The position numbers and the translations under genes are program-made. A model generated the notes under the pieces. That model was not told the origin of the DNA, did not search any database, and was given only the letters and a program-made list of their open reading frames with translations. From contig NZ_JAAGVY010000015.1 in NCBI RefSeq assembly GCF_010686655.1, positions 1-64,000 on the forward strand: a stretch of 64,000 nt of DNA, in the 5' to 3' direction. The stretch comes from Cryomorpha ignava. Lineage in GTDB: Bacteria; Bacteroidota; Bacteroidia; Flavobacteriales_D; Cryomorphaceae. This document shows positions 1 through 64,000 of this stretch, piece after piece (position 1 is the first letter of the stretch; every line of letters begins with the position of its first letter).

Positions 1-110
1 CTACCCCTGCGGCCATTAATTTCAAGTAAATATTGATAACCGCTGCTTTAAAATGTTCAGTCTATAATTTATAGATGTTTTCCGCAGGGTAGATACCGCT
101 GCGGAGCGCA
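1..110. repeat. REP-like inverted repeat at window edge
   Basis: The arms CTACCCCTGCGG (1-12) and CCGCAGGGTAG (82-92) are inverted copies with one extra base. They are followed by GATACCGCTGCGGAGCG (92-108). Read on the other strand, the right part (GCTCCGCAGC, then GGTATCTACCCTGC) matches segments near 53225-53270, 53445-53490 and, more loosely, 10695-10735. This is therefore one copy of a dispersed non-coding repeat. The left edge may continue outside the window. Confidence 0.55.
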
Positions 111-529
111 CACGACTAAAATGCTGTGTATCAACACTTGATACAATACGTCAATGATAGTGAATCCACAGCTTTTAGAGGTTGAATGAATTCAATTTAA
201 ATTACTCGCTGTGGATTTGTATCGAGATGTACAAAGTGAAATAAGTTAATGAAAAGTAAAACGATACTATGGGTTGCTAGATGCATTATCTATGTCGCAT
301 TTGAAATAGGGTAAAATACTGTATCTTGATGCCATGAAAACTCCGGGGTGCTGATAAACGGATAAAACATTTGTCTTTAATCAAGGTGAAAGGCCACATA
401 AAATCTGGTCATTTCGCGACGTAAAATTCGGTGGTAAGGAAAAAATTATCCCAAACTACTAAGCCTCAAAATATTATAACTTATCGGGAATGCTCTATAC
501 CGGTTTAGATCCTTTAGATCAAGAATGTT
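111..529. other. gene-free stretch
   Basis: I find no open frame with recognisable protein character on either strand, no RNA gene and no clear hairpin terminator. It separates the window edge repeat from the 3' end of the NYN-domain gene. Confidence 0.5.
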
Positions 530-1276
530 TCACCTGTTTTTTCTACCTGGTTTTTCCTTGTTCTTCACATAAATGAGCTTGTTCTTACTCTTTGGATTTA
601 ATCTTTGATCCAAGTCAAATTTTCCGATAGACTTGATCAAAGGTGTTAGTTTTTCAAATCCATAATTTCTAGAATCGAAATTGGGTTGCTTTTTTAGGAG
701 CAAGCTGCCTACATCGCCCAAAAATGCCCATCCGTCCTCATCAGATAAATCTGAAATCGTAGTGGAAATCAACTTTATATCTTTAGGGGTAATCGTCTCA
801 AGACTTTCGTCAGCTTTTGTATCGGTATCTTCTTTTTTCTCTGTTTGGCTTCTTAAAATTTCGATATAAATGAATTTATCGCAGGCAACAATAAAAGGAG
901 TGGGGGTCTTTTTTTCACCAATTCCAATTACTTGCATTCCCGCTTCTCTCAATCGGGTAGCCAATTTTGTAAAGTCGCTATCGCTTGATACGAGACAAAA
1001 TCCACTTACCTTTTCAGAGTAAAGAATGTCCATGGCATCGATAATCATTGCCGAATCTGTCGCATTTTTCCCAGTTGTGTAGGCGTATTGCTGTATGGGT
1101 GTAATTGCATTTTGAAGCAGTAAGTTTTTCCATTTTGATAAATGGGGCTTTGTCCAGTCACCATAAATCCGCTTGATTGTGGGATTTCCGTATTTGGCAA
1201 TCTCTTCCATCATTTCTTTTACATGAGCGGAAGGTATATTGTCGCCATCAATTAGTACAGCTAAGTTTGTATTCAT
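530..1276 (-). CDS. NYN-domain (LabA/DUF88-type) protein with C-terminal OST-HTH-like region
   Basis: This is a predicted PIN-like RNase-fold protein of 248 residues. The N-terminus NLAVLIDGDNIP carries the first acidic cluster, KNATDSAMIIDAMDIL (about 70-85) the second, and CLVSSDSDFTKLATRLREAG (about 94-113) the third, which is the usual acidic constellation of NYN domains. Residues about 160-235 (TPKDIKLISTTI, GWAFLGDVGSLLLKKQPNFDSRNYG, KLTPLIKSI) resemble an OST-HTH/LOTUS RNA-binding module, followed by a basic tail. Proteins of this layout are usually annotated as DUF88 or LabA-like; the RNA target is unknown. It stands alone, with an ATG start and repeat DNA downstream. Confidence 0.85.
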   Translation of the reverse strand: MNTNLAVLIDGDNIPSAHVKEMMEEIAKYGNPTIKRIYGDWTKPHLSKWKNLLLQNAITPIQQYAYTTGKNATDSAMIIDAMDILYSEKVSGFCLVSSDSDFTKLATRLREAGMQVIGIGEKKTPTPFIVACDKFIYIEILRSQTEKKEDTDTKADESLETITPKDIKLISTTISDLSDEDGWAFLGDVGSLLLKKQPNFDSRNYGFEKLTPLIKSIGKFDLDQRLNPKSKNKLIYVKNKEKPGRKNR

Positions 1277-1559
1277 AAGGGGGTTTTTATTTCGTGGGCT
1301 AAGCTACTTTGATTTTTACAGAAATTCTTTCAGAAGTGTAAATTTAGGATTATAAAATTAGCGGAAGCTGCGCATTTTCATCTGATTTTAGTTGGCAGAA
1401 ACGCGCGTTTCAAATACGTTTCAAAAAGAGTGCTGACCCTGCTTCTGTCTTATAATTTCTTCTGCTCTAATTAGCGAGTTATTCACATTGGCCAAAAAGT
1501 TATCTCTTTCCAAAACGGCAAATTAAAATTAAGAAATAGGGTCTTTGCCGCTAAACTTG

Positions 1560-1567
1560 TATTTTTG
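1560..1567 (+). promoter_or_regulatory. Bacteroidota -7 box TATTTTTG
   Basis: TATTTTTG fits the TAnnTTTG consensus and ends 13 bases before the ATG at 1581. The frame can be read from an ATG-like codon at 1545, but that would lie upstream of this box, so the box supports the 1581 start. I see no convincing -33 element at the usual distance. Confidence 0.5.
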
Positions 1568-1580
1568 TTACTTACCAGAT

Positions 1581-1979
1581 ATGAAGAATCTTATCACATT
1601 TTTGCTTTTTATTGGCGGTCTTATTTTTCTTACCAGTTGTGGAAAAGAAGTGATAGATCATAGATGGAAATATATGGGAGACTGGGAGTTTACAGTCCAC
1701 AAATCATCCTTTAATGTAGATAGCATTGGTTCTTCATCGCAGGAAAATTTCACTTATAATGGAGAAATAGTTATCGCAGATTGTTGTGATAAAATTGGGA
1801 TTCATTACGGATCTGAAGATATTCTCATTGCAAAGCTTGACAGAGATGGAAATCTTTATGATTTACCATCAGATCACTGCCGTGGCGTATTTGATGGTAC
1901 CGACAGAGTGCACATATATTTGCGATGGGGAGGATTAGGCGGCGGCATTAGTCATGTTGTAGATGGAGTAAGAAAGTAG
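1581..1979 (+). CDS. small lipoprotein, unknown function
   Basis: This is a predicted lipoprotein of 132 residues. MKNLITFLLFIGGLIFLTSCGKE is a signal peptide with a lipobox ending LTSC, so the mature protein would start with a lipidated Cys and probably face the periplasm or surface. The mature part is short and beta-rich (YMGDWEFTVHKS, FTYNGEIVI) and contains a CC pair (ADCCDK). The open frame extends upstream to 1545, but the signal peptide and the -7 box both point to 1581. I do not recognise a named family. Confidence 0.7.
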   Translation: MKNLITFLLFIGGLIFLTSCGKEVIDHRWKYMGDWEFTVHKSSFNVDSIGSSSQENFTYNGEIVIADCCDKIGIHYGSEDILIAKLDRDGNLYDLPSDHCRGVFDGTDRVHIYLRWGGLGGGISHVVDGVRK

Positions 1980-2016
1980 CTTGCCCGACTGAATGCCTCA
2001 CTGAAATTCTTTTCCT

Positions 2017-2024
2017 TATTTTTG
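2017..2024 (+). promoter_or_regulatory. Bacteroidota -7 box TATTTTTG
   Basis: The sequence fits TAnnTTTG and lies 19 bases before the ATG at 2044. It indicates that the RluA-type gene has its own promoter, separate from the lipoprotein gene. No strong -33 TTTG is visible. Confidence 0.45.
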
Positions 2025-2043
2025 TGCCTTTCCGGCAAATTTG

Positions 2044-3726
2044 ATGCAATCAATTTCTACAGATAAGGCTATCCTTTTCAATTCATTTCAAACTTCCATT
2101 GGTGAGATAGAATTGCCTGCGCGATTTACTTTTCCATTTTATTATGAGCCCCATCCGCTCTCTGTGATTGCTGCAGGAGAACTGCAACAATTCATGCAAA
2201 AACAGGAAGCTTGGAGTGATAAGTTTGGTTTGAATGCGGAAGATAAGCCCCTTAAAACCGGCAAAATGTTCGGCGTTTTGGTGGTTCAGAATGAAGTTGG
2301 CGAATTGGGCTATCTGGCTGCCTTTTCGGGAAAGCTTGATGGGCCAACAAATCATTTCGTTCCTTTTGTGTACAACCTTCCCGAAACTGATAATTTTTAC
2401 ACCAAAGGGATGCGGGTTATTGAAAGTTTGGGTGTGCAAATCAATGAAGCCGGGAATTCGCCGGAAATGGCTAAAACGAAATCAGATCTTGAGAATTTAA
2501 AGGCTTCTGCTGAAAAGGAAATAGAGAACTACCGGGTTGAAATGCGCAATGCCAAGGCTGATAGAAAAAAGCAACGCAAAGCGCTGGAAAATTCAAATAG
2601 TGAAAGTAATGCGGAGTTTCTGATGGAAAAACTCGCAAATGAAAGTCGGCATCAGCGGTATTTATTAAAAGCTTTGGAGGCTGAATGGCAATCTAAAATT
2701 CAAGGTGCGCAAAAGAATTACGATGTGTTTAAAAACGAGCTCAATAGACTTATTGAAGAGCGTGCCCTATCTTCTGCCGATCTTCAAAAACAACTATTTG
2801 ACAAATACCGGTTTTTGAATAGAGCAGGAGAGTCTAAAAGGCTAACCGAAATTATTCAAGCAGACGGATTGCCGCCATCGGGAGCAGGAGATTGTGCTGC
2901 CCCAAAGTTATTGCAATACGCTTTCGCGAATACCCTCAAGCCTATTGCCTTGGCAGAGTTTTGGTGGGGAGCATCACCTAAAACGACTATCCGCCATCAC
3001 AAAAAGTATTATCCCGCCTGCAATAGCAAGTGCAAACCTATTTTGAATTTTATGCTCAAGGGAATGCCTTTAGATCTCAACCCCATGTGGATTGAGCACG
3101 GCCAAAACAAAGAACTTATAACAGTTTACGAAGATGATTACATCTTGCTTGTGAATAAACCCTTCGGTTTGCTTTCGGTACCGGGTAAGGAGATAAACGA
3201 ATCGGTTGCGAGCCGCATGATTGAAAAGTACGGTGAAAATCCGCCAATGCTCGTGCATAGATTAGATATGGATACTTCCGGATTGCTCTTGCTCGCCAAG
3301 TCCACAAAAGTGCACAAGAATTTACAAGCCCAGTTTTTAAAACGCACTGTAAAAAAGCGGTATGTGGCACTGCTTGAAGGAGAATGCAGCCTCGCCGAAG
3401 GCGTAATTGACCTGCCACTTCGGGTAGACCTTGAAGACAGACCCAATCAAATGGTTTGCTACGCCCATGGTAAGCGTGCTGTAACCCAATTTGAGGTAAC
3501 TGAAATAAAAAACGGCAAAACCCGAATCAACTTTTTTCCACAAACCGGCCGTACCCATCAGCTACGTGTACACGCCGCCCACCCACTTGGCTTGAATTGC
3601 CCGATTGTTGGTGATATTCTTTACGGAACAGACAACGATAGAATGCATCTTCATGCCGAATATTTAGAATTTAAACACCCGGAGACACGAAAAATGGTTT
3701 CTTTTGAAGTAAAAGCTGAATTCTAA
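2044..3726 (+). CDS. RluA-family RNA pseudouridine synthase with long N-terminal extension
   Basis: The protein is predicted to convert uridine to pseudouridine in structured RNA. Of 560 residues, the last about 220 form the catalytic domain: DDYILLVNKPFGLLSVPG, the active-site motif HRLDMDTSGLLLLAK with the catalytic Asp, and the late motif FFPQTGRTHQLRVHAAH. The N-terminal about 340 residues contain a conserved-looking region (EIELPARFTFPFYYEPHPL, FSGKLDGPTNHFVPFVYN), a charged coiled-coil stretch (about 140-250) and a Cys/His-containing segment (GAGDCAAPKLLQYA, HHKKYYPACNSKC). Such long RluA proteins are known in several Gram-negative groups; the RNA target cannot be told. TTG at 2041 is also in frame; ATG at 2044 is preferred. 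Confidence 0.88.
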   Translation: MQSISTDKAILFNSFQTSIGEIELPARFTFPFYYEPHPLSVIAAGELQQFMQKQEAWSDKFGLNAEDKPLKTGKMFGVLVVQNEVGELGYLAAFSGKLDGPTNHFVPFVYNLPETDNFYTKGMRVIESLGVQINEAGNSPEMAKTKSDLENLKASAEKEIENYRVEMRNAKADRKKQRKALENSNSESNAEFLMEKLANESRHQRYLLKALEAEWQSKIQGAQKNYDVFKNELNRLIEERALSSADLQKQLFDKYRFLNRAGESKRLTEIIQADGLPPSGAGDCAAPKLLQYAFANTLKPIALAEFWWGASPKTTIRHHKKYYPACNSKCKPILNFMLKGMPLDLNPMWIEHGQNKELITVYEDDYILLVNKPFGLLSVPGKEINESVASRMIEKYGENPPMLVHRLDMDTSGLLLLAKSTKVHKNLQAQFLKRTVKKRYVALLEGECSLAEGVIDLPLRVDLEDRPNQMVCYAHGKRAVTQFEVTEIKNGKTRINFFPQTGRTHQLRVHAAHPLGLNCPIVGDILYGTDNDRMHLHAEYLEFKHPETRKMVSFEVKAEF

Positions 3727-3741
3727 TTTAAGACCTCACCA

Positions 3742-4308
3742 ATGATTATCAGACAAGCTACGAAGGCAGATTCAGAGGTTTTAACAATATTGATTATGCT
3801 CGCCCTGGAAGCTATGGTATATGAATTTATAGCAGAAAAGAATTTCGAAAAAGGGATTGCTTTTTTGAGCCATTTCACCAAAAGCGAAAACAATCAATAT
3901 TCTTATCAAAACTGTTTTGTTGCGGAAGTGAATGGAGCTGTGGTTGGAGCTGTAAATGCTTACGATGGTGCGCATTTAGATGTCCTCCGCAAACCCGTTT
4001 TAGACTTCGTGTTTAAAACAACGGGTAGAGCAATAAAGGTCGGAGATGAAACCCAGGAAGGTGAGCTTTACATTGATACCCTTGGTGTAAATCCAAATTA
4101 TCAAGGTCTGGGAATCGGTTCTGCACTCGTAAATCATCTGATTGATAAAATTGTTGTTCAAAAGCGCCAAACTCTAGGGTTGCTTGTAGATGTTGATAAC
4201 CCAAAAGCCAGGAAATTGTATCTAAAACTCGGTTTTAAATCAGTGGGTTATAAAACGCTTTTTGTTAAAGAGCTTGAGCATTTGCAAATAAGCCCGAAAG
4301 CCAATTAA
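3742..4308 (+). CDS. GNAT-family N-acetyltransferase
   Basis: This is a predicted acetyl-CoA-dependent N-acetyltransferase of 188 residues. MIIRQATKADSEVL is a typical GNAT opening. The acetyl-CoA binding motif A appears as YIDTLGVNPNYQGLGIGSALVNHLI (QxxGxG-type), followed by the beta-bulge/helix VDVDNPKARKLYLKLGFKSVGY. The substrate is unknown. It lies 15 bases downstream of the pseudouridine synthase gene and is probably co-transcribed with it. It is usually annotated only to family level. Confidence 0.85.
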   Translation: MIIRQATKADSEVLTILIMLALEAMVYEFIAEKNFEKGIAFLSHFTKSENNQYSYQNCFVAEVNGAVVGAVNAYDGAHLDVLRKPVLDFVFKTTGRAIKVGDETQEGELYIDTLGVNPNYQGLGIGSALVNHLIDKIVVQKRQTLGLLVDVDNPKARKLYLKLGFKSVGYKTLFVKELEHLQISPKAN

Positions 4309-4370
4309 TTGGAAATTTCCTGTCATTATTTCGTATATTTATTTCGTTTAACTGATGATATCCTATTAAA

Positions 4371-5819
4371 ATGAAAATATATAGCTCTATTTTATTTTGC
4401 ATTGCTTTTATATTTGCCACATCTGTCACAGCCCAGCAATGGCTTGATAAAACATATGATTTTGAAGTTTTTCCCGATTCAGTATATGGTTACGCCACCA
4501 ATTTCTATGGGGGTACCGATACGCTGAAAATGGATATTTACAGCCCAATTTGCGATGACTCATCACACGTTTCACGGCGACCATTACTTGTTTGGATTCA
4601 CGGAGGAGCTTTTTTGGTCGGCGATAAAAGCGACAATAGTATTGTAAATCTCTGTGAAGAGTTTGCCAAACGCGGGTATGTTACGGCGAGTATCGATTAC
4701 CGTCTGGGCTTTGTGTCTGACGAAGATTCTCACGAATGTAATTTCCCGAATTACGAGTGTCAATTTGCGGCAGATAGTGCCGAGTGGGCGCGTGCATATT
4801 ACCGATCTGTGCAAGATGCCAAAGGTGCAATACGGTATCTGATCAATAGAAATTCTGGTTTCAGGATTGATACAAACAATGTCTTCATAGCCGGCGAAAG
4901 TGCAGGTGCATTCGTCGCGCTTGGTGCCGCACTGATGGATGATGATGGTGAACGACCAATACAAACATTTGCTACTTCTGATGTTCCGATTCCCGGAAAT
5001 TACGCTCTGAATTGTGCTTATAATCAAGATGTTGAATTCCTTGGAGAAACCATCGCCCGACCTGATCTTGGTTTCATAGAAGGAACTATTGAGCCTTCAA
5101 CTGTTCAATACACAATAAAAGGAGTCGGTAATATGTTCGGCGGAATGTTTGGCAATTTACTAGCTATCGACAATGCTGCAGTAAAGCCTGCCATTTATTC
5201 TTTTCACCAACGTTGCGATTTGGTTGTGCTTATTGATAGTGGTTTTGTGTTTCAAGGCGCATCGTGGTGTCTTACCAATGGGTATAATTGCTTTGCCTTC
5301 GCGAATAATAATGTAATGCTTTATGGAAGCCGAGCTATTCGCAACTGGAATGAAACAAACAATTACGGCTATACTCTTGAAAGTGACTTTACTTCAGTTG
5401 AGTTTCCCTACAATTTTTGGTTTGGTGAAGGAAGTTGTATAGATCAGGGATTAAATGTAGGCTGCCACGGATACGCCAATAAAGCGTTGCGTGAAAATAA
5501 TTTGGCTGAATTTTTTACTCCTCTTATTACCACATTCCCCATTTGCGATCCTGCGATAGTTTCATTGGTTGAGCCAGTGCAACAGATTGATTTTGCAATT
5601 TTCCCTAACCCGGTAAATGTCATGCTATCTGTTAAAAGCGAATATTCGGGTCTGCTTCAAATCAGAGTTTTAAACCCGATGGGAAGGATTGTTATAATAG
5701 ATGAATTCAATTATACCGGGTTTGCTCAAATAGATTTAAGCAGACTCCCGAGCGGAATTTATTTTATGGAAATGAAAACTTATTTTGGAGTGCAGGTTTT
5801 TAAAATTGTGAAGGAGTAG
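4371..5819 (+). CDS. secreted carboxylesterase-like hydrolase with T9SS sorting domain
   Basis: This is a predicted alpha/beta-hydrolase of 482 residues, exported and then secreted or surface-anchored by the type IX system. The signal peptide is MKIYSSILFCIAFIFATSVTAQQ. LLVWIHGGAFLVGDKS supplies the oxyanion-hole HGG, and VFIAGESAGAFVALGAAL holds the nucleophile Ser (GESAG), both typical of carboxylesterases. The last about 75 residues (IFPNPVNVMLSV, GLLQIRVLNPMGRIV, LSRLPSGIYFMEM, VFKIVKE) form a type A T9SS C-terminal domain. The segment between holds several Cys residues. The substrate is unknown, and the catalytic Asp/His could not be assigned with confidence. Confidence 0.85.
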   Translation: MKIYSSILFCIAFIFATSVTAQQWLDKTYDFEVFPDSVYGYATNFYGGTDTLKMDIYSPICDDSSHVSRRPLLVWIHGGAFLVGDKSDNSIVNLCEEFAKRGYVTASIDYRLGFVSDEDSHECNFPNYECQFAADSAEWARAYYRSVQDAKGAIRYLINRNSGFRIDTNNVFIAGESAGAFVALGAALMDDDGERPIQTFATSDVPIPGNYALNCAYNQDVEFLGETIARPDLGFIEGTIEPSTVQYTIKGVGNMFGGMFGNLLAIDNAAVKPAIYSFHQRCDLVVLIDSGFVFQGASWCLTNGYNCFAFANNNVMLYGSRAIRNWNETNNYGYTLESDFTSVEFPYNFWFGEGSCIDQGLNVGCHGYANKALRENNLAEFFTPLITTFPICDPAIVSLVEPVQQIDFAIFPNPVNVMLSVKSEYSGLLQIRVLNPMGRIVIIDEFNYTGFAQIDLSRLPSGIYFMEMKTYFGVQVFKIVKE

Positions 5820-5931
5820 CTCTAAGCACTTCCTAGCAATTTGTTGCGAATAAAACGTACTATTTAATTAGAATAACGTAGAGATTATTATTCTTATTAT
5901 TTGTGTTTATATCAACCCTAACTTATATATT

Positions 5932-6531
5932 TTGAAACACTTTCAGCTCGTTTTGCTTTTCTCTTTTACATCGATACTTGTTAACGGACAAAGCACTCAT
6001 AGCCTCGATTTTAACCGTTTTGGATTGCGTGCAGGAGCAAACTTTGCGCACATAAACTTCTCAAAAGGAGAGCCACCAGCTGATACAAAGACCACCTGGC
6101 AACCAGGACTTGTTGCGGGCGTTTATATCGCCATGCCCATCTCTAATAAGCTTGCCATTCAACCGGAGTATCTCTTCTCTCAAATGAATTCAGCGGTAAA
6201 AGAAAATGACGTCCTCATTAAACTAAATTACTTATCACTGCCTGTTTTTTTGAAATTTCAACTCACGGAGCAATTGGCGTTAATGGCCGGGCCACAGTTT
6301 GATTTGCTAATAAGCGCAGATGGAAATTTCGGAACGAGTCAAAAACTTACACACGATGTGGAAGAGAGCAGCATTGCTGCTACAGTTGGGTTAGAATTAA
6401 CACTTTATAAAACGTTTGCAATGAGTGGTCGTTACATGCAAGGCTTAAACCATATTGGAATAAAACAAAGTGGTACGGTGCAAGAATTTAAATTTGAAAT
6501 GGTGCAGATTTCTGCATCTTTCAGTTTTTGA
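5932..6531 (+). CDS. outer-membrane beta-barrel (PorT-like) protein
   Basis: The 199-residue protein begins with a signal peptide (MKHFQLVLLFSFTSILVNGQS). It continues with alternating strands typical of small porin-family beta-barrels in this phylum: FGLRAGANFAHINF, GLVAGVYIAMPISNKLAIQPEYLFSQM, LNYLSLPVFLKFQLTEQLALMAGPQFDLLISA, ending KFEMVQISASFSF with a terminal Phe. It probably sits in the outer membrane; no transport role can be assigned. The start is TTG, and the signal peptide begins exactly there, so an ATG start is not available without losing it. Confidence 0.75.
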   Translation: MKHFQLVLLFSFTSILVNGQSTHSLDFNRFGLRAGANFAHINFSKGEPPADTKTTWQPGLVAGVYIAMPISNKLAIQPEYLFSQMNSAVKENDVLIKLNYLSLPVFLKFQLTEQLALMAGPQFDLLISADGNFGTSQKLTHDVEESSIAATVGLELTLYKTFAMSGRYMQGLNHIGIKQSGTVQEFKFEMVQISASFSF

Positions 6532-6581
6532 TAACGCCAAGAGATTTAAATCGGGGTTTTACTTAAATCTAATGCAAAAGA

Positions 6582-6609
6582 AAATCCGGTACGCGTTCGC
6601 ACCGGATTT
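6582..6609 (+). terminator. hairpin downstream of beta-barrel gene
   Basis: A perfect 9-bp stem (AAATCCGGT / ACCGGATTT) has a 10-base loop that is itself nearly self-complementary (ACGCGTTCGC). The following tract ATTTCCTTG is a weak U-run. It may be a terminator or part of a small structured RNA. Confidence 0.45.
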
Positions 6610-6635
6610 CCTTGCTATGAAACAGAAAAACTATC

Positions 6636-6681
6636 AGAGCCTGCTTAGAGTGAGACGATGAAAGATGCAGGCTCTTGTTTT
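6636..6681 (+). terminator. rho-independent terminator candidate
   Basis: A 9-bp stem AGAGCCTGC / GCAGGCTCT with a 22-base loop is followed by TTGTTTT. It lies about 100 bases after the beta-barrel stop codon and is a better terminator than the hairpin before it. Confidence 0.5.
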
Positions 6682-6961
6682 AATGCGACTAATGTACAAA
6701 ATAATTCGAGGAATCAAACATTTTTTCTGATTAATGATGACTCTAAATTAAGATAATACCATCTTAAATAGCCGTGTTTTAAAGCGATAGTCACATCAAA
6801 AAATCAAAGAATCGTATATAATTTAGGCGCAAACGCTGAACTTCTCAATTAAGTTGATCTACGAAGATTCTGAAAATTCGGGTACTTCCACAGAATAATC
6901 AGATTTTAATAGTGCTGCTGATTTATAGGATTGGGTTTTATACCTTGCGCCGCAAAAAATC

Positions 6962-7456
6962 ATGAAAAAATTACTCCTCTCACTTTTTGTTTTGATTCTC
7001 TTGGCCACTTGTTCATCACCCAAAACCGAATCAATTCAAGAAAATCTAGCCGGCTTATGGTCGCTTAAAGCAATGGACATTCAAGATTCTATTGGCGTTT
7101 GGCACCAATGGAATGGCGGCATGCAGGGATATTTACTCTACGATGGTCTCGGACATGGAGCGCTGCATTTGCTTACAAAAGACTATGAAGACTTTGATAT
7201 TTCATTTAATAATTTTGATGAGTCAGCCCCTTTAGAAGCCTTGCGGCATCTCAACAATTCGTATGTTTATATTGCAAACTACCGGGTGTTAACGGATGAA
7301 GGAATTGTAGAACACGAGCGTATATCGCATAGCAATCCGGGCGATTGGGGAAAAATCGTAAAGCGCAAATTCTCATTTAATGGAGATACGCTAATTCTGC
7401 AACCAGTGGAAGATGAGAATGCTGCTCTGCGGTTGAAATGGCTGAAAGAGAAATAA
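6962..7456 (+). CDS. lipoprotein with lipocalin-like domain
   Basis: This is a predicted lipoprotein of 164 residues. MKKLLLSLFVLILLATCSSPK is a signal peptide with lipobox LATC. The mature part (NLAGLWSLKAMDIQDSIGVWHQW, GMQGYLLYDGLGHGALHLL, ANYRVLTDEGIVEHERISHSNPGDWG, VKRKFSFNGDTLILQP) matches the pattern of the lipocalin-like family PF13924, where a G-x-W strand opens a small barrel. Ligand and role are unknown. It converges on msrA, with only 8 bases between the two stop codons. Confidence 0.7.
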   Translation: MKKLLLSLFVLILLATCSSPKTESIQENLAGLWSLKAMDIQDSIGVWHQWNGGMQGYLLYDGLGHGALHLLTKDYEDFDISFNNFDESAPLEALRHLNNSYVYIANYRVLTDEGIVEHERISHSNPGDWGKIVKRKFSFNGDTLILQPVEDENAALRLKWLKEK

Positions 7457-7464
7457 AACCAATT

Positions 7465-7995
7465 TTACTTTTCAGGGATTTGAATACCATGCTTTTTCAA
7501 CTTTTTCAAATTTAAATGCCCGCCAAATTTTTCATTGAGTAAAGTTAGCTTTGGATGAATATACCTCTTGCAAAATAACGCATCCGGTCTTGTGAAAAAG
7601 TAGTCGGTAAATTCAGGAATATTTTTTTTAAAAGTGTGAAAATAAAGTAGCTCGGTAACCAATTTTTCATGGCGCATTTCCCCGAAATGGGACAATATTC
7701 TTCCTGCTTTTGCATATTGATCTTCGCCAAAAACATAAACTGCCGAACGGTATTTTTGTCGCATACGATGAGATGATGAACTGGAATGCGTCAAGAGATG
7801 AATTTCCAAAATATCGTGAAGCGAAATAATTTCCGGATTGAAATGTATGATTATGGCTTCTGATAATTTTTCAGGAAGATCGGTTGCGCTAATCCATCCT
7901 TGGTCAACTTTCTCAATACCTTTTAGAGAAGCAAAAACGCCTTCGGTGCACCAATGACACCCACCGCCAAGACCAATATTTAAAAGTGGGCTCAT
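7465..7995 (-). CDS. msrA: divergent peptide methionine-S-sulfoxide reductase
   Basis: MsrA reduces methionine-S-sulfoxide in proteins. This 176-residue protein keeps the catalytic motif as GGGCHWCTEGVFASLKGIEKVDQGW (standard GCFWCTE, here with His in place of Phe), QKYRSAVYVF, and the C-terminal FFTRPDALFCKRYIHPKL, where a resolving Cys normally lies. The usual GYAGG is replaced by GWISA and the HDPT/NRQG region by HSSSSSHRMRQ, so it is a divergent member. Its ATG overlaps the stop of the upstream redoxin gene (7992-7995), which suggests translational coupling and a shared redox task. Confidence 0.8.
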   Translation of the reverse strand: MSPLLNIGLGGGCHWCTEGVFASLKGIEKVDQGWISATDLPEKLSEAIIIHFNPEIISLHDILEIHLLTHSSSSSHRMRQKYRSAVYVFGEDQYAKAGRILSHFGEMRHEKLVTELLYFHTFKKNIPEFTDYFFTRPDALFCKRYIHPKLTLLNEKFGGHLNLKKLKKHGIQIPEK

Positions 7996-8447
7996 ATCTC
8001 ACCAAGCATTTCAATGAGATGGTAGTCGAGGCGAAGCAAGGCTCTATTTGGGTCTGATCCAAAAATACTGTCAACAACAATTCCATCTGCATTTACCAAA
8101 ATCCAGTGTGGAGTGCCGGCGCCCTTGTAATCGTGAAAAGTTGCAGAAATACCGGTATCATAAAATATTGGAAAACGGATGTAAAATTCATCTCGTGCAG
8201 CCGCCATTTCTTCTGGCGAATATTCCGGTCCTGCGTAATTGGTATGAATACCCAATACCTGAATTGACACTCCGCGTTCAACCACAATTCTATTTGCAAA
8301 AGGGATTGCTCGTCCTAAACAACCGGGACAACCAAGGTAGAAAAAAAGAATCAGTAGCGGTTTTCCGACGAACTCATCTTTTTGTGGGACTTCATCGTTA
8401 AATATGCTCGCCAGCGACCATCCCGGTAAAGGTTTTCCAATCTCCAT
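7992..8447 (-). CDS. thioredoxin-fold (TlpA/AhpC-TSA type) protein with CPGC motif
   Basis: This is a predicted thiol-disulfide oxidoreductase of 151 residues without a signal peptide, so probably cytoplasmic. PLLILFFYLGCPGCLGRAIPFANRI gives a CxxC motif (C-P-G-C) at the end of the first strand, and GTPHWILVNADGIVVDSIFG provides the cis-Pro loop of the thioredoxin fold. The opening EIGKPLPGWSL is typical of AhpC/TSA-Redoxin proteins. It overlaps msrA by four bases (ATGA) and may act as the reductant of that enzyme. This is inference from context; a peroxidase role is the alternative. Confidence 0.75.
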   Translation of the reverse strand: MEIGKPLPGWSLASIFNDEVPQKDEFVGKPLLILFFYLGCPGCLGRAIPFANRIVVERGVSIQVLGIHTNYAGPEYSPEEMAAARDEFYIRFPIFYDTGISATFHDYKGAGTPHWILVNADGIVVDSIFGSDPNRALLRLDYHLIEMLGEI

Positions 8448-8628
8448 AGGTTAGATTTTTCGCAATAGTCTTCTCACAGATTTCAATGGATTATCAAACA
8501 GGTGGAATAGAAAATACAGCTGGTTTGATGCGGGTATCTTGTGAATGCGGTTTGAGTAACAAAACTTAGATTTGAATAGGAAATTCCAAAATTAAGTTAA
8601 GCGACAAAAAAGCTCAAGAAGGCTGTCC

Positions 8629-9180
8629 TTAAGGTGCTACAGCACTCACATTACGTGCCAGCTCTGCTTCATCATCCATAGATCCCATTTTATTGTCAAA
8701 GTAAAGCAATGATTCATCAGTAGCTTTTTCACCACCTGCAATCTTGAGCATATCGAGAATATCCATAGCAAGGGTTTCTTCTTCAATCTGCTCTTTTACA
8801 AACCATTGCGCAAAGTTATAAGTTGCCCAGTCTTTCTCATTCTGGGTAAGACTTACAATTTCATAAATGGCAGTTGAATTATCTACTTCGTGTTTAAAGA
8901 TGTTTTCAAAGCAATCAAGCAGGCTTTTGGGATCTTTTGGGGGAGCGCTCAAAGCTGAAATTTTTGCGCGGCCACCACGGCTCTGAATATATTGTATAAC
9001 TTTCATCATGTGGTTGCGCTCTTCCTGCGAATGTCTGAATAGCAAATTTGCCACTCCCGCATAGCCCTCTTCATCGGCCCAGGTGCCGTACGATAAGTAG
9101 ATTTGAGCTGCATTGGCTTCTTTTAAAACCTGATGATTTAGAATTTCTTCAACTTTTTTTGACAGGCGTTTGGTCTTCAT
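8629..9180 (-). CDS. ftnA: ferritin
   Basis: This is a predicted iron-storage ferritin of 183 residues. The four-helix bundle is clear: helix A has KEANAAQIYLSYGTWADEEGY, helix B LLFRHSQEERNHMMKVIQYIQSRGG (the ExxH of the ferroxidase centre), helix C KHEVDNSTAIYEIVSLT, and helix D FAQWFVKEQIEEETLAMDIL. The length matches bacterial non-haem ferritins. It would form a 24-subunit shell oxidising Fe(II) in the cytoplasm. It is transcribed alone and divergently from the NdpA-like gene. Confidence 0.92.
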   Translation of the reverse strand: MKTKRLSKKVEEILNHQVLKEANAAQIYLSYGTWADEEGYAGVANLLFRHSQEERNHMMKVIQYIQSRGGRAKISALSAPPKDPKSLLDCFENIFKHEVDNSTAIYEIVSLTQNEKDWATYNFAQWFVKEQIEEETLAMDILDMLKIAGGEKATDESLLYFDNKMGSMDDEAELARNVSAVAP

Positions 9181-9256
9181 TTTATTGTAGTTTAATTAGT
9201 AAAATTTGTCTTGGTGTTACAACAAGGTAAATTCAATGTTTGTTCAGAGTAATCTT

Positions 9257-9276
9257 TACGCTTCCGCGAAAGCGTT
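9257..9276. repeat. near-palindrome around CGCGAAAGCG
   Basis: TACGCTTCCGCGAAAGCGTT is an imperfect palindrome. Variants occur inside the second giant surface-protein gene (39573-39590) and inside the rluE-like gene (50958-50977). Its place 36 bases before the NdpA-like start codon means it could also act as an operator, but its presence in coding DNA argues for a dispersed motif. Confidence 0.45.
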
Positions 9277-9311
9277 TTAAAAATCTATCTTCGCAGTCAA
9301 ATTTTTTCGAC

Positions 9312-10349
9312 ATGTCAAATTACATTGGTAAGATTACCGCAATTTCAGTTCACAATATTGGAAACAAAGCCAAGGAAGAGGCGATGGTGCTTTCTGAAAA
9401 CACGCTTGATCTCAACGAAGAGCTTACGGCTATTCTGGAAAATTATTTCAATAGCGCCTTTAAGCCAATTGAGTCGTTTGAGTTTTTCAATGAAAATAGC
9501 CTCGACTATAATGTGGCGTATAAAACAAGCGAGGGCATTTTTGAGAAGCCTGAAACCCTTCATGAAGCATCTAAAGAATACGCCCGCAAGCTTTTTGAAG
9601 TGCAAGATCATCCCAATATCAAGGGCGGTGAGTTTTATACCGTTTACTTTAAAGACTGCACCTTAAATGGTGAGGTGGTGGATGCTGTGGGATTGTTTAA
9701 ATCTGAAAATAAAGACACTTTTTTAAGGGTGCGCCAAAAGGCCGGCGATTTTATTGTAGAGCCGCAAACGGGTATCAACGTTAAAAAACTTGACAAGGGC
9801 TGCATTGTTTTTAATTCAGAAAAAGAAAATGGATACGTAGTTACGGTTGTTGATAATACCAACAAAGGCGGTGAGGCCCGCTACTGGATTGACGATTTTT
9901 TGCAAGTGAAAACAAAAAATGATGCCTACCATAAAACTGAAAATGCACTATCAATGTGCAAAAGCTTTATCAATGATGCCCTACCTGCCGAGTTTGAGGT
10001 GAGCAAAGCCGATCAGGCAGATTTACTCGCGCGCACAGGCCAGTTTTTTAAACAAAACCAAAATTTCAATCTCGAGGAATTTTCAAACGAGGTGATAGAG
10101 CAACCGGAGGTGAAGGAAAAATTTAGTTCTTTCAGAAATCAGTTTGAGTCGGCTCACGATTTGCAAATAGAAGATGGTTTTGATATTTCGGCACCGGCAA
10201 TTAAAAAGAACTCCAAAGTGTTTAAGAGCATAATCAAGCTCGACAAAAATTTTCACATATACGTACATGGAAACTCAAACCTCATAGAGCGCGGCAACGA
10301 AGACGATGGCCGGAAGTTTTATAAAGTTTATTTTGATGAGGAGAACTGA
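9312..10349 (+). CDS. nucleoid-associated protein, NdpA/YejK family
   Basis: This 345-residue protein resembles the NdpA family (PF04245). The start MSNYIGKITAISVHNIGNKAKEEAM, the middle GEFYTVYFKDCTLNGEVVDAVGLFKSENKDTFL, FIVEPQTGINVKKLDKGCIVFN and ARYWIDDFLQV are characteristic. Family members bind DNA or sit with the nucleoid; the exact role is unsettled. The frame is open upstream to 9240, but ATG at 9312 gives the family-typical N-terminus. Just upstream, at 9257-9276, is a near-palindrome centred on CGCGAAAGCG. Confidence 0.8.
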   Translation: MSNYIGKITAISVHNIGNKAKEEAMVLSENTLDLNEELTAILENYFNSAFKPIESFEFFNENSLDYNVAYKTSEGIFEKPETLHEASKEYARKLFEVQDHPNIKGGEFYTVYFKDCTLNGEVVDAVGLFKSENKDTFLRVRQKAGDFIVEPQTGINVKKLDKGCIVFNSEKENGYVVTVVDNTNKGGEARYWIDDFLQVKTKNDAYHKTENALSMCKSFINDALPAEFEVSKADQADLLARTGQFFKQNQNFNLEEFSNEVIEQPEVKEKFSSFRNQFESAHDLQIEDGFDISAPAIKKNSKVFKSIIKLDKNFHIYVHGNSNLIERGNEDDGRKFYKVYFDEEN

Positions 10350-10999
10350 TTTAGTCTCGAATCTTTTTGGTCGTGAGTCTCTGGTCACGAGACGCGAGAA
10401 GAGCAACAAGCTGGATTAGCGTTTCCGCACTTCTCTTTGCCGACCGAAAGGGAATGCGCATGGATGGATATTCATCCAATGTCATTAAGTTAGGGTTTTT
10501 ATTGTAATAGGTTGATGCATACGAAACAGCGATGCTTTTAAAGGCCTGAAAGGCTGACATTTAATAGCCCAGGGTGCAGCGTAGCGTAGTTATTGAATGT
10601 CAAGAATTTAGGTTTTGGCGACATTTTTTGCCTTTTTTGCAAAAATGGTGTCAAAACCGTTTCGAAATGATTATGTTTCATTTTGTGCCGCAGTATCCGA
10701 GATCCGCTCCGCTGGGTATTCACCCTGCGGTTAAAAACTGGTGATATTCAGCAAATTATAGCCCGCAGCTTTTCACATCCCCATCGTAGGGTATCAAACC
10801 TGCGGATAAATCTTGCCATTAAAACATCAAATTCTCTCAATCCAACACAATTCAAACACATAAAAAAAGCGCAATGGAATTTCCATCACGCTTTAAGTTT
10901 TCTAATCTTATCCACTCACAGAGCGTCAAAGTCTCCCTCGCGACTCGTGACTAAAAACCCACAAACTTCTAAGCTCGTGACTTAAAGGACTCGAGACCT
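10350..10999. other. 650-base repeat-rich gap
   Basis: No credible gene is seen. A 69-codon minus-strand frame (10351-10560) and a 100-codon plus-strand frame (10683-10985) have no recognisable protein character. The stretch contains TCGTGA/TCACGA arms at 10371-10390, a segment (10695-10735) related to the repeats at 1-110 and 53225, and an inverted pair related to CTCGCGACTCGTGAC at about 10384-10399 and 10937-10952. It may be the relic of a small mobile element. Confidence 0.45.
10862..10894 (-). terminator. terminator of aminopeptidase C gene
   Basis: AAAGCG (10866-10871) pairs with CGCTTT (10889-10894). Inside, ATGGAA pairs with TTCCAT across a CA/CA internal loop. On the minus strand the stem is followed by seven T residues. 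It lies about 105 bases after the stop codon of the peptidase gene. Confidence 0.6.
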
Positions 11000-12202
11000 T
11001 TAAAGAGAAAGTTTCTTAGCTACATCCTTAGGAATTGCATTCTTATTCAGGTAAATATTCATCGTTTTAAGGCGCACATACGCTTCACTGGCGAAGAAAT
11101 ATCCATCCAGATTATTGTACTTGGTACCCCACGAGTTTTTTACGATATAATATTTATCGCCATTTTGATCTTTTACAATCCCGGTAATCTGCATGCCGTG
11201 GTCATCGGTAGTTTCCCAGTTATCAAAACCGTCCTGACGCATATCCTGTGTTACTACTTTCTGTTCTACAGGCACTTCAAATGCATTTGAAATTTTATCG
11301 GCACCGGCATCGTTAAATTGCTGGTTGTCTTTTCCTTTTATCTGAATGGTAGATTCATCTTTTGGAAGTATAGCAAGTCCTTCGCGAAAAGCAAATCCTT
11401 TCTCCGATACATCGGCACCCCAGGCAAATGAGTAGCCATTCATCAAAGCCTCGTCTATTACCTTCATCATCTCATCGATTGGCAGGTTATAGCTCTGCAC
11501 ATGCAACCAGTTGTCCGGAATTTCCAATACAAATTGTGAGTAAAAATCGTGATGTGTATAGCTCGTAAGCGAAACATAGTCATCCATGTCCAATCCAAGT
11601 TCTTTGGCATAAGATTTCGGCGTGTAAGTCTTGCCTTCGTATTCAAACTCTTCAGGCATATCTCCTAAATACGCATCAACTACCGCATCGTAACCCACTT
11701 TCCAGTTTTTGGTCAGATTTTTTTGCTTGTCTTCAATTACTGCATCTACATATGCCGTAAGTATATTGTCAAGCTCGGCGTGATTGTGCTCTGTTTGGTC
11801 ATCTTTTAGTCCATTATAAGCTGCTTCCGGCACCATTCCGTATTTTTTCCACACGTGGGCGGCATCAACAAAAGCACCACCGGCACCAAAATTCGTTTTG
11901 CCGTGCATACGTACGTATCTGTCTGCCTTGTCTTTGTAAACGTGGTTTACCACGTACATTTCGCTCAAATCTTGCTTTCCTTTACCGGTTCTGATAAGTT
12001 CGCTTTCAAAAAATGCCAAAGCCGAAAAACTCCAGCAAGTACCAGTTCTGTACTGGTTTTGAACGTCAGTTGCTTCAAGGTCTTTTACAACTGTAAAATC
12101 GTACCCGCTTTCGGGTTTTAATTTAATGGTATTCCCATCTTGGGCTGTAGCGGTGGCCACCATTAAAAGTGCACCCGCAGCCAGAATTAATAATTTCTTC
12201 AT
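11000..12202 (-). CDS. pepC: exported aminopeptidase C (papain-like, bleomycin-hydrolase family)
   Basis: This is a predicted cysteine aminopeptidase of 400 residues, peptidase family C1B. The catalytic Cys lies in YRTGTCWSFSALAFFESEL, the His in TTDDHGMQITGIV, and the Asn in YYIVKNSWGTKYNN. Insertions such as SEMYVVNHVYKDKADRYVRMHG and SFAWGADVSEKGFAFREGLAIL are typical of the family. Unlike the cytosolic enzymes of Firmicutes and eukaryotes it carries a signal peptide (MKKLLILAAGALLMVATATAQD), so it probably works in the periplasm on peptides. It is divergent from bshC, with a 91-base shared promoter region. Confidence 0.9.
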   Translation of the reverse strand: MKKLLILAAGALLMVATATAQDGNTIKLKPESGYDFTVVKDLEATDVQNQYRTGTCWSFSALAFFESELIRTGKGKQDLSEMYVVNHVYKDKADRYVRMHGKTNFGAGGAFVDAAHVWKKYGMVPEAAYNGLKDDQTEHNHAELDNILTAYVDAVIEDKQKNLTKNWKVGYDAVVDAYLGDMPEEFEYEGKTYTPKSYAKELGLDMDDYVSLTSYTHHDFYSQFVLEIPDNWLHVQSYNLPIDEMMKVIDEALMNGYSFAWGADVSEKGFAFREGLAILPKDESTIQIKGKDNQQFNDAGADKISNAFEVPVEQKVVTQDMRQDGFDNWETTDDHGMQITGIVKDQNGDKYYIVKNSWGTKYNNLDGYFFASEAYVRLKTMNIYLNKNAIPKDVAKKLSL

Positions 12203-12293
12203 CTGTATTTATCAATTATTATTTAGAGCCGGCAAGATACAAAATTCAATATATGTTGTTAGATGGTAAAGCTTCCGCAAATGGAATGACAAT

Positions 12294-13940
12294 ATGCCCG
12301 AAAACCGTAATTTGGCACCAATGATTATGGAGAATACAGAAACAATTAAGTTTGTCAAAGAATCAATTCCTTACAGTGAAACTGGTTTCTATGGTAAAAT
12401 GCCTCTTGATTACCTTTCGGGAAATGAGAATCTTAGACCGTTTTATGGTCGCCTTCCGGCAATAGAATCTTTTGAAGAACAAATGGTAGAAAAGTCGAAG
12501 AATTTCGGAAATCGACAAGCACTCGTTTCTGCACTTTCTAATCAATACGCTGCAGCGAAACTCAAATCACCTGCGCTTGACTTGTTAAAGTCTGATAATT
12601 CGTTTACTGTTACCACGGGTCATCAGGTTTGTCTTTTTACCGGCCCACTTTATTTTTTCTACAAGATTATTTCAGCCATTAATACCTGTAAACTTCTCAA
12701 AAAGAGGCATCCCGAAAAGGATTTCATTCCGATATTCTGGATGGCAACCGAAGATCATGACTTTGAAGAAGCCAATCATTTCTTTCTGCCTTCCGGCAAA
12801 ATAGAGTGGGAGAGCGGTCAGGGAGGAGCTGTGGGGCGCATGAAAACGGTAGGCATGGACGAAGTTGCCGATGAGCTAATCGACAAGATAGGTATTGGAT
12901 ACACTTCTGCCGAGCTCAATTCACTATTCAAAAAAGCTTACGTCAATCACGAAAATATTGCTGATGCTACGCGCTATCTCGTACATCAAATATTTGGCCG
13001 CCACGGTGTGCTTGTAATTGATGCAGACGACGCCGAGCTTAAAAAACTCGCCATCCCCGCTTTTGAAAAGGAAATTTGCGACAATATCTCCTTTAAGGAA
13101 ATGACAAAAACAAATCAGGCACTTTCTGATAATGGCTTTGATTTACAGATAGTTCCGCATAAGATTAATTTATTCTACCTCGATGAACAGTTGCGTGAGC
13201 GGATTGAAGAAACCGAAGATGGAAAGTATCAAGTTGTACATACCAATACTGTTTTTACGAAAGAAGAGATTCTAAAGGAGTTAAAAGCGCATCCTGAAAA
13301 ATTTAGTCCGAACGTAGTTTTACGTCCCCTTTTACAGGAAATAATTTTGCCTAACCTCGCCTATGTCGGCGGTGGGGGTGAGTTGGCTTATTGGTTTCAG
13401 CTTAAGCATGTATTTCAGGCTTTTGATGTTCCCTTTCCTATATTAATGCTTCGCAATTCGGTAATGGTTATTCCCGATAAAGTGAAAGAAAACATGGATC
13501 AACTGGGAATCGGAATTAGAGACCTGTTTGGCGACGGTCAAAAACTGGAAGACAAATTGGTGCGCGCCGAAACGTCAGAATCGCTTGAACTCGATAATGA
13601 GCGCGAGCGGCTCGAATTGCTTTTTATCGATATGGAAGCCCGTTTGGGAAAAATCAATCCTGACTTGAAAAAATCTGTTCAAAGTGGTTTTGCCCGAACG
13701 GATAGAGTCATTAAAAATCTCGAAAAGAAAATGATGCGAGCCGAGCGCAAAAAGCAGGAAATCCTCATCAATAGATTACATCAAGTGCGCGAAACGTTGC
13801 TGCCCCGCAACGGACTACAAGAGCGAAATATGAATTTCGTACCGCTTTACCTGGAATACGGATCACAATTTATAGATGGCTTAATAGAGGTTCTTGACCC
13901 TTTTCAAAATGCATTTAGCGTGCTTGGGCGTCGCTCGTAA
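12294..13940 (+). CDS. bshC: bacillithiol biosynthesis cysteine-adding enzyme BshC
   Basis: BshC performs the last step of bacillithiol synthesis, adding cysteine to glucosaminyl-malate. This 548-residue protein shows the family signatures SIPYSETGFYGKMPLDYLSG, VTTGHQVCLFTGPLYFFYKIISAI, FIPIFWMATEDHDFEEANHFFLP, VVLRPLLQEIILPNLAYVGGGGELAYWFQLKHVF, and a C-terminal coiled coil (LEKKMMRAERKKQEILINRLHQVRETLLPR). The ATG at 12294 is used; later in-frame ATGs at about 12321 and 12327 would bring the N-terminus closer to the family norm. Bacillithiol is the expected low-molecular-weight thiol in this phylum. bshA and bshB are not in the window. Confidence 0.93.
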   Translation: MPENRNLAPMIMENTETIKFVKESIPYSETGFYGKMPLDYLSGNENLRPFYGRLPAIESFEEQMVEKSKNFGNRQALVSALSNQYAAAKLKSPALDLLKSDNSFTVTTGHQVCLFTGPLYFFYKIISAINTCKLLKKRHPEKDFIPIFWMATEDHDFEEANHFFLPSGKIEWESGQGGAVGRMKTVGMDEVADELIDKIGIGYTSAELNSLFKKAYVNHENIADATRYLVHQIFGRHGVLVIDADDAELKKLAIPAFEKEICDNISFKEMTKTNQALSDNGFDLQIVPHKINLFYLDEQLRERIEETEDGKYQVVHTNTVFTKEEILKELKAHPEKFSPNVVLRPLLQEIILPNLAYVGGGGELAYWFQLKHVFQAFDVPFPILMLRNSVMVIPDKVKENMDQLGIGIRDLFGDGQKLEDKLVRAETSESLELDNERERLELLFIDMEARLGKINPDLKKSVQSGFARTDRVIKNLEKKMMRAERKKQEILINRLHQVRETLLPRNGLQERNMNFVPLYLEYGSQFIDGLIEVLDPFQNAFSVLGRRS

Positions 13941-14279
13941 AACTTCTTAATTTTTAGATTTCTATTTTGTCGGACTGTAAACCGGTTTTCTTGAGCACGC
14001 ACGCCGCTTCTATGTGAATTGCCCTAGGCAACTAATGCAGTTCTCTCACTTTGGTTCTATGACTCTATCGCTATGTGGTTAAAAATTTTATTTTGCATGT
14101 TCAAAATACACGGCATTCATTTTAAAGTTTAAATTGGCAATTTGAACGTACTACAATTAAAAATAGGAAATGAAAAGATCCGTTTGGGTTCAAAGCATGA
14201 CCTTTTAATTTTTTCTTAGTGTTAACTTAACACAAAGAAAAATTTCCTATTTTAGCCCCTCGTTATAATCCAATCGACT
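13941..14279. other. 339-base upstream region of SusC operon
   Basis: The stretch is gene-free. It carries a perfect inverted repeat GTGTTAA-C-TTAACAC at 14219-14233 and a TATTTTAG sequence close to the Bacteroidota -7 box at about 14248-14255, which is about 25 bases before the SusC start. No riboswitch or sRNA shape was recognised. Confidence 0.5.
14219..14233. promoter_or_regulatory. palindrome upstream of SusC, possible operator
   Basis: GTGTTAACTTAACAC is a perfect 7-bp inverted repeat about a single C. It lies about 15 bases before a TATTTTAG -7-like box and about 46 bases before the SusC start. That position fits a binding site for a regulator of the operon, but no regulator gene is adjacent. 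Confidence 0.4.
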
Positions 14280-17200
14280 ATGATTAAAGTTTACACCAAG
14301 AGCTGTGCATTAATTTTTGCCTTCACTATCCTTTGTATATCAGCATATAGCCAGAATATTACCGGTACCGTTTACGACGAAAATGGTGCAACCCTTCCCG
14401 GGGTTACTGTAAGAATTCAAGGTACAACCAAGGGTGATGCAACTGATTTAGAAGGGAAATTTAACATTCAGAACGCACCTGTGGGCGAGCAAACGCTTGT
14501 TTACAGCTTCATTGGGTATTTAGAAGCAACCTCCGTTATAAATGTTCCTGCCAGCGGAGCAGTAGTATCTGACAAAAACATGGAAGTAGATTCTAAAATG
14601 CTGCAAGAATATGTGGTAGTAGGTTATGGAGTGCAGCGCAAACAAGAACTTACAGGCTCCATTTCGAGAGTTGACGGGAAGCAAATTACAGATATTCCGG
14701 CACCGAGTTTTGAAGCTGCCCTTCAGGGAAAAGCAGCCGGTGTGCAGGTTACTCAGGGTAGTGGTCTTGCAGGTAGTGCATCTGTGGTGCGCATTCGGGG
14801 TATCGCTTCCATTTCAGCTTCGGGCGACCCGCTTTATGTTGTAGATGGTATTCCTATTACGCAAGATTATTTTTTGAATGGCAATCGCGGAGCAATGAAT
14901 AACAATCCGCTTGCAACCATCAATCCAAACGATATTGAGGATATTCAAGTACTTAAGGATGCGGCGGCTACAGGAATTTACGGTTCGCGCGGTGCAAATG
15001 GAGTTATTCTTGTGACTACTAAAACCGGTTCCGGAAAAGGGTGGTCTTTTGATTTTAATACAAGAATTGGAGTATCTGTACCAACTGAGCGACCGAATAT
15101 GCTGAATAGCGAAGAGCTGCTTCAAATATATCAGGAAGCATGGGAAAATGATGGGAATGTGGGGCTGGCTCCATTACGAGGAGCAAGAACGTGGGAGCAA
15201 GCTCGGAATACCGATACAGACTGGGTGGATGAAACGATTCACACCGGCTTTAAGCAGTCCTATAACTTGGGTGCAAATTATGGGTCGAAAAGGTTAAAAG
15301 TTTTTTCGTCAATAGGCTACGACGACAACGGGAGCTATTTAATTGGCAATAGTTACGTGCGTTCCTCGTTCAGAGCAAATGCCAGCTATGAAATAAGTAA
15401 AAAAGTTACTGTCTCTGCAAGTACCTCTTTCAGTCAGGGAGTTAACAACAGGGTTGATGCCGCCTGGAGCGGTGGTCTTGGAGATGCGATGTCAACCGCA
15501 CTTCCTTACTTTCCTATCTTTTACGAAGACACCGTGTTTAGTGGTACCGATATCTTGCACCTACCGGGCGATTATTTTGTTGATGGCTCAAATCCAGTTA
15601 GGAAAAGAGAATTGCAAGAATGGCGCACAACAGAATTCCGGTCAATCAATAATTTATCTCTGGTATACAAGCCTATTGACAAGCTCTTTGTAAAAGTTTA
15701 TGCCGGTTATGACTACATGAATTTGAAAGATGATAAATTTCTGGACGCCCAATATAGAAACGTAACTAGATTAGATACGCTCAATAGTCTAGCCGAACGA
15801 TGGGAAAACACAACCAATAATTACAATGTTAATGCTACCGCTACTTACTTTCACGATATTACTGAAGATCATAAATTAACCTATTTGGTGGGGGGTGAAT
15901 ATCAACAGTCGGAAACTGTTGCTAACCCTCGTAGATTTAGACAAGATGAATTTGTAGAAGGGACTTTTTACGATAACAATAATCTGCTCGATCAAATACT
16001 CATACCGGGAGTACCTTTCGCAGACAGACCTTTAGTAGATTCAATACCCGCCATTGCTGGTTATGAGAGCGATGATGATAATAACACCCTCGAGAAATAT
16101 AATTTCATCAGCGCGTTTGCTCGTATTAACTACGCTTACAAGAATAAATACTACGCCCAGGCAAGCTTCAGGACCGATGGCTCTTCTCGCTTTGGAGAAA
16201 ATAAGCGTTTTGGGTTTTTCCCATCGGCATCGGTTGGCTGGGTGCTAACTGAAGAAACCTTTATGACCAATATCAAGAATGTTTCTTTCTTGAAATTGCG
16301 TTCAGGTTGGGGTATAACCGGAAATGCGGCTATTCCAAACTACCAGCAATATGGGTTGGCCCAGACTGCTTCAAATGGTTACAACAATGAGGATTTTAGA
16401 TACTTGTCCGTCGCTGCTAACCCCAACCTTCAATGGGAAACTTCCAGCACGGTAGATTTTGGTATTGAGGCCGGATTCTTTGAAGATAGAATTACTACCA
16501 GTTTATCCTTCTATCATAAAAGTACGACAAACGTTTTGCTCAATATTACCCCACAAGTTAGTACAGGTTTTCAGGGCTTCTGGGACAATGTAGGCGAAAT
16601 AAAGAATCAGGGTATTGAGTTTCAGGTTACTTCTGTAAATTTCAGTAAAAAGAATTTTACTTGGAAAACAGATTTCAATATAGCTTACAACTATAATGAA
16701 ATCGTGAGTATAGGAAGCTATTCTCCAGATGCGATTAGCGGCGGTACAAATGATACTCGAGTTGTGGTAGGTAAGCCCGTTGGCACCAACTTTCTGGTAC
16801 AGTTTTCTCACATCGATCCAGAAACAGGACGAAATGTTTATCTCGATATCAATGGAAATGAAACCATGGAATGGGATCCTGCTAATAGAATTGCAGTAGG
16901 ACGAGTGCTTCCCAAGGCAATAGGAGGAATAACAAATACATTTGTAATTGGTAACTGGAATATTGGTTTAGTGCTGGTTTATAGTCTGGGTAGCAATATT
17001 TATGATTCATCAGCTAAGCGTCAACTCGGAGTGGTTTCAGAATGGAACATGCGTACTGATATTTTTGACCGCTGGCGCCAGCCGGGCGATGAGGCAGATT
17101 ATGCGCAGGTATCTTTGCTTAACGAAAATTACGGGTTGGATGATGCTTTTAACAACAATACTACCCAGTTCTTAAAAGATGGAGATTATCTCCGTGTTCG

Positions 17201-17438
17201 ACGTTTGAGTGTGGGATATAATTTTCCGAAATTTAAAATGGGAGCAGCTCAATTTCAAGGTGCCAGCGTGACGTTATCGGCTGTTAACTTCCTTACTTTT
17301 ACAAATTTTGATGGTTTAGACCCGGAAATTGCCCGCGATTTTGAAAATGCTACTGATAGAAATATGAGTCCCAACATTTCCTACTTAACACCTCCTCAAG
17401 AGATGTCATTTAATCTTGCTCTAAACCTTCGATTCTAA
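14280..17438 (+). CDS. SusC/RagA-family TonB-dependent outer-membrane transporter
   Basis: This is a predicted TonB-dependent importer of 1052 residues. After the signal peptide (about 1-24) comes a carboxypeptidase-regulatory-like domain (NITGTVYDENGATLPGVTVRIQGTTKGDATDLEGKF, about 26-105). The SusC-typical EYVVVGYGVQRKQELTGS follows, then the plug (ALQGKAAGVQVTQGSG, VRIRGIASIS, LYVVDGIPI, DIEDIQVLKDAAATGIYGSRGANGVILVTTK). The rest is a 22-strand-type beta-barrel ending NLALNLRF. It pairs with SusD four bases downstream. The substrate is unknown: no glycosidase, protease or regulator accompanies the pair. Confidence 0.93.
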   Translation: MIKVYTKSCALIFAFTILCISAYSQNITGTVYDENGATLPGVTVRIQGTTKGDATDLEGKFNIQNAPVGEQTLVYSFIGYLEATSVINVPASGAVVSDKNMEVDSKMLQEYVVVGYGVQRKQELTGSISRVDGKQITDIPAPSFEAALQGKAAGVQVTQGSGLAGSASVVRIRGIASISASGDPLYVVDGIPITQDYFLNGNRGAMNNNPLATINPNDIEDIQVLKDAAATGIYGSRGANGVILVTTKTGSGKGWSFDFNTRIGVSVPTERPNMLNSEELLQIYQEAWENDGNVGLAPLRGARTWEQARNTDTDWVDETIHTGFKQSYNLGANYGSKRLKVFSSIGYDDNGSYLIGNSYVRSSFRANASYEISKKVTVSASTSFSQGVNNRVDAAWSGGLGDAMSTALPYFPIFYEDTVFSGTDILHLPGDYFVDGSNPVRKRELQEWRTTEFRSINNLSLVYKPIDKLFVKVYAGYDYMNLKDDKFLDAQYRNVTRLDTLNSLAERWENTTNNYNVNATATYFHDITEDHKLTYLVGGEYQQSETVANPRRFRQDEFVEGTFYDNNNLLDQILIPGVPFADRPLVDSIPAIAGYESDDDNNTLEKYNFISAFARINYAYKNKYYAQASFRTDGSSRFGENKRFGFFPSASVGWVLTEETFMTNIKNVSFLKLRSGWGITGNAAIPNYQQYGLAQTASNGYNNEDFRYLSVAANPNLQWETSSTVDFGIEAGFFEDRITTSLSFYHKSTTNVLLNITPQVSTGFQGFWDNVGEIKNQGIEFQVTSVNFSKKNFTWKTDFNIAYNYNEIVSIGSYSPDAISGGTNDTRVVVGKPVGTNFLVQFSHIDPETGRNVYLDINGNETMEWDPANRIAVGRVLPKAIGGITNTFVIGNWNIGLVLVYSLGSNIYDSSAKRQLGVVSEWNMRTDIFDRWRQPGDEADYAQVSLLNENYGLDDAFNNNTTQFLKDGDYLRVRRLSVGYNFPKFKMGAAQFQGASVTLSAVNFLTFTNFDGLDPEIARDFENATDRNMSPNISYLTPPQEMSFNLALNLRF

Positions 17439-17442
17439 GCGT

Positions 17443-18852
17443 ATGAAAATTAGAAACACTACCCGTAAAGTACTTATAGTCTTTGGAGCTTCTTCACTTT
17501 TGCTTTTTAGCGCTTGTAGCGATTTGCTTGAGCAAAAACCATCTACAACTGGAAGCAATATTCTTCTTGCTACATCACTTGAAACCGGAAGTGACTTAAG
17601 AGAATATCTAGTAAGTGCTTATGATGTACTAGCAAATACTTATAACGGTACCTACCAGAATCTGCCTACGCTAATGACCGATAATTTGGTGCGACCGCTA
17701 AATCAGGATAATTATGTTTCTATTTGGCTGCGTCGTTCCACCATTTTTAACTCATCCGTTGGCGACGGTTTTAAACAACATTATATTGCCATTTTACGCG
17801 CCAACACTGTGCTGGAGAATTTGGATAATGTCACAGAATTAAGCCCAGCTGACCGAACAAAATACGAAGCTGAAGCGCATTTTATTCGTGCTCTTTGCCA
17901 TTTTGATGCCGTACGTGGTTGGGCGCAGCCTTATGGTTTTACCGCTTCTAATTCTCATCCAGGTATAGCTATCAGAACTTCTACTGAAATTGTGAACGCT
18001 CCGCGATCTAGCGTTGCTGAAGTTTATAGTTTTGTGCTTTCAGAAATAGCTGCGGCAAAAGCGGGCCTTCCTGATGCAAATGACGTTTATGCCACTCGCT
18101 GGTCGGCCATAGCCTTAGAGGCCGAGGTAAGATTTCAGCAGCATGAATACGATTTGTCTTACCAGCTTTCGAATCAGTTATTGACCGAGGGTCCTGCTAT
18201 TTTTGACGGAGAGGTAAATAAATATCAATTTCCACAGGCGAGCCCTGAGTCTTATTTTTATATCTACTCTGCTACGCGAGATGATGGAGTGAATGTAGAT
18301 AGCCGCAATGCTGGGTTCAGAGATAACTACTTCAATGGTGGAAATCCACGGATGCTTTTGCCCCAAGATTTATATACTACCTTCAAACAGTATGGAGACT
18401 CAACTGCAAGAGGAGTTCTTTACGGATCTAATGACCAGGACGGGAACATCACCTATTTCACGAGAATGTTTGATGCACAATTTTTCAATATTCCCGTATT
18501 CACATACACGCAAATGCTACTTATCAGAGCTGAATCTGCTGCTGAAATAAATGGTGATATTGCCACTGCAATTGCCGATATTAACGCAATTCGCGAGCGT
18601 GCATACGGTTCAAATGTTGGCAATCTATTGGCTACGGCTTCCGCCAATGAAGTTAAAGAAGCGGCTCGTTTAGAGCGTCGTCTTGAATTTCCATTTAATG
18701 GCCAGCGTTTTCATGATTTGAAGCGCATGGGCTCACAAGGCGAAAATATTATTGTACGCGATGCACCATGGGATTGCAATGGGATGGTTCTCCAGTTTCC
18801 AGCTGTAGAGGCAACAGATTTTTTTCCACTTAACCCCACCGGGGGTTGTTAA
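17443..18852 (+). CDS. SusD/RagB-family surface lipoprotein
   Basis: This is the substrate-binding lid partner of the SusC protein directly upstream. The 469-residue protein has a lipobox (LLLFSACSDLLEQKP), placing it on the outer membrane. The TPR-like region is visible as YIAILRANTVLENLDNV, AEAHFIRALCHFDAVRGWAQPYGF, and RSSVAEVYSFVLSEIAAAKAGLP. The C-terminal RagB region gives FTYTQMLLIRAESAAEINGDIATAIADINAIRERAYG and LERRLEFPFNGQRFHDLKRMG. The gap of four bases after SusC shows co-transcription. The ligand is unknown. Confidence 0.93.
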   Translation: MKIRNTTRKVLIVFGASSLLLFSACSDLLEQKPSTTGSNILLATSLETGSDLREYLVSAYDVLANTYNGTYQNLPTLMTDNLVRPLNQDNYVSIWLRRSTIFNSSVGDGFKQHYIAILRANTVLENLDNVTELSPADRTKYEAEAHFIRALCHFDAVRGWAQPYGFTASNSHPGIAIRTSTEIVNAPRSSVAEVYSFVLSEIAAAKAGLPDANDVYATRWSAIALEAEVRFQQHEYDLSYQLSNQLLTEGPAIFDGEVNKYQFPQASPESYFYIYSATRDDGVNVDSRNAGFRDNYFNGGNPRMLLPQDLYTTFKQYGDSTARGVLYGSNDQDGNITYFTRMFDAQFFNIPVFTYTQMLLIRAESAAEINGDIATAIADINAIRERAYGSNVGNLLATASANEVKEAARLERRLEFPFNGQRFHDLKRMGSQGENIIVRDAPWDCNGMVLQFPAVEATDFFPLNPTGGC

Positions 18853-18870
18853 AATTTAAAATGTAATTAG

Positions 18871-19371
18871 ATGAAAATCAAAAAAATAGTTCTCTTATTT
18901 TACTTGATGATTGCCCTTGTCGCGATACAGGGCTGCAAGGAAGAGGAACCTGAAATTGGCGAGCCCTTCAGTAAAATCGAAGGCCTTACAGCCACCGATT
19001 GGATTATTTCTGAAGTCTTTTTAGTAGATGAATCAAATCCCGCAAAACCAGAGCGAAACATTTCCAATTTTTACACCGGCGGAAGTAATCTGCTCGCCGT
19101 TTCCTTTAAATCAGATTATACCTTTAGTGTAACTCCCGGCGATGGATTAAACTTCTTTCCCGATGCTGGCACCTGGTCGTTTGATCGAAATGATGCACCC
19201 AGAGAAATCATTTTAGTTTCAACTGATGGTGTTACTACGGTGGCTCCACTCGGCGGTCCTACAAGAATAAGCGACCAGCAGTTGAAAATTAATTTTGTAA
19301 AAAGATCATGTTCCGAAGATGGCGAAGAAAAAGCCGCTTTGGGATATAGATTGATATTCAATAGAAAATAA
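18871..19371 (+). CDS. small lipoprotein of SusCD operon
   Basis: This 166-residue predicted lipoprotein has signal peptide MKIKKIVLLFYLMIALVAIQGCKEEEP with lipobox ALVAIQGC. The mature part (TATDWIISEVFLVDESN, AVSFKSDYTFSVTPGDGLNFFPDAGTWSFD, LKINFVKRSC) resembles the DUF5004/lipocalin-like accessory lipoproteins often found after SusD genes. It lies 18 bases after SusD and 8 bases before the next gene, so it is in the same operon. A ligand-binding or structural role on the cell surface is inference. Confidence 0.7.
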   Translation: MKIKKIVLLFYLMIALVAIQGCKEEEPEIGEPFSKIEGLTATDWIISEVFLVDESNPAKPERNISNFYTGGSNLLAVSFKSDYTFSVTPGDGLNFFPDAGTWSFDRNDAPREIILVSTDGVTTVAPLGGPTRISDQQLKINFVKRSCSEDGEEKAALGYRLIFNRK

Positions 19372-19379
19372 GGAAAGCA

Positions 19380-20231
19380 ATGAAACTGAATTATAAGCAC
19401 ATAGCCTTTGCCCTTTTTACAATGCTTGCCTTTGCGAATACAGGTTTCGGACAGGGTATTTATTTTGAACCTTCGCCTACAGATGTTACCGCACCCGCGC
19501 GTCTCTTCGTTGATGTGAGTTCTGCTGAATGTAGTTGTCCCGAATTACAAGATGTGAATCCTGAAGATAATCCACTTTATATTTGGACGTGGAATCCCAA
19601 TGAAGACCGAGCAGATGTGAACGGCTTAAACGTAAAAAACGGAGAATGGGGTAATTCAAATGATAATTTAAAAATGCAACAAGATCCCAATAATCCATCT
19701 CTTTGGTATTTTGATTTTGCAGGAGCATCCTTGGTAGCATTTTACCAGCAACCCGCTGCAGTTTTCTACGCTTCCGGAATTATGTTTCTTGTAAAAGAAA
19801 AAAATGGTGCGCCAGCGGGTTTACCTGAACAAAAATCTGGTGACCTTTCCATCATTCCCGAACCAATAGGATGTTTCGAAAAAGTTTGCCCCTTTCCAAC
19901 TATATTTTTTCAAGATGATTATTTTGTAATAACGTATGATAATAAACAGGAGATAGTTCCCTCTTTGCAAAATATCGCACCTGATGACTGTAAAATTTGG
20001 TATAAATATTCCGTTAACGGTGGTTCACTGCAAACTTTACGCGAGCCTACCGATAAGTTTTTAATGGACTATGATGGTGACGGAGTCTTTTCAAAATCGA
20101 TGATCCCAAAAGAATACTTTGGACTTCAGGAAGGTGATGAACTCACCAGAATAGATGTTTTTATTACAAAAGGAAATATCAATGCACCACCTTTTACAGC
20201 AGCTATTTCGCTGTTTCCGGGTTGCGAATAA
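19380..20231 (+). CDS. exported protein of SusCD operon, SusE/F-like position
   Basis: The 283-residue protein has signal peptide MKLNYKHIAFALFTMLAFANTGFGQ and no lipobox Cys. Its mature region has two similar parts (RLFVDVSSAECSCPELQ / LYIWTWNPNED, then FVITYDNKQEIVPSLQN / CKIWYKYSVNGGS), which suggests tandem beta-sandwich modules. Pairs of Cys (CSCPE, GCFEKVCP) could form disulfides. As the last gene of the operon before a strong terminator it occupies the slot of SusE/SusF-type binding proteins. I do not recognise a named family. Confidence 0.65.
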   Translation: MKLNYKHIAFALFTMLAFANTGFGQGIYFEPSPTDVTAPARLFVDVSSAECSCPELQDVNPEDNPLYIWTWNPNEDRADVNGLNVKNGEWGNSNDNLKMQQDPNNPSLWYFDFAGASLVAFYQQPAAVFYASGIMFLVKEKNGAPAGLPEQKSGDLSIIPEPIGCFEKVCPFPTIFFQDDYFVITYDNKQEIVPSLQNIAPDDCKIWYKYSVNGGSLQTLREPTDKFLMDYDGDGVFSKSMIPKEYFGLQEGDELTRIDVFITKGNINAPPFTAAISLFPGCE

Positions 20232-20255
20232 CAATATTCTTTGTTCATGATTAAG

Positions 20256-20290
20256 AATCCACATTACTTCGGTAGTGTGGATTTTTTTCT
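20256..20290 (+). terminator. strong terminator with UUCG tetraloop
   Basis: AATCCACATTAC (20256-20267) pairs with GTAGTGTGGATT (20272-20283) around TTCG, giving a 12-bp stem (one T-G pair) closed by a C(UUCG)G tetraloop. A run of T residues follows. It ends the SusCD operon 25 bases after the last stop codon. Confidence 0.85.
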
Positions 20291-20387
20291 CTAATTGTAA
20301 CCAATAAACGGAGTTGTCGCTCCGCGATTTTTTTGCCACCAATGCACGAATACTTTTTTGATGGAAACACTAAGTTGTATTGAATTC

Positions 20388-20496
20388 AGACCTGCCAGGT
20401 TTCGAAACTTACGGCCCCCTTGGGAGTGCGTATGTGGCGTAGCGATCTCTTGAATTCCTTTAAAAATAGACACGAATGAAAAAACCTGGCAGGTCT
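20388..20496. repeat. 109-bp element with perfect 15-bp inverted ends
   Basis: AGACCTGCCAGGTTT (20388-20402) and AAACCTGGCAGGTCT (20482-20496) are exact reverse complements, and each contains its own small palindrome (ACCTG-N-CAGGT). The 79 bases between are non-coding. A degenerate relative with GCCTGCCAAGTTT and GACCTGCCAGCTG lies at about 26222-26279. The shape fits a MITE- or REP-type element. Confidence 0.7.
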
Positions 20497-20507
20497 CTCG
20501 CGCTTTC

Positions 20508-20636
20508 AACAATTGCCCATTGAAAATTGCCCATTGCCAATTGCCTATTGCCCATTGCCAATTGCCCATTGCCAATTTATCTTCACCAACTTCTCATTTA
20601 CCCATTTCCTATTGCCCATTGCCCATTTATCTCCAT
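20508..20636. repeat. ATTGCCC/ATTGCCA low-complexity tandem array
   Basis: Units of 6-8 bases (ATTGCCC, ATTGCCA, ATTTCC) are repeated about a dozen times. Plus-strand frames of 61-75 codons run through it but encode only the repeat. A shorter similar stretch (TTGCCCCATTGCTCATTG) occurs at about 59312. Confidence 0.7.
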
Positions 20637-20689
20637 CACGCATATCTACCGTTCGCGTATTTTTTCACTGCTTTTTGCGTTGTTCATTG

Positions 20690-20697
20690 TACTTTCG
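20690..20697 (+). promoter_or_regulatory. -7-like box TACTTTCG
   Basis: TACTTTCG differs from TAnnTTTG by one base and lies 17 bases before the ATG at 20715. It is the probable promoter of the MacAB-like operon, since the repeat array and the terminator separate it from the SusCD operon. Confidence 0.4.
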
Positions 20698-20714
20698 TAA
20701 ATTAAGTTTCGCCA

Positions 20715-21401
20715 ATGATAAAACTCGAAAACATCAATAAAAGCTACATGGTAGGTAGCCGCCCGCTCCCGGTGCTAAAAGGCATTGATATGGAAATCAA
20801 ATCAGGCGAGCTGGTTTCTATTATGGGCTCTTCGGGTTCGGGAAAATCTACACTGCTCAATATTTTGGGAATTCTCGATAGCTATGATTCCGGTACTTAC
20901 CACCTCGATGGCAAATTAATAAAAGATTTAAGCGAAACAAAAGCGGCCAGATATCGCAGCGAAATGATTGGTTTTATTTTTCAGTCGTTCAACCTTATTC
21001 CATTTAAAAATGCTCTGGAAAATGTAGCACTTCCGCTTTATTACCAAGGTGTAAAGCGAAAAAAAAGAAATGACCTCGCTCGGGAATATCTTGATAAGGT
21101 TGGCTTGTTGGAATGGGCAGATCACTCGCCAAACGAATTAAGCGGTGGACAAAAACAACGGGTTGCGATTGCGCGATCGCTCATTTCCAATCCCAAGATA
21201 ATATTGGCCGATGAGCCAACCGGAGCGCTTGACTCTACAACGTCTTACGCGGTAATGGATTTGCTCAAACAGCTTCACAAAGAAGGAATGACCGTGATTA
21301 TTGTAACCCACGAAAATGACATAGCCGAAATGACAAACCGGCTTATCAGGCTGAAAGATGGAGTAATAGAAAGTCATAACGCCCTGCATCAACATGTTTG
21401 A
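20715..21401 (+). CDS. ABC transporter ATP-binding protein (MacB/LolD type)
   Basis: This ATPase of 228 residues powers the two permeases downstream. Walker A is GSSGSGKST, the signature LSGGQKQRVAIARSLI, and Walker B IILADEPTGALDS, with an H-loop in VIIVTHENDIAE. The segment MIGFIFQSFNLIPFKNALENVALPL is typical of the LolD/MacB subfamily. Its stop overlaps the first permease start by 8 bases (21394-21401). The complex probably exports a lipophilic compound or peptide, or moves an envelope component, together with the membrane-fusion protein at 23901. Confidence 0.92.
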   Translation: MIKLENINKSYMVGSRPLPVLKGIDMEIKSGELVSIMGSSGSGKSTLLNILGILDSYDSGTYHLDGKLIKDLSETKAARYRSEMIGFIFQSFNLIPFKNALENVALPLYYQGVKRKKRNDLAREYLDKVGLLEWADHSPNELSGGQKQRVAIARSLISNPKIILADEPTGALDSTTSYAVMDLLKQLHKEGMTVIIVTHENDIAEMTNRLIRLKDGVIESHNALHQHV

Positions 21402-22623
21402 TATAGACAAATGGCAAGAAATATTGGCAACGATAGGGAAGAACAAACTGCGAACTTTCTTAACGGCATTCTCTGTAATGTGGGGAATTTTTATGCTCGT
21501 AGTTTTGCTTGGCGTTAGTGAAGGGCTGCAAAACGGTATTGAAACCAGCTTTAACGATGATGCGATTAACAGCATTTGGGTGCGCTCGGGTAAAACAAGT
21601 GTAGCCTACAAAGGCTTAAAGCCGGGAAGACAAATTCAATATACTACCGAAGATTTTAACGAAGTACTGCGCACAGTGCAAGGTATAGAGTATGCCACTA
21701 TGCGCTATATGGTGTGGAATGCAGAAGTGACTTATCAAAATGAATACGGCTCTTATCCCATTAGAGCTGTAAATCCCGATCATCAATTTATTGAAAATTC
21801 GGCAATTTTAAGCGGTCGGTATTTATCAAGTGAAGATGTTCGTTCAAAAAGAAAACTGGCCGTAATAGGCAAAGATGTTCAGAAGGATTTGTTCCCTAAC
21901 GAAGACCCAATTGGCAAGTACATCCAAATTTTCGGTATTCCTTTTAAGGTCATTGGGGTTTTTGAAGATACCGGTAGCGATAGCGAAATGCGCTATATAT
22001 ATGTACCAATTACAATTGGTCAGCAAATTTTTGGCGCTGGCGATGATATCAATATGTTTATGGTTACCACGGGTACTTTGCCACTTGTGCAGACCATTAA
22101 GATGAGCGAAGAGATTGAAGACTTGCTCAAGCGAAAGCATACGGTTGCACCAGATGATGATGCCGCTATCTATGTGCGAAACAACAATCAAGAGTTTAAA
22201 CAAATTTCGGATATTATGTTGGGAGTCAAGGTGTTTGTGTGGATAATTGGAATTTTCACAATAATAGCAGGCATAGTTGGGGTGAGCAATATTATGAGCG
22301 TGGTAGTAAAAGAGCGCACCAAAGAAATTGGCGTTAGAAAAGCTCTGGGAGCTACCCCCGCATCTGTAATTGGTCTTATCTTGCAAGAATCTATTTTTGT
22401 AACCGCTGTAGCCGGATATCTCGGCTTGCTGCTCGGCGTTTTTACTATAGAAGGTATGGCTGCCCTTATCGGGAAACAAGAAATGTTTGAGCGACCCGAG
22501 GTGAATTTTAATGTGGCCATTGCTACTTTAATTATTATGGTAGCTGCAGGAGCTTTTGCAGGATTTTTTCCTGCATTGCGCGCAGCTCGTATCAAACCCG
22601 TTGTAGCACTTAGAGACGAATAG
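21394..22623 (+). CDS. MacB-type ABC permease, first copy
   Basis: The 409-residue protein has the MacB_PCD/FtsX layout: an N-terminal helix (KLRTFLTAFSVMWGIFMLVVLLGVSEG), a large periplasmic domain (GRYLSSEDVRSKRKLAVIGKDVQKDLFPNEDPIGKYI), and three C-terminal helices (IMLGVKVFVWIIGIFTIIAGIVGVSNIMSVVV, KALGATPASVIGLILQESIFVTAVAGYLGLLLG, AGAFAGFFPALRAARIKPVVALRDE). It resembles the next gene along its whole length, so the pair arose by tandem duplication and probably forms a heterodimer. Confidence 0.9.
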   Translation: MFDIDKWQEILATIGKNKLRTFLTAFSVMWGIFMLVVLLGVSEGLQNGIETSFNDDAINSIWVRSGKTSVAYKGLKPGRQIQYTTEDFNEVLRTVQGIEYATMRYMVWNAEVTYQNEYGSYPIRAVNPDHQFIENSAILSGRYLSSEDVRSKRKLAVIGKDVQKDLFPNEDPIGKYIQIFGIPFKVIGVFEDTGSDSEMRYIYVPITIGQQIFGAGDDINMFMVTTGTLPLVQTIKMSEEIEDLLKRKHTVAPDDDAAIYVRNNNQEFKQISDIMLGVKVFVWIIGIFTIIAGIVGVSNIMSVVVKERTKEIGVRKALGATPASVIGLILQESIFVTAVAGYLGLLLGVFTIEGMAALIGKQEMFERPEVNFNVAIATLIIMVAAGAFAGFFPALRAARIKPVVALRDE

Positions 22624-22625
22624 CC

Positions 22626-23876
22626 ATGTTTGACAGAGATAAATGGGCAGAGGTATTTCAGGTGTTGGGAAAAAATCCCTTTCGCACAGCCGCCACCGCT
22701 TTTGGGGTAATGTGGGGAATAATGATGCTTATTGTGATGATGGGCTCGGGCAATGGATTGCAAAATGGAGTAGAAGCTAATTTTAATCGGGTTACAAACA
22801 GTATGTTTCTCTGGTCGCGATCTACCACTATGCCTTATAAAGGCTTTAAGCGTGGTAGATCCATCGACTTGGAAATGTCCGATGTAGAATATCTAAAGAG
22901 CAACGTACCCGATATTGATATTATTTCTCCCAGAACCCAGTTGGGTGGCTACCGGGGAAACAACAATGTAAATCGCGGTGTTAAAACTGGCGCTTATACC
23001 GTTTTTGGTGATACACCAGATTACATCAAGATAGAACCACGCCCTATTACCAATGGCCGATTTCTTAATTGGGGCGATTTGGAAGCCGGGCGTAAAGTCT
23101 GCGTAATAGGCGAGCGCGTCTATGCCGAGCTATTTGATAAAGGAGAAGATCCCATTGGCAAATACATTGAAATTAGCGGTGTGAATTTTCAGGTGGTTGG
23201 GGTCTACAAATCTACATTTACCGGTGAGCGTGCCGAAGAGGATACCAAGGCAATTTTTACTCCTATTTCTACTTTTCAAAAGGCTTTTAATTGGGGTACG
23301 ACTGTAGGCTGGCTAAGTATTACTACAAAGCAAAATAAGGAAGTGGAAGTAATGGGCATCGAGATAGTCGAAAAATTAAAGGCGCGGCATAAGGTTAATC
23401 CTGTAGATGAACGAGCCTTTGGCTATTTCAATATGCAGGAAAAGTTTAATCAAATGACCGGCATTTTTACCGGCATTCGTGCACTGTCCTGGTTTGTAGG
23501 AATTCTTACACTCTTCGCCGGCATTATTGGTGTAAGTAACATTATGCTGGTTATTATTAAAGAACGAACAAACGAGCTCGGCGTTCGAAAGGCGCTCGGA
23601 GCAACGCCTTGGAATATTATTTCGCAAATTTTGCTCGAATCACTTTTTTTGACCGCTATCGCCGGATTTCTCGGCGTGATTGTAGGTGTATGGCTTCTCG
23701 AAGGGGTGAGTGCCATGCTCGAAGGTAGCTCGGGCGCATTTAGAAATCCCGGCGTTAATTTTACCGTTTTATTTTCGGCATTAACTGTTTTGATCGTGTG
23801 CGGTGGATTGGCCGGGATGCTTCCCGCCATTCGCGCTGTGCGCATAAAACCCGTAGAAGCCTTGCGGACTGAATAA
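22626..23876 (+). CDS. MacB-type ABC permease, second copy
   Basis: The 416-residue protein is a paralogue of the permease two bases upstream: FDRDKWAEVFQVLGKNPFRTAATAFGVMWGIMMLIV against FDIDKWQEILATIGKNKLRTFLTAFSVMWGIFMLVV, and the C-terminal GGLAGMLPAIRAVRIKPVEALRTE against AGFFPALRAARIKPVVALRDE. It has the same four-helix plus periplasmic-domain layout. With the ATPase and the fusion protein it makes a MacAB-like export complex; no TolC-type outer-membrane gene follows. Confidence 0.9.
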   Translation: MFDRDKWAEVFQVLGKNPFRTAATAFGVMWGIMMLIVMMGSGNGLQNGVEANFNRVTNSMFLWSRSTTMPYKGFKRGRSIDLEMSDVEYLKSNVPDIDIISPRTQLGGYRGNNNVNRGVKTGAYTVFGDTPDYIKIEPRPITNGRFLNWGDLEAGRKVCVIGERVYAELFDKGEDPIGKYIEISGVNFQVVGVYKSTFTGERAEEDTKAIFTPISTFQKAFNWGTTVGWLSITTKQNKEVEVMGIEIVEKLKARHKVNPVDERAFGYFNMQEKFNQMTGIFTGIRALSWFVGILTLFAGIIGVSNIMLVIIKERTNELGVRKALGATPWNIISQILLESLFLTAIAGFLGVIVGVWLLEGVSAMLEGSSGAFRNPGVNFTVLFSALTVLIVCGGLAGMLPAIRAVRIKPVEALRTE

Positions 23877-23900
23877 TATTTGAAACACAAATTACCAACC

Positions 23901-25001
23901 ATGAAAAAAGTCATTTTTATCATTGTCTCTTTATTAATTGTCGGCTTGCTGGCGTGGACACTGTATTATGTATATCAAAAATCGCAGGAAAAAGCGATTT
24001 CTTTTGAGACCGAAGAACCCTATTACACCGATATTATTCAAAAAACAGTAGCTACTGGCTCTGTCGTTCCCAGAAGGGAGATAGACATTAAGCCCGTTGT
24101 TTCCGGAATAATCGACCAGCTTTTGGTAGAGCCAGGAATGCAGGTGAAGGAAGGCGATGTGCTTGCGCGGATAAAAGTAATTCCCGACATGGTATCGCTT
24201 AACAATGCCGAAAATCGGGTTGACCGAGCAAAGATTGCACGTGACAATGCAATTGTTGATTTCACTCGAAATCAAACTCTTTTTGATCAAGGTGTAATTT
24301 CCAAAGCCGATTTCCAACCTTTTCAACTTGCCAAGAAAAATGCCGAAACGGAACTGGAAGGAGCTGAAGATAATCTCCGCATTATTCGCGAAGGTGCTTC
24401 CAAAAAGAATAGCGCTACCGCAAATACCCTGGTGCGAAGTACAATTACTGGAATGGTTCTGGCAGTGCCAATCGAAATTGGCAATTCGGTAATCGAAGTC
24501 AATAACTTCAACGAAGGAACTACCATCGCTACAATTGCAGATATGAGCGATTTGATTTTTGAGGGAAAAGTAGATGAGTCTGAAGTTGGGAAAATCAAAG
24601 AGGGAATGGATTTGATTTTGACCATTGGCGCCATTGAAAATTTAGATTTCAATGCCGTTTTGGAATACATTTCGCCCAAAGGCATAGAAGAAAATGGAGC
24701 GATTCAATTCGAAATCAAGGCGGCCGTAAATGCGAAATCAGATCAGTTTATTCGTGCCGGCTATTCGGCCAATGCCAATGTGGTTTTGGCGCGAAGAGAT
24801 AGTGTTTTGGCAATAAACGAAGGGTTGGTGCAGTACGAAAACGAAACAGACACTTACGTAGATGTAAAAACGGGCGAGCAAACTTACGATAGACGCAAAG
24901 TGGAATTAGGCCTTAGCGATGGAATAAAAGTGCAGGTGCTTTCGGGAGTTGGCGCAGGAGATGCCATTAAGGTGTGGAATCAACCAATAACTGAAGAGTA
25001 A
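23901..25001 (+). CDS. membrane-fusion (HlyD/MacA-type) protein
   Basis: This periplasmic adaptor of 366 residues has an N-terminal membrane anchor (KKVIFIIVSLLIVGLLAWTLYYVY). It then shows the biotinyl-lipoyl half ATGSVVPRREIDIKPVVSGIIDQLLVEPGMQVKEGDVLARI, an alpha-helical hairpin (NAENRVDRAKIARDNAIVDFTRNQTLFDQGVISKADF), the second lipoyl half VRSTITGMVLAVPIEIGNSV, and beta-barrel and membrane-proximal parts. ATG at 23901 is preferred over the in-frame TTG at 23880 because the signal anchor begins there. It is the fourth gene of the export operon. Confidence 0.9.
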   Translation: MKKVIFIIVSLLIVGLLAWTLYYVYQKSQEKAISFETEEPYYTDIIQKTVATGSVVPRREIDIKPVVSGIIDQLLVEPGMQVKEGDVLARIKVIPDMVSLNNAENRVDRAKIARDNAIVDFTRNQTLFDQGVISKADFQPFQLAKKNAETELEGAEDNLRIIREGASKKNSATANTLVRSTITGMVLAVPIEIGNSVIEVNNFNEGTTIATIADMSDLIFEGKVDESEVGKIKEGMDLILTIGAIENLDFNAVLEYISPKGIEENGAIQFEIKAAVNAKSDQFIRAGYSANANVVLARRDSVLAINEGLVQYENETDTYVDVKTGEQTYDRRKVELGLSDGIKVQVLSGVGAGDAIKVWNQPITEE

Positions 25002-25003
25002 AA

Positions 25004-26110
25004 ATGATTCATCACCTGCTCTCAATTCTTGTTGGCTTTTCACTTTTCGCTTGTACTAATCATCCTTCCGAAAAATTTGAAAATCCCGATTTTCAAAAAC
25101 TTCAAATCGATTATGCCCAAGGTTTGCGAATTTGGAAAAAAGGAGACGAATACCGAGTAGAAATTAGGAACCCACGCGACACAAGTGAAGGCGTGAAATC
25201 TTATTTTTTCACCATTAAAAATATCGATAACAAAAGCGATTCTATTTCAATCCCGGTAAAAACTGCTGCCCTCAATAGCACCACATTTATTGCGTATTTC
25301 GATAAACTTGGCGAAGCCGGTTTGGTTACCGGAGTAACCTTTGCTGATAGAATGATGAATGAAAACCTGCTCAATCAGGTCGCTCAAGGAAAAACCATTG
25401 AGTTGATCTCGGCTGGTGAGCTTGATTTTGAAAAGGTTCTGTCACTTGATCCCGATGTATTTATGGTGTACAGCTATGGCGACAGTGACTTTAGCAGAAT
25501 AGAAAAACAGGGGATTCCAGTTGTGCTTAACATGGAGTATCTCGAAACCCATCCACTTGGCCGCGCAGAATGGATAAAGCTGGCGGGAATTCTTACTGGA
25601 AAAGCGCAGGAAGCTGACAGCATTTTTAAATCAATAGAAAACCGTTACCGCGATTTGCAAACAAAAGTTGAAGGAAGCTTATCTTCTCCTTCGGTTTTTA
25701 CCGGAAGCAGATACAGCGACATTTGGTATGCGCCAGGCAGCGAAAGCTATATTGCCAGTTATATTCGCGATGCTGGAGGTAGCTATGTCTTCAATAATCT
25801 GGAAGGAGCCGGAAGTCATGAAATTGATTATGAAGTGGCACTAAAAGCCATTTCTGACGCTGATTATTGGGGAATGGTTACTTCTCAAGACGATCCGTTT
25901 ACCATGCAATCTATCCTCGAAATGGATGATTATTATGGCACATTTAAATCATTTCGCGACAGCAATATTTTCGTCTGTAATGCCGCCAAAACCGATTACT
26001 TTGGCGATGCTGTTATGGAGCCTGATGTTATTTTGGCTGATATGATAGCTATTTTACACCCTGATGTTTTGCCAAATTATGTGGGGAAGTATTTTAGGAG
26101 GGTGGAGTAG
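25004..26110 (+). CDS. metal-chelate/cobalamin-type ABC substrate-binding lipoprotein
   Basis: This class III (BtuF/FhuD-like) binding lipoprotein has 368 residues. The start MIHHLLSILVGFSLFACTN shows a lipobox (LFAC). Typical parts are TTFIAYFDKLGEAGLVTGVTFADRMMN, ELDFEKVLSLDPDVFMVYSYG, GIPVVLNMEYLETHPLGRAEWIKLAGILTGKAQEADSIF, and WYAPGSESYIASYIRDAGGSYVFNN. It starts 2 bases after the fusion-protein stop, so it may be transcribed with the export operon. Its functional partners, a permease and an ATPase, begin 306 bases later after their own promoter. The ligand could be cobalamin, haem or a siderophore. Confidence 0.85.
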   Translation: MIHHLLSILVGFSLFACTNHPSEKFENPDFQKLQIDYAQGLRIWKKGDEYRVEIRNPRDTSEGVKSYFFTIKNIDNKSDSISIPVKTAALNSTTFIAYFDKLGEAGLVTGVTFADRMMNENLLNQVAQGKTIELISAGELDFEKVLSLDPDVFMVYSYGDSDFSRIEKQGIPVVLNMEYLETHPLGRAEWIKLAGILTGKAQEADSIFKSIENRYRDLQTKVEGSLSSPSVFTGSRYSDIWYAPGSESYIASYIRDAGGSYVFNNLEGAGSHEIDYEVALKAISDADYWGMVTSQDDPFTMQSILEMDDYYGTFKSFRDSNIFVCNAAKTDYFGDAVMEPDVILADMIAILHPDVLPNYVGKYFRRVE

Positions 26111-26416
26111 GAAGTAATAGAGATTAAAAAGAGCTCCCATCTTTATGTCATATTCATATTTGAAATTCTTTAATTATCGTAACAACACAAGCGAGACTGC
26201 GATCAAAGTTGTTTCATTGAAGCCTGCCAAGTTTACGTCCTTTCGGTTGGGTCACTTTGATTCTGAGACCTGCCAGCTGTTAAATCCTACAGTTCAACAG
26301 CTAAGAGTATAAAGCAATAGCACAACGAAATTCTCCAATTCTAGTTTCCCTAATTTTGATTCCCTCACTTCTTAAATATCTCCTCTCCGTAAATCAGCTA
26401 TGATTATATTTGCGCA
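26111..26416. other. 306-base gap inside transporter cluster
   Basis: The gap holds a degenerate relative (about 26222-26279) of the AGACCTGCCAGGTTT element and a promoter box at 26405. I looked for a cobalamin riboswitch, which would fit a BtuCDF-like system, and saw no conserved B12-box sequence. Confidence 0.5.
26405..26412 (+). promoter_or_regulatory. Bacteroidota -7 box TATATTTG
   Basis: TATATTTG matches TAnnTTTG exactly and ends only four bases before the ATG at 26417. If used, the transcript would be leaderless or nearly so, or translation would begin at the second in-frame ATG (26429). Confidence 0.55.
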
Positions 26417-27415
26417 ATGGCAAAAAAAATGCTTCCTCTTTGGATAGGTCTCACGCTAATTATGGCTGTGCTCTTTGTGGTAAGTCTGTTTTTGGGGTCA
26501 GTTCATATTCCGGTAACTGCTATTTTTGCGCCGGATAAGCTAGCGCAAATTGATCAACATATTCTGTTTGAATCACGGTTTCCAAGAGCGATAGTTGCCT
26601 TGTTTGGTGGTTCAGCCTTGGCTCTGGCAGGGTTGTTTATGCAAACGCTTTTTCGAAATCCGCTTGCCGGACCATCGGTTCTCGGCATTACTTCTGGTGC
26701 TTCACTGGCAGTGGCTGTTTTAACGCTGGGAGTTACGGCTTCTATAATTAGCCAATACCAAATTGCCCTAGCGGCAGTAATTGGCGCTTTTGCTGTTTTG
26801 CTCATTATTCTGGCTGTAGCCAAAAAGTTTTTTGATGTTACAGCTGTTTTAATCGTGGGTTTAATGTTGAGCTTTTTTACATCAGCCATAGTAAGTCTGT
26901 TACAATCTTTTGCTTCCGCAGATGCGATTAAAACCTTCGTGTTTTGGGGATTTGGAAGTTTTTCAGGTGTCTCTCTGGCGGATATTTATATTTTTATTTT
27001 GCCAATAATTTTCGTTCTTATTCTCTCTCCATTTTTTATCAAACCCCTCAATGCGCTATTGCTCGGCGAAATGCACGCGGGCTCAATGGGGATAAACATA
27101 AAGTCGCTGCGCATAAAAATTATGATGGCCACAGGAATTTTAGCCGGAGTGGTAACTGCCTTTTGCGGCCCGGTGGCTTTCCTGGGATTGGCTTCTCCTC
27201 ATATAGCCCGTTTTGTTTTTAAGTCTGTCGATCACCGAATCATCCTTCCAGCTACCATTTTACTCGGAGGAATTCTCGCACTAGTTTGCGATATTATTGC
27301 CCGTTTGCCGGGTAGCGACTACGCCATACCGCTCAATACAGTTTGTGCATTTATGGGTGCACCGGTAGTTATTTATCTGATCGTTGCCGGCCGAAAAAAG
27401 AAATTTCTACTATGA
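26417..27415 (+). CDS. FecCD-family ABC permease
   Basis: This inner-membrane permease of 332 residues has about ten hydrophobic segments. Family signatures are ESRFPRAIVALFGGSALALAGLFMQTLFRNPLAGPSVLGITSGASLAV near the N-terminus, and GPVAFLGLASPHIARFV and LPGSDYAIPLNTVCAFMGAPVVIYLI near the C-terminus. It imports cobalamin, haem or a ferric siderophore with the ATPase that overlaps its stop codon (ATGA at 27412-27415). A second Met (residue 5) is a possible start given the promoter box four bases upstream. Confidence 0.92.
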   Translation: MAKKMLPLWIGLTLIMAVLFVVSLFLGSVHIPVTAIFAPDKLAQIDQHILFESRFPRAIVALFGGSALALAGLFMQTLFRNPLAGPSVLGITSGASLAVAVLTLGVTASIISQYQIALAAVIGAFAVLLIILAVAKKFFDVTAVLIVGLMLSFFTSAIVSLLQSFASADAIKTFVFWGFGSFSGVSLADIYIFILPIIFVLILSPFFIKPLNALLLGEMHAGSMGINIKSLRIKIMMATGILAGVVTAFCGPVAFLGLASPHIARFVFKSVDHRIILPATILLGGILALVCDIIARLPGSDYAIPLNTVCAFMGAPVVIYLIVAGRKKKFLL

Positions 27416-28191
27416 CCGCGATTCAGGCCGAAAATATTTCAATTTCCTACCATTCCAGAAAGGAGAATCGCGTAATTCTCACCGATTTTAATCTAGCTAT
27501 GCAAAAAGGAGAGATGCTTGCGCTAATCGGGTCGAATGGTTCGGGAAAATCAAGCTTGCTTCGTGTGCTTTCGGGATTGCAGGAATCTAATTCCGGCAAG
27601 GTGTTTTGGAATCAGAGAGATCTTTCAGCGATTGCCCGGAGCAGTCGTCCGCGTTACCTCTCCAATCTTTTTAGCAACTATGCACGGGTGGATGGGTTTT
27701 CAGTCTTTGATCTTGTTTCTCTTGGTCGGCAGCCTTACACGGGCATTTTTGGAAAGTTAAAAGCCGAGGATGAAGGCGTAATAATTGAATCGCTTGAAAA
27801 AGTCGGGATGTCTGCCTTCTGGAAAAGCCCAATTGGTACCCTTAGCGATGGCGAATTTAGAAAGGTGATGCTCGCAAAAATGCTCGCGCAAAATGCGCCC
27901 GTAATGATTCTCGATGAACCAACGACTCACCTGGACTTGCCAAGCGGCATTGAGTTTTTAAAATTGCTCAAAAAGCTTGCGCGCGACGAACAAAAAACCA
28001 TTCTATTGAGTTCTCACAATATATCGTTGGTTTTTAAAATGGTCGATAAAATTGTTCTGCTCAATGATTCCGGAAGGTACATTTCAGGTACACCAAAAGA
28101 GGTGGCAAACCATGAATTGATGTGTAGCTTTTTGAAAACATCGGATATCTATTTTGAAAACGAGAATCTCATTTTTAATCCAAAACTATGA
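27412..28191 (+). CDS. ABC ATPase of FecE/BtuD type
   Basis: This ATPase of 259 residues works with the FecCD-type permease. Walker A is GSNGSGKSS, Walker B APVMILDEPTTHLDLP, and the H-loop LLSSHNISLVF. The signature motif is LSDGEFRKVMLAKMLA, with Asp in place of the first Gly of LSGGE, as in some FecE-like proteins. The start at 27412 overlaps the permease stop (ATGA). The frame is open upstream to 27343, but that part only shadows the permease. The stop likewise overlaps the next gene. Confidence 0.9.
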   Translation: MTAIQAENISISYHSRKENRVILTDFNLAMQKGEMLALIGSNGSGKSSLLRVLSGLQESNSGKVFWNQRDLSAIARSSRPRYLSNLFSNYARVDGFSVFDLVSLGRQPYTGIFGKLKAEDEGVIIESLEKVGMSAFWKSPIGTLSDGEFRKVMLAKMLAQNAPVMILDEPTTHLDLPSGIEFLKLLKKLARDEQKTILLSSHNISLVFKMVDKIVLLNDSGRYISGTPKEVANHELMCSFLKTSDIYFENENLIFNPKL

Positions 28192-28985
28192 AAGTCAGTA
28201 TAATCGGATTGGGCTGGTACGGAAAGCCACTGGCTGAAAAATTATCTGCTTCTTATAAAGTGGTTGGAACAAAATCATCACGAGATGGAGTATCGAGCTG
28301 GGATGTTGATTCTGTTTCGGCACATTATCTCAATTTGAATGAAGAACTGGATTATGCTCAATTAAAACCGGTTTTTGATGTTGATGTATTGATTTTAAAT
28401 ATTCCACCTTCAGCTGCAAAAACTACGGCGTATTCATATCAGATGATGAAAATTCTTGAAGGAATTAAAAAGTTCGATCTAAAACACCTCATTTTTATTT
28501 CGTCAACAGGAGTCTTTGGCGAGCATCAGATTAATGCTGATGAAGACACGATTCCAGAACCAACCCGCGGAAATGGAGAAGTTCTTAAGCGCGCAGAGAA
28601 TTATCTGGCCGAAAATTTTGCCGGAAGGCTAAGCATTATTCGCCCGGGCGGCTTAGTTGGTGGGGAAAGGCATCCCGCAAAATATCTTGCCGGGAGAGAA
28701 AATGTATCCGGAAAAAATCACCCGGTAAATCTGGTGCACCGAAAGGATTTTATTGCGCTTACTCAATTTCTTATCGAGAATAAAACCAATCGTTCGTGCT
28801 TTCACGCTATAGCGTCTAAACATCCATTAAAAAAGGAGTTTTATATCGCTGCCGCGGAAAAAATGGGATTGAAAAAGCCGGAGTTTGATGAAGGAGATAT
28901 GAGTGGCGGAAAATTAATTCTAGGTGATAAAACACAAGCCGAGACAATTGATTTTGAGTTTAATGATCCGTTTGAGATGGCCTAA
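28188..28985 (+). CDS. NAD(P)-binding epimerase-like (YeeZ-type) protein
   Basis: This is a predicted Rossmann-fold protein of 265 residues. MKVSIIGLGWYGKPLAEKLSASYKVVGTKSS gives a GxGxxGxPLA nucleotide-binding loop. LKHLIFISSTGVFGEHQ, EDTIPEPTRGNGEVLKRAENYLAE and LSIIRPGGLVGGERHPAKYLAGR follow the atypical extended SDR pattern. It overlaps the ATPase stop by four bases (ATGA), so it belongs to the transporter operon. A role in processing the imported ligand is conceivable but not shown. Confidence 0.78.
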   Translation: MKVSIIGLGWYGKPLAEKLSASYKVVGTKSSRDGVSSWDVDSVSAHYLNLNEELDYAQLKPVFDVDVLILNIPPSAAKTTAYSYQMMKILEGIKKFDLKHLIFISSTGVFGEHQINADEDTIPEPTRGNGEVLKRAENYLAENFAGRLSIIRPGGLVGGERHPAKYLAGRENVSGKNHPVNLVHRKDFIALTQFLIENKTNRSCFHAIASKHPLKKEFYIAAAEKMGLKKPEFDEGDMSGGKLILGDKTQAETIDFEFNDPFEMA

Positions 28986-29034
28986 ATAAATGTCACTTTA
29001 GCAGTCGCTCTAGTTTACCGCGCTTTCGAGCGTG

Positions 29035-29057
29035 GCGTCTCTCGAGGGACGCTTTTT
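29035..29057 (+). terminator. terminator of fecCD-type operon
   Basis: The stem GCGTCTCTC / GAGGGACGC (with one T-G pair) is followed by five T residues. It lies 50 bases after the stop of the epimerase-like gene. Confidence 0.6.
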
Positions 29058-29208
29058 CCGGTATCCTGCCGGGCTATTAATGAGACGATTTCATTTCTCA
29101 CTAAGCTCTTTAATACAATAACTTTTGTCTCAAGCAACCCCGAATATTTCGGGATTAGAGACGGAACGCCAGACAAATCATCCGGTGCGGGACTCGACCA
29201 ATAGAAAA

Positions 29209-30156
29209 CTAAAACCGTCCTGGTAATAGCTTAGCTAATTCGTTTTTTTCTCTTTCTAGCTTTTTCAAAAACGCCTTTGATTCTTCACTGCCGGCATTCT
29301 CTATTTTATGATCTGCCATCGCTTTCCATTTCTTAATTCTCGCCATCAAGGGAAATGCATTTTGTGAAATAAGCGCTTCGCTAAATTTCTCCCGAATAAG
29401 GTGAATACCTAGCTCATTCAAATGGATAAAATCATCTTGTCGATAAAATCGATAATCCCGCAACTCGTCCATTACAAATTCAAAAATAGGAAGATACTTT
29501 GTGTTGGGATATTTATTTTCAAGCATCTCACAGAGTCTGATCAATCGGGCCTTAGATCGATTGTTGTCTGTAGCTCCATGGCGCAAATGCCTGATAGGTG
29601 AAACGGTTAAAATGATTTTAAGATCTGGATTTATGCTCAGAAGTTTTTCGAATGCCTCATCAAGCGCGTTTAGCATGTCGTCTTCTTTAAGCATACGCTT
29701 TAAAAAATCAAAAGAAGGTAAATGGTGACAATTATTTACAATTTGCCCATTCGATTTATTCTCAAATGCAATTGAGGTTCCGAATGTGAGAAATAAAAAG
29801 GAGCTTGCACGAAGCGCTATTCCAAGCCCCTGAATAGCATTATTTATTTGCTTCGCAGCGATCTTTGCATCCACATTTTTAAAGAAACTGTGAAAGTCGG
29901 GATGCACATAGGTTTCACGACTTTTGAGAAGCTCTGATTCTGAAATGAGTTCACCTTCAAGACTTCTGGAAATATGTCTTGCGATGCTGACTGGATTATA
30001 AGTGATGCCGCAAATATTACTTTGTACATCAAATTTCATTTCTTTCAACCAGCCGCCTATGTTTTCAGAAAAGCAGCTGCCCATAAAGACACATTCAGTA
30101 TGGTAATCTACTTTCGATTCAAAAACAGAAAAGGCTATTTTGGTAAAAATTTCCAC
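29209..30156 (-). CDS. GSCFA-family protein (SGNH-hydrolase-like)
   Basis: The 315-residue protein carries the family-naming motif as CVFMGSCFSENIGGWLKEMKFDV (GSCFS), where the Ser is the presumed nucleophile. LFLTFGTSIAFENKSNGQIVNNCHHLP and LKIILTVSPIRHLRHGATDNNRSKARLI follow, together with DDFIHLNELG with the late Asp and His. This is PF08885, common in Bacteroidota and some proteobacteria; the substrate is unknown. There is no signal peptide, so it is probably cytoplasmic. It is downstream of the TonB-domain gene on the same strand, but a hairpin lies between. Confidence 0.85.
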   Translation of the reverse strand: MEIFTKIAFSVFESKVDYHTECVFMGSCFSENIGGWLKEMKFDVQSNICGITYNPVSIARHISRSLEGELISESELLKSRETYVHPDFHSFFKNVDAKIAAKQINNAIQGLGIALRASSFLFLTFGTSIAFENKSNGQIVNNCHHLPSFDFLKRMLKEDDMLNALDEAFEKLLSINPDLKIILTVSPIRHLRHGATDNNRSKARLIRLCEMLENKYPNTKYLPIFEFVMDELRDYRFYRQDDFIHLNELGIHLIREKFSEALISQNAFPLMARIKKWKAMADHKIENAGSEESKAFLKKLEREKNELAKLLPGRF

Positions 30157-30171
30157 AGCCCAAAATAAACT

Positions 30172-30202
30172 AAAAATCCGCTATCTAAGACGGCGGATTT
30201 TT
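30172..30202 (-). terminator. terminator of TonB-domain gene
   Basis: AAAAATCCGC (30172-30181) pairs with GCGGATTTTT (30193-30202) around an 11-base loop. On the minus strand the stem ends in TTTTT. It lies 20 bases after the TonB-domain gene stop and 15 bases before the GSCFA gene start, so it separates the two. Confidence 0.75.
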
Positions 30203-30222
30203 ATTTTTAATTTGGTTGAGAA

Positions 30223-30555
30223 TTACAATTCTTCGTATCGAAAAGTGAATTTAGCAAAGTGCATACCACTTGACTTTCGCGGGTCAAGTCTTAGCTGTTC
30301 CAATTGATCTCGAACATATTTCCCTAGTTCATCGTGTGAGGCGTTCATCTCTTTCACCTGCACATATCCCATGTCGCTTACTTCAAATTGCACCATAACA
30401 ACTCCTTGTAGCTGGTTTTTCATGGCGAATTTTGGGTAAGAGATTTCCTTTCTAATGAGCTTTTGCATCTCACTTCCGGGATTTGATCCTGCATGAGCTG
30501 AAAAGTTTAATAAAATGATAAGTACTGTTAAAATAAGCGTACTCAACTTTTTCAT
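30223..30555 (-). CDS. small exported protein with TonB C-terminal-type domain
   Basis: The 110-residue protein has signal peptide MKKLSTLILTVLIILLNFSAHAG. It then has a TonB-C-like domain: ISYPKFAMKNQLQGVVMVQFEVSDMGYVQVKEMNASHDELGKYVRDQLEQLRLDP. There is no proline-rich spacer, so it is unlikely to work as a full TonB. Stand-alone domains of this kind are common in the phylum and their role is unclear. The start at 30555 is chosen over 30582 because the signal peptide begins there. Confidence 0.78.
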   Translation of the reverse strand: MKKLSTLILTVLIILLNFSAHAGSNPGSEMQKLIRKEISYPKFAMKNQLQGVVMVQFEVSDMGYVQVKEMNASHDELGKYVRDQLEQLRLDPRKSSGMHFAKFTFRYEEL

Positions 30556-30712
30556 TGTTTTCTGTTTTGATTTTCGGGGCAAAGGTGAATCTTACTGGTT
30601 ATTAATACATGTTCCACAGTTTATTCTTCTATAAATATTGGGTTATCCAAATGTATCTAATGTGAAATCGGTGGTGCATTTTAACTAGGCAATTTTTCCG
30701 AAAGGATTACCT

Positions 30713-30720
30713 TAGATTTG
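30713..30720 (+). promoter_or_regulatory. Bacteroidota -7 box TAGATTTG
   Basis: TAGATTTG matches TAnnTTTG and ends 8 bases before the ATG at 30729. It drives the three-gene ABC operon and would give a very short leader. Confidence 0.55.
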
Positions 30721-30728
30721 CAGCGGCT

Positions 30729-31376
30729 ATGGCTAATATGAATGAATCTATTTTAAGTGTAAGAAATTTGTCTTATTCCTACCAAAATGGGACTATGATC
30801 TCTTTTCCCGATTTTGAGATTTCGAAAAATGACCGTTTGCTAATAACGGGCAATTCCGGAACGGGTAAAACTACTCTGCTCCACTTACTGAGTGGACTTT
30901 TGATGATGCAAAAAGGTGAAATTATTATTTCGGGCAGCAATTTAAGTGCCTTATCGCAACAGAAACTGGATAAGTTCCGTGGCCGAAACATAGGTCTGGT
31001 TTTTCAGCAGCCAAAGTTTATCAGTTCAATAAATGTGTTAGAAAATATCAAAGTCGCCCAGCTTTTTGGCTTTGGAAAAGTAAATACGCAAGATGCTACA
31101 AGTTTGCTGAACGAATTGGGAATAGGCGATAAGGCTCAGAAAAGCACGAATGAGTTAAGCGGTGGCGAAAGGCAAAGGCTGGCAATTGCGCGCGCGCTTG
31201 CGGCTAAGCCAACTCTTGTATTGGCCGATGAGCCTACCAGCAGCCTTGATGACGATAATGCCGAAATGGTATATGAGCTTCTACACCAGGAAGCCGTAAA
31301 AAATGGCGCTACGCTTATTGTCGTATCTCATGACCAGCGTTTAAAATCAAAATTTGAAAATATGGTAGCGCTATGA
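30729..31376 (+). CDS. ABC ATPase, LolD-like (putative metal-related system)
   Basis: This ATPase of 215 residues has Walker A GNSGTGKTT, signature LSGGERQRLAIARALA, Walker B LVLADEPTSSLDDD and H-loop LIVVSHDQRL. Its stop overlaps the permease start by four bases (ATGA, 31373-31376). The three-gene operon (ATPase, FtsX-type permease, small exported CxxC protein) resembles the zinc-related Zrg clusters of Vibrio as I remember them. That comparison is from memory and is not proof of a zinc role. Confidence 0.88.
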   Translation: MANMNESILSVRNLSYSYQNGTMISFPDFEISKNDRLLITGNSGTGKTTLLHLLSGLLMMQKGEIIISGSNLSALSQQKLDKFRGRNIGLVFQQPKFISSINVLENIKVAQLFGFGKVNTQDATSLLNELGIGDKAQKSTNELSGGERQRLAIARALAAKPTLVLADEPTSSLDDDNAEMVYELLHQEAVKNGATLIVVSHDQRLKSKFENMVAL

Positions 31377-32560
31377 ACGTTTTCAAATTGAGCTTTAAGA
31401 ATTTATTTGCTCGCCCAATGCGCTCGGTGTTAACAGTAACTATGCTTACAATGGGTGTGGCATTAGCTTCATTACTTATTTTGGTTGGCAATGCGCTTGA
31501 CGATAGCTTTAAGAAAAACATTCGCGGAATAGATATGGTGGTGGGAGCGAAGGGAAGTCCACTGCAACTTATCTTATCTGCTATATATCAAATAGATAGC
31601 CCTACTGGGAATATCAGCTTAGCTGAAGCCCGCAAACTGGCAAAAAATCCTCAGATTAAAGAAACCATTGAACTCTCTTTTGGCGACAGCTATAAAGGCA
31701 GGCGAATTGTAGGAACCTCTCAAAAGTATGTTGCCCTTTACGATGGCTCGATGGCCGATGGGATTTTATGGGAAAAACCTTTTGAAGCAGTCGTTGGTGC
31801 ACAAGTGTCCCAAGAATTTGATTTAAAAACCGGAGATGAATTTTACAGTGCTCATGGAGTAGATGGTATGGGTCACGACCACGAAGAGCATCCTTTCACG
31901 GTTGTGGGTGTACTCAATACTTCGGGTTCGGTTTTAGATAAACTCATACTAACTGCGCCTGAAAGTATTTGGGAGGTTCACGCCGATGCCGATCACGACT
32001 CTTCGGCGACACCTGAGATAACAGCGATGCTTGTAAAATTTCGCAGTAAAATGGGCATAATGACCCTGCCACGTGTTGTAAATCAGCAAACAAGCATGCA
32101 GGCAGCTTTGCCTGCTATAGAAGTAAATAGGCTATTCGAGCTTTTTGGAGTCGCCATTTCTACTTTGCAGATTGTGGCCTTGGTTATCATGTTGCTCGGG
32201 GCGGTAAGTGTTTTTGTGTCAATGGTCAATGCATTGAAGGACAGAGCATTTGAAATGGCTCTGATGCGCTCAATGGGTGCTTCACGTAGTCAGATATTTG
32301 GAATGATACTTCTAGAAGCGCTGATGCTCGGTATCATAGGTACCGTTTTAGGACTCATACTTTCTCACATAGGCATAGCGTTTTTAAATACTTACGCGAA
32401 TGAACAGTTTGGAATTAACGTGTCTATCTGGGCTTTAGATCCGCTGGAATGGTTATTGATTACTGCTACCATCGTTCTGTGTATTTTTGCGGCCTTACTG
32501 CCGTCAATAACCACTATAAAAATGGACGTTTCAAAAATATTATCTCGTTATGAAAATTAG
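31373..32560 (+). CDS. FtsX/MacB-type ABC permease with His-rich periplasmic segment
   Basis: The 395-residue permease has an N-terminal helix (PMRSVLTVTMLTMGVALASLLILVGNAL), a periplasmic domain and three C-terminal helices (ISTLQIVALVIMLLGAVSVFVSMVNALKDRAFEMALMRSMGASRSQIFGMILLEALMLGIIGTVLGLILS). The periplasmic part contains DGMGHDHEEHPFTVVGVL and HADADHDSS, histidine/aspartate clusters that could bind a metal. It overlaps the ATPase upstream (ATGA) and the small exported protein downstream (11 bases). Confidence 0.85.
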   Translation: MNVFKLSFKNLFARPMRSVLTVTMLTMGVALASLLILVGNALDDSFKKNIRGIDMVVGAKGSPLQLILSAIYQIDSPTGNISLAEARKLAKNPQIKETIELSFGDSYKGRRIVGTSQKYVALYDGSMADGILWEKPFEAVVGAQVSQEFDLKTGDEFYSAHGVDGMGHDHEEHPFTVVGVLNTSGSVLDKLILTAPESIWEVHADADHDSSATPEITAMLVKFRSKMGIMTLPRVVNQQTSMQAALPAIEVNRLFELFGVAISTLQIVALVIMLLGAVSVFVSMVNALKDRAFEMALMRSMGASRSQIFGMILLEALMLGIIGTVLGLILSHIGIAFLNTYANEQFGINVSIWALDPLEWLLITATIVLCIFAALLPSITTIKMDVSKILSRYEN

Positions 32561-32990
32561 AATCCTATCTTTTATCTTACTGATTATGAGCTTCAACCTG
32601 GTTGCTCAAAATGTGCCGGAAGTAAATTGGACAAATTTAATGGATATCACTTTCAAGGATATTTATCTTGAAAAGGATGATATTTACGTCTATTACCCGC
32701 TTTTTGGCGAAAAGCAGAAAAAACATGATGGACAAACAATTCAAATAACAGGTTACATCATTCCCATAGATGTAGAACAAAACCAATACGTTTTATCCGC
32801 ATTCCCATTTAGTGCTTGTTTCTTTTGCGGAAACGCAGGCCCCGAATCTGTCATGGCGGTTTACTTTCAAGGCAATACACGCGTTTTTAATACCGACGAG
32901 CGACTAAAGCTAGAAGGTACGCTTGAACTAAATGACACAAATGTTGACGAGCTGGTTTATGTTCTGCGCAACGCGCGAGTTAAGCCTTAG
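32550..32990 (+). CDS. small exported protein with CxxC, DUF3299-like
   Basis: The 146-residue protein has signal peptide MKIRILSFILLIMSFNLVAQ. The mature domain includes VNWTNLMDITFKDIYLEKDDIYVYYPLFGEKQKKHDGQTIQITGYIIPID and AFPFSACFFCGNAGPESVMAVYF, an OB-like beta structure with a CxxC pair that could bind metal or be redox-active. The layout recalls DUF3299 proteins found with Zrg-type ABC transporters. The first 11 bases overlap the permease gene, indicating coupled translation. Its last 11 bases overlap the converging gene on the other strand. Confidence 0.72.
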   Translation: MKIRILSFILLIMSFNLVAQNVPEVNWTNLMDITFKDIYLEKDDIYVYYPLFGEKQKKHDGQTIQITGYIIPIDVEQNQYVLSAFPFSACFFCGNAGPESVMAVYFQGNTRVFNTDERLKLEGTLELNDTNVDELVYVLRNARVKP

Positions 32991-34518
32991 CAACTATTTT
33001 GCGTGTGGTTTTTTTCTTAGTGGGCTTTACAGATTTTTGATTTTTAGCATTTATCCATTCCTCAATACGCACTACTTCATGCGAAAATGGTGTCCATTTA
33101 TAATCAGAATCTCTTTTTAATTCCTGTAAGTTTTCTGCAATAACTGGCAGCGTTACTTCAAAGTCGTAGTTACGTGCTTTTAACTTTTTAAATATTCTGA
33201 TTAAAAGCTTATCGCGTTTTCCTAAAGAATGATCAGCCTTTATCTCTTCCAGGTTTTTAAAGGCTTCTTTTATTGATTTATCCGCGATTTTTGGGTGGGT
33301 ACTTAAAATATCAATTCCGGATATCAATAGTAGAAAATTGATGCCCAATTGAGTTTCGAAGGGAATACTTGCTGTAGGATTTGCTTTGGAGAATAAAAAT
33401 TTCGCCGCAGTTAAAGGTTTGTCATTTAAGTATAGAAATGCGCCATTAAAAAATTCGTATTGCGCCGTGGCGTAAGGGAGACTTGTAATGTATCTGGAAC
33501 GACTTCGCAGATCCAGAAGGCTTTTTATTTCACTATAGTTTCCGTTATAAAAATCAAGAAACATTATTTTAGAAGAAATCAAATAATGCTCGTAATCACT
33601 TTTCTTAAATAGGTTAGCCGTTTCACTAAATATTTCTTTTGCTTTTTTATAATTCTCTATTAATACTTCGCACTGCGCAATCTTTAGCAATATTTGCGCT
33701 TCGCGCTCAGAGCTTTGCAAAGGAGCTTTTGATCGCACAATTTCTAAAACATCACGGTATTTTTTAACCGCTCCACTATAATCTTTTTTGAGTTTCAGGC
33801 TCTCACCCTCAATAAGCCATAAAAAGTAGGTAACCGAATATAGATCACTTTTTTTGGAAATATCTTTTACTTCTTTAAGACCATTTTCAATCGCTGCCTT
33901 AAAAGCCTTCGGTAAAGGTAAACCAGTGTGCAAAGACACATTTTGATAATGTTTTCGAGCTTTATGAAGGCCAGTGCGTTGCTCTTCGAGGTCAATTAAT
34001 TTTTGGTCGTATTGATCGTATTCTTTAACATCAGCATTTAAAACGCTTTTTAATTTTAAAAGCTCATAACCTTCTATCACCTGGTCTATTTCTTCATATT
34101 TCGTAGATCTCGATATGATCTCATCTAGCAAAAAGTTAGCATTTTCTAAAAGTCCTTTTTTGAGGAAGATTTCGGCCAGAATCAATTTTTTCCTGCCGGT
34201 GGCTTTATTTCTAAAGCTATTGCTATACTCAAATTGCTTATCGAGGTTGATATCCAGAAGTAACGCTTCGTGAATTAAATTACGCGTTGCACGGTAGAAA
34301 ACAGAAAGATTATCTGTTTTGGTTTCGAATCCAATGGTTTTTAAAATTTCAACTTCCGACTTTTCAGGAAATTCTGATATTGCCTTAATAAAATCGTTCG
34401 ATTTTAAAACCTGAGAAGTGTTTACCGTTGGCATGCTCGCTATATGAGCCTCAATGCTATTTAACTCACTTTTAGAGCTGGTAATTATTATTTCTCTGAT
34501 TTCTTTATATCTGTCCAT
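32980..34518 (-). CDS. helical-repeat (TPR-like) protein, unknown function
   Basis: The 512-residue protein has no signal peptide. It is almost wholly helical, with TPR-like pairs such as RKKLILAEIFLKKGLLENANFLLDEII, SVTYFLWLIEGESLKLKKDYSGAVKKYRDVLEIV and AQILLKIAQCEVLIENYKKAKEIFSETANLF. The C-terminus is very basic (KPTKKKTTRKIVAKA), which could bind nucleic acid or simply aid solubility. It converges with the CxxC exported protein, overlapping by 11 bases. I do not recognise a named family. Confidence 0.7.
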   Translation of the reverse strand: MDRYKEIREIIITSSKSELNSIEAHIASMPTVNTSQVLKSNDFIKAISEFPEKSEVEILKTIGFETKTDNLSVFYRATRNLIHEALLLDINLDKQFEYSNSFRNKATGRKKLILAEIFLKKGLLENANFLLDEIISRSTKYEEIDQVIEGYELLKLKSVLNADVKEYDQYDQKLIDLEEQRTGLHKARKHYQNVSLHTGLPLPKAFKAAIENGLKEVKDISKKSDLYSVTYFLWLIEGESLKLKKDYSGAVKKYRDVLEIVRSKAPLQSSEREAQILLKIAQCEVLIENYKKAKEIFSETANLFKKSDYEHYLISSKIMFLDFYNGNYSEIKSLLDLRSRSRYITSLPYATAQYEFFNGAFLYLNDKPLTAAKFLFSKANPTASIPFETQLGINFLLLISGIDILSTHPKIADKSIKEAFKNLEEIKADHSLGKRDKLLIRIFKKLKARNYDFEVTLPVIAENLQELKRDSDYKWTPFSHEVVRIEEWINAKNQKSVKPTKKKTTRKIVAKA

Positions 34519-34820
34519 ATTCGATTATTAATGTCCTTACTATTCTACGATTAAACGACCAGTTTAGATTCTTTTATTAATTCTAAATTACTAATACGCC
34601 ATTGTTTAAAATGGGTAATCACCCATGAAAACAGGAAGTTTCAAGTTTTGTTCTACATAACTTATTAAAAAAGTAAAAAATAAAACCATAAACTTTTTTA
34701 GCGGTTATTTTTTAACGGCTATTCGCTGAAAGGAATAGTCTTAAAGCTAATGGGTCATAAAAAAGTCCAATAGTTATGTTTGAACTATTGAGCGGAAGTT
34801 TATTTGAGATCGGGATTTTT
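34519..34820. other. 302-base gap with terminator
   Basis: This AT-rich gap lies between the start of the helical-repeat gene and the end of the first giant gene. It has a palindrome ATGGGTAATCACCCAT at about 34614-34629 and the terminator at 34758-34790. No gene or RNA is seen. Confidence 0.5.
34758..34790 (-). terminator. terminator of first giant surface-protein gene
   Basis: CAATAGTT (34768-34775) pairs with AACTATTG (34783-34790) around a 7-base loop. On the minus strand the stem is followed by GGACTTTTTT. It lies about 30 bases after the stop codon. Confidence 0.65.
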
Positions 34821-37800
34821 TTAATTCACAATGATTTTTTGAGACTTTGTAAATTGATTGTTAGACAAGGTGATTAAATATGCCCCTGACGATATTCTGC
34901 TCGGTAGGTTAATAGTTTGATACGCGTTTTTAGCCTCGTATTTCAGCTTTAGTAAAACGCTGCCTGTGGTAGAAGTTATATGCACTTGCCACTCTGTACT
35001 ATCGCCCATTTTGCTATTGCTGATAATATTTATTTGATTATCACCCTTCGTAGGATTCGGATATACTATAAAATCGAAATTGTCTATGGCTGTTTGCTCC
35101 TTATCAAACAAAACAGAAACTACATCTGAATATTCATATACACCATCGTAGTCAATTTGCTTTAAACGATAATAGTTCATTCCCTGTAATGGTTCTCTGT
35201 CTATTTCTGAATAAAAGAGCATTCGGTTTGATGTGCCTGCACCGTTTACTACGGCAATAGTTTCAAACTTTAGGTCTGCATCGGCTCTTTGTATTTCAAA
35301 AAATTCATTGTTAATCTCTGTGGAAGTTATCCAGTTTAAATTTACTAATGATCCACTTGCCGAAGCCTCAAAACTCAATAGTTCAATAGGGAGCGGAGTA
35401 ATACTGCTTGCATTCGCCAAAGCTATAAACTCTCCATCCCCAATCGATACATTGTTAAATCGCGCAACGTATCCCGACATGATTTCACTCGCGTTAATTA
35501 TACGGGCACCGTTGAAATTCTGGGCGTCAGGATTTCCGTGTATTAATAATTTTAAATCGTTAACACCGAAATCTGCAGCATTCAGTGCTGTGTTAAATCT
35601 AATCAATATTTGAAAACCGTCTATGCTTCCGGTTTTCGAAAAGTGCCATACTCTTCCAGACCTTTCTACTACGCCGTTTGGAAGACTGGCATTGCTCCAT
35701 GGCCATATTTCACTTAGTGCTACATTGTTGTGACCCCAAAATGCAAATGAGTTGTTTGTAATGATTGAAGGTGTCTTGATTCTCAAAATTGAGCTGCCCT
35801 GCGAGTCTGTATGGGTATCAACCGTGCTGGCATTTAATTGTCCAATTCCAGCTATATCATTATCCAAACCAGTGTTTAATTCAACGAGCTGTCCGGTATT
35901 TAATGGAATATTATATTTTCCGGAAAGATAATTTTCGAGTATTTTTCTCCTGGTTTCATTAACCGGGGCGTCACTAAAATGAATCATTTCGGCCAGATAG
36001 CCTTTAAAGTATCTTCCACTAGTTGAGCTGTTATCATGATAGCGCGCATCTCCATCGGCTCCACCTAAACTTATAGCGCCTGAATGAGAGTATATTCTGC
36101 CACATGATCCGGTTTCAGTTCTTTGTCCGAGCTCTCCATTTACATAAACACGCAGTTTATTGGTTGCATCTTTATCAAATAAACATTCTACTACGTAGGC
36201 AGTATTCGGTAATAATCCGTCATAACGCGCATACCGTGCAGGACCAAAGCCGCTTCCCCAAGGAGATTCAGAACCATCATTTGGATTATTCCAGGCATGA
36301 AAATAAAGCGATCCATCCTGAATGTATATAGCAAGGCCCCGGCTGCCACCTCCTTGTTTATATATTGTATGCCACCCGTTTACCGAGACCCCAGTTTTAA
36401 TTACCATAAAATACGATTTATTTACAACATAAGGAGCGATATTAATTAAACCACTATTACTTATTTTGTACATATCCCCACCATCAAAATTCATCGTCTT
36501 TTTGCCATTGATCAAATTGGATGTCGTTTGGATATTTGCTCTTCGGCCCTCGGTATTCTGATAAATGTCTATATTTTGTGGACTAAAATTTGTCAATATT
36601 TGAAGCGACGAATTATGTGAACCTGATTGCCGGTTAATATCGAGCCAGAAAATATTGTCGCTATCTTTTCCAACTCCGGCCGCACCCTTCCACTCAAAAG
36701 TAGAATAATCTTTAATGGTATAAACGTGCCTTGTATTTGTTCCAACGTTGGCATTTGAAGCTCCGGTTATTTCAAACTCTACCGTTTCATCGTCTTCAGC
36801 AATACCATCTTGTTGCACAAAGAAGTTTATGGGATATCCAAGCGTATCTCCGGGCGGGATAATAATTGTAGCCGGGAAAGTTAATTCATAATCCGGACCA
36901 TAACTCGCAGCCGTCGTTAATAGTTCTGTTTTGGTATAGCTTACCGAAATCGGTTTAGAGCTGGGTTTATCTAATTCAATAAGAATTAGGGGGGTGCCGT
37001 TGGTTTCATAATTTTGAGAGGTTACCGATGTGAATTCTATCGTGGGCGGAGGGTCATCGTCCAGTATCTCTACAGTATGAAAAAGTATAGAGCTTGCTTC
37101 AGATCCCGCTCCAGCAATGTAGTATAGCTGAAACTTTATAAATTCATTTACTTCGTCAATGTCATCATCCAGAATATCTACCGTAACAGATTTAATGGAT
37201 TCTCCCGGGGCGAAAACTACAGTTTTATATACCGGATAAGTATAATCCTCATTGGCGATGGCAGTGGTAGATGTTCCCAAATTGATCTTTACTCTTGCCG
37301 AAGCTGTCCCTGCTGTGCTACCTGTTCTTACTATATCAATTGAATGGCTTCCTACGCCCTCCAGTGCCTGACTGGTAGACTGTGCAAAACTGAGCTTTGG
37401 GGGCGGATCATTATCGTAGATTGTAAATGTATGCTGGCTCGGTGTCCCCATACCCACACCTGTAGTAGTGTTGCTGCCGATTTCCAAATTTATGTAGAAA
37501 CTTTCGGTGCTGGGATTGTCCTCTAATACTATGTCATTTTTTACCCAAATGCGAATGGGAACTTGCTGAACACCAGGCGGAAAGGTTACCCCGTTACTTA
37601 CATCACTGTTTAAATAGCCGTAGTCAGTACTTCTGGTGGCAGTGCCATCTGTAAACGAAAAATCAATTTTCACCAAACTTGTAGGGATATAATTTAGCCG
37701 GGCATATACTTTGTTGACATAAACGGTACTATCCGGTGCGGGATCACCCTCTACGGCAAATGCCTCGCTATTCGCAAAAGACACTTGCGGTTTTAGAACC

Positions 37801-39245
37801 CCTATGGTCATGAAAGAATTATCAATCACATTTACTTTGGCTTCATAAAATCCGCCTCCTGCATCGGCAAGTTCGTATGTTGTACTATTTGAAGTAGTAA
37901 AACTGGGAAAGTTAGGGCTCGTATTGTCAAAGATTAAAATATGTTTAGAAAAACCCGCAGGTAGGGGGGGGAGATCTGAAATATGGAATCGGAATTTTAC
38001 GAAAGATAAATCGCCACTTTCGTCAAATCGCCATATTCTCTCGGTACGCTTTGTGCTTCCGGGATCGTTTGGCACGTTATCTTCTGTGAGGGTTAATGGC
38101 AACCCATTGCTTCCTACAAATAAAAACTCATTTGATGTATTAAACGAAATTCCAGAATTAAATGGGCTTATTTCAAAGGGGTTTCGACCCTGACTCACGC
38201 TGTGGCGAGTAGCAGGCGAATTTGAAGTCTGTCCTATTCCAATAACATCTCTTCCATAATCTGCCTGGTGAGCATACTTATCATTTACAATAATATTTGC
38301 ATAGTATTTTGCACCGAGATAATTCTCTACGATAATGCGCTCTGCATCATTAAGCAATTTATTGTAATAGCATATTTCGGCAAGTCTCCCCCGAAAAGAA
38401 TACAGCCCGGTTTGATTGTTTATAGGTCCGTGTTCGTTAAATGAATCTGAATTTACTGCCCCGATCCCGATAGCATCGGGATGACGATACACCCCGCCAA
38501 TTCCACCGTTATATTGTCCACCGTTTATTAGGGTTCCAAAATATGAACCGTTTTGGTAGCCATTTACATAGCCGTTCAATGTATTGTTTGTAGGAGCTGA
38601 GAATATATGCGAAAGTACATAAGTCGTATTCGGCTGGATTGGGCTTTTTACATAATTGTAGCCGAAAGCGGGAACATTTGGTCCCGGGTCATTATCAACT
38701 TGCTTATCGTAGGCACCCAAATATATTTCTCCATTATAAATAAAGGCATTCATTCCGCGCCATCCTCCACCTTCTTCCCACAGTATTTGGCGGCTTGTGA
38801 CATCTTCTGATGTTCTGAAAGCAAAAATCATCGTTTGCTCGTATGTTGTAGTGATGGAAGTATTAAGATCGCTACTCGAGTTTACTTTTAGCATTCTACC
38901 ATCTTCAAAGGTCACTACGGGGTATCCGTTTATCGCAGCGCTGGGATCATCGCGAAAATACGGGGGTAAGAAATTGTCGCTACTTTGTCTAAATCCTTTG
39001 TCGTTAACGGCGCTGTATGAAATATCGTTCCAAATGTCAACAGGGTCACCATCGGCAAGTGTTGTAAGTGTGCTTGCATCTAGCCATAAGCGTAAATCAC
39101 TTTGGGTTGGGGCTTGTGTATTGGGAGTTTCGTTACTTACACCCCCTGGACCCAGTTGGGAATAGGAAGAAGGTGAAATTGTAAAAAATAAAAAGAGTAA
39201 TAAAACCTGCTTAAAAAGCTGAATTACAATATTATAGGGGGTCAT
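34821..39245 (-). CDS. giant T9SS surface protein with LamG-like and Calx-beta domains, paralogue 1
   Basis: The protein has 1474 residues and is probably secreted by the type IX system. The order is: signal peptide (about 1-30); GPGGVS motif; LamG-like domain with WLDAS, GGGWRGMNAFIY and RLAEICYYN (about 50-310); a module with ENYLGAKYYANIIVNDKYAHQADYGRDVIGIG and RIWRFDESGD (about 305-485); three Calx-beta-like domains ending DNDPPP or DDDPPP (about 487-850); a second LamG-like domain (EWKGAAGVGKDSDN, GGSRGLAIYIQ, LAEMIHF, ENYLSGKYNIP); and a T9SS sorting domain (VYPNPTKGDNQ, ISSGAYLITLSN). Calx-beta domains usually bind calcium. The role is probably adhesion or glycan binding. It is adjacent to two paralogues. 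Confidence 0.85.
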   Translation of the reverse strand: MTPYNIVIQLFKQVLLLFLFFTISPSSYSQLGPGGVSNETPNTQAPTQSDLRLWLDASTLTTLADGDPVDIWNDISYSAVNDKGFRQSSDNFLPPYFRDDPSAAINGYPVVTFEDGRMLKVNSSSDLNTSITTTYEQTMIFAFRTSEDVTSRQILWEEGGGWRGMNAFIYNGEIYLGAYDKQVDNDPGPNVPAFGYNYVKSPIQPNTTYVLSHIFSAPTNNTLNGYVNGYQNGSYFGTLINGGQYNGGIGGVYRHPDAIGIGAVNSDSFNEHGPINNQTGLYSFRGRLAEICYYNKLLNDAERIIVENYLGAKYYANIIVNDKYAHQADYGRDVIGIGQTSNSPATRHSVSQGRNPFEISPFNSGISFNTSNEFLFVGSNGLPLTLTEDNVPNDPGSTKRTERIWRFDESGDLSFVKFRFHISDLPPLPAGFSKHILIFDNTSPNFPSFTTSNSTTYELADAGGGFYEAKVNVIDNSFMTIGVLKPQVSFANSEAFAVEGDPAPDSTVYVNKVYARLNYIPTSLVKIDFSFTDGTATRSTDYGYLNSDVSNGVTFPPGVQQVPIRIWVKNDIVLEDNPSTESFYINLEIGSNTTTGVGMGTPSQHTFTIYDNDPPPKLSFAQSTSQALEGVGSHSIDIVRTGSTAGTASARVKINLGTSTTAIANEDYTYPVYKTVVFAPGESIKSVTVDILDDDIDEVNEFIKFQLYYIAGAGSEASSILFHTVEILDDDPPPTIEFTSVTSQNYETNGTPLILIELDKPSSKPISVSYTKTELLTTAASYGPDYELTFPATIIIPPGDTLGYPINFFVQQDGIAEDDETVEFEITGASNANVGTNTRHVYTIKDYSTFEWKGAAGVGKDSDNIFWLDINRQSGSHNSSLQILTNFSPQNIDIYQNTEGRRANIQTTSNLINGKKTMNFDGGDMYKISNSGLINIAPYVVNKSYFMVIKTGVSVNGWHTIYKQGGGSRGLAIYIQDGSLYFHAWNNPNDGSESPWGSGFGPARYARYDGLLPNTAYVVECLFDKDATNKLRVYVNGELGQRTETGSCGRIYSHSGAISLGGADGDARYHDNSSTSGRYFKGYLAEMIHFSDAPVNETRRKILENYLSGKYNIPLNTGQLVELNTGLDNDIAGIGQLNASTVDTHTDSQGSSILRIKTPSIITNNSFAFWGHNNVALSEIWPWSNASLPNGVVERSGRVWHFSKTGSIDGFQILIRFNTALNAADFGVNDLKLLIHGNPDAQNFNGARIINASEIMSGYVARFNNVSIGDGEFIALANASSITPLPIELLSFEASASGSLVNLNWITSTEINNEFFEIQRADADLKFETIAVVNGAGTSNRMLFYSEIDREPLQGMNYYRLKQIDYDGVYEYSDVVSVLFDKEQTAIDNFDFIVYPNPTKGDNQINIISNSKMGDSTEWQVHITSTTGSVLLKLKYEAKNAYQTINLPSRISSGAYLITLSNNQFTKSQKIIVN

Positions 39246-39469
39246 GCGCGAATGTTATGTTGCGACACATTTTACTCAAAAACTGCAGGAAAGGTTACAG
39301 ATCGTCGAGTATAATCAAAGCTTCATCCCAAAAAAATATAATTCTATCCCCTTCCACTTTTAGCGGCAATATGTGATAAGCTTTTTGATAAAAGGATGAG
39401 TTAGAAATGAACGTTGCAGGCTACTAAATTTCGAATTTTATCAGGATTTGTAAAATACGCAGAAATGAA

Positions 39470-42400
39470 TTATTGAATGACAAGTTTCTTACTTTCGTAA
39501 ATTATTTCTGATTGGATTTCAATGAGATACATTCCCGGTTTTAAATCACCGTAGTTTATCTCCAATATATTTTCGCTTTCCGCGAAAGCGCCTGACCACA
39601 CCATTTTACCTTGAAGGTCAATTATTCTTACTTGCGTCAAAAACCTTTCGGCGGAAGCCGGAATACGCAATATCACCATTCCGTTTTTACTAGGATTCGG
39701 ATAGAGGAATACAGCATCTTCATCTGTTTCATTGGTGTTGAGCACCGACACCACATCTGAATAGGAGTATTGACCATCAAAATCAACTTGTTTTAATCGG
39801 TAATAAGAAATGCCAAGAAGCGGGTTTCGATCTTTTTCAAAATAAGAGATTTGACTTGTTGAGTTTCCTGCACCCGGTGTTCGTAGCATTTCTGTCCATT
39901 TTAAATCATCGCCGGCACGCTCTATCTCAAAATAATCGTTGTTGTGTTCAGTAGAGGTAGTCCACGAAAGATTCACATGATCAACCTCAAAACGGGCATT
40001 AAAAGAAAGTAACTCCACAGGAAGCGGAGAAATACTTTTTGGACTGGTATTTCCAAGCGCCACATAAGAACCGTCTGGAATGGTAACATTATCAAAAATC
40101 ACCCGAGCTCCTTCCTCAATATTTGGTTGAGTGGGCGACGGACTGAAAACGGCGGCATTACTCCAATCAGCTGCGTCATAACTCACTAAAAGTCTTAAAT
40201 ATTCCAGGCGATTGTTGGTCAAATCCGTTGCATTGCTCGATTCAGAAAAGTTCATTTCCAATGTTAAGCCTGAAGTAGAAAGATCATTATTTTCTGAAAA
40301 ACGCCAAACTCTTCCTGATCGCTCCTGAACCGCTCCGGGCAGAGCTGCGTTGGCATAAGAAAATGGCCAAGTATTCGTAAGAGATTCGTCATTGTGACCC
40401 CATGCTAAAAATTTGTTTGATCCCGAAAGTCCGGTACCCGTTACTTTTAATTGGGATTTTCCTTGAGCTACTCCGTGCAAATTCCCTGCATTCATTATTC
40501 CAATTCCGGCTACATCATTGTTATAAGTAACATACCCGCCGGTTGTATTGGTACGATCTGCGTAAGCTAAATCAAAAACCTGTTCAGAAGGGATTAAGGG
40601 CACATTAAAACGGGCAGATAAGTAATTGTGTATTATTCGAATACGGGCCGTGTTCATAGCATACCCACTTTCGTTATAATAAATCATTTCACCTATCTCT
40701 CCTTTCAGGTTCTTTCCGCTTGAGCTATTATCTGGTCCGTCTTTAAAGCGCGATTTGTTATAAATTCCGCCAATACCTATTTCATCGCTATGCACATACA
40801 GTCGGCCAACTTTTTGACCGGGTGCATTCCCATAGGTTCCCTGTAATTGGCCATTTACAAAAATACGAAGGCCGGGTGTGGAGGATGTATCATTTAAATA
40901 ATGGCAGCTTACCACATACGTACTATCGTAGTTTAACTCATTACTTTCCGCATAGCTATTATTATCCCCCCATGGAGCTAAATCACCATCTTCTCCATCG
41001 TCGTCAGTGGTATTCCATGCCTGGAAATAGAGTTTTTTATTTTGGAGATAAATATTGAGCCCTTTTTCAGTCCCCCCTTCTTCAAAAATGACCTGAGGCG
41101 TATTTTCTTTCGATAAAGATACCGTAGTAGGTTTTACAACAAAGAAAATAGATTTGCTGTCGTAGAATCCTGAAGTGTTGATGTACGGACTTTTTCCACT
41201 GGTGCTGCCGCTTACTCTTAATACTGTATTATTTCCATCAAAAGAAACGGCCTTTTGATTGTTAGTTCCCATAACTACAGTTGGTTGATAAAAACTGGTA
41301 CTTTGATTTATGTTAATAGGCCTTGTAGATATTTGGGGCACACCCGAAGTTTGACCCGGAGTTGCATTTTCCAAGTTCATCCAAAATGTATTATCTCGCA
41401 AGCGTCCTACACCTGATGCTCCTGACCATTCAAAAGGGACATAATCTTTTATAGTGTAAGTATGATTCAATCTAGATCCCAATGTGGCATTCGCCACCGG
41501 TTCCTGAAGTATAAAATGTATCGTTTCCTCCGATTCTTCTGCACCATCGCTGTACACCTGAAAGGCGACATTACCCGTATTTGAATCGTAATACAAGTAT
41601 GAGATGGTATCGTACGGCGGAAAAATAACAGATCCTGATATCTCCGCAGTATAATCAGAGTTTGATGCATTTGCACCATTTGTTGCCGTACCGCCTGTAA
41701 TTATAAATGGTACCTCGATTGTTTTGGCACTCGGACCACTTAGTACTACTACAATTCGCGGTTGGGATACTGCTTCAAATCCTTCAGAATTTGTGGCTAA
41801 AAATTCAACTTCAGGTTCCGGGTTTATGTCTACGAGATTAATGGTGTGGTTTATAATTGAATTGGAGTCTACACCAATATTACCTCCGGGTTCTAGAGTA
41901 AACTGAATTGTCTCCTCATCTTCATCAAGATTATCGGTAAAAACTTCAAACTGAACTGAAGCGGTCATATTGGTGCTATCGGGAATGATGATGTCTCTAT
42001 ATCTTCCCAAAGGAGATGTCATGTCTTGCCAGCCGGATGCATTAGGTAGTGCATAGTCTACACCGTAAGTGGCCGTACCGTTAAAGTTATCTAAAATCCG
42101 AATGGTTCTATTGTCAGATGATGTTGTAGTTCCGTTAATGCGGACATTAATTTGAGCTAATCCTGTACCGCCAATACCTGCTTCAGTAATAGTATCGTTT
42201 ATTGCAGCTTCAAAAGTTGCTTTAGGATCGGGGTCGTCGTCGTATATTTTATAGACTAAAGTATCACGCTGGCCAATATTATAACCGCCATCGGTGGCTG
42301 CGGGGTTGAGTATGATTAAAAACTCTTTTACAGGAGGGATATCAATTACAAGGTCATTTATTATATTAAAAGATATCGATCCTGTTCTGCTCGGTGGAGT

Positions 42401-44164
42401 GATTGTAATAGAAGTGTTTGGCGAAGTATAATCAGTAGGGTTTATTGCAGTTAATGATGAGAAAAGAACACCTGTATTGATGATAGAACTTTGAAGAGGA
42501 GTATAGTTTAATTCCACTTCTACACTCGCAACAGTTGGTGTGAGGTCATCATTTTCAAGGGCATAAGCAGAGTTCTGCTTAAATTGAATGGTCGGTTTCA
42601 CTGCTGCAATGGTAAAATATGCTCCATCGGGAATAAGATATGTGCCTAGATAAACACCACCGATAAGTGGTAATTCAATTATTTTAGGCGAAACAGAAAA
42701 GTTTGGAAGCGGACCGTTACTGTTGTCAATTAAAACCACTAGTTTTTGGTTTTGAGTAGGAAGTGTTGGTAAATCTGCAGGATTTAATTTGAAAGTGAGT
42801 TGTTGATTACCTTGAGTTCCGTCAAAGCCGGTTCTGTCAAATCGCCATGTTCTGCGTAAGCGTTGTACACTAGAACTATCAGGAGTGTTCTGATTTGTCC
42901 ACTGATTTGGATTGCCATTATGACCCGTTAGTAAGTAGTGCGACCCCGGCTCATATTTAAAGGCGTTGTCCATATTGCCAACACTTATTTCGAAAAGATT
43001 ATCGCCTTTGCTGTAATTGTGATCATCACCATTCGCATCTGCTCCAATACCTATTACATCGTGACCATAATTAGCTTGAAATTCATACTTATCATTCGCT
43101 ATTACATTGGCAAAATACTTGGCAGCCAGATAGTTTTCTACTATAATTCGCTCTGCGGTGTTTAGACTGTAAGCGTAATAGCATATTTCTGCAATTCTGC
43201 CTTCAAAAGAAAATTGACCGGTAAGGCCGAACGGCTTCACTTGTGTATTATTGCAGGGAATATGACCTTTACAATCTCCAACAGGAGAAGTCCAGTCATA
43301 CATAGAAGATTCGTGAGCAGTCAATGAATTTACTCCGCCGATTCCAATTGGATCATTCTGCTTTTTTATTGCTCCCACTCCAAAACTTCCGTTGGGATGG
43401 TCAGCACCAACTTGCAAGGGTCCGAAATTTTCGCCGTTTATTGATCCCTTTAAAGATTGATTATCAGTAGCCGTATCGATAGTGGTCGTATTGGCGACAT
43501 TCAAAACGAGTGATACTATATATGTTGTATTCGGCTGAATGGTCGTTTTTTTATAAGAATATCCAAATCCCAAGCCTTCTATATCATAGACTCCGATATA
43601 TAATTCAGAATTGTAGATGTATATTCCAAGACCTCTCCATCCTCCTCCTTGCTCCCAAAGAAATTGACGCGAGGCAATGTCATTTCCGGTTCGGAAAGCA
43701 ATAAGTACAGTTCTTTGTTTTGTGATACCATTTGATTCTGATACCAAATCAGTATTAAGGTTTGCATTAGCAGTGAGCCCCATTAAAAGCATTCCACCAT
43801 CTTCAAAAGAAACAACAGGATTCCCATTTATACTAAATGCAGGATCGCTCCTAAAAAGAGGTGCTGTAAAAAACTCACTATAAGTTATGCCGTTATGAGA
43901 TTCAATCCAAATGGCTTCGTCGATCTCTGTTGAATTTGACTTGTCTAGCCAGAGCGTAACCTCCGATCCATCGGGCTGCGTGGGCGAAGCAAGATCGCCG
44001 GCGTCAAGCCACATCCGGCAATTTCTCACAGGATCAGAATCATTGCTCACCCCTCCCGGACCCGATTGGGCTATACCCAAAAAAGGCAATATTAAAAATA
44101 GAAATAGAAACCAAATAGGAAGTCTCACCATTTTAAATTGTTGATCGTCAATTTTTAATTTCAT
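39470..44164 (-). CDS. giant T9SS surface protein with LamG-like and Calx-beta domains, paralogue 2
   Basis: The protein has 1564 residues and the same architecture as its two neighbours: signal peptide, GPGGVSND, LamG-like (RMWLDAGDL, GGGWRGLGIYIYN, RIAEICYYAYSL), ENYLAAKYFANVIANDKYEFQANYGHDVIGIG, Calx-beta modules with DDDPDP, a second LamG-like half from about residue 911 (EWSGASGVGRLRDN), and a C-terminal sorting domain (LYPNPSKNGMV, LKPGMYLIEI). ATG at 44164 is the longest start; ATG at 44131 (MVRLPIWFLFLFLILPF) gives a more usual signal peptide. Expression, substrate and ligand are unknown. Confidence 0.85.
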   Translation of the reverse strand: MKLKIDDQQFKMVRLPIWFLFLFLILPFLGIAQSGPGGVSNDSDPVRNCRMWLDAGDLASPTQPDGSEVTLWLDKSNSTEIDEAIWIESHNGITYSEFFTAPLFRSDPAFSINGNPVVSFEDGGMLLMGLTANANLNTDLVSESNGITKQRTVLIAFRTGNDIASRQFLWEQGGGWRGLGIYIYNSELYIGVYDIEGLGFGYSYKKTTIQPNTTYIVSLVLNVANTTTIDTATDNQSLKGSINGENFGPLQVGADHPNGSFGVGAIKKQNDPIGIGGVNSLTAHESSMYDWTSPVGDCKGHIPCNNTQVKPFGLTGQFSFEGRIAEICYYAYSLNTAERIIVENYLAAKYFANVIANDKYEFQANYGHDVIGIGADANGDDHNYSKGDNLFEISVGNMDNAFKYEPGSHYLLTGHNGNPNQWTNQNTPDSSSVQRLRRTWRFDRTGFDGTQGNQQLTFKLNPADLPTLPTQNQKLVVLIDNSNGPLPNFSVSPKIIELPLIGGVYLGTYLIPDGAYFTIAAVKPTIQFKQNSAYALENDDLTPTVASVEVELNYTPLQSSIINTGVLFSSLTAINPTDYTSPNTSITITPPSRTGSISFNIINDLVIDIPPVKEFLIILNPAATDGGYNIGQRDTLVYKIYDDDPDPKATFEAAINDTITEAGIGGTGLAQINVRINGTTTSSDNRTIRILDNFNGTATYGVDYALPNASGWQDMTSPLGRYRDIIIPDSTNMTASVQFEVFTDNLDEDEETIQFTLEPGGNIGVDSNSIINHTINLVDINPEPEVEFLATNSEGFEAVSQPRIVVVLSGPSAKTIEVPFIITGGTATNGANASNSDYTAEISGSVIFPPYDTISYLYYDSNTGNVAFQVYSDGAEESEETIHFILQEPVANATLGSRLNHTYTIKDYVPFEWSGASGVGRLRDNTFWMNLENATPGQTSGVPQISTRPININQSTSFYQPTVVMGTNNQKAVSFDGNNTVLRVSGSTSGKSPYINTSGFYDSKSIFFVVKPTTVSLSKENTPQVIFEEGGTEKGLNIYLQNKKLYFQAWNTTDDDGEDGDLAPWGDNNSYAESNELNYDSTYVVSCHYLNDTSSTPGLRIFVNGQLQGTYGNAPGQKVGRLYVHSDEIGIGGIYNKSRFKDGPDNSSSGKNLKGEIGEMIYYNESGYAMNTARIRIIHNYLSARFNVPLIPSEQVFDLAYADRTNTTGGYVTYNNDVAGIGIMNAGNLHGVAQGKSQLKVTGTGLSGSNKFLAWGHNDESLTNTWPFSYANAALPGAVQERSGRVWRFSENNDLSTSGLTLEMNFSESSNATDLTNNRLEYLRLLVSYDAADWSNAAVFSPSPTQPNIEEGARVIFDNVTIPDGSYVALGNTSPKSISPLPVELLSFNARFEVDHVNLSWTTSTEHNNDYFEIERAGDDLKWTEMLRTPGAGNSTSQISYFEKDRNPLLGISYYRLKQVDFDGQYSYSDVVSVLNTNETDEDAVFLYPNPSKNGMVILRIPASAERFLTQVRIIDLQGKMVWSGAFAESENILEINYGDLKPGMYLIEIQSEIIYESKKLVIQ
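39573..39590. repeat. CGCTTTC-C-GCGAAAGCG palindrome inside gene
   Basis: CGCTTTCCGCGAAAGCG is the palindrome of the 9257 and 50958 sites with one extra C. It lies within the sorting-domain part of paralogue 2, so it is tolerated within coding DNA. Confidence 0.4.
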
Positions 44165-44329
44165 CGCAAATCAATATACGAAACTAATTGATTCATTTGG
44201 TTATTAACCGGAGTTTAACAATTCATTTGAATTGATGCCAAGCCTGTTCTGCAGAAAGCAGACCACTCCATACAGATTCTAAAGTTTTTAGGTTGTATAA
44301 GATTAGGGAGTGTCATGGCAATTAGAAAG

Positions 44330-44349
44330 TGCCAAAGCGAACTTTGGCA
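44330..44349 (-). terminator. hairpin after third giant surface-protein gene
   Basis: TGCCAAAG (44330-44337) and CTTTGGCA (44342-44349) pair perfectly around CGAA. On the minus strand the stem is followed by only a short T-rich tract (CTTTCTAAT), so termination strength is uncertain. It lies about 26 bases after the stop codon of the gene. Confidence 0.5.
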
Positions 44350-44375
44350 TTGACTTGTTTTTAGAAGAACGAAAC

Positions 44376-47300
44376 TTAATTTTTTATGACAAGTTTCTTA
44401 GCATCGTATAAGATGTCACTTTTAAGCTCTACGATGTAAACACCCATTGGAAGATCACCATATTTTAATTCAAAAAGGGTGGCATCACTTCTCAATTTTG
44501 TTTCCCAAACCTTAACTCCCGAAAGATTGTAGAAAGATACGTTTGTGCTTGTTCGCGAATATGCATATGGAATACGCACAAAAACAGATCCCATACTACT
44601 TGGGTTTGGATAAAGAAATACGTCTTCATTACTCTCCATTTCTGAATTCACTACCGATACTACGTCAGAGTATTTGTATACGCCGTCGTAATCAACTTGT
44701 TTGAGGCGGTAATAAGATATTCCCGGAAGGGGTTCGCGGTCTTTTTCTAAATAGGAGAGGGTAGTATTCGAGTTTCCGGCGCCATCTACAGTTGAAAGTT
44801 CCTTCCAGTTTAGCGATGCGTCGGCACGTTCGATAATGAAATAATCGTTGTTTATTTCGGTGGAGGTTGACCAGGTGATATCAACATAATCTGTTTCTAA
44901 ACGCGCGTTAAAATTCAAAAGTTCTACGGGAAGCGGCGAAATACTTATCGGACTTGTGTTCCCCAATGCGAAATACATACCGTTGCTCATGTTTACAGCA
45001 GAGAAAAGAGCAATGTTTCCGCTTCTGATTTCTGACACGTCATATACTGAGGCATTACTGAAATTCTGAGGATCTGAGTTGGAATGGACGAGCAGTTTTA
45101 ACAGGGAATTATCTAGGTTAAAATCAGGTGCATTGGCCGAAGCACTGAAGTTTATAAACACATCAGCAGAAGTAACCGAACCGTTTGGGCTTTCAAACAT
45201 TTTCCACACTTTACCAGATCTTTCTTGGATTCCTGATGGAAGGCTGGCATTACCGTAAGAATATGGCCAGGTGTTAATTAATTCGTCACCATTGTGACCC
45301 CAAGTCAGGAATGCGGTGTTTTGCGTAAACACAGGATCTTTAATTCTCAAAATCGCAGTCCCCTGAGCATCTCCATGGTAGGCGGTATCAGCTGCTGAAA
45401 TAATTCGCCCAATTCCAGCCACCTCATTGTTAAAATCGTTGCTGGGGTCTGCAAGATTATCAGCGAAGGCCAAGTCAAAAATTTGCCTTGTATCAGAAAC
45501 ATAAAGTGGAATGTTGTATTTGGCTGATAAATAATTCTCTATAATAATTCTGCGGGCTTCTGTCAATTGAGGCTCATGGTACATGATAAACTCGGAAAGC
45601 AAGCCTTCATATGGACAACGCCTTTCTCCAGGCTGGTTTACAGTATAGTGGACTCGTCCTTGATTTGTCGGAGCTCCTAGTCCGATATCGCCACTGTGGC
45701 CATAGAGTCGCCCTACATCGTTTGGATTTACAATGTTAGTATTCATTTCACCTTTCCGACCGTTTACATAAACCATTAAAGGCTCATCAGATTTATTGTT
45801 GTAATGGCAGGAAATAATATATTCTTGATTTGCAACAATATTTTGCGTCGAACGAGCCCAAACCGCTGAAGCCACTTTATTTGCATTTCCTCCGGAAGCC
45901 CCGTTGTCATATCCCCATGGAGATTCGGGTCCGTCATTATTATCATTCCATGCATGTAAATAAACCCTTTCGTTGTAAAGATAAATAGACAGTCCACGTA
46001 TTCCTCCACCTTGCTCGTACAACAATCTACAATTTGACGCCGAGGGAGTAGAGTTAACTCCTGCAGTTCCCATTGGTACACTTGTTGGTTTAATTACAAA
46101 ATAAAATGACTTTTTCTCCATATAACCGGCCAAATTGGTAAATGAGTCGTCGTCAATTTGATAACAGTCCGCATTTGTGCTGTTATCTATCCCATCAAAT
46201 GCCATTGATTGCCTTCCATTAATTCCATTGGCAATCAATTCAGCCCGATTATTATCTCCACCTTTTCTATTGATCTCGATATCTCTGGGTGAAAAGTTGT
46301 TTATTGCAGTTTTAATTCCCAATGGACCCATCCGGTTGGCATCAATCCAAACGATATTATCAGAATTTTTTCCAACTCCGGCAGCACCTTTCCATTCAAA
46401 TGGAGAATAATCGAGTATGGTGTATGTATGTTGACTTACGGCTCCGTTGGCTACATTTATTCCTCCGGTTAAATTGAATATAACTGTTTCATCCGGTTCG
46501 CCAACTACGTCTCCATTGTCTACATTAAAAGGCGTAGGGTATTTGAGCGTATCACCAGGCTGAAATAAAATACTACCTGTGGTTGAAGCCGTATAATCAT
46601 TGTCGTACGTAGCAGTACTAGCTCCTACATCGATTGTGTAAAAAACGGTGACGTCTCGGGCTGAAGGTCTGTCAAGCTCCACAAAAATTACGGGATCTCC
46701 TACCGACTCGTACCCTGTTTGGTTATTAGTAAAAAAATTTACTTGGGGAAGAGGGTCGTTTTCAATGATATTCAATGTGAAATTCGTGGTAGCTGAAGGA
46801 TCAATAGCGATATCTAAAGCTCCTTCCAGAACCAGGTTAACTGTCTCGTCATTTTCATTGATGTCGTCATCAAGTATTTCAACTCTAATTGAGTCAATTT
46901 GGCTTGAAACCAGTGCTGCAGGAAAAAATACGGTATCGACTCTATTAGCGATACTACCTTTCCATCCATCTGCCGAGTTGAGTGTGAAATCACTGTTGTA
47001 CGAGGCTGTTCCTTGGTTTGGGCTCGCCTTTCTTCTCACCCGTATCTTCGAAGATGTACTGCTCATGTCACTTGGATCTCCGGTTCGCTGCACTTTTACA
47101 TAGTAAAAGCCTGCTCCTTCAGAGACATTCCCGCTGGAGCTTACAAAGCTCCCGTTTGGTGGTGGGTCATCATCTAAAATTGAAACAACTAGGGTATCTC
47201 TGAATCCTACGCTTAGCCCCGAAGTGGTATTTGCTCCATTTTGCAGAATAATCAGAAACTGTTCTGTTGATTGGTCGTCAGCATCATCGTCGTTTACAAT

Positions 47301-49016
47301 TTTAAAATCGAGTGTTGCAAAGCGCTGGGAGGGAAGAATTGTTAAACCATCCGCCTGATCTGTTGCGTCATAAGAATAATCTGCCGGTTCGGCAGTTTGG
47401 CCAGCATCAACAAAAATATAATCAATGGTATTTCCAGTCGCAGACAATGGCTCGTAATTGAGTTGAACCCCCACAGAAAACGTAGTAGTAGCATTTGGCA
47501 ACGGATCAGCTTCAAGAGCAGAAGATTCCGAAAATGTAAATTCAACCTCTGGTTTGAGCCAGGCTAGTGTATAGAAGGAGTCGTCTTGAAAATCAAATTC
47601 TATTTCATGATTTACCCCCGATATAAGTCGAATTTCTTTAACGACAGTTGAGGCCAATGAAAAGTTAGGGAAATTGGCGTTGGTACTGTCTATCAGCATA
47701 ACCAATTTAGTAAATCCGGCAGGGGCAGGGGGCAAGTCGGTTGATTTCACTTTGTATTTTACAGTCCCGAAATTTGCTGTTTTATCAACTCTCCAGGTTC
47801 TCTGCAAACGTTGGATGTTGACAGAATTCCCAGGCACGTCAGCACCTGTAAGAACCATATTTCCACCATTATGGCCTGTAAGAAAGTAGTGATTTGAGTT
47901 AGCAGTTGTAGCGTTTTCAGATATTAAAAACGGATTTCGACCCTGGCTCAAATTGTGCCTGTTGCCTACCTGATTTGTTTGTTGACCAATACCAATTACA
48001 TCATTTCCATAGAGTGCCTGATGGATATATTTGTCATTATTAATAAGGTTTGCAAAATATTTAGAGCCCAAATAATTTTCAGTTATTATCCGCTCAGTTT
48101 CTGAAAGCAAATCATTGTAGTAGCAAAACTCGGCTAACCTACCCTGAAAGGTAAAGCTTCCGGTATTACTGCAAAAAATCCCGGTTTGGTCTACAAAATC
48201 ATCATTTACAGCTCCCAAGCCGATTGGGTTTGGATGAAAGTGAAGCGAACCAATTCCATTGTTACCATTTACTGTAAGGTCTCCATCGTTTAGCTCCATA
48301 TTGTCAAATTCCAATCCATTGAGCCAACCTTTGATAAAGTAATTGGCATTGGCATTGACCACACCTTGGTTTTGAGCATAGAATTGTGCCGATAAAATAT
48401 ATGTGCTGTTGGCTTGGACAGGGGTTTTTACGTAAGTATACCCCCATTGTGGAGTGCCGTCACCATCTGTCTGGGTGCCATTGTTGTTAACACCACTTTG
48501 ATTTAAGTCGTAAGCACCTACATGAATATTTCCATTTTGAATGTGAACGTTGAACCCACGCCAGCATCCGCCTTCCTCATATAATACTTGTTTTGAAGTC
48601 ACATCCGTGGATGTTCTGAAAGCAAAGAAGACGGTCTTTGTAAAAGTTATAGTTGCAAGGTTCAGATCAGTGGTAGATTGCATGAGCAAAAAACGACCAT
48701 CATCAAAAACCACAACCGGAAAGCCATTTATCGTATTTGCGGCATCGTCTCTGAAGTAGGGTGGCAGTGAGGAGTTTAACGGAGTTGCTTTGTCATTTAC
48801 ATTTGAAAGGCTCACATCAGGCCAATCCACAAGGTCATCTCCATCTGCAAGCGAAGTTAAGGTGCTCGCATCAAGCCAAATGCGGCATGTGCTCTGAGAA
48901 GGAGTTTCGACACTCACTCCTCCTGGTCCCTTTTGTGCGAAAAGAGAAATGGGAAAAATAAATAGAGAAATGAAAAGTAGGTTTATTTTCAAGATTGATG
49001 TTTTGGTTAGTTTCAA
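44376..49016 (-). CDS. giant T9SS surface protein with LamG-like and Calx-beta domains, paralogue 3
   Basis: The protein has 1546 residues with the same plan as the two genes downstream: signal peptide MKLTKTSILKINLLFISLFIFPISLFAQ, GPGGVSVE, LamG-like (RIWLDASTL, GGCWRGFNVHIQN, RLAEFCYYNDL), ENYLGSKYFANLINNDKYIHQALYGNDVIGIG, Calx-beta modules (DDDPPP), a second LamG-like half from about residue 870 (EWKGAAGVGKNSDN, GGIRGLSIYLYN), and a T9SS C-terminal domain (LYPNPSSMGSV, LPMGVYIVEL, KKLVIKN). The start is TTG at 49016, preceded by AGGAAG; I see no better ATG that keeps the signal peptide. Transcription runs towards paralogues 2 and 1. Confidence 0.84.
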   Translation of the reverse strand: MKLTKTSILKINLLFISLFIFPISLFAQKGPGGVSVETPSQSTCRIWLDASTLTSLADGDDLVDWPDVSLSNVNDKATPLNSSLPPYFRDDAANTINGFPVVVFDDGRFLLMQSTTDLNLATITFTKTVFFAFRTSTDVTSKQVLYEEGGCWRGFNVHIQNGNIHVGAYDLNQSGVNNNGTQTDGDGTPQWGYTYVKTPVQANSTYILSAQFYAQNQGVVNANANYFIKGWLNGLEFDNMELNDGDLTVNGNNGIGSLHFHPNPIGLGAVNDDFVDQTGIFCSNTGSFTFQGRLAEFCYYNDLLSETERIITENYLGSKYFANLINNDKYIHQALYGNDVIGIGQQTNQVGNRHNLSQGRNPFLISENATTANSNHYFLTGHNGGNMVLTGADVPGNSVNIQRLQRTWRVDKTANFGTVKYKVKSTDLPPAPAGFTKLVMLIDSTNANFPNFSLASTVVKEIRLISGVNHEIEFDFQDDSFYTLAWLKPEVEFTFSESSALEADPLPNATTTFSVGVQLNYEPLSATGNTIDYIFVDAGQTAEPADYSYDATDQADGLTILPSQRFATLDFKIVNDDDADDQSTEQFLIILQNGANTTSGLSVGFRDTLVVSILDDDPPPNGSFVSSSGNVSEGAGFYYVKVQRTGDPSDMSSTSSKIRVRRKASPNQGTASYNSDFTLNSADGWKGSIANRVDTVFFPAALVSSQIDSIRVEILDDDINENDETVNLVLEGALDIAIDPSATTNFTLNIIENDPLPQVNFFTNNQTGYESVGDPVIFVELDRPSARDVTVFYTIDVGASTATYDNDYTASTTGSILFQPGDTLKYPTPFNVDNGDVVGEPDETVIFNLTGGINVANGAVSQHTYTILDYSPFEWKGAAGVGKNSDNIVWIDANRMGPLGIKTAINNFSPRDIEINRKGGDNNRAELIANGINGRQSMAFDGIDNSTNADCYQIDDDSFTNLAGYMEKKSFYFVIKPTSVPMGTAGVNSTPSASNCRLLYEQGGGIRGLSIYLYNERVYLHAWNDNNDGPESPWGYDNGASGGNANKVASAVWARSTQNIVANQEYIISCHYNNKSDEPLMVYVNGRKGEMNTNIVNPNDVGRLYGHSGDIGLGAPTNQGRVHYTVNQPGERRCPYEGLLSEFIMYHEPQLTEARRIIIENYLSAKYNIPLYVSDTRQIFDLAFADNLADPSNDFNNEVAGIGRIISAADTAYHGDAQGTAILRIKDPVFTQNTAFLTWGHNGDELINTWPYSYGNASLPSGIQERSGKVWKMFESPNGSVTSADVFINFSASANAPDFNLDNSLLKLLVHSNSDPQNFSNASVYDVSEIRSGNIALFSAVNMSNGMYFALGNTSPISISPLPVELLNFNARLETDYVDITWSTSTEINNDYFIIERADASLNWKELSTVDGAGNSNTTLSYLEKDREPLPGISYYRLKQVDYDGVYKYSDVVSVVNSEMESNEDVFLYPNPSSMGSVFVRIPYAYSRTSTNVSFYNLSGVKVWETKLRSDATLFELKYGDLPMGVYIVELKSDILYDAKKLVIKN

Positions 49017-49261
49017 TCTTCCTGAAATTAGAAAATTTCTAATCTTTTGGAATCAGAAACAAAAATACATAATCTTAAAATAGAATCAAATAAAAAAGTC
49101 GATAAACTAGTAGCAATTCTCTATTAAAAACCTATTTTCTTAGATGAGGCTAGTAGACGGTATTGGTTGAGCACGGATTTAAATTGTTTTTATATAAGCC
49201 TACGGCAAGTTGCAGTTGGAATGGCAGAGACTTGATTGTAAAAGTTGATCGGTAAAAAGCG

Positions 49262-49969
49262 TCATCCCATATTGTGAAACACATTCTGCACATCATCGTC
49301 CTCTTCTAGGCGCTCAAGCAGCTTGTCCACATCGGCTTCCTCTTCTTCACTTAGCGATTTGATATCCATCGGAATACGGTCAAATCCGGAGTTGATAAGC
49401 TCAAGCCCTTTTTCTTCAATGGCTTTTTGAAGATTCCCGAAATCTGAAAAGGCGGCGTAAATAAGTATGCCATCTTCTTCTTCAAAAATTTCATCGGCAC
49501 CAAAGTCAATCAGCTCTAATTCAAGTTCTTCCAAATCATTATCGCCTTTTTCGAGTTTAAAAAAGCAGGTGTGATCAAACATAAATTCTACCGATCCAGA
49601 TGTGCCGAGTGTGCCATTGCACTTGCTAAAATGTGAGCGTAGATTGGCGACAGTACGCACGTGATTGTCGGTAGCAGTTTCTATTAAAATGGCAATTCCA
49701 TGGGGGGCATAGCCTTCATAAACTATTTCGGCATAGTCGCCCTGATCTTTGTTCGATGCGCGTTTTATCGCACGCTCTACATTGTCTTTGGGCATATTTA
49801 CTGCCTTGCAATTTTGAATGACTGCGCGCAGCTTTGCATTGCTTTCGGGATCGGGACCGCCTTCTTTAACCGCCATCACAATATCTTTGCCCAATCGGGT
49901 AAAAGCTTTGCTCATGGCCGCCCAGCGTTTCATTTTGCGTCCTTTCCGAAATTCAAATGCTCTTCCCAT
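49262..49969 (-). CDS. yebC: YebC/PmpR-family protein
   Basis: YebC-family proteins are DNA-binding regulators, and newer work links them to translation of proline-rich stretches. This 235-residue copy has MGRAFEFRKGRKMKRWAAMSKAFTRLGKDI, GGPDPESNAKLRAVIQNCKAVNMPKDNVERAIKRAS, and YAEIVYEGYAPHGIAILIETATDNHVRTVANLRSHFSKCNGTLGTSGSVEFMFD, with the acidic C-terminal part. It is the third gene of the rluE-like, plsC, yebC operon, with 3 bases between it and plsC. Confidence 0.93.
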   Translation of the reverse strand: MGRAFEFRKGRKMKRWAAMSKAFTRLGKDIVMAVKEGGPDPESNAKLRAVIQNCKAVNMPKDNVERAIKRASNKDQGDYAEIVYEGYAPHGIAILIETATDNHVRTVANLRSHFSKCNGTLGTSGSVEFMFDHTCFFKLEKGDNDLEELELELIDFGADEIFEEEDGILIYAAFSDFGNLQKAIEEKGLELINSGFDRIPMDIKSLSEEEEADVDKLLERLEEDDDVQNVFHNMG

Positions 49970-49972
49970 GGT

Positions 49973-50731
49973 TTATTTTTTTGGCAAATTTAATGCGTTT
50001 CTTGGCTCATCCAAATCTGGTTTCTCTTTTTCGCCCATCAACTCAATTATCCGGTCTCTGGCATATTTGGCGAGTTCGTTTAATGGCATAGCATCAACTT
50101 CAGATTCAGATATGGGTTTGCCAATGCGCACAATAACTTCCTTTCCTATTTGTAATTTGCCGCCGGGTGGCTGAATGTTCTTTGTGCCAATAATGGCAAC
50201 AGGTATAAGCCTTATAGGTCCGCTCTTTGCCAAATGAAAAGTTCCTTTTTTAAACGCCTGTATTTCGCCGGTTCTAGAGCGAGTGCCTTCCGGGAATGTG
50301 CTTAAAGATTTTCCGCCTCTTACCACCCGTGCACCTTGCTCCATAGATTTTCGCGCTTTTTCACTGTTTTTGCGATCTACAAATACCATCCCAATGGCCC
50401 ACATTCCCCAGCCGAAAATCGGAATTTTCTTAATCTCTTTTTTAGCAATAAAATAAAGCGGGGTGCGCAACGCAGCAGTAATAGCTGGGATATCAAAATT
50501 AGACTGATGGTTAGAAAAATATATTCCATGCGATTTTCCTTTAATATTGTCTGCACCTTCTACTTTCAATTTTGCACCGGCGCACCACAGCAATCCGGGT
50601 CCCCAAATTTTGCGGCTCACAAACGAATAAACTCCTCCACGCGGCAACCACGAAAAAAGTAAAATAAAAAATGCAGATAAAAAGCAAATTACAATTATGC
50701 CTATGGCTCTGACCAAACGACTCAAAAACAT
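49973..50731 (-). CDS. plsC: 1-acyl-sn-glycerol-3-phosphate acyltransferase
   Basis: PlsC acylates lysophosphatidate to phosphatidate in membrane lipid synthesis. The 252-residue protein has an N-terminal membrane segment (LVRAIGIIVICFLSAFFILLFSWLP), the catalytic motif FSNHQSNFD (the HX4D motif), FVDRKNSEKARKSM and FPEGTRSRTGEIQAFKKGTFHLA. It is at the inner membrane. It lies 19 bases after the rluE-like gene and 3 bases before yebC, so the three are one operon. Confidence 0.9.
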   Translation of the reverse strand: MFLSRLVRAIGIIVICFLSAFFILLFSWLPRGGVYSFVSRKIWGPGLLWCAGAKLKVEGADNIKGKSHGIYFSNHQSNFDIPAITAALRTPLYFIAKKEIKKIPIFGWGMWAIGMVFVDRKNSEKARKSMEQGARVVRGGKSLSTFPEGTRSRTGEIQAFKKGTFHLAKSGPIRLIPVAIIGTKNIQPPGGKLQIGKEVIVRIGKPISESEVDAMPLNELAKYARDRIIELMGEKEKPDLDEPRNALNLPKK

Positions 50732-50750
50732 AGAGCGAATTTAACTTAAA

Positions 50751-51347
50751 TCAGTTTTTAATGGTACGAATATTCAAAAAATCGTAAAGTTTTTCTGCTT
50801 CCAGTCTCTGTACATCTCCCGGCTTCATGCCATCAATGCTCAATTCTTCAATAGCCCAGCGCACCAATCTCAAGGTGGGAAAGCCCACTTTGGCAGTCAT
50901 TCTCTTCACTTGTCTGTTTTTGCCTTCCTGTAGTTTTAGCTCAAGCCACGAGGTGGGTACGCTTTCGCGGAAGCGTATAGGCGGATTGCGAGCGGGCAGG
51001 GTAGGAGCCTCCTTCACAATTCTTGCACGAGCCGGCATGGTTCTATAGTTTTTTTTGTCGATCCTGATTTCTACTCCGCTCTCCAAATCATGAATAGCCT
51101 GAGGTGTAGCCAGCCCTTCTACTTGAATCAAATAGGTACGGTAATGCTTGTTTTCAGGATTTAGCAATGCATTATTTAATCGCTTATCGTTGGTGAGAAT
51201 AAGCAATCCCTCACTATCGGTATCAAGCCTACCTACAGGATAAACATCTCTGGGAAATTTGTCCAGTTCTCTCAAGGTAGGCTTATCGCCATCTTGAGAA
51301 AACTGACACAACATTCCATAAGGTTTATAAACTGAATAATAATCCAC
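50751..51347 (-). CDS. RluE-type pseudouridine synthase (RsuA family)
   Basis: This short RsuA-family synthase of 198 residues lacks the N-terminal S4 domain, as RluE does. It starts MDYYSVYKPYGMLCQFS. The catalytic motif is VYPVGRLDTDSEGLLILTNDKRLNNALLNPENKHYRTYLIQVEG, where the Asp of GRLDTDSEG is catalytic, and WLELKLQEGKNRQVKRMTAKVGFPTLRLVRWAI is the RsuA signature near the end. E. coli RluE modifies one 23S rRNA uridine; the same target is likely but unproven. The first copy of the MITE-like repeat family lies directly upstream. Confidence 0.85.
   Translation of the reverse strand: MDYYSVYKPYGMLCQFSQDGDKPTLRELDKFPRDVYPVGRLDTDSEGLLILTNDKRLNNALLNPENKHYRTYLIQVEGLATPQAIHDLESGVEIRIDKKNYRTMPARARIVKEAPTLPARNPPIRFRESVPTSWLELKLQEGKNRQVKRMTAKVGFPTLRLVRWAIEELSIDGMKPGDVQRLEAEKLYDFLNIRTIKN
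50958..50977. repeat. near-perfect TACGCTTTCG palindrome inside gene
   Basis: TACGCTTTCGCGGAAGCGTA is palindromic except for one position. It lies inside the rluE-like coding region. It is related to the copies at 9257 and 39573. Confidence 0.5.
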
Positions 51348-51379
51348 TATTTTGAATTTTGTAAGTCTGAATGCGCTAA

Positions 51380-51496
51380 GGTGGCTAAGCTCTGAAGTTC
51401 AATAACAAGGCGCTCACTTTTATGAAAATAAGGAGTTGACAAGTGTCAATGACTGTTTTCAAAAAAGTGAGCAACGCAGGTAGTGGACTTTATAGA
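51380..51496 (-). repeat. MITE-like family member, copy 1 (truncated, reverse)
   Basis: Read on the minus strand it has CTATAAAGTCCACTA, GAAAACAGTCATTGACACTTGTCAACTCC and GCGCCTTGTTATTGAACTT in order, matching copies 2 to 4 downstream. The central palindrome is TTGACA-AG-TGTCAA (51436-51449). The terminal GTGTCTGTC arms are missing or decayed. Confidence 0.65.
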
Positions 51497-51504
51497 TGGC
51501 CTGA

Positions 51505-52323
51505 TTAGTTATTGCCACCCAATATAAGAGGTAAGCCGTCATCGCCTTGTCCGATAACAACGACTTTGCTATTCGGTGATTTTGCTAAATCAAGCGTAGC
51601 TTCAATACCTTTCCAGCGCAAAAGCTTATCGCTTATACCTTCAGATACAATATCCTGGAAGTCTTTGATACCCTGTGCTTCGATTCGTTTCCGCTCGGCT
51701 TCTTTAGATTCTTTTTGGATTCTAAATTCGTATTCCTGACTTTCTTGTTCTTGTTTAAGTTTTTGCTCAATTGCCGTTTTAATATTTGCCGGAAGCTCAA
51801 TACCTCGAATCAAAATAGCATCTAGATAGATGTTTTTCTCAGCAAGCCTTTCTTTTACACTATTGTAAATTTCGTCTTGAATAAAATCACGCTTTGTGGA
51901 GTAAAGTTCTTCAGGGTCGTACCGCCCAATAATCTGACGGGCAGCTGACCGCACTTCGGGAAGAACCACAACTTCCGTATAATTCAGTCCGAGCGTTTGG
52001 TGAATGGTCCCCACCTCGCTAATTACAGGACGAAAACGAATAGACATTTCCATTCTTATTGTCAATCCATTTTTAGAAAGTGCTTCCATAACTTCCTGGC
52101 GCTCTTGGTTACGCACATTGTACACAAACATATCGTTCCATGGGGCAATAAAATGAAAGCCTTCTGAAAAATGAGAATCGGTAACAGTACCCTGTCCAAA
52201 CTGTTTGTAAAGCACGCCGGCTTCACCCGATTTTAGTTTGATGGTAGAAGTTTGCCATAGTATCAGAAGCAATACGAATGCTACAATGACAGTAATAATT
52301 AATTTTCTTTGATTGGGTTCCAT
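51505..52323 (-). CDS. prohibitin-like SPFH-domain membrane protein
   Basis: The 272-residue protein has an N-terminal membrane anchor (KLIITVIVAFVLLLILWQTSTI). The SPFH/prohibitin core follows: KSGEAGVLYKQFGQGTVTDSHFSEGFHFIAPWNDMFVYNVRNQE, RPVISEVGTIHQTLGLNYTEVVVLPEVRSAARQIIGRYDPEELYSTKRDFIQDEI, and a long coiled coil (about 190-235). Prohibitins form ring-like assemblies in membranes and restrain FtsH-type proteolysis. It is divergent from the FKBP gene; the promoter box of that gene lies in the 101-base shared gap. Confidence 0.88.
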   Translation of the reverse strand: MEPNQRKLIITVIVAFVLLLILWQTSTIKLKSGEAGVLYKQFGQGTVTDSHFSEGFHFIAPWNDMFVYNVRNQERQEVMEALSKNGLTIRMEMSIRFRPVISEVGTIHQTLGLNYTEVVVLPEVRSAARQIIGRYDPEELYSTKRDFIQDEIYNSVKERLAEKNIYLDAILIRGIELPANIKTAIEQKLKQEQESQEYEFRIQKESKEAERKRIEAQGIKDFQDIVSEGISDKLLRWKGIEATLDLAKSPNSKVVVIGQGDDGLPLILGGNN

Positions 52324-52373
52324 GTTAATTGGGTCTTAAATTATTAAAAATAGGGAAGATAGTTCCCTTAAAA

Positions 52374-52405
52374 TTGGGTCGTCGTACCTCAATTCCTTAC
52401 TTTTG
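52374..52405 (+). promoter_or_regulatory. Bacteroidota promoter (TTG ... TACTTTTG)
   Basis: TACTTTTG at 52398-52405 matches TAnnTTTG, and TTG at 52374-52376 lies 21 bases before it, which fits the -33/-7 spacing of the phylum. The ATG of the FKBP gene is 19 bases downstream. This is the best-formed promoter in the window. Confidence 0.65.
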
Positions 52406-52424
52406 CGCTAAATTAATATACATT

Positions 52425-52856
52425 ATGGATATAGTACAAGAAAAGAGTAATGTTAGTGTACATTACACAGGAACGTTAGAAACAGGAGAAGTATTTGATT
52501 CGTCTCGCGAAAGAGACCCGCTATCATTTACTGTTGGTGAAGGTCAGATGATTCCGGGCTTTGAAAAGGCTGTAAAAGGAATGAAGCTTAATGAATCGAA
52601 AAAATTCACCATTGCGCCGGAAGAGGCTTATGGGGATGTTAAACCAGATATGGTTCAAACGATCACCAAAGAGCAACTTCCACCAGAATTAGAAGTGAGC
52701 GTTGGTCAACAACTATCTTCTCAAATGCCTGATGGTCAGCAAGTAATTGTTACTGTTACCGATGTGAAGGCAGATGAAATTACCATTGATGCCAACCATC
52801 CACTAGCTGGTAAAACGCTTAATTTTGATATAGAAGTTGTTAAGATTGACGCTTAA
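52425..52856 (+). CDS. FKBP-type peptidyl-prolyl isomerase, SlyD-like
   Basis: This isomerase of 143 residues has the FKBP core VSVHYTGTLETGEVFDSSRERDPLSFTVGEGQMIPGFEKAVKGMKLNESKKFTIAPEEAYGD. The IF (insert-in-flap) segment QTITKEQLPPELEVSVGQQLSSQMPDGQQVIVTVTDVKADEITIDANHPLAGKTLNFDIEVV is the SlyD pattern. There is no His-rich metal tail. It catalyses proline isomerisation and acts as a folding helper in the cytoplasm. The frame is open upstream to 52329, but the promoter box fixes the start at 52425. Confidence 0.92.
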   Translation: MDIVQEKSNVSVHYTGTLETGEVFDSSRERDPLSFTVGEGQMIPGFEKAVKGMKLNESKKFTIAPEEAYGDVKPDMVQTITKEQLPPELEVSVGQQLSSQMPDGQQVIVTVTDVKADEITIDANHPLAGKTLNFDIEVVKIDA

Positions 52857-52924
52857 TTGTTGAGAATTTAAGTTTTACCAAAGTTTGGGAAAACGAATAA
52901 TTCGAAACGCGTATTACAGAATTT

Positions 52925-52971
52925 GCCGAAGGGTTGGTTTGGGTTTCCAAATCTGATTCTTCGGCTTTTTT
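52925..52971 (+). terminator. terminator of FKBP gene
   Basis: GCCGAAG (52925-52931) pairs with CTTCGGC (52959-52965), followed by TTTTTT. The 27-base loop can pair further inside. It lies 68 bases after the stop codon. Confidence 0.6.
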
Positions 52972-53005
52972 ATTTTGTTATTTGTGATTATCGATATCAA
53001 GACAC

Positions 53006-53198
53006 TTAATTAGTGTCTGTCCATACAGTCCACTATCTACGTTGCACTTGTCTTGAAAACAGTCATCCCGCCCCAGCGGGACTCCTTGATTACGCCCTTC
53101 GGTTGTGAAATCGCTACGCTAGGTATTCAATCCTACGTGCGCCTTGCTATTGAACTTTATGATCCAGCCACCTGACTCTATTTACAGACTCTAATTAA
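53006..53198 (+). repeat. MITE-like element, copy 2, with 15-bp inverted ends
   Basis: The left end TTAATTAGTGTCTGT (53006-53020) and right end ACAGACTCTAATTAA (53184-53198) are inverted repeats matching at 14 of 15 positions. The inside carries CAGTCCACTATC, GAAAACAGTCAT, a CCCGC/GCGGG palindrome (53067-53080), GCGCCTTGCTATTGAACTTTATGATCCAGCCAC. It is non-coding, 193 bp, and lies between the FKBP terminator and the tandem repeats before the rhomboid gene. Confidence 0.75.
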
Positions 53199-53221
53199 GG
53201 TCTGCTAAGGCAGAAAGTGAA

Positions 53222-53602
53222 TTGCTCCGCAGCGCGGCACGGTATCTACCCTGTCGGCCGCAAAACGCAGCGTAGCTATAATTGGTTTCAATTTTAATCT
53301 ATTAGGATTTAGTGTTTTCCATCTTTTAGACCTGAATGTTTCGTCGTTTGTCAAGCCGAAGGGTCGATACCCTTCGGAGCGGGTTGATACCCTTTGGAGC
53401 GGGTACTCTTCTGAGCGCGTCTGCCAACGCAACTGGTGAATTGGTTTGCAGCTCGGCACGGTATCTACCCTGCCTGCCATAAAACGCAGCGTAGCTATAA
53501 TTGGTTTCAATTTTAATCTGTTAGGAGTTAGTGTTTAAATCTTTTAGACCTGAATGTTTCGTCATGCGTCAAGCCGAAGGGTCGATACCCTTCGGAGCGG
53601 GG
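53222..53602. repeat. 219-bp-period direct duplication of a non-coding repeat
   Basis: Two copies of about 162 bp (53222-53383 and 53441-53602) share GGCACGGTATCTACCCTG, AAAACGCAGCGTAGCTATAA, TTAGACCTGAATGTTTCGTC and a perfect hairpin CCGAAGGGT-CGAT-ACCCTTCGG near the end. A partial third unit of the last segment follows copy one. The frame of 101 codons across it only reflects the repeat. The second copy ends 24 bases before the rhomboid stop. Confidence 0.75.
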
Positions 53603-53625
53603 CATTTTTAGAGAAAGTAGAGCTA

Positions 53626-54381
53626 TTAGTTCTTAGATTCTTCCGCAGGCGGAGTAGGCTTAAAAGAATAAGTAAGCTTTACAGGATTTCCTTGTAGCGT
53701 AGGTTGAGTTTCCAGACCGTTCACTTGCACTTTTTGGATATCATCAGAGGCTTCGAGATATTCCAATTCGTCTTCCTCTTCTTCAAGTTCCCATTTGTAA
53801 ACCGATTTTTGAGGTCCTTTTTTTCGGTAAACGAATGCCAGAACCACCCCTGCGAGTCCGCCCCAGAAGTGTCCTTCCCAGCTAATCGTTGGGTCTACCG
53901 GCAAAATACCCCACCACATTCCGCCATATATAAAGGCGACCAGAAGAGATAAGGCTGCTACTCGCTTTTCGCGGCGTAGCCAGCCACTTAAAAAAAGAAA
54001 GGCTGCAAGGCCGTAAACGATTCCGCTGGCTCCTATATGGTAAGACGAGCGACCTGAAATCCATAGCCAAATGCCCCCCATCAAATAAATCCAAATAAGT
54101 GTTTTTATCGCAAGAGTTGGGTAGAACTTAAAGATAGCCCAACCTAGAACCAACATTGGAATGCTATTGTTAATTAAATGCGACCAGCTACCGTGCAAAA
54201 AAGGAATGGTGAAAATACCCAATAACCCTGATAACGTTCTGGGCTTTAAACCGTAGTGCGCAAAATTGGCGCCGGTTTCAAATTCAATCAAAAAAACAAT
54301 CCACATAGCAAGCACAATAAAGAGCGGCACCATAAGCGATGCCAGTATTGACTTTGAACTATATGTTTGTGCCTGGGGCAT
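53626..54381 (-). CDS. rhomboid-family intramembrane serine protease
   Basis: This is a predicted rhomboid of 251 residues. It has about six membrane segments. FLHGSWSHLINNSIPMLVLGWAIF carries the conserved His/Asn region, YHIGASGIVYGLAAFLFL the catalytic Ser (GASG), and SWEGHFWGGLAGVVLAFVY the catalytic His. A hydrophilic acidic C-terminal tail (about 195-251) is extra. It cleaves membrane proteins within the bilayer; the substrate is unknown. It follows the DnaJ-domain gene by 3 bases in one operon. Confidence 0.9.
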   Translation of the reverse strand: MPQAQTYSSKSILASLMVPLFIVLAMWIVFLIEFETGANFAHYGLKPRTLSGLLGIFTIPFLHGSWSHLINNSIPMLVLGWAIFKFYPTLAIKTLIWIYLMGGIWLWISGRSSYHIGASGIVYGLAAFLFLSGWLRREKRVAALSLLVAFIYGGMWWGILPVDPTISWEGHFWGGLAGVVLAFVYRKKGPQKSVYKWELEEEEDELEYLEASDDIQKVQVNGLETQPTLQGNPVKLTYSFKPTPPAEESKN

Positions 54382-54384
54382 GGA

Positions 54385-55128
54385 TTACTTTATACCTTTT
54401 TGCTTCTTTATTGTTTCATAAGCTTCCTGTACTTTTACGAACTTTTCTTTCGCAGCTTTTTGAATATCAGGACCTAAGGAGCTCAACTTATCGGGGTGGT
54501 ATTTAATGGCCATCTTGCGGTAAGCTTTTTTAATTTCCTGTTCTGTAGCATCTTCGCTTATTTCCAAAACTTTGTATGCACTCGAAGTATCGCTTTTAAA
54601 CATCGCGCGAATAGAGTCGAAATCTTTTTGACTAATTCCCAGATCGCGTGCTATATTTTCAATCACGCGTAATTCACTCGTATCGAGACTGCCATCTGCT
54701 TGAGCGAGACCAAAAATATAATGGATAAGCTGAAGCCTAAGCGGGTGTTGCATATTCGCGCGTATCTGCACACATACCTGCCTTAGCTGCAGAGGCTGCT
54801 TTAGGATTTCGCGCAGCAATAAAAGTTGTTCTTGTGCTTTTGCTTCACCAAACTGCCGAACAAAAAATTGCTTTACATAATCCAGCTCTGATTTAACCAC
54901 TTTTCCATCGGCTTTCATCACTGCCGCAGAAAGAACTAGAAGACTTACAACAAAATCGTCTGTAGAGGTGCGACGAAACGAGCGACCACGAGATTGCGCT
55001 TGTTCAGAGGTTACAATTTCGGTGGTGCTGATCATCGATCCCAGCGCAAATCCCATAATAGCACCAATAGGCCCACCGAGTGCCCATCCAAGGCCGCCTC
55101 CAATCCACTTTAAATAACTTTTTTTCAT
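54385..55128 (-). CDS. TerB-DnaJ (DjlA-like) co-chaperone
   Basis: The 247-residue protein starts with a glycine-rich membrane-type segment (YLKWIGGGLGWALGGPIGAIMGFALGSMI). It continues with a TerB-like helical domain (FVVSLLVLSAAVMKADGKVVKSELDYVKQFFV, IFGLAQADGSLDTSELRVIENIARDLGI) and ends with a J domain (SAYKVLEISEDATEQEIKKAYRKMAIKYHPDKLSSLGPDIQKAAKEKFVKVQEAYETI), including the HPD motif. This is the DjlA layout. It should stimulate DnaK at the membrane. It sits in an operon with the rhomboid. Confidence 0.9.
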   Translation of the reverse strand: MKKSYLKWIGGGLGWALGGPIGAIMGFALGSMISTTEIVTSEQAQSRGRSFRRTSTDDFVVSLLVLSAAVMKADGKVVKSELDYVKQFFVRQFGEAKAQEQLLLLREILKQPLQLRQVCVQIRANMQHPLRLQLIHYIFGLAQADGSLDTSELRVIENIARDLGISQKDFDSIRAMFKSDTSSAYKVLEISEDATEQEIKKAYRKMAIKYHPDKLSSLGPDIQKAAKEKFVKVQEAYETIKKQKGIK

Positions 55129-55216
55129 TCTTTTTTACTTTGCATTGGGATGTGACTTTATATTTCGATAAATCTAAACGTTAATCAATTACTCTTATTG
55201 ATATGACTTTCTCAAG

Positions 55217-55321
55217 ATAAATTCCCCGCGATAAATCGCGTGTACTTTCTCATAAATAAATTCCCCGCGATAAATCGCGTGTACTTTCTCATGAATAAAT
55301 TCCCCGCGATAAATCGCGAGG
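55217..55321. repeat. three 39-bp palindromic tandem units
   Basis: AATTCCCCGCGATAAATCGCG occurs starting at about 55220, 55259 and 55298 with a period of 39 bp. Between units is TGTACTTTCTCAT(A/G)AAT. Each unit holds the palindrome CGCGAT-AA-ATCGCG. The last unit ends one base before the stop codon of the TPM gene. It is not a CRISPR array: there are no unique spacers. Confidence 0.8.
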
Positions 55322-56134
55322 CTACCAAGATCCACCGGCTCCGCCGCCACCAAAACTTCCACCTCCGAAACCACCGAAACCGCCGCCGCCGCCGCCAAAT
55401 CCTCCGCTACCTCCGGAGAATCCACCGAAACTTCCTCCATGACTCCTGCCTCCTGCAGCACCCATTAATGCCAGCGCAGCCCAAAACCCTAGATTATTGT
55501 TTCGTGCGTATACGTTTGTACGCCGGTACATTAAGAAGAACCAAATGCCAACGAAAAACAAAATTGGCAGAAGTGCCATAAATCCGCCGCCTTTTTCTTT
55601 TTCATTGTAATCTTTGTAGCTGTATTCACTCGTTGCAAGTTCTGAAATTATGGTTACAGCCTTATCAAGACCGGCATAATAGTTTTTCCCTTTAAAATTG
55701 GGGACCATCTCTCTGTCCACAATTAATTTAGCCGTTGCATCGGGAAGAATTCCTTCAAGCCCGTAACCGGGAGCAATAAATGTAGCACGCTCGCCAGGAC
55801 CGCCAGAGGCCTTTACCAATATTACTACACCATTGTCAAAGCCTTTTTGGCCCACGCCCCATCGCTCGCCTATTTCATAAGCTGTCATAGCGGCATCGCC
55901 GGCACAGAGCTCATTGATCGTAACAATAACTACCTGATTACTTGTTTCTTTATTTAGCTTCTGAAGCTTTTCTTCAAGCCTGCTTTCTTCCTGGTCGGTA
56001 AGAATGTTGTCGGCATCCACAACTAGCCTGTTTGGTTTAGGGGGATAGCAATCATCTGTGCTTTGAGCAGAAACACCCAACACAAAAAGAATAAGGAAGC
56101 CCGAAAACAGTGCTTTTAATTTACTCATTTTCAC
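55322..56134 (-). CDS. TPM-domain membrane protein with Gly-rich tail (YgcG-like)
   Basis: The 270-residue protein has signal peptide MKMSKLKALFSGFLILFVLGVSAQ. A TPM domain follows (PNRLVVDADNILTDQEESRLEEKLQKLNKETSNQVVIVTINEL, YEIGERWGVGQKGFDNGVVILV, ATFIAPGYGLEGILPDATAKLIVD), then a membrane helix (GFMALLPILFFVGIWFFLMYRR) and a glycine-rich tail. It is the last gene after htpG, lemA and another TPM gene, whose stop it overlaps by 14 bases. TPM proteins are linked to membrane-protein maintenance; the mechanism is uncertain. Confidence 0.85.
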   Translation of the reverse strand: MKMSKLKALFSGFLILFVLGVSAQSTDDCYPPKPNRLVVDADNILTDQEESRLEEKLQKLNKETSNQVVIVTINELCAGDAAMTAYEIGERWGVGQKGFDNGVVILVKASGGPGERATFIAPGYGLEGILPDATAKLIVDREMVPNFKGKNYYAGLDKAVTIISELATSEYSYKDYNEKEKGGGFMALLPILFFVGIWFFLMYRRTNVYARNNNLGFWAALALMGAAGGRSHGGSFGGFSGGSGGFGGGGGGFGGFGGGSFGGGGAGGSW

Positions 56135-56573
56135 CCATGTTTTTACCGTATGAAATTTCGTTGCTAAGCTCGTTAACGTCGTCGGTTTGATGCGGAAATT
56201 GTTGTTTTAATTGTTCTCCCGCCATAATAATTCCCTCACTTATACCTTCTGCGTACTTTCCGTTACCGAATTGAGAAATGAGGTGATCTTTTATTTCATG
56301 CCAGAAATTCTTAGGCACCTTGGCATTTATTCCGCCATCGCCTAAAATAGCCAACTTGTGATCTTCTACACTTAAATAAAACAGAACCCCATTGCGGAGT
56401 TCTGTTTTGTGCATTTCCAATTTTTTGAAAATAAAAGCTGCTCTGTCAAGAACATCTTCCTTGCAAGTAGCCTCTATATGCAGCCTTATCTCGCCGCTGG
56501 TGTTCAGTTCGGCTTGGGTTATGGCATCTGTAACTTGCTTTTGCTGTGCTTTTGTAAAAAAAGGTTCGGCCAT
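56121..56573 (-). CDS. TPM-domain cytoplasmic protein
   Basis: The 150-residue protein is a TPM domain alone (FFTKAQQKQVTDAITQAELNTSGEIRLHIEATCKEDVLDRAAFIFKKLEMHKTELRNGVLFYLSVEDHKLAILGDGGINAKVPKNFWHEIKDHLISQFGNGKYAEGISEGIIMAGEQL), with no signal peptide. It is paired with LemA two bases upstream and with the membrane TPM protein by overlap. This LemA-TPM-TPM trio is a common arrangement in the phylum. Confidence 0.85.
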   Translation of the reverse strand: MAEPFFTKAQQKQVTDAITQAELNTSGEIRLHIEATCKEDVLDRAAFIFKKLEMHKTELRNGVLFYLSVEDHKLAILGDGGINAKVPKNFWHEIKDHLISQFGNGKYAEGISEGIIMAGEQLKQQFPHQTDDVNELSNEISYGKNMGENE

Positions 56574-56575
56574 AT

Positions 56576-57145
56576 TTAAAACTCTACTTTTGGTGCGTTT
56601 TCGGTACCTGAATCAGATTCGAAGTATCCTTTTTGATCAAAGTCAAACATTCCTGCCACAATGTTTTTCGGAAACTTACGAATGTAGGCGTTGTAATCGC
56701 GCACGCTTTCGTTGTACTTGTCCCGAGCTACACTTATCCGGTTTTCAGTTCCTTCAAGTTGCGCCTGCAACTGCGAAAACTGGGTAGAAGCCTTTAAGTC
56801 AGGATAGCGCTCTACCGATACCAAAAGGCGCGATAAAGCTCCGCTCAATTGCGACTGCGCTTCCTGAAATTTCGCGATATTCTCTGGCGTAAGCTCATCT
56901 GCCTTTAGCGTAATACCTGTGGCTCTACTGCGGGCTTCAACAACCTTTGTTAGTGTTTCCTGCTCAAAGTCGGCGTAGCCTTTTACGGTATTCACCAAGT
57001 TTGGAATAAGATCGCTTCGTCGCTGGTACTGCGTTTCTACACTCGCCCATGATTTGGCAATTCCCTCATCCTTTTCTACCATGCTGTTGTAGCCGCACGA
57101 GCTAAGGGTTAAGGCGCCCAGAATAATAATCAGATACTTTCTCAT
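56576..57145 (-). CDS. lemA: LemA-family protein
   Basis: The 189-residue protein has an N-terminal hydrophobic lipoprotein-like segment (MRKYLIIILGALTLSSCGYN). The LemA core of helices follows: VEKDEGIAKSWASVETQYQRRSDLIPNLVNTVKGYADFEQETLTKVVEARSRA, LSGALSRLLVSVERYPDLKASTQFSQLQAQLEGTENRISVARDKYNESVRDYNAYIRKFPKNIVAGMF. LemA proteins are envelope-associated with unclear function. It follows htpG by 21 bases and precedes two TPM genes. Confidence 0.9.
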   Translation of the reverse strand: MRKYLIIILGALTLSSCGYNSMVEKDEGIAKSWASVETQYQRRSDLIPNLVNTVKGYADFEQETLTKVVEARSRATGITLKADELTPENIAKFQEAQSQLSGALSRLLVSVERYPDLKASTQFSQLQAQLEGTENRISVARDKYNESVRDYNAYIRKFPKNIVAGMFDFDQKGYFESDSGTENAPKVEF

Positions 57146-57166
57146 TTTTGTTTAGTTGGTTGGTTC

Positions 57167-59059
57167 TTATTTAATTAGTTCAATGCTTCGACGTATAAAT
57201 TTACTCATCGCTTCTCCTTTCAGCATGTTTTGCGAAAGCATGGCCAAGTCAACAACCTGCGAAACAAGTTCCTTTTTGCGGGTGTCGTCTTTTTCATTTA
57301 CTATTTCGCCAATCAATGCATGATTAGAGTTAACCACAAGATTATACATTTCGGGCATAGCACCAAACATATTTCCACCACCGGCAGCTTGCTGTTCTTT
57401 CATACGGCGCATAAATTCGCTTTGGGTAATAATCATCGGCTGGTCGTTTTCGCTCATGCTCTCAAATTGAACAGTAAACTTTTCCTTTTCGATGGCTTCT
57501 GTAATAACAGGCTCCAGGGCTTTCTGTTCATCTTCGGTAAGCTTTGAAGGAAGGTTCTCTTCTTTCTCAATTAGCTTATCAATCGTGTCGGCATCAACGC
57601 GGGCAAATGAAATATTCTCGCCGTTTTGCTCAATCTTACTTATTACATGACTGGTAAGCGGCGAATCCATAATGATTACATCGTAATCTCGATTTTTGGC
57701 CGTTTCTATAAAGCTGTACTGCTCTTTCGCGTCATTTGCGTAAAGCAATACTGTTTTCCCCTCTTTATCTGTTTGATTGGCTTTTATTTTCTCAAGATAT
57801 TCTTCTTGGGTATAATATTTACCATCAATAGATTTCACCAGATAAAACTTAGCCGCTTTCTCATAAAACTTCGCATCTGTAAGCATTCCAAATTCAACGA
57901 AAATCTTCACGTCATCCCATTTTTTCTCAAAATCGGCACGGTCGGTTTTAAACATGCTCGCCAGTTTGTCAGCTACCTTTTTGGTAATGTGCGAAGATAT
58001 TTTCTTCACATTCGCATCTTCCTGAAGGTATGAACGAGAAACGTTAAGTGGAATGTCCGGTGAATCAATTACTCCGTGCAGCATCGTTAAAAACTCCGGT
58101 ACAATATTCTCTACATTATCGGTAATAAAAACCTGATTGCTGTAAAGGCTGATTTTGTTTTTCTGCATTTCAAAGTTGTTCTTCAACTTAGGGAAATACA
58201 AGATACCGGTAAGATTAAACGGAAAATCTACGTTGAGGTGAATGTGAAACATTGGCTCCTCAAAAGTCATTGGGTACAACTCGCGGTAAAAGCTTTTGTA
58301 GTCCGCATCGGTCAGATCGGCAGGTGCTTTTGTCCAAGCAGGATCTGTAATATTGATAATGTTGTCTTCAACAATTTTTTCCTCTTTTCCACCTTCTACA
58401 ACTTTTCCTTCTGCATCTTTCTCTTTTTCAGTCCTTTCGTTTGTTCCAAACTTAATTGGTACAGGTAAGAATTTGCAGTATTTATTTAAAATACCTTGCA
58501 GACGGCTTTCTTCCAAAAATTCAAGTGAGTCGTCAGCAATGTGAAGCACTACGTCTGTTCCCTTGGTTTTTTTGGTGGTTTCTTCCATGGTATAATTCGG
58601 GCTCCCATCGCAAGTCCATTTTACAGGAGTAGAATTGGGGCGTTGTGATTTACTAATAATCTCAACTTCTTTGGCAACCATGAATGCCGAGTAGAAACCA
58701 AGTCCGAAATGTCCGATAATAGCATTTTTCTTGTCCGAATCTTTGTATTTCTCTACAAATTCTTCAGCGCCCGAAAAGGCAATTTGGTTAATGTATTTTT
58801 CAACTTCTTCGCCAGTCATTCCTATTCCATTGTCGCGGATAGTGATGGTTTTTTTGGCCTTATCAAGAATCACATCCACCTTCAGGTTTTCGGTGTTTCC
58901 TTTAAGCTCGCTAAGCGAAACAAGCGTTTTGAGTTTTTGGGTGGCGTCTACCGCGTTTGATACCAACTCTCTAAGGAAAATCTCGTGATCTGAATAGAGA
59001 AATTTCTTGATTATTGGAAAAATATTTTCTGTTTGTACGTTGATACTTCCTTGTTGCAT
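57167..59059 (-). CDS. htpG: Hsp90-family chaperone HtpG
   Basis: HtpG is the bacterial Hsp90. The 630-residue protein has the N-terminal ATPase (GSINVQTENIFPIIKKFLYSDHEIFLRELVSNAVDATQKL, TIRDNGIGMTGEEVEKYINQIAFSGAEEF, IIGHFGLGFYSAFMV), the middle domain (YLQEDANVKKISSHITKKVADKLA) and the C-terminal dimerisation domain. It is cytoplasmic. The lemA gene begins 21 bases after its stop, so chaperone and LemA/TPM genes could be co-expressed. A sigma-54-like sequence lies 30 bases before the ATG. Confidence 0.95.
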   Translation of the reverse strand: MQQGSINVQTENIFPIIKKFLYSDHEIFLRELVSNAVDATQKLKTLVSLSELKGNTENLKVDVILDKAKKTITIRDNGIGMTGEEVEKYINQIAFSGAEEFVEKYKDSDKKNAIIGHFGLGFYSAFMVAKEVEIISKSQRPNSTPVKWTCDGSPNYTMEETTKKTKGTDVVLHIADDSLEFLEESRLQGILNKYCKFLPVPIKFGTNERTEKEKDAEGKVVEGGKEEKIVEDNIINITDPAWTKAPADLTDADYKSFYRELYPMTFEEPMFHIHLNVDFPFNLTGILYFPKLKNNFEMQKNKISLYSNQVFITDNVENIVPEFLTMLHGVIDSPDIPLNVSRSYLQEDANVKKISSHITKKVADKLASMFKTDRADFEKKWDDVKIFVEFGMLTDAKFYEKAAKFYLVKSIDGKYYTQEEYLEKIKANQTDKEGKTVLLYANDAKEQYSFIETAKNRDYDVIIMDSPLTSHVISKIEQNGENISFARVDADTIDKLIEKEENLPSKLTEDEQKALEPVITEAIEKEKFTVQFESMSENDQPMIITQSEFMRRMKEQQAAGGGNMFGAMPEMYNLVVNSNHALIGEIVNEKDDTRKKELVSQVVDLAMLSQNMLKGEAMSKFIRRSIELIK

Positions 59060-59088
59060 TTTATTTAAGTTTTAGATGGTTTGGTATT

Positions 59089-59104
59089 GTCAATCCCTGT
59101 GCCA
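59089..59104 (-). promoter_or_regulatory. sigma-54-like element before htpG
   Basis: On the minus strand the sequence TGGCACAGGGATTGAC stands 30 bases before the htpG ATG. It fits TGGCAC-N5-TTG of the -24/-12 consensus, but the last expected GC is AC. No TAnnTTTG box was seen here. The sequence is direct; the function is inference. Confidence 0.4.
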
Positions 59105-59554
59105 GTTGACTATTTCTGACAAATTGACGGGTTTTTTCTTGTTTTTAGTTCTTTGTTCTTGGTTTTTGGATGAGAACTCGGAAAATATTGATTCAAGTAA
59201 AAAAATACTTAGAATACACGAATAAAATTGAAGTCGGATAAAAGTCTAATATATCACATTGATTGCTGGTAAAATAAATGTCTTACTGACCATTATTTTC
59301 CAATAAATTCTTTTGCCCCATTGCTCATTGTCAACTAAGCGACCTTATGCAGCGGAGTAAGCAATTGCCAATTAGTCTCCACCAAATGCTCACTTTGCGT
59401 TCTTTGCCCTCCTTGACATCTTGGCGGGTAAGGGAAATCCACTCCAATTCTCGCTTGCAGCCTGAAGTTTAAAGCTTGAGGCTGCCTACCCAATTCTCCC
59501 TTGCAGCTTTAAGCCTGGTGCTTGCAGCTAATAAAAAATCCTTTCCTTTGATTT
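59105..59554. other. gap between htpG and WD40 gene
   Basis: About 450 bases are without a gene. It contains a short ATTGCCC-like stretch (about 59312), a direct repeat of CAATTCTC(G/C)CTTGCAGC at about 59443 and 59491, and GCTTGAGGCTGC segments that can fold with GCAGCCTGAAG. I see no gene, RNA or clear terminator. Confidence 0.45.
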
Positions 59555-60436
59555 ATGGAACTCAAAGCAACACTAAAAGGTCATATTTCCGGAATTTACA
59601 AATTGCTCGTGGAAGACGATTTATTATTTTCTGCTTCTGGCGATGGAATGCTGGCAGCCTGGGATTTAAAAACCTTTGAATCGGCACCATTTTCAGTAAA
59701 AGTTGGCTTGCCTATTTACGCTGCTGCTATTCAAAATGATAAAATGTTGATAGGGCAGGGGCACGGCGGAATACACGTTATTGACCGAGAGTCAAAAAAG
59801 GAAATCAGACATCTGAAATTTCACGAAAAAGGGGTGTTTGATATCTGCTACAATCCCGTTCAAAACCATTTTTATAGCACCGGTGGTGGAGGTTCGCTTG
59901 CTGTTTTTGATGGCGATGATTTTACGCTACAAATCCAAATACCCTTGTCAGACGGCAAGTTGCGCAGACTTTTACTTACAGAAGATAATAAGCATCTCAT
60001 CGTTACTGCGAGTGATGGCAATGTACATGTGCTTGATACCGCGTATTTCAATCAATTACAAACTGTACATGCCCATGATGGGGGCACGTATTCACTTGCG
60101 TGGATGGAAGGAGGAAAACAACTGGTAACAGGTGGACGTGATGCACATTTGCGCTTTTGGAATTTTGAAAATAATGAGCTGAAACAAACAAGCAATATTC
60201 CGGCACATAACTACGCCATTTACGATATTCTTCCGCTTGCGCAAGGCTTGTTCGCCTCGGCAAGCAGAGATAGAAATGTAAAAATTTGGGACATGAACGA
60301 TTTGGAAAATCCCGAAAGGCTCAAATCAGATAGAACTACCACCCACGGCAATTCCGTAAATGCACTTTGCAAAACAGATGATTTCTTGATCACTGCCGGC
60401 GATGACCGACTTATTCGAATCTGGAAAAGAGATTAA
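59555..60436 (+). CDS. WD40-repeat protein
   Basis: The 293-residue protein is a predicted beta-propeller of about seven blades, without a signal peptide. Clear repeats include HISGIYKLLVEDDLLFSASGDGMLAAWDL, HDGGTYSLAWMEGGKQLVTGGRDAHLRFWN, HNYAIYDILPLAQGLFASASRDRNVKIWD and HGNSVNALCKTDDFLITAGDDRLIRIWKRD. It probably works as an interaction platform. The last codons (AGAGATTAA) touch the left end of the third MITE-like copy, and the gene converges with DUF1015. Confidence 0.88.
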   Translation: MELKATLKGHISGIYKLLVEDDLLFSASGDGMLAAWDLKTFESAPFSVKVGLPIYAAAIQNDKMLIGQGHGGIHVIDRESKKEIRHLKFHEKGVFDICYNPVQNHFYSTGGGGSLAVFDGDDFTLQIQIPLSDGKLRRLLLTEDNKHLIVTASDGNVHVLDTAYFNQLQTVHAHDGGTYSLAWMEGGKQLVTGGRDAHLRFWNFENNELKQTSNIPAHNYAIYDILPLAQGLFASASRDRNVKIWDMNDLENPERLKSDRTTTHGNSVNALCKTDDFLITAGDDRLIRIWKRD

Positions 60437-60688
60437 CTCGTGTCTGTCTATAAAGTCCACTATCAAGCCATTTCGGATAACAGTCCTTTCGACTTCGCAT
60501 TTCGACAGGCTCAATAACCACTCAAGGTATCGCATCCCGCCCCAGCGGGACTCCTTGATTACGCCCTTCGGTTGTGATCGCTTCGCTAAGTGTTCAATTC
60601 TACGCGCAGCCTTGCAACCGGAGGGCGCCCGTATGGGCTATCGAACATTCTGACCCAGCCACTTGAGTGTATTGACAGACACTAACTA
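60433..60688 (+). repeat. MITE-like element, copy 3 (long form)
   Basis: CGTGTCTGTC (60439-60448) near the left end is inverted to GACAGACACTAACT at the right end (60674-60687). The element shares CTATAAAGTCCACTAT, the CCCGC/GCGGG palindrome and ACTCCTTGATTACGCCCTTCGGTTGTGA with copy 2. It has an insertion of about 55 bases (TTTCGACTTCGCATTTCGACAGG) and a divergent right half. It begins at the WD40 stop codon and joins copy 4 directly. Confidence 0.68.
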
Positions 60689-60838
60689 GTGTCTGTCCAT
60701 AAAGTCCACTATCGGCGTTGCACTTGAATTGAAAACAGTTATTGACAAATGTCAACTCCTTGATTTTCAATTCTGCATGCGCCTTGCTATTGAACTTTAT
60801 GATCCAGCCACTTGACTCTATTGACAAACACTAACTAA
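60684..60838 (+). repeat. MITE-like element, copy 4
   Basis: The ends are AACTAGTGTCTGTC (60684-60697) and GACAAACACTAACTAAG (60823-60839), inverted with one or two mismatches. The inside has CATAAAGTCCACTATC, TTGACA-AA-TGTCAA (60742-60755), GCGCCTTGCTATTGAACTTTATGATCCAGCCAC. The right end runs into the reading frame of the DUF1015 gene, whose stop codon (60831-60833) it contains. Confidence 0.72.
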
Positions 60839-62069
60839 GCTTCATTATCGTAAGTCCACTTCTCAATTTTGGTTCCACGTAAGTGCTTTTAGGTGGCATT
60901 ATTTCATTGGCATCGCTTACGGCAAATAGTTGCGCCGTACTGGTGCTGTGCAACGTAAAAAGGGCCGTTGTCAATCCTTGATCAATCGATTTTTCGTACT
61001 TGTCAATCGATTCCTTTCCGGGAATGAATTGAATCCGGCGATCGGTTTTTTGATCGTGAATATCAAAGAGAGGCTCCAAAATTGTGTTGGTTAAAATCAT
61101 AGGATCTAAGTGTTCCACGACTTTTTCAGATACCATTTTATCTTTCAGCTTTAGCGAATACCAACCCTTAGAAATGCGCATTCCAAATTCGTGATTTGCT
61201 TTCGGGAAATAGGTTCGTGACTTTTTTGTAATTTTAAAATGAGATTCCAAATCCTTTAATAATTGCTTTTCGTCAATGGGTTCATCGAGCCTTATAACAC
61301 GATGAAACGGCCTGATATTCAATTCTTTTTCTGGTAAAATAAGCGCTAGGGCGTAGTTAGAAATATCCGTTGGTTTCCAGCCTTTTCTTTTCATCCGTTT
61401 TTCGCCCAGCAGTGCCGAGCTTGCCATGCGGTGGTGCCCATCGGCAATATACAAGCATTCCAGTTTTGCAAATTCCTTTTGCACGGCCGCTATATCTTCT
61501 TTATTGTCAATAAGCCATAGCTGATGCTGAATACGGTCGGTAGTCGTAAAGTCGTATTCGGGCCTGGCACTCATGCTTTTCGCGATAAGCGGGTCAATGT
61601 GGGTACCCTTATCTGTATAAGTTAATAGAACCGGCTCGGCATTAAAATCGCAGATATCCAGATATTTGGTGAAAACTCCCACCCGCGAGGTGAGCGTTTG
61701 CTCGTGGATTTTAATGTGCCCCTCGGTATATTCCTTAACCGCTACACCACAAATAATTCCCGTAAATGAGTGTGTAGGCGTTATTTGACGGTAAACGTAA
61801 AACGCATCTTTTTCGTCTTGAGCCAGAATCTTATCATCGCAAAACTCTTCAAAGCGTTGTTTTATCTTGTTGAAGCGCGTATCAGAATTGGGTCGAGACT
61901 TTCTGCTTTTGCCAAATTCGGGATTAATAATGTGGACAAACGAAAAGGGATTCTCAAGCAGTTTCCTGTTCAAATGCCGGGGTTGATAAGTTACATAACT
62001 CCGTGTAGCAACCAGATGCACCTTGTCGCGCGTGGGTCGTACAGCTCTGAATGGAATAATCTCTGCCAT
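60831..62069 (-). CDS. DUF1015-family protein
   Basis: The 412-residue protein begins MAEIIPFRAVRPTRDKVHLVATRSYVTY, the DUF1015 opening. It has YVYRQITPTHSFTGIICGVAVKEYTEGHIKIHEQTL, DICDFNAEPVLLTYTD and YIADGHHRMASSALLGEK. The last is the HHR motif of a family recently compared with kinase or phosphotransfer-like enzymes, but its reaction is unproven. The start at 62069 is chosen because the N-terminus matches the family; an upstream frame to 62120 adds residues without support. Its C-terminal residues and stop come from the MITE-like copy 4. Confidence 0.85.
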   Translation of the reverse strand: MAEIIPFRAVRPTRDKVHLVATRSYVTYQPRHLNRKLLENPFSFVHIINPEFGKSRKSRPNSDTRFNKIKQRFEEFCDDKILAQDEKDAFYVYRQITPTHSFTGIICGVAVKEYTEGHIKIHEQTLTSRVGVFTKYLDICDFNAEPVLLTYTDKGTHIDPLIAKSMSARPEYDFTTTDRIQHQLWLIDNKEDIAAVQKEFAKLECLYIADGHHRMASSALLGEKRMKRKGWKPTDISNYALALILPEKELNIRPFHRVIRLDEPIDEKQLLKDLESHFKITKKSRTYFPKANHEFGMRISKGWYSLKLKDKMVSEKVVEHLDPMILTNTILEPLFDIHDQKTDRRIQFIPGKESIDKYEKSIDQGLTTALFTLHSTSTAQLFAVSDANEIMPPKSTYVEPKLRSGLTIMKLS

Positions 62070-62149
62070 GAATGCTTTATTGATGAGCCGCGAAATTAAG
62101 GCAATATCGGCAGTTTGCAATTTTGTGCTGAATCATTTTGATGAAAAGA

Positions 62150-62290
62150 TCACTGACAAGTTGTAACCACGTGATTCATCGCGGGGCTACGACTAGTTAT
62201 TCGACCGTAAAGGTTTTGAAGAATATCAAACCTTCCGATTTTATCGAAAAGAATTAGACAAGCAGTATCAGATATTATTAAGGTCTGCAC
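62150..62290 (-). pseudogene. truncated DUF3368-type (PIN-like) toxin remnant
   Basis: A 46-codon frame, read from GTG at 62290, gives MQTLIISDTACLILFDKIGR then FDILQNLYGRIT. This matches the N-terminus of DUF3368/PIN toxins (typically ISDTSCLI then DKIGELDLLKKLYG), including the first active-site Asp. After about residue 32 it changes to unrelated sequence and stops at 62150, where about 120 more residues would be expected. It overlaps the UPF0175 gene end, the usual antitoxin-toxin order. The break lies at a TAGCCCCGCGATGAATCACG palindrome-like repeat. It is too short to appear as a normal gene. Confidence 0.75.
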
Positions 62291-62510
62291 TTTTCAAATC
62301 ATTGTCCACATCCTCAGCTAAATAGTTAAAAACAGAAACTCCGTATGAACTCAGTATTTCTATAAAATCTCTCTTTTCGTATCCAGCCAGTTGTGCTGCT
62401 TGTCCCAAAGAAAGCTTACCCATTTCGAAAAGTTGAGCCGCCATCGCTATTACAGCTTCAGATTCACTTATGTTATAATCTTCGGGTAACTCTATGACGA
62501 CCTTTTTCAT
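62268..62510 (-). CDS. UPF0175-family antitoxin-like protein
   Basis: The 80-residue protein (KKVVIELPEDYNISESEAVIAMAAQLFEMGKLSLGQAAQLAGYEKRDFIEILSSYGVSVFNY) matches UPF0175, small helix-turn-helix-like proteins normally encoded before a DUF3368 PIN-type toxin. The toxin is broken here, so the antitoxin is probably an orphan. The ATG at 62510 is preferred to the longer start at 62555 because the family begins with this VVIELP strand. It would act in the cytoplasm by binding the toxin and its promoter. Confidence 0.82.
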   Translation of the reverse strand: MKKVVIELPEDYNISESEAVIAMAAQLFEMGKLSLGQAAQLAGYEKRDFIEILSSYGVSVFNYLAEDVDNDLKSADLNNI

Positions 62511-62617
62511 AAGTACAAGATACGTAATATTGCTGATAGAGATTACAGCAACCAATCAAAACTAATTGATTTGAATAATTGAGGTTCGTTGAAAAATTTG
62601 AAATTATGTTCGAAGAT

Positions 62618-62652
62618 AAAAAAAGCCGCTCTGAAATTTTCAGAGCGGCTTT
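62618..62652 (-). terminator. terminator of rpsA
   Basis: AAAGCCGCTCTG (62622-62633) pairs with CAGAGCGGCTTT (62641-62652) around a 7-base loop. On the minus strand the stem is followed by a run of T residues (the A-run at about 62618-62624). It lies 25 bases after the rpsA stop codon. Confidence 0.85.
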
Positions 62653-62677
62653 ACTATTTTAAAGAATCAAACTGCGA

Positions 62678-64000
62678 TTACTTTTTCTTGTTATCGCTTT
62701 CGTCTTCACTGTCGTCTGCGCTATCAACTTTGCTTTCGCTTTCGTCCTCGCTTTCGGCTTTGCCTTCGCTTTCAACTTTTTTGCTTTCGGTTTTAGCGCT
62801 TTCGGCTTTGCCTTTGCTTTCAGTTTTAGCTTTGCTTTCGGTTTCGGTTTCTGTTTCGGTTTCGGCTTTGCTCTTGGTTTCACCTTTACTTTCGGTTTTG
62901 CCTTTGCTTTCGCTTTCGCCTTTTTCCATTTCTTCTTTCAGTCCGGCAAGTACATTCAAGTCACCAAGAGTCGTTTTCTCTTGCTTGCTGTTGATGTCTT
63001 TCAAAGCTTTTGAAGACTGCTTTGATTGCGTTTTGCGATCACTGCTTTCCTTCGCTTTAGTATGTTTCGGATCTTCTTCAAAAGTACGGGTATGAGAAAC
63101 CATTATTCTACGGCTGTTCTTGTTAAACTCAAGTACAATAAAGTCGAGTTTATCTTCAATTGCAGCATTAGAACCATCTTCTTTACGCAAGTGTTTTACC
63201 GGCGCTACTGCTTCTACACCGTAAGGCATAGCGATTATTGCAGTATTGTTTTCAATGGCAGTAACTGTTCCTTCGTGTTTAGAACCTTCTGTAAAGATGG
63301 TTTCAAATACATCCCATGGATTCTCTTCAAGCTGCTTGTGTCCAAGGCTCAATCTGCGGTTTTCTTCATCTACTTCAAGTACCACAACTTCCATTTCATC
63401 ACCGATGTTACAGAATTCTGATGGGTGCTTAATTTTCTTAGACCAGCTAAGATCAGAGATGTGTACCAATCCGTCAACACCCTCTTCAAGCTCTACAAAC
63501 ACACCAAAGTTGGTGAAGTTACGTACAGTTGATTTGTGCTTGCTACCTACCGGATATTTACCAGCGATATCGGCCCATGGATCTGGCATCAATTGCTTGA
63601 TACCAAGAGACATTTTGCGGTCTTCACGGTCAAGTGTAAGTACTACAGTTTCTACCTCGTCGCCTACGTTCAAGAAATCTTGAGCGCTGCGCAAGTGCTG
63701 CGACCATGACATTTCGCTTACGTGTACAAGACCTTCCACTCCGGGAGCAATCTCTATAAACGCACCGTAATCTGCCATTACCACAACTTTACCTTTTATC
63801 TTGCTACCCACCTGAACTTCTTCAGGTAGCGTATCCCAAGGATGCTCGCTAAGCTGCTTCAAGCCAAGAGCAATACGCTTCTTGTCGTCGTCGAAATCCA
63901 GGATTACAACATTCAGCTTTTGATCCAGCTCCACCACTTCTTCCGGGTGGTTTATGCGGCCCCAGCTAAGGTCGGTAATGTGTATAAGTCCGTCAACACC
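62678..64000 (-). CDS. rpsA: 30S ribosomal protein S1, 3' part, with low-complexity tail
   Basis: This is the C-terminal part of S1. The frame is open to the window edge, so the gene begins outside. Four S1 OB-fold repeats are visible: GVDGLIHITDLSWGRINHPEEV; YGAFIEIAPGVEGLVHVSEMSWSQ; FGVFVELEEGVDGLVHISDLSWSKKI; and a more divergent last one (EGTVTAIENNTAIIAMPYGVEAVAPVKHL). After the typical end TLGDLNVLAGLKEEMEKGE comes an added tail of about 80 residues rich in E, S, K, T and D (ETETETETES, ending KKK). The tail DNA is made of CTTTCG/GTTTCG-type 6-bp units. S1 binds mRNA at the ribosome during initiation. Confidence 0.93.
   Translation of the reverse strand, partial: GVDGLIHITDLSWGRINHPEEVVELDQKLNVVILDFDDDKKRIALGLKQLSEHPWDTLPEEVQVGSKIKGKVVVMADYGAFIEIAPGVEGLVHVSEMSWSQHLRSAQDFLNVGDEVETVVLTLDREDRKMSLGIKQLMPDPWADIAGKYPVGSKHKSTVRNFTNFGVFVELEEGVDGLVHISDLSWSKKIKHPSEFCNIGDEMEVVVLEVDEENRRLSLGHKQLEENPWDVFETIFTEGSKHEGTVTAIENNTAIIAMPYGVEAVAPVKHLRKEDGSNAAIEDKLDFIVLEFNKNSRRIMVSHTRTFEEDPKHTKAKESSDRKTQSKQSSKALKDINSKQEKTTLGDLNVLAGLKEEMEKGESESKGKTESKGETKSKAETETETETESKAKTESKGKAESAKTESKKVESEGKAESEDESESKVDSADDSEDESDNKKK

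Follow-up and report, generated by a model that had tools for sequence, protein, structure and literature searches.

Three tandem, anciently diverged T9SS cargo paralogues of Cryomorpha ignava, each with two lectin-like halves around a Calx-beta set

Three large genes stand in tandem on the minus strand of a 64,000-nt stretch of the Cryomorpha ignava genome (contig NZ_JAAGVY010000015.1, positions 1 to 64,000; hereafter the window), raising the questions of what these proteins are, how their repeated architecture came about, and whether neighbouring copies exchange sequence. A preliminary description had called them three giant minus-strand T9SS paralogues of 1474, 1564 and 1546 residues, and we found the coordinates to be exact: paralogue A at 34821..39245 (1474 aa), B at 39470..44164 (1564 aa) and C at 44376..49016 (1546 aa), the last with a TTG start at 49016 and another in-frame TTG at 48992. 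Pairwise BLASTP alignments ran end to end, with 36% identity between A and B, 41% between A and C and 38% between B and C (E = 0 in every case), and the open reading frame of A, its homology to B and C, and its matches to Calx-beta (1e-23) and Por_Secre_tail (7e-9) identified it as a two-headed T9SS cargo protein. "Giant" proved to be a relative label, since the same genome encodes T9SS cargo ORFs of up to 4701 aa. A homology search of the rest of the genome yielded no fourth full-length paralogue, the six other matches covering the near-C-terminal region only. We conclude that A, B and C form a tandem array of anciently diverged T9SS-cargo paralogues. Between genes C and B lies a terminator-like hairpin, TGCCAAAGTTCGCTTTGGCA (44330..44349, minus strand), with a weak T tract; it is a consensus match only, of a kind not enriched over shuffles, and promoter and terminator scans likewise gave no excess over shuffles.

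ORFs, Pfam and end-to-end homology show one order of parts in the three proteins: a putative signal peptide, a jelly roll with a beta module, three Calx-beta domains, a second jelly roll with its module, an FN3-like region and a type A T9SS tail. In A, the N-half (37788..39158, minus strand, as are all features of the array) consists of GPGGVS, a LamG/pentraxin-like jelly roll (38328-39158) and a second beta module (37791-38327), as judged from the half alignment and the fold of the equivalent half of C. Three Calx-beta domains follow at 36705..37790 (84 bits in Pfam against a cut-off of 27; E = 3e-16 in a sequence match to the calcium-binding Calx domains of NCX1), and after them the C-half (35400..36704), a second jelly roll and module delimited by the half alignment, with a GAAGVG opening at 36669-36686. 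The region before the sorting tail (PLPIELLSF..., 35076..35399) is probably FN3-like, being made of beta strands in the model, and the type A sorting domain (TIGR04183) occupies 34824..35066. In B, the N-half (42593..44068) and the C-half (40028..41446, GASGVG opening), both from the half alignment, flank a Calx-beta set at 41447..42592 that scores 25.8 bits, just under the cut-off of 27, and is collinear with those of A and C; the sorting domain (TIGR04183) lies at 39473..39706. The corresponding parts of C are the N-half (47550..48932, predicted structure), a Calx-beta set collinear with that of A (46413..47549; 26.5 bits, again just under 27), the C-half (44937..46412, GAAGVG opening; half alignment and predicted structure) and the sorting domain (44382..44615, TIGR04183). 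Among the paralogues, identity is highest in the FN3-like region (55-64%) and the N-half jelly roll (44-55%), falls to 31-37% in the Calx set, and is lowest on average in the sorting tail (19-44%).

A hydrophobic N-terminal stretch, read from the sequence as a putative signal peptide, ends just before GPGGVS, and the other end of each protein scored above the curated cut-off for the type A sorting domain (TIGR04183: 36.5, 37.4 and 28.4 bits in the three proteins, cut-off 23) and for Por_Secre_tail (PF18962: 36.2, 44.7 and 31.5 bits, cut-off 27). Export by the T9SS is well supported, because the genome also encodes SprA (matching almost all of the TIGR04189 model, at 2514 bits) and 150 type A sorting tails were scored in it. 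Together with the half homology and the Calx-beta domains, these sorting domains uphold the view of the proteins as T9SS cargo whose duplicated halves are joined by calcium-type domains. Cargo of type A can stay anchored or be set free, and release is the fate of a significant subset of T9SS effectors (PMC10202324).

The halves themselves were harder to name. Calx-beta and Por_Secre_tail were the only Pfam families found in the window proteins; none of the six halves matched the Laminin_G or Pentaxin models at E<=10, no other model was credible, and direct Pfam/NCBIfam search left the halves unnamed, with no catalytic model matched. A sequence search of solved structures returned matches to Calx-beta and the sorting tail only. 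DUF8202, which had been proposed along with LamG and Calx-beta, was absent from the reported Pfam/NCBIfam matches, although the library may lack a model under that name, and was not mentioned in the literature searched. Of that proposal, Calx-beta therefore stands, while "LamG" and "DUF8202" have no direct domain match behind them; kinship with LamG comes by way of relatives and of the predicted fold. Among relatives with the same opening, single-headed proteins match Laminin_G_3 (down to 4e-9) and two-headed ones match Pentaxin (4e-29). The C N-half was modelled from 19 aligned sequences of the window and the locus (pLDDT 89.8, pTM 0.92). The model has a jelly roll at about residues 1-306 and a smaller beta module after it, and the jelly roll was matched best by the arabinanase AbnA, in its domain 4 (Z 19.1, 2.5 Å over 195 residues, 12% identity); another solved entry of the same domain, 5hon, whose title gives a complex with a sugar ligand, reached Z 18.9. 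The C-half of C gave a poorer model (pLDDT 79.5, pTM 0.68) that fell in the same match group (Z 18.4), and jelly-roll matches filled the structural match lists of the halves. The models thus agree with the earlier suggestion of a glycan-binding type of fold, and predict that the halves adopt the jelly-roll fold of the LamG/pentraxin-like lectin class; this is a common fold, matched here at about 9-15% identity, and the fold match alone shows no function. Many of the structural matches were binding domains of clostridial neurotoxins (about 10-14% identity), which we read as the shared, common lectin-like sandwich; toxicity is not implied. Relatives of lineage II carry AGEQD..Q, which we take to be the pentraxin-type EQD calcium motif; at this position the window proteins read GAVND and GGADG, so that the lineage II motif is not kept.

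The GPGGVS motif directly after the signal peptide had been left unexplained. In other families of the order, GPGGVG, GPGGIG or GPAGVG stands at the same point of many T9SS proteins, where the GPGGV-type opening runs straight into the first conserved stretch, with its invariant Trp. Two relatives (G009 and G035) bear GPGGVG twice, once at the head of each half, and the window proteins have a second opening of their own: GAAGVGKDSDNIFWLD in A, GASGVGRLRDNTFWMN in B and GAAGVGKNSDNIVWID in C. Judged by these sequences, GPGGVS is the opening of the LamG-like half, not peculiar to the window proteins; it heads many single-half T9SS proteins and survives as GAAGVG or GASGVG at the second half.

Alignment of half against half, the comparison on which the proposed internal duplication hung, was significant in each protein: 29% identity over 350 aa in A (BLASTP, E = 2e-30), E = 3e-15 in B and 2e-17 in C, with a profile-profile probability of 99.9 (hhalign, E = 1.1e-33 over 411 columns). 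The Calx region gave no comparable match. In the tree of halves, the N-halves of the window family formed one clade with those of G017 and G184, members of two further families (100/100), and the C-halves formed another (100/98). Since the halves cluster by position across three families of Flavobacteriales, the trees place one duplication before the split of the families and before the tandem copies, so that in the window lineage the half doubled once and the tandem genes arose later. Three independent internal duplications were rejected, as trees pairing the halves of A or those of B failed the AU test (p = 4e-30 and 3e-58); the claim that each protein is a duplicated half is therefore right as to the halves, and the event was a single ancient one and not three.

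Other two-headed proteins have a different history. In a second set (G009, G065 and G035; 1353-1368 aa) the N- and C-halves are sisters (93/94), and a joint N or joint C clade with the first set was rejected in an AU test that used G009 and G035 (p = 5e-5 and 1e-4). Two further proteins (G074 and G125) have their halves side by side, without Calx-beta domains, and those of G074 are each other's nearest kin (99/98). Given the sister halves of the second set and of G074, two-headed forms arose, or were homogenised, more than once. In a domain-by-domain matrix of the two lineages, Calx1 matched Calx1 best, and Calx3 matched Calx1 and Calx3 about equally.

The array has a fixed place in the family. 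In six family relatives the homologous gene or genes adjoin the yebC block, or the downstream ABC genes where the contig ends there, and on contigs that span the locus the array is followed by a gene of the window's 512-aa type or by the ABC genes. The window genome has three copies and G004 two, the latter number deduced from contig ends; G003 has at least two and G005 at least one, G001, G006 and G007 have a single copy each, and G002, rated 96% complete, gave no match to the array proteins. In the tree, a B-type clade (B with G007 and G003b) and a C-type clade (C with G004Y, G005 and G003a) cross genera, and the tandem copies are therefore old, some having since been lost. We conclude that the locus, syntenic across the family with one to three copies, is a birth-and-death array. 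The ancestral half would have been a single-headed T9SS protein starting with GPGGVG. Its doubling into a two-headed gene would predate the split of several flavobacterial families, and tandem birth and death at a single locus would since have multiplied that gene and removed copies. The 512-aa protein directly downstream of the array (32980-34518, minus strand) has no Pfam match; it is kept at this site in relatives at about 26% identity, where many flanking genes are 55-80% identical, and is therefore fast-evolving.

The preliminary description had further suggested a variable coat with possible recombination between copies. Pairwise identity along the window genes showed no conversion: DNA identity is about 0.5, agreement at the third positions of shared fourfold-type residues is 0.31-0.36, and identity stays at or below 0.69 in every 50-codon stretch. 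With synonymous sites saturated and no high-identity stretch, recent gene conversion in the window was rejected, and a variable, recombining coat is not supported in this genome. The possibility of recombination fared better in two relatives. In G004, two neighbouring copies (L010 4483-4976 and L051 1-494) are 98% identical over the C-terminal 494 bp, a tract that breaks the assembly and spans the sorting end, not the heads. In G184, from another family, two copies of the N-half only precede a full two-headed gene (all at L091 1208-4640). One of the two ends in a sorting tail of its own and is identical to the neighbouring full gene over about 1.2 kb; the other, which lies upstream as the third copy of the locus, has decayed through stops and frame changes. 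Both identities may be artefacts of assembly in draft genomes. They would suit a locus where an expressed copy takes up sequence from the copies or half-copies beside it and so has its binding heads altered, but we consider such a variation system very improbable: the window copies show no exchange, the tract in G004 misses the heads, and both cases are equally compatible with ordinary duplication or conversion. A broader conjecture, which we hold to be a long shot if a somewhat better one, is that the LamG-plus-module half is an exchangeable cassette, doubled at least two to three separate times in Flavobacteriales, its heads swapped by conversion at tandem loci so that the array diversifies surface lectins.

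As to function, the reading we favour, at a probability of roughly 60%, is that of a two-headed, calcium-stiffened, glycan-binding T9SS protein serving as a bivalent lectin-type adhesin or in polysaccharide capture; calcium binding, ligand, location and adhesion we infer. The proteins would leave the cell by Sec and then by the T9SS. Three calcium-binding Calx-beta domains would act as a stalk that keeps the two LamG/pentraxin-like heads apart; the heads would bind algal or matrix polysaccharide, or the surface sugars of other cells, and the protein would work on the cell surface or after release from it. It is also conceivable, though unlikely, that the CTD is cleaved and that the freed protein binds polysaccharide as a nutrient source and plays no part in attachment. 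Release of a significant subset of T9SS effectors (PMC10202324) would fit this, as would the best solved fold match, the non-catalytic domain of a polysaccharide-degrading enzyme. Against it, we recognised neither a carbohydrate-active enzyme nor a gene of SusC/D type beside the array, and the conserved genes there appear to be housekeeping ones (yebC, plsC-like, ABC).

Two other proposals are weaker still. Large, acidic, beta-rich proteins in several divergent copies could pack on the surface as an S-layer-like coat, the heads binding each other instead of foreign glycans, and Tannerella S-layer proteins are indeed exported by the T9SS (PMC10202324). A copy number of one to three, with no match in G002, would be odd for an essential coat, however, and the array supplies just three of the 150 or more type A cargo proteins, so that we regard this idea as improbable. 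That either half should be an enzyme of ConA-like fold, a glycoside hydrolase or a lyase, seems to us scarcely credible. The fold class does include catalytic members, such as GH16, but the GH16-type E-x-D-x-x-E is absent from A and C, B has one chance-like EIDE, and no catalytic Pfam or NCBIfam match was obtained; in the lack of a convincing motif in A, B or C, a GH16-type enzyme was rejected.

The favoured two-headed glycan-binding protein has several partial likenesses, although our literature searches found nothing on LamG or Calx-beta proteins with T9SS and no characterised homologue of the window proteins. Among them are flavobacterial T9SS LamG proteins with a single head, about 610-650 aa long, which begin with GPGGVG and match Laminin_G_3 and Por_Secre_tail. 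They share the opening, the jelly roll with its module, the FN3-like region and the type A tail, and are detectably homologous to either window half, but have one head and no Calx-beta stalk. The Pentaxin-Calx-beta proteins of the second set match the whole plan, with a GPGGVG half, three collinear Calx-beta domains, another GPGGVG half and a sorting tail; they differ in their sister halves, which make their duplication or homogenisation separate, and in having kept the pentraxin-type motif. RemA and SprB, the T9SS gliding adhesins of Flavobacterium johnsoniae, are likewise large exported proteins, RemA being a lectin with a type A CTD (PMC10202324), but the likeness is one of description, and a gliding function is shown for RemA and SprB only. 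The Calx-beta domains are homologous to those of the Na+/Ca2+ exchanger NCX1, where they act as the regulatory calcium sensor of a transporter; here they would form an extracellular stalk.

The window array is thus a well-kept instance of a common type of predicted bacterial surface protein, not a new kind, and its individual parts are familiar. The motif is now explained, and the repeated two-headed duplication, together with copy exchange in relatives, is a modest surprise. Poorly annotated flavobacterial export proteins are tied together by the GPGGV start, the mark of a lectin-like half, by the repeated origin or homogenisation of two-headed forms, and by a conserved site at which genera differ in copy number. 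Should the heads bind glycans, the array would offer a ready system for how Bacteroidota diversify what their surface proteins hold.

Elsewhere in the window, a heptamer-based CAATTGC repeat of about 10 copies lies between ORFs at 20510-20627, and a 39-bp unit with a short inverted repeat, GCGATAAATCGC, recurs 2.9 times with a 96% match at 55206-55318. A short ORF at 53205-53510 is made of repeats of a GGGTCGATACCCTTCGGAGC-type unit and resembles an intergenic repeat more than a gene, and an S1-domain-like protein, so assigned by eye, is encoded at 62678-63937 (minus strand) with a long Lys/Glu/Ser-rich repeat tail at its end.
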